A DNA stretch of 64,000 nucleotides from Promethearchaeota archaeon (GTDB taxonomy: Archaea > Asgardarchaeota > Lokiarchaeia > Sigyniarchaeales > SOKP01). The DNA is taken from contig JAHPZJ010000025.1 in assembly GCA_019058245.1 (NCBI GenBank), positions 28,408 to 92,407 on the forward strand, given 5' to 3'. The translations under genes were made by a program, and so were the position numbers. Below are positions 1 through 64,000 of this stretch, piece after piece; position 1 is the stretch's first letter, and each line of letters begins with the position of its first letter. The notes under the pieces are model-generated. The model did not search any database. It saw only the letters and a list, made by a program, of their open reading frames with translations, and was not told the origin of the DNA.

Positions 1-930
1 ACGATCAAATCTTCCAGGTCTTAATAGTGCTGGATCTAAAATATCTACTCTATTTGTTGCACCAATGATTTTTACATCTCCTCTTTGTTCAAATCCGTCT
101 AATTCGCTTAATAATTGCATAAGAGTTCTTTGAACTTCTCTATCTCCAGATGTCGCAATCTTTAGTCTCTGAGAGCCAATTGCATCTAATTCATCAATAA
201 ATAATATGGTAGGGGCTTTTTCTTTGGCTAAATTAAATATTTCTCGCACTAATCGGGCACCTTCACCAATAAACTTTTGAACTAGTTCAGATCCAATAAT
301 TCTTATAAATGTTGCTTCAGTTTCATGAGCTACAGCCTTCGCTAATAGTGTTTTTCCTGTACCAGGGGGACCAAATAACAAAACTCCCTTAGGAGGATCA
401 ATTCCGATTTTCTTAAATAAATCTGGTTTTTTCAATGGTAGTTCTACCGTTTCTCTTACTTCCTGCATTTGTTCTTCTAAACCACCTACATCAGCATATG
501 ATATATCCGGAACAGAATCAATTACTTCCATTCCTTTAACAAAAGGATCTAATTTAGTAGGCAAAACTTCCATAATTGCGAATGTTCTTTGATTTAAAGC
601 AACTCTAGTACCTGGCACTAATTTTTCATTTTTTACTTTTCTACTAGTATTAACTACAAAACTTGGCCCCGTGGAACTTTTTACAATTGCCCTTCCTTTA
701 TCATCGAGAAAGTCTATAATTGTTGCAGATACTAATGGAGGTTCTCTTAATCTATCGATTTCATTTCTAAGGCTGTGTAATTCTTGTTCTAATCTCAATC
801 GCTCAGCATCTAATAATTGTTTTTCTGTTTCTAAGTTTCGGAGTCGTTTCTCCAGATGCCTAGTATAGGTAATGAGATATTCTCCATCTTTACTTTCTTC
901 TTTTTTTTTCTTTTCTTTAGTCGTAGTCAA
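1..930 (-). CDS. pan: Proteasome-activating nucleotidase (AAA ATPase), C-terminus cut by window edge
   Basis: Reverse-strand translation from TTG at 930: coiled coil, then [45 protein letters not shown]. Confidence 0.9.
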
Positions 931-1173
931 AAAAAGTATACCCCTTCTTTTCTTTCTTTTAATTACATTTTTAAGAAATTACGTTAATTTATTAATAATC
1001 TTTTAATCATTTAAATTTAAGGTTTCTTCTATACTATTACTTAATAGTGTCAATTTTTAAAAAATTTATAGATTATAAAATATAATCCTAATTAACCATA
1101 AATTATAAGAGTTTTCAATCAAATTCTATTAATATACAGCATATCTTTAATTATTCTGTGTTAGGATAGAACA

Positions 1174-1707
1174 ATGCCAGAACCTCAATATAATAAAATT
1201 GATAAAGAATGTCCTATATGTGGTAGTATTATTTGGGGTAAGGGGCAAAAAGTTCTATTAGAAGGAGCGAAAATTACAGTTTGTCATAATTGCGCTCAAC
1301 ATGGTATAAAAATTCAAAAACCTCCTACAAGTAAATATGCAAAAAAATCTTTCCCCCATGATATGAAAAGTTCTGCTAAACGACAAACTATAAAAAAGCC
1401 TAATATTGAAGCCTTTGAAATAATTCAAGATTATGCTAAAAAAATAAGAAATGTTAGAAATTCTTTAGGACTTAATCAAGATCAATTCGCCCAGAAATTG
1501 AATGAAAAACCTTCATTACTTAGAAGAATTGAGGCTGGAAAAGTAAAACCAACTATTAAATTAGCAAAGAAAATAGAAGAAGTTTATAAAATCAAAATCA
1601 TTAAAAAAGCTGACGAGATTGAAGGAACTATTGAGAGTGGTAAGTATTTGAAAAAATCTAGTGGAACATCTCTTGGTGACATTGCTTTTATTAAGAAAAA
1701 GAAATAA
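1174..1707 (+). CDS. Multiprotein bridging factor 1-like: zinc ribbon plus HTH
   Basis: CPICG/CHNC ribbon followed by IRNVRNSLGLNQDQFAQKLNEKPSLLRRIEAGKVKPT. Confidence 0.85.
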   Translation: MPEPQYNKIDKECPICGSIIWGKGQKVLLEGAKITVCHNCAQHGIKIQKPPTSKYAKKSFPHDMKSSAKRQTIKKPNIEAFEIIQDYAKKIRNVRNSLGLNQDQFAQKLNEKPSLLRRIEAGKVKPTIKLAKKIEEVYKIKIIKKADEIEGTIESGKYLKKSSGTSLGDIAFIKKKK

Positions 1708-1730
1708 ATGATACCCTTAACTTTGTATGA

Positions 1731-3761
1731 TTACTTAGATTCAAATTTGGTAATTTTCACTAAAGTAGAATTATATGCCCCTGAATATCCTAATTCTTCT
1801 GGTTTGCTTGGGGTAAAATGATTTACATTTGTCTTTTCTTCTAAAATAGATGATAAGCCAGAATATATTAGTGCTGTCCCACTTTTTAATATATTTGATT
1901 CTTCTAAAATATACACTCCCCTATAATACTCATTAGAAACAATTACTTTATTACCCTTATTGAGTTCTAATGATTCAATATCTTCTGGGGTCAAAAAAAT
2001 TTTACTAAATTCATCAATATATTTAAAGTGAACCTGTCCTAATTGAGAATGTAAAAGATATAAATGGGAAGGTGAAATAAGTATAAACTCATTAATCTTT
2101 TTAGAGATTCTACCCATAAATTCATTCTCTCCAAAATTAAAATGAGGGCCCTTAGCTTGAATACGATTATTTGAAGTAGGAAATTCTAAATTTTCAAAAG
2201 GAATAGAATCCATATTATATAGTAAATAATAGCCTACTGTAGTTATTGATTCTTGAATATTTTTTGGTAACATTTCTATACAATTATTAAAAATAGTCTC
2301 TTGTGATTCTTGAAATATATTATTATAGCCTATTTTTAAAGCTAAATGTTGAAAAAACTCATAATTAGATATACAATTTTGATACGGACATGGACCCCCT
2401 ATATTTATTGATAGACTTGGAATATAAAAAGGGGATATTATATCATTTGTCTCTAAATCAAATTTTGCTGGAATAACGATATCTGCATATTTTGTGGTTT
2501 CATTTAAGAACATATCTAAAACAATTATAAATAAATCTTTAGTCAATAATAATTTTCTTAATAAGTCTTGATTAGGAAGTGAACTTGCGGGATTGAAATT
2601 ATATATAAAAAGCATCCTATAATTCTTAGATAGTAAAGCAGAACTCAGTTCTATTATAGGAATCTCATTCATTTTTGGTCTTTCTTTAATATTAGTTATA
2701 TAATCTTGTAGAGGTTGGAGAAGTGGCTTTAAAAAATCGCTCTGAGAATAAATTAAACCTGTACCAGCTTTTCCTAAATTTCCAAGCAAAATTTGAACTA
2801 ATGCAATGCATTTCACTATCCTGCCTCCATTGAAGTTTTTCTGAACTCCATATCCAATATTAAACAGAGTATGGTGTTTGAATTTAATTAAAAAATTAAT
2901 AAAATTCTGAACAATTTGATTCTTAATTCCAATTTGCTCCAAAAGTTTCTCTTTCTCGATTTTTGCTACTTCTGAAAAAAGCGATGAATAAGAATCAACA
3001 TAACTTTTCAAAAATTTTCCATCATATATATTATTAGCAATTAATTCATTAAGAATTATTTTAACTAAGAAATGGTCAGTACCAGGGAAGATATGTAAAA
3101 AAAGATCAGCTTTTTTAGCTAATACTGTGCGTCTTGAATCAATTACCACTATCTTGGTCCCTCTTTTCAAAGCTTGCTTTACTAAAAAATATGCATGGTT
3201 ATTAGTTTCTGAAAGATTACTACCCCAAATAACTATTAATCTTGTAGAGGGATCTATAAGTTGAAATGGATTTGTAGTAGAATAAGTACCAAATAATTCT
3301 GTTAACCCAGCACAACCTCCTTCATTACAGATTCCACCATTTGTGATTGTAGCTCCAATTTTCCTGAAAAATCTTAATGGAGCATATTGAGATATAAGAC
3401 CACTATTTCCAGCATAAAAAGCCCCTAAAATAGAGGAAGATTCACCTCTTACTTGAATATCACTTATTTTTTCTGAAATAATTTCGAATACTTTCTCTAA
3501 AGTAGTTTTCTCAAAATTATTTTCAGGTTTTTCCCCTTTCCTAATTAATGGAGTTTTTACTCTTTTTGGATGATATAATAAATTTTCCCTGTTCCTATAT
3601 TTGGGACAAAAAAACCCATTTGTAAACGGATGTTCTTTTAAAGGATGAGTTGATTGCAATTTATGCTCTAAAGCCTCATCATCCCAAATTCCTTTAAATA
3701 CACATGAGCCATAGCAATCTTTTGTACAAGTTCCAATTCTAACTCTTTTTGTATTTATCAT
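1731..3761 (-). CDS. Molybdopterin-dependent oxidoreductase catalytic subunit (formate dehydrogenase/DMSO reductase superfamily)
   Basis: N-terminal CTKDCYGSC Fe-S motif, GGICNEGGCAG, LIVIWGSNLSETN, C-terminal MopB-like domain. Confidence 0.8.
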   Translation of the reverse strand: MINTKRVRIGTCTKDCYGSCVFKGIWDDEALEHKLQSTHPLKEHPFTNGFFCPKYRNRENLLYHPKRVKTPLIRKGEKPENNFEKTTLEKVFEIISEKISDIQVRGESSSILGAFYAGNSGLISQYAPLRFFRKIGATITNGGICNEGGCAGLTELFGTYSTTNPFQLIDPSTRLIVIWGSNLSETNNHAYFLVKQALKRGTKIVVIDSRRTVLAKKADLFLHIFPGTDHFLVKIILNELIANNIYDGKFLKSYVDSYSSLFSEVAKIEKEKLLEQIGIKNQIVQNFINFLIKFKHHTLFNIGYGVQKNFNGGRIVKCIALVQILLGNLGKAGTGLIYSQSDFLKPLLQPLQDYITNIKERPKMNEIPIIELSSALLSKNYRMLFIYNFNPASSLPNQDLLRKLLLTKDLFIIVLDMFLNETTKYADIVIPAKFDLETNDIISPFYIPSLSINIGGPCPYQNCISNYEFFQHLALKIGYNNIFQESQETIFNNCIEMLPKNIQESITTVGYYLLYNMDSIPFENLEFPTSNNRIQAKGPHFNFGENEFMGRISKKINEFILISPSHLYLLHSQLGQVHFKYIDEFSKIFLTPEDIESLELNKGNKVIVSNEYYRGVYILEESNILKSGTALIYSGLSSILEEKTNVNHFTPSKPEELGYSGAYNSTLVKITKFESK

Positions 3762-3847
3762 TTCTCTTTTAAAAAATTATATCTGATTATTCAGATATTG
3801 AAAAAGTATGAATTAATCGAAATATTAGCTAGTTCTCAATCAAGATT

Positions 3848-4423
3848 TTAATCAATTGATATTTTAACATTTTGAACCAAGGCTATTCTATTCCTTAAGA
3901 ATATAATTATATCTTGGTTATCTTGAGCTTCAAGAGGGCTTCCACAATTAGGGCATCTAAAATTAAGTTCAAATGCTTCATCAAAATTGTATTTAATAAT
4001 TGATTCCTGACAATTTTTACATATAAAAAAATAATTATTCTGTTCAAATTGCAATCTATCTCGCAATTTGCCTTCAATTAAGCTCTTTTTTTCTTGAAGA
4101 ATTTCTTCAATCAGGTCAAATTCATGCCACCAATAATATATAAACCATCCCGTTGATTTATCTCTTATACGTCTAAATTGTGCCAACTTTTCAGAGTATA
4201 ATTTATAAAGTGTTTTACGCACAGTATTTAATTTTAATATTTCAGAATCATCAGGCTCAAAATCAATTTCAGTACCTTGAATGCTTTCTTTTATGTTTTC
4301 AGTTATATCCTCATCAGTTATATCTTCAGATTCAGATTTCATAAGTTCAATTCCAACATATATTGCAATCTCGCCCCCAATAATATATAGAAAAGATTCT
4401 AAGAAGGGATTTAATTTGTTAAT
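3848..4423 (-). CDS. tfe: Transcription initiation factor E alpha (TFE), extended to a non-AUG start
   Basis: LKLNTVRKTLYKLYSEKLAQFRRIRDKSTGWFIYYWWHEFDLI and CKNCQ/CPNCGSPLE; wHTH N-terminus NPFLESFLYIIGGEIAIYVGIEL lies in frame upstream of the ATG-start ORF at 4342. Confidence 0.85.
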   Translation of the reverse strand: MNKLNPFLESFLYIIGGEIAIYVGIELMKSESEDITDEDITENIKESIQGTEIDFEPDDSEILKLNTVRKTLYKLYSEKLAQFRRIRDKSTGWFIYYWWHEFDLIEEILQEKKSLIEGKLRDRLQFEQNNYFFICKNCQESIIKYNFDEAFELNFRCPNCGSPLEAQDNQDIIIFLRNRIALVQNVKISID

Positions 4424-4528
4424 ATGACTTTACCTCACTTAAAAATTAGTATTTGCATGAAATATAATTAGTTTTTATAAAAATTAAATTTTTTTGAAAT
4501 TTTTTGATTTAAAAAATAAATTTATTCC

Positions 4529-5311
4529 TTATACTACTATAGAATACTGCTTTTCTATAATCTCACCATCTATATCAAGAGTTCTAATTAATTTACCTTT
4601 TCTAATTGCCAATATCCGTAATAATTTTGAATTATTTATATTTTTCGGCAGCTCAATTTCAGAAATTTTATAATTATTAAAAATAGTTAGAGATTTCCAC
4701 TTTGTGGGGAGTTCTGATTGAAAATCTGGTAATGCGTTTTCTATTATGTAATTATAATTTCTTTCAGTGTTACTAATATATCCCATACAAAATTGAATCC
4801 TTTTATTCACATCATCATCTTCTACCTTCTTTTTAGAAGGTTGAGGTACCTTTTTTTTGGTAGTAACCTTACAATTCGGATTTATATTAAATGATATTAA
4901 GAAATAACTATTTTTACGGAAGGCTTCAATACTTTCTAACAATAAGTTCTTATTACTATTATCTATTATGTCCACACTATAATTTTTAGTCTGCCCAGTT
5001 GATTTTTTAAGATTCCAATTAAATCCTAATTTATTAATCATTTCACTAATATCCGAACCTGAGATTAGTTTACCTTTAATTTCAAAAGCTTCTTTAGGGC
5101 TTGAAATTCCATTTGTAACTATCTCTAAAATTAAATCCTCATATTCATGACTCCCTTTAAGAGTTAACTTTGTCTTGGTTTGAGAAATTTTCAACGCTGG
5201 CCCTATAAAATCACCCTTAGAATATCTGTAAAAATGACGGTGTACATTTTTATGCTTTTGTGCGGGATCATCTAAAATTGGAGTATCAACAATAAATTTT
5301 AAAAAATGCAT
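4529..5311 (-). CDS. Hypothetical protein
   Basis: 260-aa ORF, no recognised domain. Confidence 0.6.
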   Translation of the reverse strand: MHFLKFIVDTPILDDPAQKHKNVHRHFYRYSKGDFIGPALKISQTKTKLTLKGSHEYEDLILEIVTNGISSPKEAFEIKGKLISGSDISEMINKLGFNWNLKKSTGQTKNYSVDIIDNSNKNLLLESIEAFRKNSYFLISFNINPNCKVTTKKKVPQPSKKKVEDDDVNKRIQFCMGYISNTERNYNYIIENALPDFQSELPTKWKSLTIFNNYKISEIELPKNINNSKLLRILAIRKGKLIRTLDIDGEIIEKQYSIVV

Positions 5312-5466
5312 CTTTTTTCTTTCCTTATTTTTCTTTTAATTTAATTCTTGTTCTCTTTATTAAATATCAAAAGATTATAATTTTAAATTTTATTTATTAA
5401 TTAAATTAAAAAAATATAAAATATATCTTAAGATACAGAACACAAAAAAAATTATTTTAATTTGAT

Positions 5467-5667
5467 ATGGTTGCTATTCCTTCTTTATCACTATGGGTTT
5501 TTGCGTGGATATTTCTAATTATAGGGTTAATATCTTTAGTAATTTTAGTACTATACACTAAATATGGAAGAGAAGTATCTATTCGACTTTCAATAATTAG
5601 TATAGTAATAAGCTCAATATTCCTAGGATTTGCATTTCACTTTTTCTTACTTTCAGAGGGACTATAA
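5467..5667 (+). CDS. Small membrane protein
   Basis: 66 aa, two hydrophobic segments. Confidence 0.55.
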   Translation: MVAIPSLSLWVFAWIFLIIGLISLVILVLYTKYGREVSIRLSIISIVISSIFLGFAFHFFLLSEGL

Positions 5668-5838
5668 TTTAAATAATTAGTTATATTATGAATAAAATTC
5701 GATTTTTTATGAAATTGAACTTATCTAACAATTTAGTCTGATTTATAATTTCTTTTGTTAATATTTAAAAAAGAAGAAAAGTTTTCATTTAATTAATAAT
5801 ATTTCTTCAAGCTATTTAAAAAAAAAAGAGAAGTTAAA

Positions 5839-6255
5839 ATGTTATTTCAAATGGACCCTACTCTTCAGTTTGTATTATGGCTTATTTTAGCAACTATAAT
5901 TGTTACACTAATTCTTTACATTGCGGTTATACTGATTGTATCAAAAACAAAAGCTTCGGACAAAAAATTTTTAATAATTCTTTTAGCATTTATTTGTGTC
6001 CTTGTAATACCCATAGTTTTAGGCGCAATTAGTTCAATATTTGCTGTTTTTGGCGAAATTCCTTGGAGTGATGGTAATTATCTAGCATTATTGGTACCTA
6101 TTATTGGTTTTTTAATAGTACTGGTATTAGTAAAATTTATTTTGGACGTTCCTTGGGATCAAGCTTTATGGATATCTTTGCTAACATTATTTGTTTTATT
6201 CCTTCTTTATACATTGATACCAGGACTTGCTAGCTTTCTTGGATTTACATTATGA
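5839..6255 (+). CDS. Hypothetical membrane protein
   Basis: 138 aa, several predicted TM stretches. Confidence 0.6.
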   Translation: MLFQMDPTLQFVLWLILATIIVTLILYIAVILIVSKTKASDKKFLIILLAFICVLVIPIVLGAISSIFAVFGEIPWSDGNYLALLVPIIGFLIVLVLVKFILDVPWDQALWISLLTLFVLFLLYTLIPGLASFLGFTL

Positions 6256-6398
6256 TTAATATCAGAAATAAAATATATAATAAAGCTATTTTTTTTTATT
6301 TATTAATTATGAAATTATTTGCTAAATTCTAATTCATTAAAGATAAATAGAGATAGTTAAAAAATAGATTTATATAAAAGATCAAAAAAAGTATCAGG

Positions 6399-9300
6399 TT
6401 ATATCCTTTCTTTTAATTTTAATCTTGGAGCAAGTCCTAAACTCATCATTTCTTGTAAAAGTAATTTAAACGCATAGGAACAAACTACTTTTGAAATAAT
6501 GGTTCCTTCACCACACACGGGACAATATCGCTTATCTCTATTTCTGTCATAAACTGCTAAGAGACCACATTTTTCACATACTAAAATAACAGTCCTATCA
6601 GATTCATCTAATAATCTTTCTTTTAACAATAAGGCTGAGCCATGACCAACTAAACAATCCCTCTCCATCTCTCCAAACCTTAAACCCCCTTCACGAGCAC
6701 GACCCTCTGTAGGTTGTCGTGTTAAAATTTGAACAGGCCCCCTAGCTCTTGCGTGGAGTTTATCCGCTACCAAATGATATAATTTTTGATAATATATTGG
6801 AGCACAATATATCCCTGCTTCATACTTATCTCCCGTAATACCATTATACATTACCTCTCTTCCATTAAATTCAAAACCAGCTTCTACTAGTTGCTCTTGA
6901 AGTTTTGTTATATCTGTCCATTCGAACGCAGTAGCATCACCCAACTTACCTGTTGTACAGGCTATCTTTCCACTAATACCTTCAAATAGTTGCCCTAAAG
7001 TCATTCTTGATGGCATTGCATGAGGATTTACTATAATATCTGGAATAACACCTAAAGCAGTAAAAGGCATATCAGCTTGTTCAACAACCAACCCTAACAC
7101 TCCTTTTTGACCATGTCTAGATGAGAATTTATCGCCCAATTCAGGAATTCTTAAATCTCTCACTTTTATTTTAACTAATTTGTTCCCATCAACAGTTTCT
7201 GATATAATTACAGTATCAACAATTCCTTGTTCATTATGTCGCATATTTTTTGAAGTTTCACGCCTATTTGGTTGCATAAGCTCAAATTCTTCATAGGATT
7301 TAATAAATCTAGGCGGAGATGTTCGACCTATAAGTACGTCGCCTCCGTTCACCTGTGTTTCTGGTTCTATTATTCCATCAACGTCTGAGAGAAGGCGGTA
7401 TGATTCTGCAGATTTAAATCCTCTAACACCTCTTTCTGGAATCTCAAATTTATCAACTTCTCCACCAGGGTATTTTCTTTCTTCGGCATCATATGTTCTA
7501 AAAAAGTGACTCCGCGCTAAGCCTCGCTCAATTGAAGCTTTATTTATAATAATAGCATCTTCAATGTTAAATCCTTCGAAGCTCATCATAGCAATAATAA
7601 AGTTTTGACCCGAAGGTCTCTTATTTATCCCTATGATCTCCATCGGACTAGTTTTCACTAAAGGCTGTTGAGGGTAATGCAACGTGTGGCCTCTTGTGTC
7701 TAATCTCAAATGCATGTTTGCTGCAAATAAACCTAATGCTTGCTTTACCATTCCAGCTTCATAAGTATTTCTCGGAGATTGATTATGTTCTGGAAAAGGA
7801 ATAATAGAAGCACAGATTCCTAAAATTGCAGCAGGTGATATTTCCAAATGAGTATGCTCTTCGGTTATATCTTCTTCAAACATTGCAATATATGCATTTT
7901 CTTCTTCTTCAGCATCTAAATATTCAATTACACCTTTATGAACCAAATCTGACCAAATATACTTATTCTGTTTGAGTTTTTCTATATCATCTTTTGAAAC
8001 AAGTAAATTTTTATTCTTCAAGACAAATAATGGTCTAGTTGCCCTACCTGCATCACAATTTATCTGAATCTCTTTTGATTCATTATAATAACCAATATTT
8101 ACGTGTTGCCCAATTTCACCTTTCCTTCTTTTTTCTCTTAATTGACGGATGAATGGATTATATTGTTGATGTATTCCTACTAATTTCCCGTTCAGAAAAA
8201 CTTTTACTTTATCTCCTTTTACATTTTTGACTTCATTTATGGGGATAACTCCTAAATCAATTAGTATGTTTTCAATTATCCTCTCATCTGCTCCAACAGA
8301 TATTATTGATGCTAATCCAAGATTCTTGACTAAACCACAATTAGGACCTTCGGGTGTCTCAGCAGGACAAATTTTTCCCCATTGTGTTGGATGTAAATCT
8401 CTTGCCTCAAAGTGTGGTTGACTGCGACTTAATGGCGATATAACTCTTCTCAAATGACTTAAAGTTCCAACATGATTAGTTCTATTTAAAAGTTGACTTA
8501 CTCCTGCCTTACCTCCAACCCAATTTCCAGTTGCTAAGGCATGTCTAATTCTTTCTGTAATGACATCTGCTCTTACAGCAGTTTTAATATTTGGAGCTCT
8601 TCCTCGAACAGCAGTTCTTTCCAATTGATATTTAATATCTTTCACTAAATTTAAAAATGCCACTCTAAATAAAGATGTGAATAATTCACCAGCTAGCTTT
8701 AATCTTTTATTTGCATAATGATCCTTATCGTCGGGTTCTCTTAAATTTAATGCTAATTCCATAACTTTTTGTGCCATTTGTCCTAAATAATAGGCTTTTT
8801 TAATTCTATCTTCTTCATCATTACCTATGTGAGGTAAAAGATATCTATCTAAAACTTGAAGAGCTCTTCTAATACGGTAATCTTTCGTTTGACCGATGGC
8901 GACTCTTTTTCCTATATAATCAAGTGCATTTTGCTGAGATTTCTCTGGATCTTTTAATACTTGAATCTCAGAGGCAACATCAATTACTGGAATTAATTCT
9001 TTCTGAATTTCATCATTTTCAGAGATTGCTTCAAAAATCTCTCTATCTGAATGTAATCCCAACGAACGCATCAATATCGCTAAAGGAATCTTTCCTGGAA
9101 CTGAAGGAAATGATACTCTAAGATTGCCATCTTTCTTCCTTTCTATTGTTACAGGTGCTCTAAATCCGCTTCTAGTTGAAAATACTTTTGCTTGATGAGT
9201 TGCGCTAGAACTTCTACTTGCCTCCTCTGCCAGTATTCTATTTGGGGCTAGATCTTCTTGAGTAACAAGAACTCTTTCAGTTCCATTTATTATGAAATAA

Positions 9301-9770
9301 CCTCCAGGGTCTAAAGGATCTTCACCCCTGTTAATTAATTCTTGTTCTGAAAGGCTTTCTAGAGGACATCGACAACTCTTTAGCATTATTGGAATCTTCC
9401 CAATATATATATCTAAGGTTTCTTCGGCTTCTTCTCTCTGTGTCCTCTCGTCAATGGTTATTGGAGTCATTTCTAAAGTAATATCTGCAGCATAACTTAA
9501 TTCTCTAATTCTTGCTTCTATTGGAGTAATCTCCATAGTAGCACCATCTGCCTCTCTTACCTTAGGTACTCCAACTTTAATTTTTCCGAATTTTATTTTA
9601 AAACCTGGAATATCAGGGATTACTTCACCTGATTCATCAACAATTATTTGCATTTCATATTCTATAAAGTTGTTATATGAATCTAGATGTTGACGTACTA
9701 AGCCCTTTTCATCAAATAAACTTTTTAGAATAATCCATTTATCAGTATTTGATAATTTTTCTGAACTCAA
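6399..9770 (-). CDS. rpoB: DNA-directed RNA polymerase subunit B, single (unsplit) ORF
   Basis: GDKFSSRHGQKGVLG, GGLRFGEMERDCLVGHG, C-terminal zinc site. Confidence 0.97.
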   Translation of the reverse strand: MSSEKLSNTDKWIILKSLFDEKGLVRQHLDSYNNFIEYEMQIIVDESGEVIPDIPGFKIKFGKIKVGVPKVREADGATMEITPIEARIRELSYAADITLEMTPITIDERTQREEAEETLDIYIGKIPIMLKSCRCPLESLSEQELINRGEDPLDPGGYFIINGTERVLVTQEDLAPNRILAEEASRSSSATHQAKVFSTRSGFRAPVTIERKKDGNLRVSFPSVPGKIPLAILMRSLGLHSDREIFEAISENDEIQKELIPVIDVASEIQVLKDPEKSQQNALDYIGKRVAIGQTKDYRIRRALQVLDRYLLPHIGNDEEDRIKKAYYLGQMAQKVMELALNLREPDDKDHYANKRLKLAGELFTSLFRVAFLNLVKDIKYQLERTAVRGRAPNIKTAVRADVITERIRHALATGNWVGGKAGVSQLLNRTNHVGTLSHLRRVISPLSRSQPHFEARDLHPTQWGKICPAETPEGPNCGLVKNLGLASIISVGADERIIENILIDLGVIPINEVKNVKGDKVKVFLNGKLVGIHQQYNPFIRQLREKRRKGEIGQHVNIGYYNESKEIQINCDAGRATRPLFVLKNKNLLVSKDDIEKLKQNKYIWSDLVHKGVIEYLDAEEEENAYIAMFEEDITEEHTHLEISPAAILGICASIIPFPEHNQSPRNTYEAGMVKQALGLFAANMHLRLDTRGHTLHYPQQPLVKTSPMEIIGINKRPSGQNFIIAMMSFEGFNIEDAIIINKASIERGLARSHFFRTYDAEERKYPGGEVDKFEIPERGVRGFKSAESYRLLSDVDGIIEPETQVNGGDVLIGRTSPPRFIKSYEEFELMQPNRRETSKNMRHNEQGIVDTVIISETVDGNKLVKIKVRDLRIPELGDKFSSRHGQKGVLGLVVEQADMPFTALGVIPDIIVNPHAMPSRMTLGQLFEGISGKIACTTGKLGDATAFEWTDITKLQEQLVEAGFEFNGREVMYNGITGDKYEAGIYCAPIYYQKLYHLVADKLHARARGPVQILTRQPTEGRAREGGLRFGEMERDCLVGHGSALLLKERLLDESDRTVILVCEKCGLLAVYDRNRDKRYCPVCGEGTIISKVVCSYAFKLLLQEMMSLGLAPRLKLKERI

Positions 9771-9815
9771 AATTCATAAAACCATAATATTTTTTCTTTT
9801 TAATAAAAAATGATA

Positions 9816-10073
9816 TTAAACTTTTTCCTTTTTTACATAACGGTAATAGTCTGCGGATTTCACAGTTGTATTAGATTCTCGAATTATTCTCACAATATCT
9901 CCTTCTTTTGCTCCAATAGCAATCGCAACTGGATCTTTTTCAAACATTTGTGGTAAATCATTTACATCAATTCGATATTTTTCTAAAAGATTTTGCGATT
10001 CTTCTTTAGTTAAAAGGACATGTTTAGGGACGAATTTATGGAGCAAAACATCTATTCGTTTCTTTTTACTCAA
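9816..10073 (-). CDS. rpoH: DNA-directed RNA polymerase subunit H
   Basis: HKFVPKHVLLTKEE...LPQMFEKDPVAIAIGAKEGDIVRIIR. Confidence 0.93.
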   Translation of the reverse strand: MSKKKRIDVLLHKFVPKHVLLTKEESQNLLEKYRIDVNDLPQMFEKDPVAIAIGAKEGDIVRIIRESNTTVKSADYYRYVKKEKV

Positions 10074-10142
10074 GGAAAACTCTACTCTTCTAATAAATAA
10101 TAATTAATGAAATGATACCCGTCTAAAAAATTTTTCCATTTT

Positions 10143-10170
10143 TTCCTCATTTTTCTTATGAAAAACGAGG
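10143..10170. other. Imperfect hairpin between the methyltransferase and rpoH
   Basis: CCTCATTTTTC-TTAT-GAAAAACGAGG, 10/11 complementary arms. Confidence 0.5.
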
Positions 10171-10181
10171 ATTTTACAGAA

Positions 10182-10817
10182 TCAAGACGAATGAAAACAT
10201 TTAAAAACCCAATAACCACTTCTTTTACATAAAATTTCGATATTTTCATCGGGAAAAGTATCCTTAAAGAATTTTTTAGTAAATAATGCTCCCATTTTTT
10301 TTTTTATTACAAATTGAAAAGAACCATTTCTATTTAGATACTCTGGAATAATATCTAATATTTTTAGGAATTCTTTTCTTCCTTGACGTAAAGGAGGATT
10401 CATATAAATTCCATCAAATTTTAAATTTTTATTCTCAAGAGGTTCAAAATAATTGCCTGATAAAATAAATATATGATTTTTTGCATTTTTAAGATTTAAT
10501 TTAACATTTTCCCTGGTGCACCATATTGCTCGCATGTTGATATCTATGAGATATATTGAACTTTGAGGAGATTCATAACCCAAAACAATTCCTATTGAAC
10601 CATAACCACATCCTAAATCAAGTAGAACTTTCGATTCTGTAGGAATATCCATATTTTCTATAAAAACCTTAGTACCTAAGTCTATTTTATTATAAGAGAA
10701 AACTCCTGGAATCGTCTTAAAAATATAAAGATGTCTTCTTAAACTTTCCGATATAGTGTAAATTTTTACATTTGCCTCAGGAAATTTACTATAATAATGA
10801 TTTCTTTTTCTTTCCAT
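10182..10817 (-). CDS. RsmC-like class I methyltransferase
   Basis: LLDLGCGYGSIGIVLGYE and YMNPPLRQG motifs. Confidence 0.8.
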   Translation of the reverse strand: MERKRNHYYSKFPEANVKIYTISESLRRHLYIFKTIPGVFSYNKIDLGTKVFIENMDIPTESKVLLDLGCGYGSIGIVLGYESPQSSIYLIDINMRAIWCTRENVKLNLKNAKNHIFILSGNYFEPLENKNLKFDGIYMNPPLRQGRKEFLKILDIIPEYLNRNGSFQFVIKKKMGALFTKKFFKDTFPDENIEILCKRSGYWVFKCFHSS

Positions 10818-10845
10818 GATATAAATTTTAAATACTTTAACTTAC

Positions 10846-11850
10846 TTATTTTTTCTCATTCCAACGCGGATATGTTCCTCTTTCCATAAAAATTTTATTA
10901 GATTTTACGAGTATTCCAGATTTTGCTTTAAGAATTTGAAAGGCATCCTTTAAAGTATTCCCAAATCCTATTAATTCTTTTTTCAATGTCATAAATGCAA
11001 TTAACATATTTGGTTTTATTCTAGCATCAATATAGCATATACCTGCTGAAGCTAATCCCGCCCCATGACATAAAGCATCAACTGCTGTATCTCTAACATA
11101 TATCTTGGGTAGATGAGAGACCATCTTTTCCATTGGAAATACAATTTTTCTCAAATAGTAATCATTGCCCTCTGTATGATAAATTGTTAGAGCATCTTTT
11201 AAATTTTGTAGGGTTATCAAATTAACATTTTCTTTAAAATCTCCTACTCTCGTTCTTCTGAGTTCAAGCATATGAGCTCCTGAACAAAGAGCTTCTCCTA
11301 AGTCAAAACAATATTTTCTTATATAAGTTCCTGCTTCACACCCAACTCTAAACAATATATGACTATGATCAACATCAATAACTTCACTATAATATATTTC
11401 TCTTATTCTTAATTTTCGAACTACAGATGACTTTATTGGAGGTCTTTGATATATCTTGCCAGTGAATAATTTGAATATTTTTTCTATTCTTTTTCTTTTT
11501 TCTGGAGAGTGTAAATACATAACTCCTACATATTCTTTTCCAGCATTTAATAGTGCTGATAATACTCTCGTTGCTTTTCCAAGAGCACAAGGTAACACAC
11601 CAGTTACTTTTGGATCAAGGGTTCCTCCATGACCCGCATTTGAAATTCCCAAAATTTTACGAACCCATGAAACTACCTCGTGACTAGTTGGTCCACTTGG
11701 TTTATCAAGATTTATTACCCCATATTGGAGTAGTGTATCAATACTTCTATTTTTGGGGTCACATCCATAATTTGGATCTGAAATATCTTCGGATTTAATC
11801 AATAATTGTTCTGGTTCGTCAGAAGGTAATTTGAATTCTAAATTTTCCAT
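10846..11850 (-). CDS. cbf5: tRNA/rRNA pseudouridine synthase Cbf5 (TruB family with PUA)
   Basis: INLDKPSGPTSHEVVSWVRKILG..GHGGTLDPKVTGVLP. Confidence 0.95.
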   Translation of the reverse strand: MENLEFKLPSDEPEQLLIKSEDISDPNYGCDPKNRSIDTLLQYGVINLDKPSGPTSHEVVSWVRKILGISNAGHGGTLDPKVTGVLPCALGKATRVLSALLNAGKEYVGVMYLHSPEKRKRIEKIFKLFTGKIYQRPPIKSSVVRKLRIREIYYSEVIDVDHSHILFRVGCEAGTYIRKYCFDLGEALCSGAHMLELRRTRVGDFKENVNLITLQNLKDALTIYHTEGNDYYLRKIVFPMEKMVSHLPKIYVRDTAVDALCHGAGLASAGICYIDARIKPNMLIAFMTLKKELIGFGNTLKDAFQILKAKSGILVKSNKIFMERGTYPRWNEKK

Positions 11851-12092
11851 ACTAATGAGAAGAGAAGGGAATGTTTAATTAATAATAAAAAGAGAGATCT
11901 CATAAACCTTTCCTAATTTAGAATGTTATGGTTATTTCTGTTAAATAAATTAAAATTCAATTAAAAAAAAAAAATTTATGTAGATAATTTATTAGTATTA
12001 AAAATAGTTATAGTGGAATAAGCTGATATATATATGGTCTGTACATTTAAATGAATTATTTACCTTTGGACAATTTAATACCAACGTTAATA

Positions 12093-12926
12093 TCACTCTA
12101 TAGGAAAAAAATCGGGTAAATCTCCTGGCACTTTCAAATTCCATTTAGGTCTTCTTTTTTGAAGAAAAGACATTATTCCTTCACGTGCATCTGATTGCTT
12201 TCCTGTCCAGCTTGAATATCTATGATTTATACTCTCCACCTTATCTATATCTGTCTCGGTAAGGAATTGATAAAGCATTCTCTTTGTAAGAGATGTACTT
12301 ACAGGCGCACTTAATAATATCTCATCAGCTATTTCTCGGGCGGTATCCATTAATTTATCATCAGGTACTACTCGACTAACAAGGCCGTACTCTAAAGATT
12401 CTTGAGCATTTAAGATTCTGCCAGTATACATTAATTCAGCAGCACGACTAATTCCAATTATACGAGGTAAAATCCAGGGACATGAAATCTCAGGTAAATA
12501 ACCACGTCGATTGAATACAATTCCTAAACGTGCACTCTCGGAAGCAATTCTTATATCAAAAGGTAAAATAAATGTGACACCAATCCCAACAGTAGGACCA
12601 TTAATTGCAACTATTACAGGCTTCATCAACGAAAAAAACCGTCTAGTCATACTTCCTTCACGTCTGACCCTTTCATCTCTCTCACGTGACCTATTTGAAC
12701 CATCAAGTGCCGTAGCACCACTCGATAAATCAGCACCAGCACAAAATCCTCTTCCAGCACCAGTTAATATTGTAACCCGTAAATTAGGATCATTTTCAAC
12801 TTTCATAAGTGCATCCCAAACCTCCATCCCCATTTGCCAAGTATAAGCGTTCAAATGTTCTGGTCTGTTTAAAGTGATTGTTGCAACCTCATCTGAGGAT
12901 TGGAAAATTATTTGTTCATATTCCAT
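12093..12926 (-). CDS. Enoyl-CoA hydratase/isomerase family protein
   Basis: GAGRGFCAGADLSSG, AINGPTVGIGVTF. Confidence 0.9.
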   Translation of the reverse strand: MEYEQIIFQSSDEVATITLNRPEHLNAYTWQMGMEVWDALMKVENDPNLRVTILTGAGRGFCAGADLSSGATALDGSNRSRERDERVRREGSMTRRFFSLMKPVIVAINGPTVGIGVTFILPFDIRIASESARLGIVFNRRGYLPEISCPWILPRIIGISRAAELMYTGRILNAQESLEYGLVSRVVPDDKLMDTAREIADEILLSAPVSTSLTKRMLYQFLTETDIDKVESINHRYSSWTGKQSDAREGIMSFLQKRRPKWNLKVPGDLPDFFPIE

Positions 12927-13304
12927 GTTTATAAAAACCTCCTTTTTATCTTTATTTTTTTTAACTAACTAATTTTATTTCCTAAATTATTTAAAGTTTT
13001 AATTCTCATATTGCCCACCCTTTTAAAATAAGTGAAATAAAAAATCTGTGGTAATTATTGTACTAACATTTCTTTACATTATGTTTATTTTTATACTATA
13101 AATCTTAGATATATCTCCTCTTCTTATCATTAAAAATAAATAGTTCCAAAAAAACCAATATCAATAATACAATTGTAATATCATGGAACTAAATATATAT
13201 CTCAAAATTATTTCATTTAATATTGAATGATATATAATAAATCTGCCCTTTTTTTTCGTTTATCTACTTAATGGAAAGGATTTTTTTACCTTTATTTTAG
13301 ATAA

Positions 13305-13342
13305 TAATTTTTTACCTTTTCGTTGCTAAAGGTAAAAAATTA
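13305..13342. repeat. Perfect 15-bp inverted repeat
   Basis: TAATTTTTTACCTTT-(tcgttgct)-AAAGGTAAAAAATTA; another TTTTTTACCTTT at ~13282. Confidence 0.85.
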
Positions 13343-13519
13343 GTTTCCTCTCTGCAGAGAATCAATTGATCAGTATTATTAAACCAAAAACCTTAGATCA
13401 TATTCTTAAATATTGTTAACTCTTATATTAAAATTCAGGAAATCTTTAGAAAGAGGATTTTGGGATATGATAAAATTTGAAGGACACAATATCTATATAT
13501 AACGTATATACCTGAATAA

Positions 13520-13623
13520 CGGGCTATAGGGGAATTGAACCCCCGACCTTTCTTTTTAAGGGAGAACTTCCCATAAATGTCAGGTTAAAAGCCTGCTGCG
13601 CTACCTGCCTGCGCCAATAGCCC
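13520..13623 (-). tRNA. tRNA-Lys(UUU) with ~30-nt non-canonical intron
   Basis: Acceptor GGGCTAT/ATAGCCC, D-stem GCGC/GCGC, anticodon loop CTTTTAA, T-arm GGGGGTTCAATTCCCCT; 30 nt too long between anticodon arm and variable loop; discriminator G. Confidence 0.85.
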
Positions 13624-13748
13624 ATAAAGATTTTCATTTATAATTAGGTGTGAATTGCATAAGAATAAATCCATTATAATATAAAAATTTTATTTAAATG
13701 AGTATCTTTCCTTTAAATTTTAAATAGCATATAGAAATATATCAAAAA

Positions 13749-14774
13749 TTAACCCTTTTCTCTAAAGTGTTCGAATCCATGACTCTTAATTTCTTTTCTC
13801 TCACTTTCCTTAATAATAAAGATATTTTCCTCGGAAATAATCTTTCCAATTCTAAAAAGATGCCCATTTTTCGATTGAATTTCGTTTTGAGCCTTGTTAA
13901 GATCTTTAGGATCTAAAGTAAATATATGAATAAATTCTTCACCCCCATTAAGAACTAACTCTTCTAAAGAAACATTGAATTCATTGGAATATTGAACTGC
14001 TTCCTTATCAATTAAATTTTCGTTAAAATCCAGTTCAAATCCTATATTTGGATTTGAAAGCATCAAATCCTCTAATGATTTTGATAATCCATCAGAAGAA
14101 TCTATGCTTGAAGTTGCTAAATTTCTTTCTGATAGTATAAAGGCTTCAATTCCAGTGAGCTCAGGTTTTAAAATACTCATTATGGATCTCTTATATTTTG
14201 GAAAATCATGTAGATCTCCCTTTTTATTTATAAGGATATCGAATCCTACTCCTGTTAAACCAAATTTATTATTAGCTATTAAAATATCTCCAACTTTTAT
14301 TCCTTTTCTGTAAATAATAGAGGAAGGTTTTTTAAAACCAAATACCGTTGGATTTATTATTAATTCTTTAGTTTCATTAAGATCTCCACCAATATAATCC
14401 ATATCGAATTTCATACAACTATCAATAACGCCATTTAAGACATCTACAAATTCAGTCTTTTTAAGTTCCTTCGGTAAACCAAATGAAATAATTATACCTC
14501 TAGGTTTTACACCTTTAACTAATAAATCACTGATATTCATTAAAACTGATTTTTTTCCAATTTGATAAGAACTCATTAAAGATGGTACATCTGTAGTAGA
14601 TACAAGCATATCAGAATTAAAAATAATATTCCCATCAAATTTTTTTCCTTTAAATTCAAAGAAAAAAGAATCATCCTTTAAAAGTTCTTTTCCAGTTTTT
14701 TTTAAAACTAAATCTTCTATGATTTCTATTAACTTTTTTTCCCCTAAATCCCCTATCTGAAGATTATTTTTCAT
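13749..14774 (-). CDS. thiL: Thiamine-monophosphate kinase
   Basis: DDSFFF, VSTTDVP, NISDLLVKGVKPRG, GGDLN, SSIDSSDGLSKSL, LNGGEEF. Confidence 0.85.
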   Translation of the reverse strand: MKNNLQIGDLGEKKLIEIIEDLVLKKTGKELLKDDSFFFEFKGKKFDGNIIFNSDMLVSTTDVPSLMSSYQIGKKSVLMNISDLLVKGVKPRGIIISFGLPKELKKTEFVDVLNGVIDSCMKFDMDYIGGDLNETKELIINPTVFGFKKPSSIIYRKGIKVGDILIANNKFGLTGVGFDILINKKGDLHDFPKYKRSIMSILKPELTGIEAFILSERNLATSSIDSSDGLSKSLEDLMLSNPNIGFELDFNENLIDKEAVQYSNEFNVSLEELVLNGGEEFIHIFTLDPKDLNKAQNEIQSKNGHLFRIGKIISEENIFIIKESERKEIKSHGFEHFREKG

Positions 14775-14842
14775 TAGATAAAATTTAAAATTTTATTACT
14801 ATTATGATTTTTGATTAGAATCGCATTATTAAAAATTTCTTT

Positions 14843-14943
14843 GCCTCTGTGGCTTAGTGGTATAGCAACATTTCATATCATTTCGATAAAAAGGTTAAAG
14901 ATTCGTAATCTGTAGATCGGGGGTTCAATTCCCCCCAGAGGCT
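14843..14943 (+). tRNA. tRNA-Thr(CGU) with 29-nt intron in the anticodon stem (29/30)
   Basis: Acceptor GCCTCTG/CAGAGGC, T-arm GGGGGTTCAATTCCCCC; removing 14871-14899 gives ACAGA-TTCGTAA-TCTGT; discriminator T. Confidence 0.9.
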
Positions 14944-14947
14944 TAAA

Positions 14948-15961
14948 TTATACTTCTTCTGTAAAAACATATCGCTTTATCATTTGCAATGCCAGCATTT
15001 TAAATGCATCATTAATATTTTCTCCTGTTTTAGCAGATGTTTCAATATAGGAAAGATTTAATTTTTCTGCAAGGGATTCTCCTTCATTAGATGAAACAAC
15101 ACGGTTATCTTCCAAATCTATTTTGTTTCCAACGAGAATAAGTGATATTGATGATGAAGTACTTCTAATTTCTTTAAACCAATTTTCTAAACTTTCAAAT
15201 GTATCTTTGCGAGTTACATCATATACTAAAATTCCAGCTTCCGCATTTGAGAGGTAAGTTTGTCTCACACGCTTGAATTGTGCTTGGCCTGCCAAATCCC
15301 AAATAACAAAGCGAACTTTTGATTCTAATCCTTGAAAATCACATTCCTTTTTCATTATAGATGTTCCAATTGTAGATTTGTAGTCAGTTTGAAACGAATC
15401 TTCAACAAAACGATGAACCATGCTTGTTTTTCCTACTCCTCCTTCACCACCAAGGATGAGTTTAAATGCATATTCTCCTGATTGTACCTTTATTTTTTGA
15501 AGTGTGTCTAATTTTCTTTCAATATTTTTGGTTTCTTTTTCAGTGACTAATTTTGGTATTACAGGACTCACTGTTCTCCCATCAAATATTCTCGCAATTT
15601 TCTCAGCAGCTAGATAGGCATAAGGAAAAACAGGATCCACCATTGCAACTGATGTTAAGACTGTTACAAAAATCGCTTCGGGTCCAGCTTCGCAGAAAAT
15701 GAATCTTTGATCTTCAGTGTCAAAAGTTCCTGTTCCAAAAGAACCTGAACTAAATTCTTCGGTGATTCTAGTTAAAACAGGTTCTACTAAGGCACTAACT
15801 CCACCTATAACATCTTCCTCTACCTCAGTATCTTCAGCCCCTTTTAAAGCAGACATTACTAAACCTTCTCTATTCACTATAAGAGTAGCGATCAAATTTT
15901 CTCCAATTTCCTGCTTATACCATTTAAGCAATGCTTCAAGTTTTTTTCTATCGACTGACAT
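14948..15961 (-). CDS. Roadblock/LC7 domain fused to Ras/Rab-like small GTPase
   Basis: N-terminal Roadblock-like domain; G1 GGEGGVGKTS, G3 WDLAGQ, G4 NKID, G5 ETSAK. Confidence 0.88.
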   Translation of the reverse strand: MSVDRKKLEALLKWYKQEIGENLIATLIVNREGLVMSALKGAEDTEVEEDVIGGVSALVEPVLTRITEEFSSGSFGTGTFDTEDQRFIFCEAGPEAIFVTVLTSVAMVDPVFPYAYLAAEKIARIFDGRTVSPVIPKLVTEKETKNIERKLDTLQKIKVQSGEYAFKLILGGEGGVGKTSMVHRFVEDSFQTDYKSTIGTSIMKKECDFQGLESKVRFVIWDLAGQAQFKRVRQTYLSNAEAGILVYDVTRKDTFESLENWFKEIRSTSSSISLILVGNKIDLEDNRVVSSNEGESLAEKLNLSYIETSAKTGENINDAFKMLALQMIKRYVFTEEV

Positions 15962-16784
15962 GGATTCGATAACCTTTCTTATTTCTATGCAAGTGTAATA
16001 CAAAATAACCTAAATATATTTTTATATAATAGGTTTGTTATTAAAATTTATAGAAAAAGATAAGTCTCAAGAAAACACGAATTAAAAGTTCAATATGAAT
16101 TAGGAAATTTAAATCTCTTCTTTTTATAATTAAAATTTTTTTAAGATAAATTTCATTCCAATCTTCTTTCTTATAACGCTATTAAAGACATTGAATATAA
16201 TTATATTCCTAAATACTCTTTTTTTTTTAACATACTGAATATTATTCGGTTTAATATCAAAACATTTAAATATTATATCTAATATTATCTAATTAGTGAA
16301 TCTAGTTCGTTTGAAGAGGTTTTAAATATTTATTTACCCGATATAAAGAATAGCAAAGATGAAGAAGAATCTGTAAAATCTTTCATAGATTTCAATAAAA
16401 AGGATAAAATTTTATATGATAATCTATATATCGGAGTCTTTAAAATAGTTATCAAATTTCCAATAGAAAATAAAGACAAATTTCTAACTCAAATTAGAAT
16501 TGAAAGATTTTCATTAATGAATGATATTTTTTTAACCTCCTATTAATATTATCATTTTTTCCTTGTTTGAATTATTTCTTAATTTCAACTTGTATAATAT
16601 TCCAGCTGAAAAACAAAAACTTACATATCATTATATCATTATATATTAAATTGATATAATTAGAAAGATTGAATGATACACTCAGGATTTAAATGATAGT
16701 AAAATTTTAAAATAGTAAAAATTTCTATTTATCAATTAACCTTTCTAATAGAATCATTATAAGAGGGAAATATTAAAGGAACAA

Positions 16785-16991
16785 GCAGGGGTAGCCAAGA
16801 TTCTAGAATATATCATCTAGAACTCTACTAGATTGCCTCTATTAGACTAGAATGGAAATTTGGTCTACGGTGCTAGAATATTACGTGATTATACGTCTAT
16901 GGTGAGACTGAGGCTCTAGTGACATAGGTCTTCGTGGGTTCGAAAATCGACGTAAGTTATACGAATTCGATAGAAAATCCCACCTCCTGCA
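16785..16991 (+). tRNA. tRNA-Leu(GAG) with three introns
   Basis: Acceptor GCAGGGG/CTCCTGC + A; D-stem GCC/GGT split by ~61 nt; stem CTA|GA with loop CTGAGGC and TCTAG split by ~30 nt; T-arm GTGGG TTCGAA|T CCCAC split by ~33 nt. Confidence 0.85.
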
Positions 16992-17137
16992 TCTAATAAT
17001 AAATCAGCCATTTAATCAAAATATCTATTTAATTTTTCATTCAAATAAAGTTCAAAATTATTTTCAATTATTAAGTGATAAATGTAATAAATATTCGATA
17101 GAAAACGTAAATAGGTAATTAAAAATTGGCACTCAAA

Positions 17138-20100
17138 TTAAAAAAAATCAGCTAATTTATGCTGCTTTAATTTAGGATTATTTGTCAAACTTTCTACATA
17201 TTCCTCTATTAGTTCCATCCTTTGTTTTGTATAATCATCTAAATTAAAACTTTTGCATAAATCTTTGGCACGAGGTATATATTTTTCAATCCCTCCACGA
17301 TTAACTGTTAATATTACTCGATTACCACATTTAGGACATTTTCCCCCATTCGAAATCGGAGGTCGTCTATATTTTTCATTACATTTAACGCATCGAAATT
17401 TTTGAACTGAGAATTTTCTTAAATTTCCCAGTATATCAGGATTAAAATGAGTGGTTAATATCTTTTCTGCTACATTTTTTGCGTCCACAGCTTTTATAAT
17501 TCTTGCTAGGTGAAGTTGAGCATTAATTTTATCATCCATTGTCTCATATGTTTTATAAGCAGAAGTTATTGGTCCCTCATTTATATTATCGGTAGGTATA
17601 TTATACCAAATATTTTCATATTGATTGGGTGTTCCTAAATGGCTTTTCACTAACTTCATTAGCTTTTCAATTTCAGAAGGAGAACAGTATCTTTCTGTAG
17701 CCTTATAAAATTCTAATGGATATTTTTGTAAAGTATCTATATTATGTGCTTCGATGTCTATCTCATTAGGGTCAATCTTTGTACCAATTACCAAAGTAGC
17801 ATCCATTCTACCACCAATTTTACTTGGAAGATAATGTCTTGAAAAATTCAATAAAGGATCTAAGAGTAGCATTACTCCATCTTCATCACCGTCGCAATTT
17901 CTTCTCTTTGCAGCATGCCAAAAAGGATGGGCATAAATAGATCGAGCTGGGGTAGATCCTATTATTCTACCTATTATTCCCGCACTAGTATGTGGTGCTA
18001 GACCTACAACTAGATGTCCAATTAAATTATCTCTAGCTATTATATTGTAGAAAGGTTCCATATGATAAAATAGTGTTAATTCATCATCCAGAAAATTAGC
18101 TACTTTAACAAAATATTCTGCGCAATCATCGGAAAGGATTATATCTTGTACTTTCAATTCTAAAATCTGATTATCATCTATGAGAGGATTTCCTTTAATA
18201 TCATTTCCATATCCTAAATCTTTTAGGGTGTCAATGGACGTTCCGATTTCTTTAGGTGTAAAATGAGTTAAAGGTATATCAGTAGCATCGTATCTTATTT
18301 CTGCTGTTTTGTAAACTAGTACATCATTTTTTGCCCTTAAAATACCTTTTTCAATAGGCTCAGGAACTTTATACTCATTTGTTAATCCAATTATTCCCTT
18401 TAATTTCTTGGGTAATTGAATTTTAAGTTTTTCTAAAACTTGACTAATATATTCCTTTATATTAAATTTTGCCTCACTAGATGTTTCCAGCCGATTGTTG
18501 CATTTTGGACAAGTAATTTCATAAGTAGGGTATAGCGTCTTACAATGTGAACATATTTTTTGTAATTCAGTATGCATTCCACAATTAGGACAAATATTAA
18601 AAATACTTGATCTTCCACAATTTAAACATTTTTTTCTGCATACATCAATTCTAATTTTACCCGTTTCAAAAACATTTTTTTTACTACTAATATTAAACGA
18701 ATTCTTTTTTTTGGATTCTGTTTCATTATCACCTTTTTTTTTACCAGTGTATTCTATTGCCTTTTCAAATAATCTTGTACTCCCAACAACATTACTCAAA
18801 GGAAAAAGGGCATGAACACCTTTCATACTTTTTTTCTCTGCCTTTTCAGGTCGTCCCATTCTCGATCCCATAAAATATGGGGCCTTATTTTTAATTTTAA
18901 TCAATGAAATCTTATTAAAATAAGAAAATACATTATCCTCACTTTCTATTTCCTTACATTTTTTATCATTTAAATTAAAAATAGTTTTATATATGAAATT
19001 CATACTTTCACTAAAAACTATTTTACTATTTTTTATTTTATGAGGAATAAATGCTTTTTCCAGAATTTTTTTAATCGATTCCTCATTTTTTAAAACAATT
19101 AGTTGTTCTGATTCAGAAAAATTCTTTATAAATTCTGTTCGTAATGTAATTAACTCTGTAACTGTCAAATTTCCCCAGAAATCTAGATAAAAAGGATGTA
19201 AGGGAATATCATATTTTTTCGAAATCTGGACAGCTTCTTGCGCTGTAGGAATCACTTTAAAAGGATTTTTAATAAAATTTTTTAACCTCTCATCAACATC
19301 TCCTTCATTTTTAAGAGAATTTTCCAATTCTAGTGCCCACCATTCTTCAACATACCCAGAAGGTATTAATATATGATTATTTTCGGTAAATTCTCCATAA
19401 CCAAATAGTATATCACCTAAAAATAATACTTCTTCAATTTCTGAAAAAAAAGTCTTGGCCTTTTTAACACTTGAGATTTTTATTACATTCCCATTTTTCA
19501 GTTTTACAATTGGACCAGCAATATTATTAACTGGACATATACTAGTACTTTTACCCGGACGTTCAATTCTCAACTGTGTGCCAATTGCAACAAAATCATC
19601 TAATAATGCCATCGTAGCAGGATGCATTCCGCCTGCAGCTAAACCAGTATTTCTAGATCGCCCATATCTTATCCTATGACCCCCTATTTTTGAGGGATGA
19701 CTAAAAACAGGGCGTCCTGCGATAATATCTGCAATATATTTCGAGTTTGGTGTGATTTTTAATTCTATTCGTTCCTCATTTTGCTTTCTTTTTTCTTTCG
19801 GTTCTTGATGTTGAGCAATTTTCTTTAAATCTGCCAACCAATCCCAACCTTCTAAGTTCATAGCTTTAGCTATCTTTAGTAACTTTGGTGCCTTAAGTAA
19901 AATGCCATCATTTAAAACTAAGCAAGCACCACCTCTTATTTTATTTGTTTCAATCCTAGGTAAATCTCTAAAAGCTGAAACCTCTTCATCCTCAGTTGAA
20001 TCACCATTTATTTCCACAGGTAAATTGCTGACAGCATATCGAATCTCTTTAGTAGATGAAGGGTATTGCAAATGCACTCTTCTATCATATAATTTTACCT

Positions 20101-20659
20101 CTTCAACGTATCGACCAATTTCCCCATCAGTTGCTTTATATTTAGGAAGATTTGATTTTTTTCTTACATAATCTGCAATTAATACACATAAAGCCGTAGT
20201 AGTACCTCCTGCAGCTCGAATGGGGCCCGCAAAGTATAATGATAAATATTTTTTTCCTAAATTATCTTCTCGAATTAAAATTTTAGAAATACCTTCTAGT
20301 GGTGCACTTACAACCCCCATAGTTTTAATTGCTAAACCTACTCTAATAGCTCTATCCACTCGCGCCTCTAATGTATCAATACTTCCAATTTTTCTATCTA
20401 AAATATCAGTAACTACTTTAAAAATTAGTTCATCTTCAGTTAAGTCCTTCTTTTTTAACTCCCTTATTAATTCTGCCACTCCTTTTGGCCCTACCAATTT
20501 CTCTACCCTTCCTGCTAAATCTTTTGCTTGAGGGGATTCCACTTCTAATTCAGGATCTAATCCTTTTTGTCGTGCTCTTTCTGCAATTGAATAGCACTTA
20601 TCTACTTGTTTTTGAATTTGATTAAAGTATAATTCCATCGTTTTGCTCATATCATGCAA
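17138..20659 (-). CDS. polC: DNA polymerase D large subunit DP2
   Basis: FAGPIRAAGGTTTALCVLIADYVR, HPFWHAAKRRNCDGDEDGVMLLLD, zinc-finger pairs. Confidence 0.96.
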   Translation of the reverse strand: MHDMSKTMELYFNQIQKQVDKCYSIAERARQKGLDPELEVESPQAKDLAGRVEKLVGPKGVAELIRELKKKDLTEDELIFKVVTDILDRKIGSIDTLEARVDRAIRVGLAIKTMGVVSAPLEGISKILIREDNLGKKYLSLYFAGPIRAAGGTTTALCVLIADYVRKKSNLPKYKATDGEIGRYVEEVKLYDRRVHLQYPSSTKEIRYAVSNLPVEINGDSTEDEEVSAFRDLPRIETNKIRGGACLVLNDGILLKAPKLLKIAKAMNLEGWDWLADLKKIAQHQEPKEKRKQNEERIELKITPNSKYIADIIAGRPVFSHPSKIGGHRIRYGRSRNTGLAAGGMHPATMALLDDFVAIGTQLRIERPGKSTSICPVNNIAGPIVKLKNGNVIKISSVKKAKTFFSEIEEVLFLGDILFGYGEFTENNHILIPSGYVEEWWALELENSLKNEGDVDERLKNFIKNPFKVIPTAQEAVQISKKYDIPLHPFYLDFWGNLTVTELITLRTEFIKNFSESEQLIVLKNEESIKKILEKAFIPHKIKNSKIVFSESMNFIYKTIFNLNDKKCKEIESEDNVFSYFNKISLIKIKNKAPYFMGSRMGRPEKAEKKSMKGVHALFPLSNVVGSTRLFEKAIEYTGKKKGDNETESKKKNSFNISSKKNVFETGKIRIDVCRKKCLNCGRSSIFNICPNCGMHTELQKICSHCKTLYPTYEITCPKCNNRLETSSEAKFNIKEYISQVLEKLKIQLPKKLKGIIGLTNEYKVPEPIEKGILRAKNDVLVYKTAEIRYDATDIPLTHFTPKEIGTSIDTLKDLGYGNDIKGNPLIDDNQILELKVQDIILSDDCAEYFVKVANFLDDELTLFYHMEPFYNIIARDNLIGHLVVGLAPHTSAGIIGRIIGSTPARSIYAHPFWHAAKRRNCDGDEDGVMLLLDPLLNFSRHYLPSKIGGRMDATLVIGTKIDPNEIDIEAHNIDTLQKYPLEFYKATERYCSPSEIEKLMKLVKSHLGTPNQYENIWYNIPTDNINEGPITSAYKTYETMDDKINAQLHLARIIKAVDAKNVAEKILTTHFNPDILGNLRKFSVQKFRCVKCNEKYRRPPISNGGKCPKCGNRVILTVNRGGIEKYIPRAKDLCKSFNLDDYTKQRMELIEEYVESLTNNPKLKQHKLADFF

Positions 20660-20897
20660 AGAAATTTCACCTTTTGAACTTGAGAAGAATTAAAATAATG
20701 ACGCTTTGAGTTAATATACTTATTTTCTGATTAAAATTAAATTGAATTATTAATCAGCTATTTTATTAATAAATTTTAAGAGAATGCTAATTTTCTACAG
20801 TGTCTTCATATAAATAAAAAATGTTTTTTTGTTAATAATAAATGATTTAATTTAATTTTTCAATACTTATTATAATTGCATTTCAGATGGTAGGATA

Positions 20898-22688
20898 TTG
20901 AAAACCGATAATTTAAACGAAAAAATTATTCTTATCCAAGAATTGGTTAATTCTGGTATTAATGTAACTCCTTCAATTATGGATTTTCTTCAAAATCTAG
21001 AGGATCCTTTAAAGAAGATTAAATTTATTATTAAAAATATTAGTTTTTTGCCCGATTTTAATAGCCATCTTACTCTGGATGTTTTACAAAAAATAACAGA
21101 TGAGGAATTGCAAAACGAATTACAAAAAGTGTTCCTCAAAAAAATTGATTCAAAAATTTTACAGGATAAAGAAGAATCGGTTGAAAGTGCTAAATTAACA
21201 GATTCGCCGAAAGTAATAAACCCTGCAAAATCAAAACCGAAAATTATTACAAATTCCACTGATATAACTCAACTTGAAAATCAATTAGAAAATCAAGAAG
21301 ATTCTTTAATCTTAAAAAAATCTCAAATGAAAACACCACTATTCCCAATAAAGACTAATTCTAAAGTAAGAACTTTTGAAGGATCAAAATCGACTCTTAA
21401 ATTTAAACCAATAGCAAAAGAGTATGATTCTAATTTTAAGATTTTAAAAGATCCTACAGGTAAACTATACACAAATGGAGATTATGAAGATTTTTATAAT
21501 CTAACCCTTGACAAGTTTAAACGACTTCGGAATTTAATGAGAAAAAAACCAGAGGTTCTTTCTGCAAATAATATAAATAATATCTTAAGGTTAACTAATA
21601 AAGTAGAAGTTTCTGTGATCGGGTTGGTTAATGAAATTCGGGAGACTAAAAATCAAAATTGTTTTCTTACAATTGAAGATTTGACGGGTTCAGTTAATGT
21701 TATAGTACGAAAGGACTCAGAGAATCAAGAAAATATACAATTGACTAATAAAATAATTAATGATCAAATGGTTTATATTGAAGGAACTTACAATCCTAGC
21801 GAAAGGGGAAGGAGTGGAATCATTTACTGCAACTATATCTCTAAAATTGATATTCCAAAAAATTATGAACCAAATAAGGCGTTAGATCCATTATCTATTG
21901 TTTTAATTTCAGATACTCACATTGGGAGCAAAGAATTTGAAGAAAAATTATGGAATCGATTTATTAATTTTCTAAATGGGAAAATAGGAAACCAACATCA
22001 GAGAGAAAGAGCAGGTAGAATTAAATATATAGTAATTAATGGTGATCTTGTTGATGGAATTGGTGTATATCCAACCCAAAAAAGTGATCTTATCATATCT
22101 GATATATATGACCAATTCAAAGAAGCAGCAAAAATTATTTCAGGAATCCCTGATCACATCAAAATATTTTATAGTTCAGGAAATCATGAACCTGTAAGAA
22201 ATGCAATTCCAAGACCATCAGTTCCAAAGAAATATTCCATTGATCTTTTAAATCAGGAAGTTATTTGTGTAGGGAATCCCTCCATGATTCAAACGCACAA
22301 CGTTAATACATTAGTTTTTCATGGTGATAGTATGCTCGATCTAAATATGCTAATTCCTGGTTTGGAAAACAATAAACCAGTAGAAACAATGAAAGAGTTA
22401 TTAGTATGTCGGCATTTGGCTCCAATCTATGGGAAAAAAACACAAATAGCCCCTCTAGATAGAGATTGGCTCGTAATAGATAAGATCCCTGATGTTTTTC
22501 ATACAGGTCATATACATATAAATGGTATGGGATCATATAGTAATATTTTGTTAGCAAATTCAGGATGTTTCCAAAGTCAGACAGATTTTATGAACTCTTT
22601 AGGTATTAAACCTACGCCGGGAATTTTATCAATAATTGATTTAGATACTCTAAAAGGAACACAATTAGACTTAAAAAGTAATATTTAA
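20898..22688 (+). CDS. polB: DNA polymerase D small subunit DP1
   Basis: OB-fold then calcineurin-like phosphoesterase: SDTHIGS, NGDLVDGIG, SSGNHEPVR, HTGHIHINGMG. Confidence 0.94.
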   Translation: MKTDNLNEKIILIQELVNSGINVTPSIMDFLQNLEDPLKKIKFIIKNISFLPDFNSHLTLDVLQKITDEELQNELQKVFLKKIDSKILQDKEESVESAKLTDSPKVINPAKSKPKIITNSTDITQLENQLENQEDSLILKKSQMKTPLFPIKTNSKVRTFEGSKSTLKFKPIAKEYDSNFKILKDPTGKLYTNGDYEDFYNLTLDKFKRLRNLMRKKPEVLSANNINNILRLTNKVEVSVIGLVNEIRETKNQNCFLTIEDLTGSVNVIVRKDSENQENIQLTNKIINDQMVYIEGTYNPSERGRSGIIYCNYISKIDIPKNYEPNKALDPLSIVLISDTHIGSKEFEEKLWNRFINFLNGKIGNQHQRERAGRIKYIVINGDLVDGIGVYPTQKSDLIISDIYDQFKEAAKIISGIPDHIKIFYSSGNHEPVRNAIPRPSVPKKYSIDLLNQEVICVGNPSMIQTHNVNTLVFHGDSMLDLNMLIPGLENNKPVETMKELLVCRHLAPIYGKKTQIAPLDRDWLVIDKIPDVFHTGHIHINGMGSYSNILLANSGCFQSQTDFMNSLGIKPTPGILSIIDLDTLKGTQLDLKSNI

Positions 22689-22709
22689 TTATTCATCTTA
22701 AATATTTAA

Positions 22710-23411
22710 ATGAACAATAAAGACATTATGAAGTTTTCAATTCCTCGTAATGATAATTCAGAAATGCTCCTGTATATTTGGAAAATAATTGATCTTCCAA
22801 GCATCTCACAAAATGATTTGTTATATAAAATTTCATTTGATTTATTCCTTTATACTCCTGATGAAGCAATTGAATTCATTGAAGCATGCATCCAAAATAA
22901 ACTGCTTGAAAAAGATAACGATAAATATCTTAAATTATCAAAAAATTTGAGCCAAAAGTTGCAAACATGGCAAATAAAAAGGAAAAATTCAATTTTACAA
23001 AAAATAAGTGCCACTAAGGAAATTATTCAATTACAGGATAATATTGATAACAAAAAAACTACGAACTTCAATGTTTTAATCAATAGATTCACCGATAAAG
23101 GAACCTTGAATAGATCTGTCTCTATATCTGATGCCGCATTTGAAGAATTAGAATATGATAGTACAAAAGGCATTATTAAATCAAAAGTCAAAGGTTCAAA
23201 GGAAGAACCATACATAATAGAAATAAATACTAATAACAAAACTCTAACGCATAACTGCCACGATTTTGAGACAAGAAGAGCCGATAACAAAAAATTTTGT
23301 AAACATATAACAAAATTGTTTTTATTATTAAAAAATAAAAATAAGAATACCGCAGAATTCTTTCTTAACAATATTGCAGAAAATATAGATAAATGGGATT
23401 TTTCTGCTTAA
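22710..23411 (+). CDS. SWIM-type zinc-finger-like protein
   Basis: THNCHDFETRRADNKKFCKHITKLFLLL. Confidence 0.55.
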   Translation: MNNKDIMKFSIPRNDNSEMLLYIWKIIDLPSISQNDLLYKISFDLFLYTPDEAIEFIEACIQNKLLEKDNDKYLKLSKNLSQKLQTWQIKRKNSILQKISATKEIIQLQDNIDNKKTTNFNVLINRFTDKGTLNRSVSISDAAFEELEYDSTKGIIKSKVKGSKEEPYIIEINTNNKTLTHNCHDFETRRADNKKFCKHITKLFLLLKNKNKNTAEFFLNNIAENIDKWDFSA

Positions 23412-24715
23412 ACTAACTTCTTGAATATATTATTTTTTAATTTAATCTTGTCTGATTGAATTAAAACTGGTTTATGATTCAAGATAATTTTAATTTTATC
23501 TATTTCCAATAGGCATTTTTCAAGAAGCTCAATTTCAATATCTAATTTAATAATCTTGGTTCTTCCATAATGTCCCATAGATTTAACCTCAGCAGAGATT
23601 ATTCCTGCTAACGTTAATTCATTGATATAATCACTTATTCTTCTTTTAGTTAGTTGCCTAATTCCAGGTAATAATCCTCTTATTTCTGAATACACATCAT
23701 ATATATCACCAGAAATGATAATGTGTTCAGGACTAAACTTTAATATTAAATAAAGGGATGTCAAAACCAATTGTGCCTGAAATGGCATACCTTTTATATA
23801 TTCAATGATGTAATCGTTTTCTAAATCTCCTTGGGCGTTCTCTACATGCTTAGCTGTTACTTGTTTATTTTGAGCTCTTTCAGCTAATTCACCTGCCTTT
23901 CTTAACAATTGAAGTGCTTTTCGAGCATCTCCATGTTCCTTAGCAGCAAGAGCAGCGCATAATGGAATGACCTCCTCCTTTAAAACACCTTCTTGAAAAG
24001 CAATTTTAGCCCTTTCAGTTAAAATATCTCTTAATTCACTAGCATCATAGGAAGGAAATACTATATGTTCTTCTCCCAAACTTGATATTATTCTTGGATC
24101 CAAAGTCTCTCGAAATTTCAATTTATTTGAAATTCCTATTATACTGGTTTTGCAGTTATCTAAATTCTCATTTAATCTAGTCAAGTCATATAAGATTTCA
24201 TTTCCCCCTTTTTTACCTACCAATATATCTATTTCATCCAAAACTAAAAAACAAATTGAATTGCCAACTTTAGAATCTAATAATCCTAGCAATTTTTTAA
24301 ATATAATATCTTTAGGCAAACCTGTAGGTGGAATCTTCTCGCTTCTCGATATTGTATTATAGATATGAGCTAAAATACGATATGGAGTTGACACTACATT
24401 ACAGTTAATATAAATCCACCATGGTTTAATTCTTGAACTTTGTTGAGCTAATTTTTGACTCACATATCTTATAGTTGCTGTTTTCCCCGTACCTGTCATT
24501 CCATAACATAGAAAACTTGGTGGAGTATCGCCTAATAAAGCACATGCTGTTTTTTCGGCAATATTCTTTATCTGAGAATCACGATGAGGTAGATCTTCGG
24601 GAATATATGAAGATTCTAAAGCATCTCTATTATTAAAAATTCTTGGTCCTTTGAGATAGTTTTTGTAAAATTTCTCGATATTAAATTGATAATTATTATT
24701 TTGATTCTTCAACAA
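23408..24715 (-). CDS. cdc6: Orc1/Cdc6 replication initiator
   Basis: FLCYGMTGTGKTATIRYV, FLVLDEIDILVG, IIGISNKLKFRETLDPRIISSLGEE, C-terminal wHTH. Confidence 0.93.
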   Translation of the reverse strand: MLKNQNNNYQFNIEKFYKNYLKGPRIFNNRDALESSYIPEDLPHRDSQIKNIAEKTACALLGDTPPSFLCYGMTGTGKTATIRYVSQKLAQQSSRIKPWWIYINCNVVSTPYRILAHIYNTISRSEKIPPTGLPKDIIFKKLLGLLDSKVGNSICFLVLDEIDILVGKKGGNEILYDLTRLNENLDNCKTSIIGISNKLKFRETLDPRIISSLGEEHIVFPSYDASELRDILTERAKIAFQEGVLKEEVIPLCAALAAKEHGDARKALQLLRKAGELAERAQNKQVTAKHVENAQGDLENDYIIEYIKGMPFQAQLVLTSLYLILKFSPEHIIISGDIYDVYSEIRGLLPGIRQLTKRRISDYINELTLAGIISAEVKSMGHYGRTKIIKLDIEIELLEKCLLEIDKIKIILNHKPVLIQSDKIKLKNNIFKKLV

Positions 24716-25037
24716 TTATAGCACCATTATTTTATTAGTAGATATATTTACTCTCGAAATTTTCGAATATATACTGTATCTCAATTGCATATTTAAAATT
24801 AATTATTAATCTAAAAAATGTTAAAGCTTTAATACATAAATTAGACGAACCTTTTCAATAATTTATATTATTATTGTCGGTATTTTAAAAGAATGTTATT
24901 TATCAAGCAATATTTATTAAATCCCTATTAATATATTGATTTTTCAATTAAAAAAAGTTTAATTTAATTAACTACTTGTTTAATTATTATTTTTTCTTAA
25001 TCTATAGGAAATTATACCGTTACCAACTGAAAACAAA

Positions 25038-25790
25038 TTGACAATTATAGAAAAAAATAATAAAAGAATAGCTTTTATTTTAGCAATAACATTCGCATGT
25101 CTGATTTTGACTAGCTTTTTGGTAATAACTTTTATATTCAATTGGGCAGATTGGATTGCTCTATTAATATTTAGTCTCTTATTGATTGTTCCCGCATATA
25201 TTTCAAATGCTTCAATGGTTATTACAGGCGGAGGTAAACCAATTGATGGGGGTAAAAATTTTCGAGATGGTAGGAGAATTTTAGGGGATCATAAAACTTG
25301 GAATGGATTAAAAGGACCACTGTATATCGGAATTCCAATATCTCTTTTCATTTTCATTCTTTTTATCATATTTTGGGTACCAATAAATGATTTAATAAGT
25401 GATGGTATTGCTCGAGATCAATATTCGATTTATAATAACATCGAGATTTTTCAATACTATTTTATCGGTGGACAATTTCCAATAAACTTTCTTGTTTTAA
25501 TTATAAGAATCGTACTAGCATCATATGGAGCTGTAATAGGAGATTTGATTGGTTCATTTCTAAAGAGGAGATTTGATATAAAAAGTGGAGCCCCTTTTTG
25601 GGTTATAGATCAATTAGATTTCGCAATAGTAGCTTTATTATTTGTTTCAATCCCAGGATTTATCCTTCCGAATACCTTTTTACTTCCTGATATTTTTATC
25701 GTTACTTTTTTGATTATTTTAACCCCAGCGGTTAGTGTTATAGCAAATACAGTCGCATACGTCATCGGATTAAAAGATGTACCTTGGTAA
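25038..25790 (+). CDS. carS: CDP-archaeol synthase (CarS family)
   Basis: Multi-TM; GGGKPIDGGKNFRDGRRILGDHKTWNGLKG, GDLIGSFLKRRFDIKSGAPFWVIDQLDF. Confidence 0.85.
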   Translation: MTIIEKNNKRIAFILAITFACLILTSFLVITFIFNWADWIALLIFSLLLIVPAYISNASMVITGGGKPIDGGKNFRDGRRILGDHKTWNGLKGPLYIGIPISLFIFILFIIFWVPINDLISDGIARDQYSIYNNIEIFQYYFIGGQFPINFLVLIIRIVLASYGAVIGDLIGSFLKRRFDIKSGAPFWVIDQLDFAIVALLFVSIPGFILPNTFLLPDIFIVTFLIILTPAVSVIANTVAYVIGLKDVPW

Positions 25791-25807
25791 AGATGTAGAA
25801 ATTGAAC

Positions 25808-26308
25808 CTATTGCTTGAACTTACATTTTATTTGCAAAGGGGTACTATTATTTTCAAATACGACATATTTTTCAAAAATATAATTTACGGCTCTAATATA
25901 ATCCCCATTACGACCGATAGCAATTCCTCTTTCATTATAAAATTGAAAATAAATAGATATTTCCCTTGAATCCGTTATATCATTAACCTCAATTTTTATA
26001 TCTTTAATATTTAAATCAGGAAAAAAACTAAAAAGAAGATTAATAAGAGTATTCTCTATTCTTATAATAATTATCTTTCTTCCAGCAATTTGCCTTCTCA
26101 TTGAATTTAAATGCATTTGAGAGCTAAAGTAATCGTTTTTTTTAACAAAAAAGAAGATATACTGATTAATTACCAAAATAAATTCTGGATAGATTCCTTC
26201 TGTTTTTTGTGCGAAATATTCACGTAATTTCAATTCGAAATTTGAATATTTTTTTATAAATGATAACATTTGATATAAAATCAAATCTTCCGCTATCGTG
26301 TAGAACAT
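25808..26308 (-). CDS. KH-domain-like (NusA-type) protein
   Basis: C-terminal ERGIAIGRNGDYIRAVNYIFEKY. Confidence 0.5.
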   Translation of the reverse strand: MFYTIAEDLILYQMLSFIKKYSNFELKLREYFAQKTEGIYPEFILVINQYIFFFVKKNDYFSSQMHLNSMRRQIAGRKIIIIRIENTLINLLFSFFPDLNIKDIKIEVNDITDSREISIYFQFYNERGIAIGRNGDYIRAVNYIFEKYVVFENNSTPLQIKCKFKQ

Positions 26309-26424
26309 ACTTTGATTTTTTCTATTATCAATTTAAAGTACTAAGAATTTTATATACTTACATAATTGATATAAAATATATTTTATAATATACAAAAAAA
26401 AATCCTCATTAGGAGTATCTAAAT

Positions 26425-26862
26425 ATGAAAAAATTTGGGTATAGATTCCTTGATCACACTGCTGATGTTTCAGTCGAAAGTTGGGGTACAAGTTTAGAAG
26501 AAGCTTTTGAACAAACTGCATATAGCTTAATGGAAACAATAACTCCAAATTTAAAATTAATATCTCCTGTTAATCACAAAACCATTAAAATTGAAGCAGA
26601 GGATAAAGAAGCTCTACTTTTTGATTTTCTATCAGAATTTCTCTATATATTTGATGTAGAACAGTTAGTTTTTAATGATATAAAAGTCCACAAAATAGAA
26701 AAAGGTCAAAAAAAATTTCAATTAGTCGCAAAAATTAAAGGAGAAATGTTTGATAAAAAAAAACATGAAATAGGTTGTGAGGTAAAGGCTATCACTTATT
26801 CTTTTATGAATATAGAAGAAAAAAAGGATCAAGTTAAAATTAATATTGTTTTTGATATCTAA
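26425..26862 (+). CDS. Archease
   Basis: YRFLDHTADVSVESWGTSLEEAFEQTAYSLMETI. Confidence 0.93.
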   Translation: MKKFGYRFLDHTADVSVESWGTSLEEAFEQTAYSLMETITPNLKLISPVNHKTIKIEAEDKEALLFDFLSEFLYIFDVEQLVFNDIKVHKIEKGQKKFQLVAKIKGEMFDKKKHEIGCEVKAITYSFMNIEEKKDQVKINIVFDI

Positions 26863-26929
26863 TATAATAAATGAATAAGATACGCTATTTCAATAATTTA
26901 AATAAAATAAAAAGGTTATAAAAGTTAAT

Positions 26930-28402
26930 TTAACCTTTCACTACACCAATAGGAACAAATCTCACTACTTTTTCAACAATTCCAAGATCATGGCTAACTT
27001 GAACAACTTGATCTATATCCTTATAAGCACCAGGAGCCTCTTCAGCAATAACTTTCATCGCAGCAGCTCGAATTATGATACCTTTTTTGCTTAAATCCTC
27101 TTTAACACGTTCTCCCCAGTACTTCTTTGTTGCTTTTGATCTTGACATTACCCTTCCTGAACCATGAGCTGTCGAACCAAAAGAAAGATCCATGGCCTTT
27201 GGTTTACCAACACATAAATAAGAAGCAGAACCCATAGTTCCTGGAATTAAAGCTGGCTGTCCTATTGATTTATAATCATTTGGCAAAGCTGGATGTTCAG
27301 GAGGAAAAGCTCTTGTTGCACCTTTTCTATGAACATTCAATTTCATTTTCTTACCATTTACTTCATGCTCCTCTATTTTTAATATATTATGGCAAACTCC
27401 ATAAATTAAATGCATATCTAAATCATCAAAATCCTTTTTAAATGTATTTTGAAAGGATTCTCTTAACCAGTGAGTAATAAGTTGACGATTTGTGAACCCA
27501 AAATTTGCAGCACAACCCATTTGTTTCAAATAATTCTGGGCTTCTGGTGTGTCAGCCGGTACACAAGCTAACTCTCTATCTGGTACCTTAATATCATATT
27601 TCTTCATCGCTTGTTCGATATTGCGTAATGAATCAGTACACACTTGATGTCCAAGAGCTCTACTCCCTGTATGTACCATAACTGTAATTTGATCCTTTCT
27701 ATTTATACCTAAAGCTTTTGCAATAGTCTCATTGTAAATTTTATCAACTTTCTGAATTTCCAAAAAATGATTCCCACTCCCTAACGATCCTAGTTGTTTA
27801 ATAGCTCGCTGTTTTGCTTTTTGGGAAACTAAACTCGCATCAGCATCTTTTAAACATCCATTCTCCTCTAAATGTGTAAGATCCTCTTCAATAGCATAGT
27901 CATTTTCTATTGCCCAATTCACACCATTGTTTAGAACATCATCTAAATCTGAAAAACTTATATTTAGCTTACCTTTTGAACCTAATCCTGAAGGGATATT
28001 GTTAAAAATACTATCCAAGAGAGTTGGCAGCACACCCTTAACATCGCTAAGGGTTAAATTCGATCGAAGCAGACGAACCCCACAATTTATATCATATCCT
28101 ACTCCACCTGGAGAAATCATCCCACTCTCTGCATCTGTCCCTGCAACACCTCCAATACAAAATCCATATCCCTGGTGAGCATCCGAAAGAGCAATCGCAT
28201 GCTTCTCTATCCCTGGTAAACACGCTACATTGCAAATTTGATCTATTGTACGATCTAATCGAATCTTTTCTAATATATATTCATTCGCATAAATCTTCAC
28301 CGGAACCCTCATCTCAAATTTCTCAATTATCCCTTTAGTCCTTGCCATCAACGTCTTTGGAGGAATCTCGTAGATATTGTCTGCTATTTTATTTACATTC
28401 AT
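26930..28402 (-). CDS. rtcB: tRNA-splicing ligase RtcB
   Basis: SDAHQGYGFCIGGVAG, GGVGYDINCGVRLLR, LGSGNHFLEIQ, GSASYLCVG, SFGSTAHGSGRVMSRSKA. Confidence 0.97.
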   Translation of the reverse strand: MNVNKIADNIYEIPPKTLMARTKGIIEKFEMRVPVKIYANEYILEKIRLDRTIDQICNVACLPGIEKHAIALSDAHQGYGFCIGGVAGTDAESGMISPGGVGYDINCGVRLLRSNLTLSDVKGVLPTLLDSIFNNIPSGLGSKGKLNISFSDLDDVLNNGVNWAIENDYAIEEDLTHLEENGCLKDADASLVSQKAKQRAIKQLGSLGSGNHFLEIQKVDKIYNETIAKALGINRKDQITVMVHTGSRALGHQVCTDSLRNIEQAMKKYDIKVPDRELACVPADTPEAQNYLKQMGCAANFGFTNRQLITHWLRESFQNTFKKDFDDLDMHLIYGVCHNILKIEEHEVNGKKMKLNVHRKGATRAFPPEHPALPNDYKSIGQPALIPGTMGSASYLCVGKPKAMDLSFGSTAHGSGRVMSRSKATKKYWGERVKEDLSKKGIIIRAAAMKVIAEEAPGAYKDIDQVVQVSHDLGIVEKVVRFVPIGVVKG

Positions 28403-28511
28403 CTTAAATTTATTAAGAAAACAGTTTTCAAAAAGATTTTCATTTAATCCTATAGGATTTAAAGAATTATGATAATAAATAAAAAAAGCAAAAAATAATG
28501 AATATAAACCT

Positions 28512-29243
28512 TTATTTAATTTCTATATAAGAAACTAAGCCTAAATTGTCTAAAGCGCCAATTATTCGCTGAATCTCTGTCTCTGGCTGTCCTGATTCCT
28601 CCGCAATCTCCGATATTGTGTGAAAACCATCTGCTAAATGCGCGATCTTGAACTCTTTCTTATCCAAAATACCTTGCGTTATCACCTGAGTTGGCAATCT
28701 TTTTAACGTCCATTCTGGCTTCTGATCTCTTACCACACGTAAATCATCCTCAGACAGTATCAAGCCCTTCTTTGATATCTGTTTCTGGGTTTTTTGAAAA
28801 TCCTTCTTGAATATCTTTAAAATTGGTAACTTCAGCTGGATCTCGGCTAGTTTACCAACCTCTAAAATCTCATCAATCACCTTATCAAAATCGCGAAAAA
28901 TACGAACATCTCCAGACCACGCTTCGAGCTTATCTCCAAACTCCTCGACAAATTGATCTATAATATCTGTCAGGGCTTTATGCGTAATTTTAGCATCGTC
29001 ATTTTTATCAGCAGCGGCGGTTATTAGCACTCCCTCCTTAAAGACTAAAAGTAAATAAAATACTTGCATATCTATTACTTTAAGTTCTCCACTTCCTTTT
29101 GAGAACTCTACAGAAAAATCTTTAAGTGCTGTTAAAAAACCGCTTACTAAATCCTGATTAAACTCGATACTCCCATATTTACGATGGATTAAGCAGATTC
29201 CCGTATTCTGATGGATTAAGTAGACATTATGGAGCAGATTCAT
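28512..29243 (-). CDS. Longin-like N-terminal domain plus C-terminal wHTH-like protein
   Basis: MNLLHNVYLIHQNTGICLIHRKYGS...DLVSGFLTALKDFS pattern; family assignment by pattern only. Confidence 0.5.
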   Translation of the reverse strand: MNLLHNVYLIHQNTGICLIHRKYGSIEFNQDLVSGFLTALKDFSVEFSKGSGELKVIDMQVFYLLLVFKEGVLITAAADKNDDAKITHKALTDIIDQFVEEFGDKLEAWSGDVRIFRDFDKVIDEILEVGKLAEIQLKLPILKIFKKDFQKTQKQISKKGLILSEDDLRVVRDQKPEWTLKRLPTQVITQGILDKKEFKIAHLADGFHTISEIAEESGQPETEIQRIIGALDNLGLVSYIEIK

Positions 29244-29449
29244 TTACCTCCTTGACTTAATTGGGAAATTGGATAAATATATTCACACATTTAAACACAC
29301 GATTTACATTTTATGTATTTTAAAAATTTTATTTTAGTTATATTAAAAATATATATTCTTTATAATTTATAGTAATACTCCGTATATTTATAATTACTTC
29401 ATCTAAAGTTGTTGGAATATGGTCGTTTAACCCGCTTTTTTTTTCACTA

Positions 29450-29468
29450 TTCACCATATTATGGTGAA
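29450..29468. repeat. Perfect 8-bp hairpin
   Basis: TTCACCAT-ATT-ATGGTGAA in an intergenic region. Confidence 0.7.
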
Positions 29469-29700
29469 GAATAATAATGTTGATTGTAGTATTTTTTCAC
29501 AGTTTCACTTAGTATGGCAGGGTTTTCCTTTATTTTTTGATAATTTAATATTATTAGTAAATTGACTCTAAAATATAAAAGGGATTGGAATGATTTTGAA
29601 GTTTTTTTTGTATATTAGTATTATAATTAAATTAAATCAAATAATTGAATAGTTGAAAAGTAATTTTGTAATTATTATAAAAAAGAAAAAAAAAATAATA

Positions 29701-30450
29701 TTATCTAATTTCTGAACCACATAAAGCACAGAACTTTGCTAGTTCAGATACTTTGGCTCCACAATTTGGGCAAAAATTAATTTTTCTTTCAGGGTTTATT
29801 ATTTGTTGAGGATCATGTAAATTTGCTTGCAGTTCTGAAAGTTCTGGAGTGTCAATAGTCGATAATTTGTTTAATATCGCTAGATTAAAATATCCTTTAA
29901 TTTGATAGATAAATCCGATGATTGCTGGTACAATTAAAAACCATAATGAACTTAAGAGTGTACCTTTTTTTAGTTTATCGCACCCCATAATTGCTTCTTC
30001 AGATATATTAGCTGGAAACATCTTAAAGTTATTCTCAAAAAATAATTTCAGATTTTTCCATGCTTTCATTTCAGCTGCCACGCCTACATATATGAACACT
30101 ATACCCGAAATCATAAGAATTATAGGTACAGAGAGCGAGATATAGATAGGTAATGAGGAAGAGATAAAGAAAAGTAAAGCTATGTTAACGCCTCCGATAA
30201 TCAAGACAACCATACCACATATTCTTGATATAAAACCCTTGATATATTTTGAGCGAAAATTATGTAACAACGGGTTATTTAAGGCATAATTTGCTCTTTT
30301 AAGACTTTTTATTGCAACAAAAATAAGAATCATTGCAACAAAACCAGCCATTCCTGTGATAATGCTTACAATGGTTAAAATTGCCACAACTTGAATATAT
30401 TTTCCAAAATCATGGAATTCTTTATTAATACCTATGTTTATATTTGACAT
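29701..30450 (-). CDS. Membrane protein with C-terminal zinc ribbon
   Basis: Multiple TM segments; CPNCGAKVSELAKFCALCG. Confidence 0.7.
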   Translation of the reverse strand: MSNINIGINKEFHDFGKYIQVVAILTIVSIITGMAGFVAMILIFVAIKSLKRANYALNNPLLHNFRSKYIKGFISRICGMVVLIIGGVNIALLFFISSSLPIYISLSVPIILMISGIVFIYVGVAAEMKAWKNLKLFFENNFKMFPANISEEAIMGCDKLKKGTLLSSLWFLIVPAIIGFIYQIKGYFNLAILNKLSTIDTPELSELQANLHDPQQIINPERKINFCPNCGAKVSELAKFCALCGSEIR

Positions 30451-30617
30451 TTTTTTTTCTAATTTGATATTTTGGTAATTGATATAGTCTTCTCAAAAAT
30501 AATTGATTAAAGAACGGGAGTCCATTAATTGTGAATTGAAATAGAATCCCAATACAAGCTTTAAGAAGGGTATAGAATGTACTAAATGAGGTTTTTTCTT
30601 TTCTCCTCTATTGATAA

Positions 30618-31619
30618 TTAGTCTTTATGCATATTTTTGATTTCTTCTAAAGGGAGTATCTGGCGAGGTTCATGTACAACAAGACCTTGAGCATATTTTC
30701 TTAAGATTGAAATTATACTTAAAAACTCCGATTTTTTTATTATAGTATTTATGGCGTACCATCCTTCAGAATCTGCCCCAGCTAATTTAGAAATTGTAGG
30801 ACGCTTTAATGCGGGAAGCGTTTTTAATATTTTATCTAAGTTCTCTTCTCTGACATTTAAAAATACATGAAGAGATTTTGAAGCTTTTATAACACCTTTT
30901 AATAAAACCAAAATATCTTTAATTTTCTCTCTTTTCCATTCATCTTTCAAGGCATTTTTGTTTGCTATTAGAACAGCAGTAGAGGTATCAATAACATCAA
31001 TAATTTTTAGATTATTAGCTTTAATAGTTGATCCTGTAGCGGTGTTATCAATTATAACATCTACTTCTTCTGGAGGTTTGGCTTCAGTTGCTCCAAATGA
31101 TAAAAATATCTTAATTTTATCATTTTTTCCCCATTTTCTCCAAGGAGTAATTATAAGAGGATTAACATCACCATAAAGTTTCTTATATGTTTTATTATTC
31201 TTAATGTAATCTAAAGAAAGAGTTAGATATTCAGTTGAAATTCTTAGAACCTTCTTATCGTCATAGAATTTTTGGAGTACGTCATCTAAAGAATTGATGT
31301 GTTCCCAATCATTAGGAATACAAAACACAATTGAAACACCACCTATTTCTAAATCTAGTAATACTTCCACATCGGCGTTAGTTTCTTTAACCCAATCTTT
31401 ACCTGATATTCCTAAATCAAATTCATTTTCACCAATTAAATAATTAGGAATTTCTTGAGGACGTAATAATTTAATATAAATTTCTGAATCTTTTACAGAT
31501 GGTCTATAATCTCTTTTTGAAGAAAATGTTAGCTTTAATCCAGCTCTTTCAAAAAAGGAGGCAACCTCATCATGAAGGCTTCCTTTAGGAAGTGTGATTT
31601 TTAATTTTTTATTATTCAT
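30618..31619 (-). CDS. hisG: ATP phosphoribosyltransferase, long form
   Basis: LKITLPKGSLHDEVASFFERAGL, DLGISGKDWV, C-terminal regulatory-like domain. Confidence 0.85.
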   Translation of the reverse strand: MNNKKLKITLPKGSLHDEVASFFERAGLKLTFSSKRDYRPSVKDSEIYIKLLRPQEIPNYLIGENEFDLGISGKDWVKETNADVEVLLDLEIGGVSIVFCIPNDWEHINSLDDVLQKFYDDKKVLRISTEYLTLSLDYIKNNKTYKKLYGDVNPLIITPWRKWGKNDKIKIFLSFGATEAKPPEEVDVIIDNTATGSTIKANNLKIIDVIDTSTAVLIANKNALKDEWKREKIKDILVLLKGVIKASKSLHVFLNVREENLDKILKTLPALKRPTISKLAGADSEGWYAINTIIKKSEFLSIISILRKYAQGLVVHEPRQILPLEEIKNMHKD

Positions 31620-32028
31620 TTAACGTCACTAAATTTTTGAAATATAATAATTTATTTATGAAAAAATTTGCAAATTTTATTTTTAATTAGACTTTTTAAG
31701 ATTATTTATACTATCTAAAGGCATAATAGATTATCTTAAAATATGAGTAAACAAGTCTTATTGAATCTTTATAGAGAATATTGTTAAGATTGCTTTAATC
31801 TTTATTTTATATTGCTAAACCTATTAAATCTTGAGGGGATATAGGACCTACAACTTTCAGGAAAGGTAAATTCAGCGTTTGATTTCAATGAAAATTTCAT
31901 GTAAAAAATGAGATGAAAAAAATAGAGAATGTTCTTCAATATTTTACTTTTTTTGGTAATTAAATCATAAGAATTATAAAATTTAAGAATTTAAAACATA
32001 TAAATAGCTTATAAAGATAGCCTAATTA

Positions 32029-32394
32029 TTACCTTCTCAATGCCTTTTCAATAGTATCTAATTCTTTTTCTAATTCCTTTTTTCTTTCTTCAAGTAATTT
32101 CTCTCGTTCTAGCAGTTCTTCATTACTTGGTGTTGTTAAATATTCTCCTTTTTTATGAGCGGAGTGTGTATTTTTCAGTTCTTTTAAAATTTCATGTCTA
32201 TTTAACTTTTTAAATGATGGATCTGATTTATTTGGATAGATTGATCGATTAATATCAGCAATCCTTTTCCTTACTGCAGACCTAATAAATTCAGACTTAG
32301 TTTGCAGTTGTAAGTGTGAATATCTGTCTATTTTTTTGTAAAGCCTTTCGGATACCATTACTTTAATAAATTTCTCTTTTTTTTCATCCGTCAT
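32029..32394 (-). CDS. Ribbon-helix-helix (CopG-like) transcriptional regulator
   Basis: KVMVSERLYKKIDRYSHLQLQTKSEFIRSAVRKRI, coiled C-terminus. Confidence 0.7.
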   Translation of the reverse strand: MTDEKKEKFIKVMVSERLYKKIDRYSHLQLQTKSEFIRSAVRKRIADINRSIYPNKSDPSFKKLNRHEILKELKNTHSAHKKGEYLTTPSNEELLEREKLLEERKKELEKELDTIEKALRR

Positions 32395-32419
32395 TTTAAA
32401 TATCCATTATTACTATAAT

Positions 32420-32445
32420 TATGATCATTATGATCAATATGATCA
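32420..32445. promoter_or_regulatory. Triple TATGATCA repeat, 9-bp period, upstream of the RHH gene
   Basis: TATGATCA at 32420, 32429, 32438; each contains palindromic TGATCA. Confidence 0.7.
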
Positions 32446-32671
32446 TTTTCATATTTAAATCTTACTTGACACAAAAGTAAATTTATTATAATATTGAGTT
32501 AGAACAGTAAATTCAGCATCCGATTTCAATGAAAGTTTTTTTGAAAAAATTTTTCTCCCTTAAAAAAAAATATCTGGATCAAATGAACAATGAATTCTCA
32601 AGAGTTATAAAATTACATGTCTTCAAAACACAGCGGATTTACTATTTTGATTAAAGAAACAAAAAAAAAAT

Positions 32672-32989
32672 TTAATTAATAATTTTTTGAATCATTTCAT
32701 AATTTCCAGTACATTGAATTTTCTCTTCTCCTTCTTTTATATAGAATTGAACATCTTGGTATGGCCAAAAAATTCTTTGCTCACAAACAAAGCCTGTTGT
32801 TACTACAATATTCAATTGATTTTTCATCGATTCAACCACGTTCATATATTTGTTATATTGTTTTTCAGAATCCCGCATTACATTCACATTAAGCACCACT
32901 ATTTCTTGACCTTCTTATGCAATTAACACTTTGAGACGCTCTATTAAATACATCCATTTAACTTCCCACGAAGTATTTTGTTCGCTCAT
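32672..32989 (-). pseudogene. Small protein gene with one internal in-frame TAA
   Basis: MSEQNTSWEVKWMYLIERLKVLIA*EGQEIVVLNVNVMRDSEKQYNKYMN..., same frame on both sides of TAA at 32915-32917. Confidence 0.5.
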
Positions 32990-33051
32990 AAATCCTACTT
33001 ATATTGAGATTATACAAAAAAAAAAAAAATAAAGAGATTCTCAAAATAATA

Positions 33052-34743
33052 TTAATGAATATTTGGATATATTACCTTATTTGGATAAATTTTCCGTGCT
33101 TTTTTTATTAATTCAAGAGCAGCATCATTTTTTTTCATATTGAATAATATTTCTGCTTGTTCTGAATATATTTCAAATAATGATTCTTTTTTCAATTCTG
33201 GATTGATAATATCTTCTAAAACTCTTAAAGCATCCTTATTTTTTTTTAAATAGAATGCAAGATATCGTGCTTTTTGTAGGTAAAATTTTAATAAGTTTGG
33301 ATCAATTTTGATAGCAGTATCTAATACTTCTAAAGCTTTTTCATATTGATCTATGAAACAATAAATTGAGGCTAATTGTGAATAGTATTCTGAATTATTT
33401 GGTTCTAATTCAATTGCTCTATTTAATGCTTCTATTGCTTCTTCAAATTTATTCATCCAAATTAAAATATTTGCTAAATTTAAGTAATAATTTGATACAT
33501 TTGGGGCCATTTCAATAGCTTTCTTGATTGTTCTTAAAGCTTCATGATATTCGCCTTTAAATTGTAAGATTTGTGTTTTAATGGCATAATTTAAAGAATT
33601 TTTAGTATCCATCTTAATTGCTTTACCAACATATTCTAAAGCATTATTTACTGTTTCCTGATGTTTGGGGGGTGGTAGTTCTTTACTAGCTTCTTTAAGA
33701 TATAGTAAGGCTCTTTTTTGTAAATATTCTAAACGTTCAAAAATGTAGATATCGGAAGTTAAGATTAAAGAGGGAATTTCTTTCAGATTTAGGTAATTTA
33801 CAAAATATTTTTTCTTAAAGTCTTTAAAGATATTTATTAAATAATTTCTTATTAAGTTATAAAGAGGTGGTTCTAGATCCTCATGAAAGAGATTATATTT
33901 TTTAATTAATTCAAATAATACTTCTTCACATATATCATTTATAATGATTTCCTTAAAATCATAAGAATTTACAAATCCTAAATAATAATGATCTCTTAGA
34001 ATAGATTGTATAACACCTTTAAAAATAGTTCCATATTCATCTGTGGATCTAAAATAAACACAAAATTCGTTATTTGATGATTTTAATTCATAAATTGTTA
34101 TATAACAAGCATCTTTTTCAATAACCTTGTGTAAAAACCATTTTAATTCCGTTTTTGTTAACTTACTCTTCCCATATTTCTTGATGAAATCATCCAATGA
34201 AATTGAAATATTAGAGGTTTTATCAAAAAATTTAACATGGTTTAAAGCTAAGTATAGAATTGAAATATTTAATTTATCTTCAGACAGCGACTTTAATTCA
34301 TCAGTTGTTAATTCATTTTTTAGTTTGAGAAATTCAATTATAATATTTTCATCTTTTATATTAAAAGAATTAAATAGGTGAGAAATTTGATTAAAATTTT
34401 TGGAAAATGCTTTTTGCTCTAAATCTAGTATAGTCTTAATGCCTAATCTATAAGATTTAAGTCGTTTTAATAACTCTTTTACTCCTAAACTTGAGATTGA
34501 ATAAATACTATTCTTTTGATCACGTGAGACGTTAATACAATTTTTGTTTTTTAATTTTTTAGCCCACTTATGGAAAGTATTTTTATTCATTCTATTTGTT
34601 ATACCTTTCTCGGAACTATTTATGAATTCTTCACGTCTCATCGGACCATAAACGCTTAATGCATAAAGAATGATATCTTCATATTGTTTAATTTCCCAAA
34701 TTTGAATGGGTATTTTATTAGGAATGATATTCATTTCAGCCAT
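33052..34743 (-). CDS. Winged-helix plus TPR-repeat protein
   Basis: N-terminal wHTH-like region; TPR units AIELEPNNSEYYSQLASIYCFIDQYEKALEVLDTAIKIDP. Confidence 0.8.
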   Translation of the reverse strand: MAEMNIIPNKIPIQIWEIKQYEDIILYALSVYGPMRREEFINSSEKGITNRMNKNTFHKWAKKLKNKNCINVSRDQKNSIYSISSLGVKELLKRLKSYRLGIKTILDLEQKAFSKNFNQISHLFNSFNIKDENIIIEFLKLKNELTTDELKSLSEDKLNISILYLALNHVKFFDKTSNISISLDDFIKKYGKSKLTKTELKWFLHKVIEKDACYITIYELKSSNNEFCVYFRSTDEYGTIFKGVIQSILRDHYYLGFVNSYDFKEIIINDICEEVLFELIKKYNLFHEDLEPPLYNLIRNYLINIFKDFKKKYFVNYLNLKEIPSLILTSDIYIFERLEYLQKRALLYLKEASKELPPPKHQETVNNALEYVGKAIKMDTKNSLNYAIKTQILQFKGEYHEALRTIKKAIEMAPNVSNYYLNLANILIWMNKFEEAIEALNRAIELEPNNSEYYSQLASIYCFIDQYEKALEVLDTAIKIDPNLLKFYLQKARYLAFYLKKNKDALRVLEDIINPELKKESLFEIYSEQAEILFNMKKNDAALELIKKARKIYPNKVIYPNIH

Positions 34744-34944
34744 ATTACTACAACTTATTTTTAAAAATTTAAAATTAACTAGTTAGGACAAGTATTAGGA
34801 CAAAAGACATAAATTTCTAAAAAATAAATTACTTTTTAATCAATTATTAAAAAATCTCCTTATATAAAAATAAAATAATAGTAATTTTTGTGTTATAAAT
34901 TGTAGTTCCCTCTATTATTCATTTTATAAAATCATGGTGAAAAT

Positions 34945-35142
34945 TTGTTTAAAAGGATAGAGAAATATAAATGTCCCCGCTGTGAAAGTGAAGATATATT
35001 AGAATTTGATAATTTTATCTCTTGTTACAAATGTCATTTAGATTTTGATAAAAAATTTCTTGGAGTAATTAATGATGAAAATATTTTGGCTCGAGAAGAG
35101 CTGAAAGGTATTTTTGATACTTTTAGTAAAAGAGATACTTAA
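34945..35142 (+). CDS. Small zinc-ribbon protein
   Basis: YKCPRCESEDILEFDNFISCYKCHLDF. Confidence 0.6.
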   Translation: MFKRIEKYKCPRCESEDILEFDNFISCYKCHLDFDKKFLGVINDENILAREELKGIFDTFSKRDT

Positions 35143-35469
35143 TTTTCTGAAATATCACTAAATCTTCGATAAAGAGAAAGTAAATGTTTTAAGAAATAAC
35201 CATTATCATATAATTAGAGTTGGAAATGAATTAAAAGTAATTATTAAAATGAAACAAAACACAAAACTCGAAAATACAAGATTATTTTAACATTTCTCAT
35301 TTGAATATCTCAATCGATTCTTTTTCATTTATAATATTCCTTATAATTCTTACATTTTAATTATAAATAAAAGAATATAAAAACAGAGATAATTAGACTT
35401 CAATAATAATTATCGATAACATACATTTAGACTCTTAAAGCCCAAATAAATTAGAAAATCTTAAAAAAG

Positions 35470-35838
35470 TTGATATTGAGTATTTCATTAAACAGAATTA
35501 CATATAATAAAAATTTGAGTAATATGAATTACTACATTTTTTTTGTAACTGTACCTAATATTGAAGAAGGTCAAAAAATAGCTAAAATTTTAGTAGAAAA
35601 TAAACTCGCAGCATGTGTAAATATTATTCAAAATATCCTTTCAGTTTATAGATGGAGAGGTAAGATTGAAGAAGATAATGAACATTTATTAATTATCAAA
35701 ACCACAGAAGAAAATAACACCAAAATTATTAAAAAAGTAAAGGAAATCCATTCCTATACAGAACCAGAGTGTATAGGCCTTAAAATTGAAACTGGATCAG
35801 ACACATATTTAAATTGGATTAAAGAAATGGTTGAATAA
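35470..35838 (+). CDS. cutA: CutA-like divalent-cation tolerance protein
   Basis: FFVTVPNIEEGQKIAKILVENKLAACVNII..SVYRWRGKIEE. Confidence 0.93.
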   Translation: MILSISLNRITYNKNLSNMNYYIFFVTVPNIEEGQKIAKILVENKLAACVNIIQNILSVYRWRGKIEEDNEHLLIIKTTEENNTKIIKKVKEIHSYTEPECIGLKIETGSDTYLNWIKEMVE

Positions 35839-35862
35839 CTAAGAAATATCTATTATATAATT

Positions 35863-36699
35863 ATGCTACATGATATTTTTCAAATCGATTGGATCTTTGT
35901 TGATACAATTATAATAATTCTATTGATTCTACTCTTAGTTAGTGTAAAGATTTTTAAATCAACTCATCGATGGCGTTCATCCTTTACTAATATGTCTATG
36001 GATACATTTTTTATTTCAAATCTTCAAAATCTTGTTGGAAATAAATATATTCGTATAAAAAAAGTGGTTTTAATAAAAAATTCTTCTTTACAAGAAAAAG
36101 CTAGTAAAAATCCAACTATTATAATTTTGAGAACACATCATAGTAGGAGATTCTTAAAAATTTTAGCTGAAGCTCTAGGGAGTAATGGTTTCAACATTGT
36201 TTTAGCAAATTTTAAAATTAGAAATTATCTGAATAAAAATAATTACACAAATATCGTAATTAGTGAGTTAAAATCTATCATTTCGATAATTTTGGACGCG
36301 TATGAAAAAAGGGGATTAATAATAAATCAAAATTATATATCATTAAGCCATTCAGCATCAGTTCTTCTTTATAAAGCGATTTTAACAGATAGTAAAAATA
36401 AAGGTCTAATTTTAATTAATCCAAAAATAGATTCAGAAAATCTGAAAAATTTTACTGAAATTAATAAGAATAAACATGCAAATATTCATTTGTATACTAT
36501 TTTTAGCAAATATTCTTTCTTTATATTTTCTAATAAAAACTTAAAATTTCTACAAACTAATATTTCCTCTCAAAAATTATCAGAACTAAAAGTTATAATC
36601 CTTGAAAAGGCTAAAAAATCTTTCAAATATTATGAAACTATTGTATTAGGAACCATTATTAATATTATTGAAAATAAATTAGTAAAATTAAATACCTAA
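35863..36699 (+). CDS. Membrane-anchored protein, possibly alpha/beta-hydrolase-like
   Basis: N-terminal TM; SLSHSASVLLYKA elbow-like motif; weak. Confidence 0.45.
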   Translation: MLHDIFQIDWIFVDTIIIILLILLLVSVKIFKSTHRWRSSFTNMSMDTFFISNLQNLVGNKYIRIKKVVLIKNSSLQEKASKNPTIIILRTHHSRRFLKILAEALGSNGFNIVLANFKIRNYLNKNNYTNIVISELKSIISIILDAYEKRGLIINQNYISLSHSASVLLYKAILTDSKNKGLILINPKIDSENLKNFTEINKNKHANIHLYTIFSKYSFFIFSNKNLKFLQTNISSQKLSELKVIILEKAKKSFKYYETIVLGTIINIIENKLVKLNT

Positions 36700-36708
36700 A
36701 TTTTTCTG

Positions 36709-37416
36709 ATGAAAAAAGAGAGAATTTTAAGAGATCATCATGGATTTATAATATATTCTGAAGAAGATTGGACACTCTTAAAAAACAAAAGAGTGAGAGC
36801 TATTGAATTATTAAAAATGTTCACAAAAGAAGGATTCAATCCATTTATTTATGGAAGTATTGCACGTGGCAATATCCATGAAAATAGTGATATTGATATT
36901 ATATTTCTTAACCAAGTTCCCTCATTTCAGATTGAGTTTATTTTAAATAAACATGGTTATAAAAATTATTTTAGAGAAATTATTATGGCAACTCCCTTAG
37001 ATTCAATAAAACTTTACATTTATTTAAGCGAATTAGAAAGTATAACTATACCATTATCAAAATTAGATAAAAATATTTTAGAATTTTATGATTTTGGTGG
37101 AAAAATCAACTTAAGTCAACTTAATTCAGATTTAAGAGTGGCGGGTATTGATAAAAGACTGGTTCTAATCAAACCTAACCCTGAAGGTCACGAAGAAATC
37201 TCAATTATAGGCAACGAACTGAGAGCAGCAAAAGAAGTAGGTATTAGTATTGATACATTAAAAGAGCGTAAAAAAGTGTTATTGAGAAGAGAAAAGTATG
37301 GAAAAACTGGAGTATTTTTAAAAAAACAACTTCAAATTAATGAAACCACTGAAGAAGCTTTAAAAAATTTAGCACATAAAAAATCTATTGTGAGAAAAAA
37401 ATTATTTAAAATATGA
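36709..37416 (+). CDS. Pol-beta-like nucleotidyltransferase
   Basis: PFIYGSIARGNIHENSDIDIIFL. Confidence 0.8.
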   Translation: MKKERILRDHHGFIIYSEEDWTLLKNKRVRAIELLKMFTKEGFNPFIYGSIARGNIHENSDIDIIFLNQVPSFQIEFILNKHGYKNYFREIIMATPLDSIKLYIYLSELESITIPLSKLDKNILEFYDFGGKINLSQLNSDLRVAGIDKRLVLIKPNPEGHEEISIIGNELRAAKEVGISIDTLKERKKVLLRREKYGKTGVFLKKQLQINETTEEALKNLAHKKSIVRKKLFKI

Positions 37417-38564
37417 AAAAGATATCTTTAACTAAATCGGAAGGAGACACTTATTTTATAAAAAGTAGGGATATACCAAAAGGGTGTAAGTATTGTCTAA
37501 AAGGGAGTAAGGTAGTATTATTTCTAAATGGTATATGTCAAAAACCAGACCATTGTTCTTGGTATTGTCCAATTTCGGAAGAAAGGAGAGATAATAATCA
37601 AACCTATGCAAATGAAATTGAGATTACATCTAAAGAAGAACTAATTAAAGAAATAAATATGATTAATGCTCAAGGAATGAGCATTACTGGCGGGGAAACG
37701 CTTTCAGATTTAAACTTTGAAAGAACAATTGATTATATCAAATATACTAAAAATAAAAAAGGAAAAAAGTTTCACATTCACCTTTATACAAATGGCATTA
37801 ATTTTAGTGAAGAAAAAGCTGAAAAATTATCTATAGCTGGTTTGGATGAAATACGATTTCATCCTTCTAAAGAAGAATGGGCTAATATAGAGAAAGCTCT
37901 AAATAAGCATATGGCAGTTGGAGTAGAAGTACCCGTTATCCCTGAAAATGAGAAATTAAAAGAACTCGAACAATTAATCCTCTATTTAAATACAATTGGA
38001 GTAGATTTTATTAATTTAAATGAATTTGAATATTGTTTTCCAAATAGTGAATCATTAAAAGAACGAGGCTTTCAATTGAAAAAAGGAACAATTGCCACGG
38101 TTGTTGATAGTAAGGAAACGGGACTTAATTTAATAAGAAGCATCGGGTCTAAAGTATCTCTAAAGATGCATTTTTGTACTATAAGAGCAAAAGACTATTT
38201 TCAATTAAAAAACCGATATATTAGAAGAGCCAAAAACATCAGGCTAGCTTATGAAGTAATTAATGAAGAGGGGCTTATAATTTATGGACAAATAGAGGGC
38301 AATCAAAAAGAATTAGATGAATTGTATAAAATTCTATTGAATAAGCTAAAAATTCAAGATAAATTGATTTCGTATAATAGAATTAATATTAAACTTCCCT
38401 TTTATATATCAATTAAAGAAGAATTTTTATCACTTCTAGAAAATTATAACTTAAAAGGTTTTATTGTTGAGATTACACCTTTTAGGCATTTAAAATACCA
38501 ACAAATAACAGAAAAAACCCCTATTAAATTATTTAAAGAAGAGTATGGCTTTGATAGAAGTTAA
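37413..38564 (+). CDS. Radical SAM family protein
   Basis: LFLNGICQKPDHCSWYCPIS, then MSITGGETL. Confidence 0.75.
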   Translation: MKKISLTKSEGDTYFIKSRDIPKGCKYCLKGSKVVLFLNGICQKPDHCSWYCPISEERRDNNQTYANEIEITSKEELIKEINMINAQGMSITGGETLSDLNFERTIDYIKYTKNKKGKKFHIHLYTNGINFSEEKAEKLSIAGLDEIRFHPSKEEWANIEKALNKHMAVGVEVPVIPENEKLKELEQLILYLNTIGVDFINLNEFEYCFPNSESLKERGFQLKKGTIATVVDSKETGLNLIRSIGSKVSLKMHFCTIRAKDYFQLKNRYIRRAKNIRLAYEVINEEGLIIYGQIEGNQKELDELYKILLNKLKIQDKLISYNRINIKLPFYISIKEEFLSLLENYNLKGFIVEITPFRHLKYQQITEKTPIKLFKEEYGFDRS

Positions 38565-39030
38565 AAAGGTTCTTACCAAAGATTTAAACAAAATAACAAC
38601 TCTCGAAAAGAAAATTTTTAAGGAGAATGCATTTTCGAAAGAATTAATTGAGAAATTAATTATGAAAAACTTATTCTTTTTAAAACTGGAAATTTCTAAA
38701 GTAAAGAATAAGATAATTGGTTTTATTATTGCTTTAAAAGATCAAAACAAAAATGTTAGTATTATTAACTTTCTTATTGATCCCAAATTTCAAAATAAGG
38801 GATATGGGTCATACCTTCTACAATATACTATAGAAAAGATAAAAAAATTAAATAATATCAAAAAAATTACCTTAAATGTTCAATTAAGTAATTCCATTGC
38901 TATTTGTCTGTATGAAAAATTCAATTTCAAAAGAAATCCAACAATTTTAGAGAATTATTATCAATCTGGAGAAAGTGCTTATTTAATGGAACTTGAAATT
39001 AACTCTCGATTAACTAAAACTTATAAATAA
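38545..39030 (+). CDS. GNAT acetyltransferase (RimI-like)
   Basis: IINFLIDPKFQNKGYGSYLLQYTIEKIKK, LYEKFNFKRN. Confidence 0.85.
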   Translation: MALIEVKKVLTKDLNKITTLEKKIFKENAFSKELIEKLIMKNLFFLKLEISKVKNKIIGFIIALKDQNKNVSIINFLIDPKFQNKGYGSYLLQYTIEKIKKLNNIKKITLNVQLSNSIAICLYEKFNFKRNPTILENYYQSGESAYLMELEINSRLTKTYK

Positions 39031-39103
39031 ATTCTATTATAATATGTGTAAATATTAAATTAATTATTTTTAATGAATTTAAAATAGAAGGTGTTTATTA
39101 AAA

Positions 39104-39256
39104 TTGGCTCCAGTAGATAAAGAACTTCAAGAAGAAATTAAAAAGGGTGTAACACTTCAAAAAGTTGATGAAGAAGAGTTAAAGAGACGTGAAGAAGAAA
39201 AAAAGAAACGTATGGAAGAGCTAGAAAAAGTTAAAGAAGCTCTAGGAGAAAAATGA
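39104..39256 (+). CDS. Small charged protein, TTG start
   Basis: LAPVDKELQEEIKKGVTLQKVDEEELKRREEEKKKRMEELEKVKEALGEK*. Confidence 0.5.
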   Translation: MAPVDKELQEEIKKGVTLQKVDEEELKRREEEKKKRMEELEKVKEALGEK

Positions 39257-39409
39257 AAAAACAGTATATCTAAAAGAGTTAATTTTTATCTTTTTTATTT
39301 ATTTTATTATTAAAAAATAATTTTTATTATACTAGATTAAATTAAGCTTTTCTTTAATTTTAGATTAGTTTTATTTAATACATAACTTTTTAAGATAAAG
39401 TCTAAAGAT

Positions 39410-40483
39410 TTGAAAATTCTAAATCTTGATCTAAAACTTGGAAAAGTAAAAGTACAGGTTGAAAATCTATACGATTTATGGTCTCTGTATAATATTATTG
39501 ATAAAAATGATGAAGTTAGTGCTTTAACTCAGAGAAGAGTCGTTCTTAGAGAAGGTACCAAGGGTGAACGAAAACGAATGAGATTAAAACTAAAAGTTGA
39601 GGATGTCTCCTTTCATGAATTTTCAAATCGATTGAGAATTAAGGGCAAAATTCTTGAGGGTCCAGACGATTTTGTCAGTTTTGGGTCATATCACACTTTT
39701 AATGTTGAAATACCACAAAAAATAACAATTATTAAGGAATATTGGTTAAATAATGAAATTAATCGACTAAAAGAGACTTCAAAATTTGAATCTAACTTCA
39801 TAATTCTAGTATGCGCAATCGAAACAGGATTAGCAACAATAGCACTTATTACCAATTTCAGTCATAATAGAATTGCTACGATCAGAAAAAACATCCCTGG
39901 TAAAAGATATAAACAGACCTATCGCAATAAGGCGTTAGAGGAGTTTTTTAGTGAAATAAAAAATGTTATGATTGAAAAGACTAAAAATTCAGAAATCGAT
40001 TTAATTATATTGTGTGGACCAGGTAATACTAAAGATAATTTCTTACAATATTTTCAAAAAGATCCAGAGATGACCTTTAAGGGAACAATAGAAACTTGTC
40101 AAGCAAGTTCTGGGACAGAGAGTGCTATTAGAGAGACTTTAAAATCAAATAAATTGGAAAAGTTAAAAAAAAAAATTAAAGTCCTGCAAGAAACAGAAAA
40201 AATTGAAAATATTATGACACAATTTGTAAAGGATGCCGATCTCATAGTTATCGGACTTGAAGAAGTGTCTAAAGCCTCTGAAAAAGGTGCAATTAAACAG
40301 TTAATGATAGCAGACATTTTAATTAGAGGTTCCTCTAAAAAAGATAAATTAAAAATAGAAGAAATTATAAACAATGTTAAAAATAGTGGTGGGGAAATTA
40401 GTATGATGAGCACTGAAAATATAACTGGGGAGCAATTAGTAAACCTAGGTTCTATAATTGGAATTTTACGATATAAACTTTAA
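39410..40483 (+). CDS. pelA: mRNA surveillance protein Pelota/Dom34
   Basis: N-terminal LWSLYNIIDKNDEVSALTQRRV, eRF1-like domains 2 and 3. Confidence 0.92.
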   Translation: MKILNLDLKLGKVKVQVENLYDLWSLYNIIDKNDEVSALTQRRVVLREGTKGERKRMRLKLKVEDVSFHEFSNRLRIKGKILEGPDDFVSFGSYHTFNVEIPQKITIIKEYWLNNEINRLKETSKFESNFIILVCAIETGLATIALITNFSHNRIATIRKNIPGKRYKQTYRNKALEEFFSEIKNVMIEKTKNSEIDLIILCGPGNTKDNFLQYFQKDPEMTFKGTIETCQASSGTESAIRETLKSNKLEKLKKKIKVLQETEKIENIMTQFVKDADLIVIGLEEVSKASEKGAIKQLMIADILIRGSSKKDKLKIEEIINNVKNSGGEISMMSTENITGEQLVNLGSIIGILRYKL

Positions 40484-40491
40484 TAAAAAAA

Positions 40492-41526
40492 ATGACCTCT
40501 GAAATAATTTATGTGAATGAGAAATCAGAAATTCCATTATCTGGTGTAGATTTCATTGGTGTAATTGATAGAGGTACTAATGTTATTGAAGTGAAACCTT
40601 TAACTTTATGCAACTTGAATTGCAAATATTGTTTTGTAAGTGCTGGAGATTATACTACTAATTTTATCGTCGATCCAAACTTTTTACTCAGTAAAATAAA
40701 AGATATTATTAAAATAAAAGGAAATTATAAGATTGAAATTCATTTTGCTCCATATGGGGAAATTTTGTTATATCCAGGATTAATTGATTTAATAAAAGAA
40801 TTATGGAATATCGAAGGAGTAGAAGTAATCTCTCTGCAGACCAATGGATTATTACTTAATGAAGAAATAATAAAAAAATTAGAAAAATATAAAGTAACAA
40901 GAATTAATATTAGTTTAAATTCACTAAATCAAAAAAAAGCTATGTTTTTAAGTAATTGTGAGAAGTATAACGTAAAGAGCCTCTTAAAGAGCATCTTATT
41001 GTTACTAAAAACACAAATTGACGTATTGATCGCCCCTGTGTGGTTTCCTGGAGAAAACGATAAGGATATTGAAGATATAATTAAATTTGTTCTAAATCTA
41101 AGAAATAAAGGATTCTCCCAAAAAGAAATTCAAATTGGAATTCAAAAATATTTGATTTATAAGACTGGACGTAGATTAAAAAAAATAAGACCAAAAAGCT
41201 GGGATTATTTTTACAAGCAACTATCTGTAATGGAAAAAAAGTTTGGAATTAAACTAAAATTAGGTCCACGAGATTTCGGAATCCATAAACGGGAAATAGG
41301 TGCCAGTCTGAATATACAGAAAAATGATCATGTCAGATTAAAAATTATTTCTAAAGGTCGATGGAAAAGAGAATTTATTGGGAAATTAAATGATAACTTT
41401 GGTATAAAAGTACTTTTAAATAAACCTATTCTGCACCCTGAACATCTGATTGGTAATTATATTGAAACTAAAATTATTAAAGCCAATTATAAAGATAATA
41501 TTCTAACAGCATCTTTTTCAATATAA
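40492..41526 (+). CDS. Radical SAM protein with C-terminal TRAM-like extension
   Basis: EVKPLTLCNLNCKYCFVSAGDYTTNF; basic beta-rich C-terminus. Confidence 0.75.
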   Translation: MTSEIIYVNEKSEIPLSGVDFIGVIDRGTNVIEVKPLTLCNLNCKYCFVSAGDYTTNFIVDPNFLLSKIKDIIKIKGNYKIEIHFAPYGEILLYPGLIDLIKELWNIEGVEVISLQTNGLLLNEEIIKKLEKYKVTRINISLNSLNQKKAMFLSNCEKYNVKSLLKSILLLLKTQIDVLIAPVWFPGENDKDIEDIIKFVLNLRNKGFSQKEIQIGIQKYLIYKTGRRLKKIRPKSWDYFYKQLSVMEKKFGIKLKLGPRDFGIHKREIGASLNIQKNDHVRLKIISKGRWKREFIGKLNDNFGIKVLLNKPILHPEHLIGNYIETKIIKANYKDNILTASFSI

Positions 41527-41618
41527 ACTTAAATAATAAAAATATTATATTAATCAAAATAAGTAAAACATTTTAGAAATTTATAGAAATAGTACATAGT
41601 TTTAGAGTATGAATTAAA

Positions 41619-42242
41619 ATGAGTCCCATAATTACACATGAAGATGAAATTGAGCTTGCAAGGACTGAGAAGGAACTAGTCTCCCAATTTAAAAAATTAG
41701 CTAAAAGGCAGAGCGCACTTATAGATTCCCAAAAAAGATATGCAGAGAACCTAACTCGAACGAATATTACTAGAGATATGGTAAATCGAACTTTTAGAGA
41801 TGTATTAAAACAAATGGAAACTCTTGCTCGAGAACATAGATCCAATATTAAAGATGAAGAGGTAAAGTTATTCAAAGAAATAATCGAAAAAAATGACGAT
41901 TTCATTAAAGCTAATAATACATATCTTAATGCAATTAAAGATATTGCAGCACAAAAGGAGTATTTAGTTCAAAAAAAAGTTGAATTTGCAGATGCTTTGG
42001 ATAGTGTTGCAAGTAGAAGATCTACTGTGATTAGAAAAGCTCTAGATGTTGAAAAGGCGAAAAATAAATTAATCGATGGAGATAAATTAAATATCCTTGA
42101 CCAACAACTGAATGATGTTCAAAGAGAATTTGATAGAGCACGAGATATACTATTAAAAAAAATATATCAGTTCACTGAAGTAAGAGATGAGATTAACGCA
42201 CTATGGATTAAATTAAAAGATACTGTAACAGAATTAAATTAG
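41619..42242 (+). CDS. Long helical coiled-coil protein
   Basis: 207 aa, almost entirely charged heptad-like helix. Confidence 0.65.
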   Translation: MSPIITHEDEIELARTEKELVSQFKKLAKRQSALIDSQKRYAENLTRTNITRDMVNRTFRDVLKQMETLAREHRSNIKDEEVKLFKEIIEKNDDFIKANNTYLNAIKDIAAQKEYLVQKKVEFADALDSVASRRSTVIRKALDVEKAKNKLIDGDKLNILDQQLNDVQREFDRARDILLKKIYQFTEVRDEINALWIKLKDTVTELN

Positions 42243-42362
42243 AAAAAAAATCACACTTTTTTTATATTTTTTAAAAAAAACTGAGCTTAAACTTAAATTT
42301 ATTAAATTAAAATCCATTAAATTATTAGTAAAAATAAAAAATATGTAATATAAAGAATTAAA

Positions 42363-52477: not shown

Positions 52478-54025
52478 TTGATTCATGGAAAAATCAAGAA
52501 GAATTTATTGAATAAATTTAAAAGTGAAACATTTATTGAAATTTCTGAAAATATGAATATAATCTCTATTGAAAAACTCATTGGTCTTTTAAATGAAGAA
52601 GCTCAAGGATATGATAAATTAAAAGATGCGTTAAGACTTATAGAATATATTCATGAATATAATAATGTTTTATCTAAAAATATAACTCTTTCTTCTCAAC
52701 TCAATGAAATTATAAATAATTTAAATTTAATTCTTAGATTTTACACTCTTTCAAAAAGAAAAAATCTATTATTAAAAGAATTAAAATTATCAGAATTTTA
52801 TAATGAATCAAGGAATAAAACAGCTCTTTCAGATTTATTGAAAAAATTAATTGATTCCTTAAAAAATAATAAAGCCAAATTAAAATTTCTGGAGGAAGAT
52901 TACCTCCAACGGAAAAACCAAGTTGATCAGGTTAAAAATAAAGTTGAAGAATTGAATATAAAAATTCAAAAATTAACTAACAAAAAAAAGCAATGTTTCA
53001 ATCAAATTAACAGAATTACACGGTCAATGTCAGAAAATACTCCAGAAATAAAAGAAGAATCTAAATTTACTGGTAAAAACACTAAAAATAATCTAACAAA
53101 TGCCCAAAAAATAAAAAATTTTCAATTAAAAGCAAAAGATATTCAATATAAGATTAACGAAAGTAAATCAAAGAAAACTGAAAATGAACTTAAACTCAAA
53201 GATTTAAATCCCATCTTTGAAAGTTATAAAAGTGATTATGAAAATACTTTAGAAATTATCAATAACGAAGAAAATAGAATAAATGAAATTCAAATTGAAT
53301 TAAAAAAAGAAATTAGTGATAGTAAAGATACGTTCATTGAGGATCTTGAACTAGTAGATTTAAAATCATTAAAACCCTCACAAGTTATTAAGGATGAAAT
53401 AGAAAAAATAGATAGAGAATTGGCTCAAATTTTTATTCCAAAAAAGGACTCTAATTCTCAGAATGCTTCTGCTATATCAAATATCATTCAAAATCTAAAA
53501 GAATTGGAAGAATACATTAATAAACATAAATCAGAACTTACTATAACAGTAAACGAAAACGAAACAATCAAATGCATTGACCAATTTACTAATTTGGAAA
53601 ACATTATTAGCGAAATAGAATTTTTGATAAATAAATTCTTATCAGAAGTTAATTTAATTGCTCAATTTAGATTGGCTTTAAATGACAATAATAATAAATT
53701 TTTTATTAATACAAAATTCATTAGGAGAGATAATAAACAGGTGAATTTCGATGGATTGACCACTCCAGAAAAGGTCTTTTTCATTATTGTATTCTATATA
53801 TCAATTAAACTTCATACCAAAAGTAAAAATATTATTATTTCAAATGTTTCAATATTAACCAAATATAATAAAGCGGGGTCTATATATAGAACAATTAGAA
53901 AAATTTTACCACTTTTTGAAAAGGATGATATTCTTTTAGGATTTAATTTAGTCTTTATTTTATCAAACTTAGAATTAAAAAAAGAAATAAAAAATTTAAA
54001 AATAAAAACAATACAAGAGATTTGA
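52478..54025 (+). CDS. Long coiled-coil protein with C-terminal globular region
   Basis: 515 aa; heptad-rich centre; C-terminal DGLTTPEKVFFIIVFYISIKLHTKSKNIIISN. Confidence 0.6.
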   Translation: MIHGKIKKNLLNKFKSETFIEISENMNIISIEKLIGLLNEEAQGYDKLKDALRLIEYIHEYNNVLSKNITLSSQLNEIINNLNLILRFYTLSKRKNLLLKELKLSEFYNESRNKTALSDLLKKLIDSLKNNKAKLKFLEEDYLQRKNQVDQVKNKVEELNIKIQKLTNKKKQCFNQINRITRSMSENTPEIKEESKFTGKNTKNNLTNAQKIKNFQLKAKDIQYKINESKSKKTENELKLKDLNPIFESYKSDYENTLEIINNEENRINEIQIELKKEISDSKDTFIEDLELVDLKSLKPSQVIKDEIEKIDRELAQIFIPKKDSNSQNASAISNIIQNLKELEEYINKHKSELTITVNENETIKCIDQFTNLENIISEIEFLINKFLSEVNLIAQFRLALNDNNNKFFINTKFIRRDNKQVNFDGLTTPEKVFFIIVFYISIKLHTKSKNIIISNVSILTKYNKAGSIYRTIRKILPLFEKDDILLGFNLVFILSNLELKKEIKNLKIKTIQEI

Positions 54026-54534
54026 TTTTATTGTCAATAGAAATGAACAATATAAATGAAATTGTTAAAAACATTACAAAAATTATTTTAACAAATCCAC
54101 AAAAGGTCATTAGAGAAGAAGATCTTAGAAATTTGAGTAGAGATCTTGATTTTGAACAAATTATGAGTGATGTTTATCTAAATTTGAAAAACGTAGGTTT
54201 TGAACTTATTAAAACAAAATTCCTCGAACAGCAATATTACATTCTAACATCAGAAGGAAAAGATGATAATATCACACCTTCACAATATGGTGTTTTGGCC
54301 TTAATAATAGCATTAAGTAAGGAAGTTGATGAAAATATTAAGATCAAGGATTTAAAAGAAATTTTTGATGAACTATGGGCATCTGATGTTCAATTTTTAA
54401 TTAATAACGATTACTTAAGGACTTTTGAAGATTTGGGAATAATTAAAGTAACTCCATTAGGTAAAGCAATAATGAAAAATGTCATTAAAGATTTAAAATT
54501 GCAAAATTTACTTAATTTATTTGGAAACAAATGA
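54022..54534 (+). CDS. Winged-helix-like protein overlapping the upstream gene
   Basis: QYYILTSEGKDDNITPSQYGVLALIIALSKEV; LGIIKVTPLGKAIMKNV. Confidence 0.55.
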   Translation: MILLSIEMNNINEIVKNITKIILTNPQKVIREEDLRNLSRDLDFEQIMSDVYLNLKNVGFELIKTKFLEQQYYILTSEGKDDNITPSQYGVLALIIALSKEVDENIKIKDLKEIFDELWASDVQFLINNDYLRTFEDLGIIKVTPLGKAIMKNVIKDLKLQNLLNLFGNK

Positions 54535-54565
54535 AATCTTAATGTTTAAAAAAAATAAAAAAAAT

Positions 54566-54994
54566 TTATTCTTCAATTGGATTTTCTAAATCCATTTTAA
54601 ATTGGTCAACAATTTTTTTTACGCGATCTGCTGAAGGGCCTGTCCCTCTTACTTCATTTTCATCAACAATTATTTTTCCATTCAATATTGAGATAATATT
54701 TTGATCTTCAATATAATTTACATGACCTTTAGAAAATATGGTTGCGATTCTATCTGCTAAAGCTTTCATCGGAAAAGGTTCTTCTTCTAAACTCACAAAG
54801 TTGTAGAATGAGCTTCTGATAAAGAGTTTTGGAAATGATTTATTTTTCTCATTTTTCGCATTTATTAAAATCAAATTCGAATCTTCAGAAACTCCTTTTA
54901 ATTGACCAACAAAGAATTTGTCCTTATCTAGATACACTTTAACAATTTTATCAATTAATAATCCTAACTCCATATTAAATTGTCTTAATGACAT
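54566..54994 (-). CDS. Sm-like (SmAP/Lsm) protein with C-terminal domain
   Basis: LGLLIDKIVKVYLDKDKFFVGQLKGVSEDSNLILINA; C-terminal extension as in SmAP3-type proteins. Confidence 0.75.
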   Translation of the reverse strand: MSLRQFNMELGLLIDKIVKVYLDKDKFFVGQLKGVSEDSNLILINAKNEKNKSFPKLFIRSSFYNFVSLEEEPFPMKALADRIATIFSKGHVNYIEDQNIISILNGKIIVDENEVRGTGPSADRVKKIVDQFKMDLENPIEE

Positions 54995-55151
54995 GATCCA
55001 TCAGATAATTCATTTGTACATAATTTAATTTATTTTTGCTTTTATACTTAATATAGGAAGTATTTTTTATAAAAACTATATCTTTTCTATTCATTTGATA
55101 TTATTATTGGAAAGATTAGTTATTTTGAACACTGTGTCTTATTAAATAGTA

Positions 55152-56381
55152 GTGATTTGTAATAATATTAACGTGAAACTTACTGAAGTTATCCAAATAA
55201 ACTATTCAGTAGAGTTATCAAGATTATGTCATTTAGCAAAGAATCTTTACAATTTAGCTAATTGGTATGTTAGACAACACTTCTTTAATCTCGATACTCT
55301 CTTATCATATTATGATTTAGATTTCATTCTAAAAAATAAACATGAATATCTAATTTTACCTTCTCAAACATCACAACAAATTCTCAAATACGTGACTAGA
55401 GATTGGAAGTCTTATTTCAGAGGATTAGAAGAATATAAAACAAATTTTAAGAAATTCAAAAAAAAACCCAAAATCCCACAATATAAGAAGAAAAATGGAG
55501 AGTTTGTAGTAATTTTTACCAATCAGCAATGTAAAATTAAGAATGGATATTTATATTTTCCAAGAAGGGTCAATCTTGAACCAATTAAAACAAGAATCAC
55601 CGAAAGATTAAAAGAAGTGAGAATGATCCCTTTAGGCGTAAAATATAAAATTGAACTTGTATATGAAAAAGAACTGAAGGATTTAAAATTAGAAAAAGGT
55701 CATGTGTTAAGTATTGATTTAGGATTAAATAATCTCATAACTGCAGTAAATAATAATGGATGTCAACCTTTTATTATTAAGGGGGGGATGATAAAATCCA
55801 TAAATCAATATTATAACAAGCAAGTGGCATACTATAGAAGTATCGAAAATAAAAAAGGTAATTTCACCGATACAAAAAGGATTCAAAAACTCCATTTAAC
55901 TCGAAATAATAAACTTATTACATTTTTTCATCGAATCTCTAAGAATGTAATTGAATATTGTACTTTACATAACATTGGAACAATTGTCATAGGATACAAT
56001 TACGGATGGAAACAAAAGATCAACATAGGAAAAAGAAATAATCAGAAATTTGTACAAATCCCTTTCTTGAAATTAGTACAACAAATCGAATATAAAGCGA
56101 AATTGAAAGGAATAAATGTCCTAAGAGTTAATGAATATCACACATCTAAATGTTCTTTCTTAGATAATGAACCAATTGGAAAACATACGACCTATGCAGG
56201 AGAAAGAATTTCCAGAGGGCTGTTCAAAACCTCCAAAGGTATTGCACTCAATGCTGATGTGAATGGAGCATATAATATCATGAAAAAAGCATTCCCAAAT
56301 GCCATTTCGGTGGATGGGATAGAGGCATTCGGACTAATGCCGCAAATACTACAACAAAATATCGTTGATATTAGTATTTGA
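55152..56381 (+). mobile_element. TnpB/OrfB-like protein (IS605-family associated), no adjacent TnpA
   Basis: RuvC-like SIDLGLNNLITAV, NEYHTSKCSFLDNEPIGKH, RGLFKTSKGIALNADVNGAYNI; GTG start. Confidence 0.88.
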
Positions 56382-56420
56382 AATAAAATAAGTATAATTT
56401 TACCTGTTTTAATGGTCTAA

Positions 56421-57077
56421 CTAATCTAAAATACAATATATAAGTTTAGAGATATTTTCTCCGGATGTAGCACTTGTTTTAATAATCTTAAGGTTAGGAT
56501 TAATTCTTTTAGCATCATTAACCATTTTCTCAAGATTTATATCCATTACATCCATCAAATCAATTTTATTAATCACAGCTATATCTGACATTTTAAAGAG
56601 CATCGGATGTTTTTCAATTACCCATTCCCCCTCAGTAATTGATACGATTACTATTCGTTTCTCGGTACCCAAAATAAAATCAGAAGGACATATCATATTT
56701 CCCACATTTTCTATGAAAAGAATATCAACCTCATCTAAAACATAATTTTTTAATACTTGGGATATATGATATGAATTTAAGGCACATTCTCGACCAGTGT
56801 TTATCTGAATTGTCTTAACTCCATGCTGTTCAATCCTATCAGCATCTATCCGAGTAGCAACATCACCATTAATAACTAAAATTCTGTAGTCCTTAGTAAT
56901 TCTTTCTACAATCTTCTCAATAATTGCTGTTTTACCTGCACCTATTGCTCCTACAAAATCAAATGCTCTTATCTTTTTTTGTTTCAATATCTGATCATTC
57001 TGCTCGGCCAATTTATCATTATTTCCTATTAAATCTTCATTTAACTCAATAACTCGAGAAATTTTTTTATCGGACAT
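56421..57077 (-). CDS. hypB: Hydrogenase/urease nickel incorporation GTPase HypB
   Basis: FDFVGAIGAGKTAIIEK, NGDVATRIDADRI, NTGRECALNSYHI, IENVGNMICPSDF, VINKIDL. Confidence 0.93.
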   Translation of the reverse strand: MSDKKISRVIELNEDLIGNNDKLAEQNDQILKQKKIRAFDFVGAIGAGKTAIIEKIVERITKDYRILVINGDVATRIDADRIEQHGVKTIQINTGRECALNSYHISQVLKNYVLDEVDILFIENVGNMICPSDFILGTEKRIVIVSITEGEWVIEKHPMLFKMSDIAVINKIDLMDVMDINLEKMVNDAKRINPNLKIIKTSATSGENISKLIYCILD

Positions 57078-57178
57078 CTTATTTTTTCAATTACTCTTTT
57101 AAATTTGATAGAATATAAAAATAAAGATTTACACCTTGATAATTTTTGTGAATTTGAATGAAATTTATGTTTCAGGTT

Positions 57179-58120
57179 CTATCTTTTGGAAAATTGATAC
57201 TTAAATACAATATAAGCTCCTAAGATCCCTCCCAAATCAGGTAAATAAATAATAATAGAAGAAAGATCATACCAAACAAATAATAAAACGGGGAGTACTC
57301 GAAGTAGTATGATAATTAATAGAAAAGCTTTTCCATTCATTCTAACTGGAAGAAAATACATAAGCCCCGTAATTTTTTTATTCATAATTGGAAATATTGA
57401 ATAGGATATCAATCCTAAAATGCCTCCCCAAGCTAAACCAGTATAGATGGGAAGGTCATTTAATGGATATATTGATATTAGAGAGAGTCTCAATAAAACA
57501 TAGAATAAAGCAGTAAATAAACAGCAAGTTACATACAATTTTATTAAAAAGTTTGTTCCAAAACTCATTTCAATATTTCGAGTCATAAAATATAAAAAAA
57601 ATAACATGATAAATAAGAAAAATAAACTAATTAAGTCCCCAGAACAAATAAAAAGGCTAGTAAAAATAGTATGATATGTAAATTCATATATTAATCCATG
57701 TAAACTTAAATAGAAAAATTCTGGAATATTGTTATAGATAAAAATTAAAGCTGTTATGGAGAATATTATAATTAAAACAAATAAAATCTTAGAACCTTGA
57801 TATTGGGAAGGTCTTTTATAAGATGTCTGATAACTCCTTAACGTTCTTTCTCTTTGTTTATCTTGTCTCCTTAAATATTTCTTTAAGGTTTTTGGACCTT
57901 TATCTAAATAAAGTTTTGATTCTTGTTTTTTTGCAATTGCTTTCTGGTATCCCTGTTGAGACTCTCTTGGGCTTATAGGAACAACAGGCACATGTTTTAA
58001 TTCAAATGTACACTCATGATTTTCTGGTAATCGATGTCTTTTGCAATAGGTTCCTCCACAATATTTACATGTAAATGGCAAATAACTGATCGGATCTCCA
58101 CAAAATTCACAATATGTCAG
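57179..58120 (-). CDS. AN1-type zinc finger fused to rhomboid-like membrane domain, likely non-AUG start
   Basis: TYCEFCGDPISYLPFTCKYCGGTYCKRHRLPENHEC, then NIEMSFGTNFLIKLYV and GLAWGGILGL (no GxSG serine). Confidence 0.75.
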   Translation of the reverse strand: MTYCEFCGDPISYLPFTCKYCGGTYCKRHRLPENHECTFELKHVPVVPISPRESQQGYQKAIAKKQESKLYLDKGPKTLKKYLRRQDKQRERTLRSYQTSYKRPSQYQGSKILFVLIIIFSITALIFIYNNIPEFFYLSLHGLIYEFTYHTIFTSLFICSGDLISLFFLFIMLFFLYFMTRNIEMSFGTNFLIKLYVTCCLFTALFYVLLRLSLISIYPLNDLPIYTGLAWGGILGLISYSIFPIMNKKITGLMYFLPVRMNGKAFLLIIILLRVLPVLLFVWYDLSSIIIYLPDLGGILGAYIVFKYQFSKR

Positions 58121-58319
58121 TCTAATTCACCAAGAAAACAAAAAATTATTTCAATACCTTAATCAAAGAATTGAAACCAATAATAATGAATAATTATGAT
58201 CCTTGATAATTTTTACTTTTTATTTAATTAATTCCTTTTTAATCTAACAAAAAAATTTTAAAATTAAGCATTTAAAATAGAAAACTCTCCTAAAATTTAA
58301 GATTTATTAAAGATTATTA

Positions 58320-59309
58320 TCAAATATATGGATTTATAGCAGGTGGAGCATAGATCAGAGCGTATGTCGTTATTAAAAGGATTAACAATGAGCCACATAG
58401 TCCAAGATATACTTTTTTATTCCATCTCCAAATGTTTTGTCCATCTAAAATCCCTATAGGAATCATATTAAAGGTGCCAAGCATGAAATTTAAGTTTGCT
58501 GCTAAACATATCAATTGATTAAGGGGATAATCTGGAATTATAAAAGAAATTACAAGAAGTATACTACCATATACGAGGTTAATTGTTGGTCCTGCCGCTT
58601 TACATAATCCCGTGGTTCTGTTAATTGTACTTAAACCTAAGACAACAACTGCACCAGGTAATGCTAAGGAAGGAAAGCTATTTCCACCAGAGATCAATGA
58701 ATAAATATTCATCACAACACCAATTACCGTTAACATCATTCCATAGGTCAATAATCTAAATTTTGTTTGAAGATTAAAATGTTTTGCTACTTGTCTATGT
58801 CCTAACTCATGAAAAAGAAAAGCTGTGGCATAAAAACCAGCTAACATAAAAATTGTCCATTCATATCCTTTAAGAGTTATTAAATTTGGAATGAAAGTTA
58901 TAATACCAATAAGAAATATTAGTGATACGCCGATTATAAAATGAAATAATTCTGATTTATGAGGCAATAAAATACCTTTAAAATTAATTCCAGAATCAGG
59001 ATCAAATGCATCTACAGGAATTTGACTCTCTTGGCGATACCAAGTATATGTTCCATCTGTAGTTCCTCGAACAACCCCTGAAGTAGTTGATTGTTGATAT
59101 GATTGCTCTTGAGAGATAGGAACTGTTTCTGTTGGTTGATTATAAGAAGAAGTCATAGTTGGAGTTTGTTGGAAACTAGTAGATCCTCTTACAATACTAC
59201 AATCATGATTTTCTGGTTCTTTATGCCGTAAACAATAACTATACCCGCATTCATTACAATAAAAGGGTTCTCCAATTATTTCATCTCCACAATGAGCGCA
59301 ATTTACCAT
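58320..59309 (-). CDS. AN1-like zinc finger fused to M50/site-2-protease-like domain
   Basis: CAHCGDEIIGEPFYCNECGYSYCLRHKEPENHDC; TM segment with FLFHELGHRQVAKHF. Confidence 0.82.
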   Translation of the reverse strand: MVNCAHCGDEIIGEPFYCNECGYSYCLRHKEPENHDCSIVRGSTSFQQTPTMTSSYNQPTETVPISQEQSYQQSTTSGVVRGTTDGTYTWYRQESQIPVDAFDPDSGINFKGILLPHKSELFHFIIGVSLIFLIGIITFIPNLITLKGYEWTIFMLAGFYATAFLFHELGHRQVAKHFNLQTKFRLLTYGMMLTVIGVVMNIYSLISGGNSFPSLALPGAVVVLGLSTINRTTGLCKAAGPTINLVYGSILLVISFIIPDYPLNQLICLAANLNFMLGTFNMIPIGILDGQNIWRWNKKVYLGLCGSLLILLITTYALIYAPPAINPYI

Positions 59310-59520
59310 GATTATTACCTAGTCTTAAAATTTCAATAGTTTATTTTTAAATAAATTATAATATTGAAGATTTAAAATTTTATTGAGAATATTATTATTG
59401 AATAGTATTCTTAAGTTCTTTATTTTTCTTTTCTCATACTTATTAATGTTAAATTAAGAAAAATATATTAAGCTGAAGTTTACTTTTTAATTAGAGTTAA
59501 AGATTTTGTAGGTCTATGAT

Positions 59521-59682
59521 ATGAGTGAAGATGAAAATAATGATGAAATGTCATTGGATGAGGAACGCAAGAAATTAAAAGACATAGGGGTCAATAGTAC
59601 ATGGGGTTTATTATCATCTGGAGAAAAAAAAAATAAAAAGCCCGAAGATGAAAGTAAACCAGCTTTTAGAGGATTTAAATAA
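59521..59682 (+). CDS. Small charged protein
   Basis: MSEDENNDEMSLDEERKKLKDIGVNSTWGLLSSGEKKNKKPEDESKPAFRGFK*. Confidence 0.5.
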   Translation: MSEDENNDEMSLDEERKKLKDIGVNSTWGLLSSGEKKNKKPEDESKPAFRGFK

Positions 59683-59846
59683 TAATTTTAATAATTTCTT
59701 ATTATTCCTAAGTGAAATTGCTATATTTCATTTAATCGGCTAATATTATATCTAAATCAATATCAAATTGATTAATCAACCAAAAAATAAATAAAGCTCC
59801 AAATACTAATTTTAAATATTATCTATAGTTTTTAGGATAATATAAT

Positions 59847-60113
59847 ATGACTCATAAGGTATATTGCCCTACCTGTGAAGAAATCGTCACTCTACGCAGA
59901 AAGAATTTTGACCATGTTTATCATGAAGTTTTATGTTTTATGGTAATCTTAACTTTAGGTTTGGGCTTTATTATTTACTTTATCTTAAAATATTCTAAAA
60001 AACCAAATACATGTCCTAATTGTGAATCTCAATTCGATTTAAAAAATTTATCAACAGATATGATTAATATCAATAAACGTTTTGGTTCTGGTACTACATT
60101 TACTTTACCTTAG
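59847..60113 (+). CDS. Zinc-ribbon membrane protein
   Basis: YCPTCEEIVTL, one TM, CPNCESQF. Confidence 0.55.
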   Translation: MTHKVYCPTCEEIVTLRRKNFDHVYHEVLCFMVILTLGLGFIIYFILKYSKKPNTCPNCESQFDLKNLSTDMININKRFGSGTTFTLP

Positions 60114-60366
60114 GCTTCATCTTTTTATTACATCTTGGACAAATGAGATCATTATCAGAAAGTTCTTTTTTCATTATTGTTTTTTGATATTTGCATTTTG
60201 AATTTGGACAAATAAGAATATATTTGTTCAACTTGGTTATAGGTTTTTCATCAGATATCTTTTGCATATCTTCAATTTGATTTTTTGATTTTTGATCGGG
60301 AGCTTTAACCTTTTTCTTTTGCTTTTTCTCCTTATCTTCTGGTTTGATCCATTTGTCTAATCCCAT
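60100..60366 (-). CDS. Small lysine-rich zinc-ribbon protein
   Basis: CPNSKCKYQKTIMKKELSDNDLICPRCNKKM. Confidence 0.5.
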   Translation of the reverse strand: MGLDKWIKPEDKEKKQKKKVKAPDQKSKNQIEDMQKISDEKPITKLNKYILICPNSKCKYQKTIMKKELSDNDLICPRCNKKMKPKVK

Positions 60367-60503
60367 TCATTCTCACAAAATATATTTATCGGTTTATTAT
60401 TATGAAGATTTAAGATGTTCAATTATTTATTCGTTATTTATAAATATAACCTAATAATTAAAAAAGAGAAAAAAATAAAAATTTGTTTATCCACAATGAT
60501 TAT

Positions 60504-61748
60504 TTAAAAGACTTGAACATTTCCTGAAATAAGTCTCTTTCTTAAATCAATGAAATTTTCTTTATTCAGTTTTTCAGCTGAAACTTCTTCCGCTATTTTC
60601 TTTATTGAATCAAAATTAACGTTGTCTGCAGGGATTAATTCAATTGAATTAACCCAAGGGTCTGTTATTGGGCGTCCTATTTGAGATAATAATTTAACAT
60701 GAGCTTCTATTATATCTCCTTGACCTCTTTTAATAATATCTCTTGCTATTTCTGTACTTAAAACATTATATAATTTCCCTACATGATTTATTGGATTTTT
60801 TCCGCAAACCGCTTCTAAACTCATTGTTCTGCAGGGTGTGATAAGACCATTAGCTCTATTTCCACGACCCACTTCTCCATCATCACCCGCTTCGGCAGAT
60901 GTCCCAGTAATAGTCATGTACATTATTCCTTTTTCTATATTATCACCAACATTTACTTGACACGATACATCTCGTTCTGGGATAATATCTGCCGCTAAAT
61001 CTAAGACTGCTTCTTTTATTTGAGTTGTATAGCTAATATATTCACTAACGTCATTAATATATTTACTTACCATTGCTGCAGCAATTGTAATACCTACTTC
61101 ATTTCCAACCCTCTCTACCATTACCTTTATGTCTTCCCCTGAAGCCTTACATTTATCCTTGAATTTATCTGAATTAATTAACATCTCTGCTTCTAAAGCT
61201 ATTTTTTCTACATCAGAATATGGAGCATATCCTACTCCGAAACTCGTATCATTTGCAAGTGGGACTTCTTCAGTATGATGTGATTGATCAAAAACTCCTG
61301 TTAAATCTATTGATCCTGGTCGAACAGCATAATCAAACTGGATATCTTTATTCAAATCAAGGTTTCTAAAAATATCGGAGAGAACCTTTCGTTGTGTTTC
61401 TATACAAATGGTTGGAATAGGAATATATTCAAGTTTACTTGTACCATCGCCACATTCTGTAAGGATCTGATTTATAGCTCGTCCAACAATGAGAAAATAT
61501 TGTGGTTGGATAATCTGACCTCCACCAAATTCCGGTCTTGCAGTACCTCCAACTAATGCTGCCTTATCTACGTTATGGTGATAAACTCTACCAAAATTCT
61601 CAAGATAATACACACATAATGCCCTAGAACAAGCATCAGCGACAGCATCACAAACAGTGTCAGGATGTCCAATTCCTTTCCTTTCAACTAACTCTGGGAA
61701 TTCACTTTTTTCAATTGGTAAAAAGTTAGCACGAGTAATTTTCAACAT
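60504..61748 (-). CDS. Archaeal-type S-adenosylmethionine synthetase
   Basis: [61 protein letters not shown]. Confidence 0.95.
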
Positions 61749-61936
61749 TTCACTTAACCAACTTGTTAATCATTTACATAGTTCTTTTAAATATATTTTT
61801 AAATTTATTATCAGTTAAATTCCTTATTAATTGAAAAATGCAATCAATACATTTTTTAGTTGATGATAATATATAACTTTTTAAATTTTTTATTCTTCTA
61901 ATATGCATAAGATTCATATAATTCTTCTATTAGATA

Positions 61937-62506
61937 ATGCAAATATTACCATCATTAAATGATATTAGGCGTTTACGCAAAAAATTAAATATCAGTCAAA
62001 AAGCTTTAGGAGAAAAATTAGAGCTCTCACAATCCATAATCTCAAGAATAGAAAGTGGTGAAGTAGATCCTCCTTATTCCAAATTAAAAAAGATTTATGA
62101 ATATTTAGAGAATGAACGTAAGATAAGAGAAAAATCAAAAAAACATGCCTCTAATATTATGAGTTCAGATCTCCAATCTATAAAGCTTAGCACAACTTTA
62201 AGAGAAGCAGTTGATTTAATGAACAAGTATGAAATTTCTCAACTACCAATAATAGAAAATAATATAAATTTAGGAAGTATCACCTCTAAAAAAGTACAGA
62301 AATCCATAACGGATAATCCTGAGATTATTAAAATGGATGTGTCTCTTATAAAAGAATTACCCTTTCCTGAAATTAATAGAAATTGGAATGCAAAAGATAT
62401 ATCAAATCTCCTTTTGCAGTATCCTGCTGTGCTGGTAAGAGAAAATAATAATTATATTGGAATAATTACTGATTCCGATCTTCTAAAAATAAATAATAAG
62501 AAATAA
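61937..62506 (+). CDS. HTH plus paired CBS-domain regulator
   Basis: IRRLRKKLNISQKALGEKLELSQSIISRIESG; two CBS-like motifs. Confidence 0.85.
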   Translation: MQILPSLNDIRRLRKKLNISQKALGEKLELSQSIISRIESGEVDPPYSKLKKIYEYLENERKIREKSKKHASNIMSSDLQSIKLSTTLREAVDLMNKYEISQLPIIENNINLGSITSKKVQKSITDNPEIIKMDVSLIKELPFPEINRNWNAKDISNLLLQYPAVLVRENNNYIGIITDSDLLKINNKK

Positions 62507-62563
62507 CAAAAAAAAAAAAGAATAATTTTTTTATATAATATTGTGTTTTAAAGAGTAGATTTA

Positions 62564-64000: not shown

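Follow-up and report, generated by a model that had tools for sequence, protein, structure and literature searches.

A tRNA-Leu(GAG) gene with introns at three sites, one of them probably a twintron, in a Lokiarchaeia archaeon

Asgard archaea are the archaeal group closest to eukaryotes. A 2024 study reports that in Atabeyarchaeia and Freyarchaeia introns occur in most tRNA genes, are often non-canonical and in over half of the cases multiple (PMC11291895). In Thermoproteales such as Pyrobaculum and Thermofilum, introns with a bulge-helix-bulge (BHB) splice motif occupy several non-canonical positions and are missed by default finders (PMC4390854, PMC8450103, PMC3218864), and the maximum reported per tRNA gene is three (PMC4033280, PMC4390854). 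Introns within introns, or twintrons, are known for groups I, II and III, and there the inner intron must leave first (PMC11782384).

Here we describe a tRNA-Leu(GAG) gene in the window, as we call the whole 64,000-nt stretch of DNA that was analysed. The likeness to the multi-intron tRNAs of Atabeyarchaeia and Freyarchaeia lies in the Asgard host, and the differences are another class (Lokiarchaeia), a probable nested intron and an orthologue series of gain and loss in one gene; as such genes are already reported to be common in those lineages, a multi-intron Asgard tRNA is less surprising than the first-pass annotation of this DNA had held. With Thermoproteales the locus shares multiple non-canonical BHB introns and an (alpha-beta)2 endonuclease, here predicted, but their genes carry at most three introns, whereas four, one of them nested, are proposed here. 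The likeness to group I, II and III twintrons is an intron within an intron; in the present case both would be protein-spliced BHB introns of about 30 nt in a tRNA. A search of the open literature, whose coverage left out key primary tRNA-intron papers, found no nested BHB or tRNA introns in archaea. The basic phenomenon, a multi-intron tRNA in Asgard archaea, is thus already known, and the nested BHB pair, as read from the sequence, appears to be without a precedent that we could find.

Architecture of the gene

The source genome (3.09 Mb in 31 contigs, 76% complete) carries a tRNA-Leu(GAG) gene with introns at three sites. The gene adjoins a Ras-family GTPase gene and has DNA polymerase D on its other side, in the window as in the seven congeners examined, and the window polymerase D large subunit (DP2) is 68-85% identical to DP2 of Candidatus Lokiarchaeota / Lokiarchaeia. 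Small inserts of 59, 30 and 33 nt, following tRNA positions 15, 30 and 59, respectively, cut the coding sequence into four pieces, with the layout GCAGGGGTAGCCAAG [59] TTTGGTCTACGGTGCTAG [30] ACTGAGGCTCTAGTGACATAGGTCTTCGTGGGTTCGAA [33] TCCCACCTCCTGCA. The features, in window coordinates, are as follows:

16617-16799, +: 5' flank and exon 1, common, along with intron 1, to the relatives L039 and L041; 77-80% identity over this stretch with L184 and L185, which come from those same two genomes
16785-16991, +: the tRNA-Leu(GAG) gene
16785-16799, +: exon 1 (GCAGGGGTAGCCAAG), tRNA positions 1-15, comprising the acceptor 5' strand, D-stem GCC and AAG; from alignment with intronless orthologues
16800-16858, +: intron 1, 59 nt, D-loop 15/16, probably a twintron
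16800-16822 plus 16853-16858, +: outer 29-nt intron of the probable twintron; from BHB scan, shuffles and enforced folding
16823-16852, +: proposed inner intron, 30 nt, BHB [CTAG][AA^C][TCTA..TAGA][CTAG][AA^T]
16859-16876, +: exon 2 (TTTGGTCTACGGTGCTAG), remainder of the D-arm up to position 30; from orthologue alignment and ARAGORN
16877-16906, +: intron 2, 30 nt, anticodon stem 30/31, BHB CGG[TGCT][AG^A][ATA..TAT][GGTG][AG^A]CTG
16907-16944, +: exon 3 (ACTGAGGCTCTAGTGACATAGGTCTTCGTGGGTTCGAA), positions 31 to 59, with the anticodon GAG at 16910-16912, the variable arm, the T-stem 5' strand and TTCGAA
16945-16977, +: intron 3, 33 nt, T-loop 59/60, BHB GTGGG[TTCG][AA^A][ATCGA..TCGAT][AGAA][AA^T]CCCAC
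16978-16991, +: exon 4 (TCCCACCTCCTGCA), T60, the 3' strands of T-stem and acceptor, and A73
17138-20659, -: DNA polymerase D large subunit (DP2), the syntenic anchor for finding orthologues

Exact removal of all three inserts restores a complete 85-nt class II tRNA-Leu(GAG), which ARAGORN calls as such at 85 bases, its acceptor, D, anticodon and T arms all complete; for any of the six forms with one or two inserts taken out it calls nothing. The unspliced gene gives no tRNA by ARAGORN and stays below the threshold of the Rfam tRNA model RF00005, so that two standard finders miss it, as the first-pass annotation had expected of default finders. Default tRNA annotation would report Leu(GAG) missing from such genomes.

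Each insert fits a BHB splice motif in which two 3-nt bulges flank a helix of about 4 bp. The central helices are weak in the window, those of introns 1 and 3 pairing at three of four positions with one G-A mismatch each and that of intron 2 pairing at all four, mostly through G-U. The sequence, the coordinates, the Leu(GAG) identity (to which ARAGORN agrees once the inserts are removed) and the location of the inserts in D-loop, anticodon stem and T-loop are as first described, and so is the length of the last insert, put earlier at about 33 nt and found to be 33 nt between positions 59 and 60. Other details change, with exact splice sites moving by 0-2 nt: BHB-consistent boundaries give intron 1 a length of 59 instead of about 61 nt, intron 2 keeps its approximately 30 nt while its split, previously placed one nt too far 5', comes to lie between positions 30 and 31, and the mature molecule, rightly assigned to class II, measures 85 and not about 83 nt.

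Variation of the inserts among orthologues

Orthologues were found by synteny, downstream of the DNA polymerase D large subunit, in about 30 Lokiarchaeia genomes, where they carry from zero to three inserts. No insert interrupts the gene in L024, L025, L033, L034, L037, L038, L040, L043, L046, L048, L049 and L050, 12 orthologues in all, and given this range the exon boundaries follow directly from natural variants of the gene. The locus is not a product of chance, because in Lokiarchaeia this syntenic position is held by intronless as well as differently interrupted orthologues. A tRNA gene that keeps its place and varies from zero to three inserts across these genomes offers a natural experiment on tRNA intron gain and loss.

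The inserts of the interrupted orthologues, present singly, in pairs or in threes with overlapping sets of sites, lie in the D-loop near positions 14-16 or near 20, in the anticodon stem at 30/31, in the variable arm and in the T-loop at 59/60. At least one was present in 17 of the 17 congeners with a readable locus. On the polymerase D tree the 30/31 insert requires at least five changes and the T-loop insert at least nine, counts that do not separate gain from loss; with so many changes, insert presence is patchy. Inserts are optional at the same site among orthologues, as is characteristic of BHB tRNA introns, and intron 3 is precisely missing from several of them.

Two further observations concern individual relatives. 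L044 (JAHQWH010000189.1) is similar to the window genus in its Leu(GAG) exons and T-loop intron, yet its polymerase D falls among genomes that have the gene uninterrupted; judged from these sequences, a lateral replacement of the tRNA gene is possible. In L021 and L022 the D-loop and anticodon-stem introns of one gene are similar in sequence (AATA..ACG....TACGTTTATGGC) and look as if they had been copied from one site to the other.

The D-loop insert and its possible origin

All other inserts catalogued in orthologues of the gene measure 26-35 nt, against 59 nt for the D-loop insert, which we regard as probably a twintron, a 30-nt BHB intron lying inside a 29-nt BHB intron. Four carriers of this insert were compared: the window, L039, L041 and contig L191 of the genome G069. 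The best BHB site pair common to all four delimits the 30-nt inner intron (16823-16852), with four of four central pairs and 3-nt bulges, and none of 2000 column shuffles gave a shared motif as good. Removal of the inner intron leaves a 29-nt outer intron with a 7-bp hairpin, TTCTAGA/TCTAGAA, whose position and geometry (the latter by inspection) match the single 28-30 nt introns of L031 and L045. The arms ATTCTAG/CTAGAAT pointed out in the first-pass annotation do exist, and TTCTAGA pairs better with the nearer TCTAGAA once 16823-16852 has been taken out. Since the D-loop insert is probably two nested introns, the gene would have four, so that the three introns counted at first stand as three insert sites.

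The main alternative, which we hold to be rather unlikely, also gives a functional tRNA: the 59 nt would leave as one intron, with the long-range helix TTCTAG/CTAGAA setting the cuts at 16800 and 16858. Its BHB, with 3-nt bulges, is likewise present in all four carriers, and the mature product would be identical. In enforced folding, however, the inner BHB has an advantage of 4.0-8.5 kcal/mol over this motif in each of the four; a single intron would also leave the invariant TCTAGAA (16816-16822) without a role and be about twice as long as every other orthologue insert. Covariation says little about the twintron because the four carriers are 94% identical, and when the complete pre-tRNA was folded, pair probabilities were not appreciable for either BHB of intron 1, nested or single. 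A search for an allele with the outer intron only returned a sole match, with three mismatches, which was the known twintron itself. Under the twintron reading, excision of the inner intron is predicted to create the outer splice signal in the four carriers, and a nested BHB intron, if true, would force a splicing order on a protein-spliced tRNA.

The twintron may have a history distinct from that of the rest of the gene. The match to L039 and L041 covers intron 1 together with exon 1 and the flank 5' of it, and L047, the nearest readable relative by polymerase D, has no D-loop intron. On the reverse complement of 8500-8760, L039 holds a truncated native Leu(GAG) 5' half with its own 30/31 intron, which breaks off in the anticodon loop. 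Some 400 bp separate it from the intact gene downstream, and a decayed 76-aa ORF follows it. From its sequence this 5' half looks like the scar of an event within the tRNA, either integration or recombination. No truncated copy of this kind was found upstream of the window gene, the match there being limited to the shared flank, and no integrase was found as the source of the L039 insertion, a remnant of at most about 400 bp. The arrangement resembles the recombination model for the tRNA-Thr(GGU) of Caldiarchaeum (PMC3293823). There, close relatives differ at one locus through gained introns and a fragmented tRNA, and L039 likewise keeps a 5'-half fragment beside the intact gene; the difference is that a mobile element integrated there, whereas here no integrase was found. 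We give roughly even chances to a history in which the gene has four BHB introns, two of them nested, and the nested pair arrived with a foreign tRNA 5' half by recombination or element integration. If so, ordered splicing and lateral exchange would both shape the tRNA introns of Lokiarchaeia.

An integrative element was tried as donor of the 5' half and set aside: the intron-1 sequence is missing from viral contigs, the 76-aa ORF of L039 has no Pfam match, and the G069 contig with the same allele carries ordinary metabolic genes. The surroundings of the gene vary as well. An enoyl-CoA hydratase-like ORF (12093-12926, -; by inspection) is absent at that place in seven congeners, and congeners have an ORF of about 330-395 aa (M28 peptidase-like by inspection) between the tRNA and polymerase D that the window does not have. 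In L041, G013, G021, G025, G029, G037, G039, G044 and G058 the polymerase D large subunit has frames of roughly 1640-1720 aa that are interrupted near residue 925, probably by inteins.

Splicing and the tRNA complement of the genome

Across orthologues the insert 2 motif reads CGG[YGCT][AG^A][ATA..TAT][GGYR][NN^A]CTG. Over 12 sequences, 96.4% of its cells are paired, versus 21-53% for slid versions, and the pairing is compensatory, with changes on both sides in five pairs and in 13 cells; its covariation score was matched by none of 500 shuffles. The intron 3 motif ranks first among 139 BHB candidates in the locus; its outer helix is the T-stem, and [TTCR] pairs with [NGAA] in the central one. 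In some orthologues, by eye, a double change preserves the central pairing at 59/60, with TTCG/CGAA in L023 and TTCA/TGAA in L044. It is improbable that the splice sites lie one or two nt away or that one insert is excised by a non-BHB enzyme: direct repeats at the boundaries do allow one to three equivalent DNA junctions, but BHB geometry, with 3-nt bulges on both sides, selects a single one for each insert.

Two separate PF01974 genes of the genome encode alpha and beta-like splicing-endonuclease subunits. The alpha subunit (197 aa) is catalytic and aligns along almost its entire length with the Aeropyrum pernix enzyme 3p1z, its closest PDB entry; the beta-like protein, on inspection of the sequence, lacks the catalytic His. 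A KPR of alpha aligns with Lys44-Pro45-Arg46 of the 'Crenarchaea-specific loop' in A. pernix, residues that matter for cleavage (PMC12397907; PMC6379350), and Tyr, His, Lys and KPR are kept in 30 of 30 Lokiarchaeal alpha sequences. We infer that alpha and beta-like subunits assemble as (alpha-beta)2. The A. pernix (alpha-beta)2 endonuclease is thus alike in its catalytic Tyr/His/Lys and loop KPR, and differs in that the present alpha is Asgard and known from sequence. A KPR loop in the Lokiarchaeal endonuclease extends the link between this loop and an intron-rich tRNA set beyond Crenarchaea.

The locus is very probably a working Leu(GAG) gene of Lokiarchaeia, with BHB folds cut by an (alpha-beta)2-type endonuclease and exons then ligated. 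Splicing and its order, as we infer them, would run as follows. The transcript would fold into BHB motifs, the (alpha-beta)2-type endonuclease would cut each bulge after its second nucleotide, and a ligase would join the exons. The 30-nt inner intron (16823-16852) would leave first, and its removal would join TTCTAGA...TCTAGAA, the 7-bp hairpin, to TGGA, so that the BHB needed to release the outer 29 nt arises at 15/16.

The first-pass annotation had proposed looking for an intact Leu(GAG) elsewhere, and none was found within the 76%-complete genome, where BLAST with the exons gave only this gene, Leu(UAA) and a weak Leu(CAG), anticodons read by eye. A decayed or silent pseudogene, with a working Leu(GAG) elsewhere, is very hard to credit, since, for all that the genome is incomplete and tRNA 5'-half copies occur in the relative L039, every exon stem pairs, A73 is retained, nearby genes use CTT/CTC for 20% of their Leu codons, and congeners retain the gene at this site, the other Leu matches inspected in 18 of them being CAA, UAG, CAG and UAA and none GAG. 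G069, which belongs to another genus, has two genes for Leu(GAG). One adjoins polymerase D; the other, of the window type and carrying the nested D-loop insert, is on another contig, which may be a binning error.

Other tRNAs of the genome (G000) were sampled by family and pattern searches, and inserts are absent from only 5 of about 20 genes; the intron content may be higher still, as the search model overlooks genes with several introns. Within the window three tRNAs were seen, all of them intron-bearing. At 13520-13623 (-) lies a tRNA-Lys(TTT) that Rfam alone detects; about 30 nt are inserted in its variable region. At 14843-14943 (+), where ARAGORN calls a tRNA-Ile(GAT) at 14851-14943, a fold with an anticodon-stem intron of about 28 nt gives ACAGA/TCTGT around TTCGTAA, a tRNA-Thr(CGT), and the Ile call is probably wrong.
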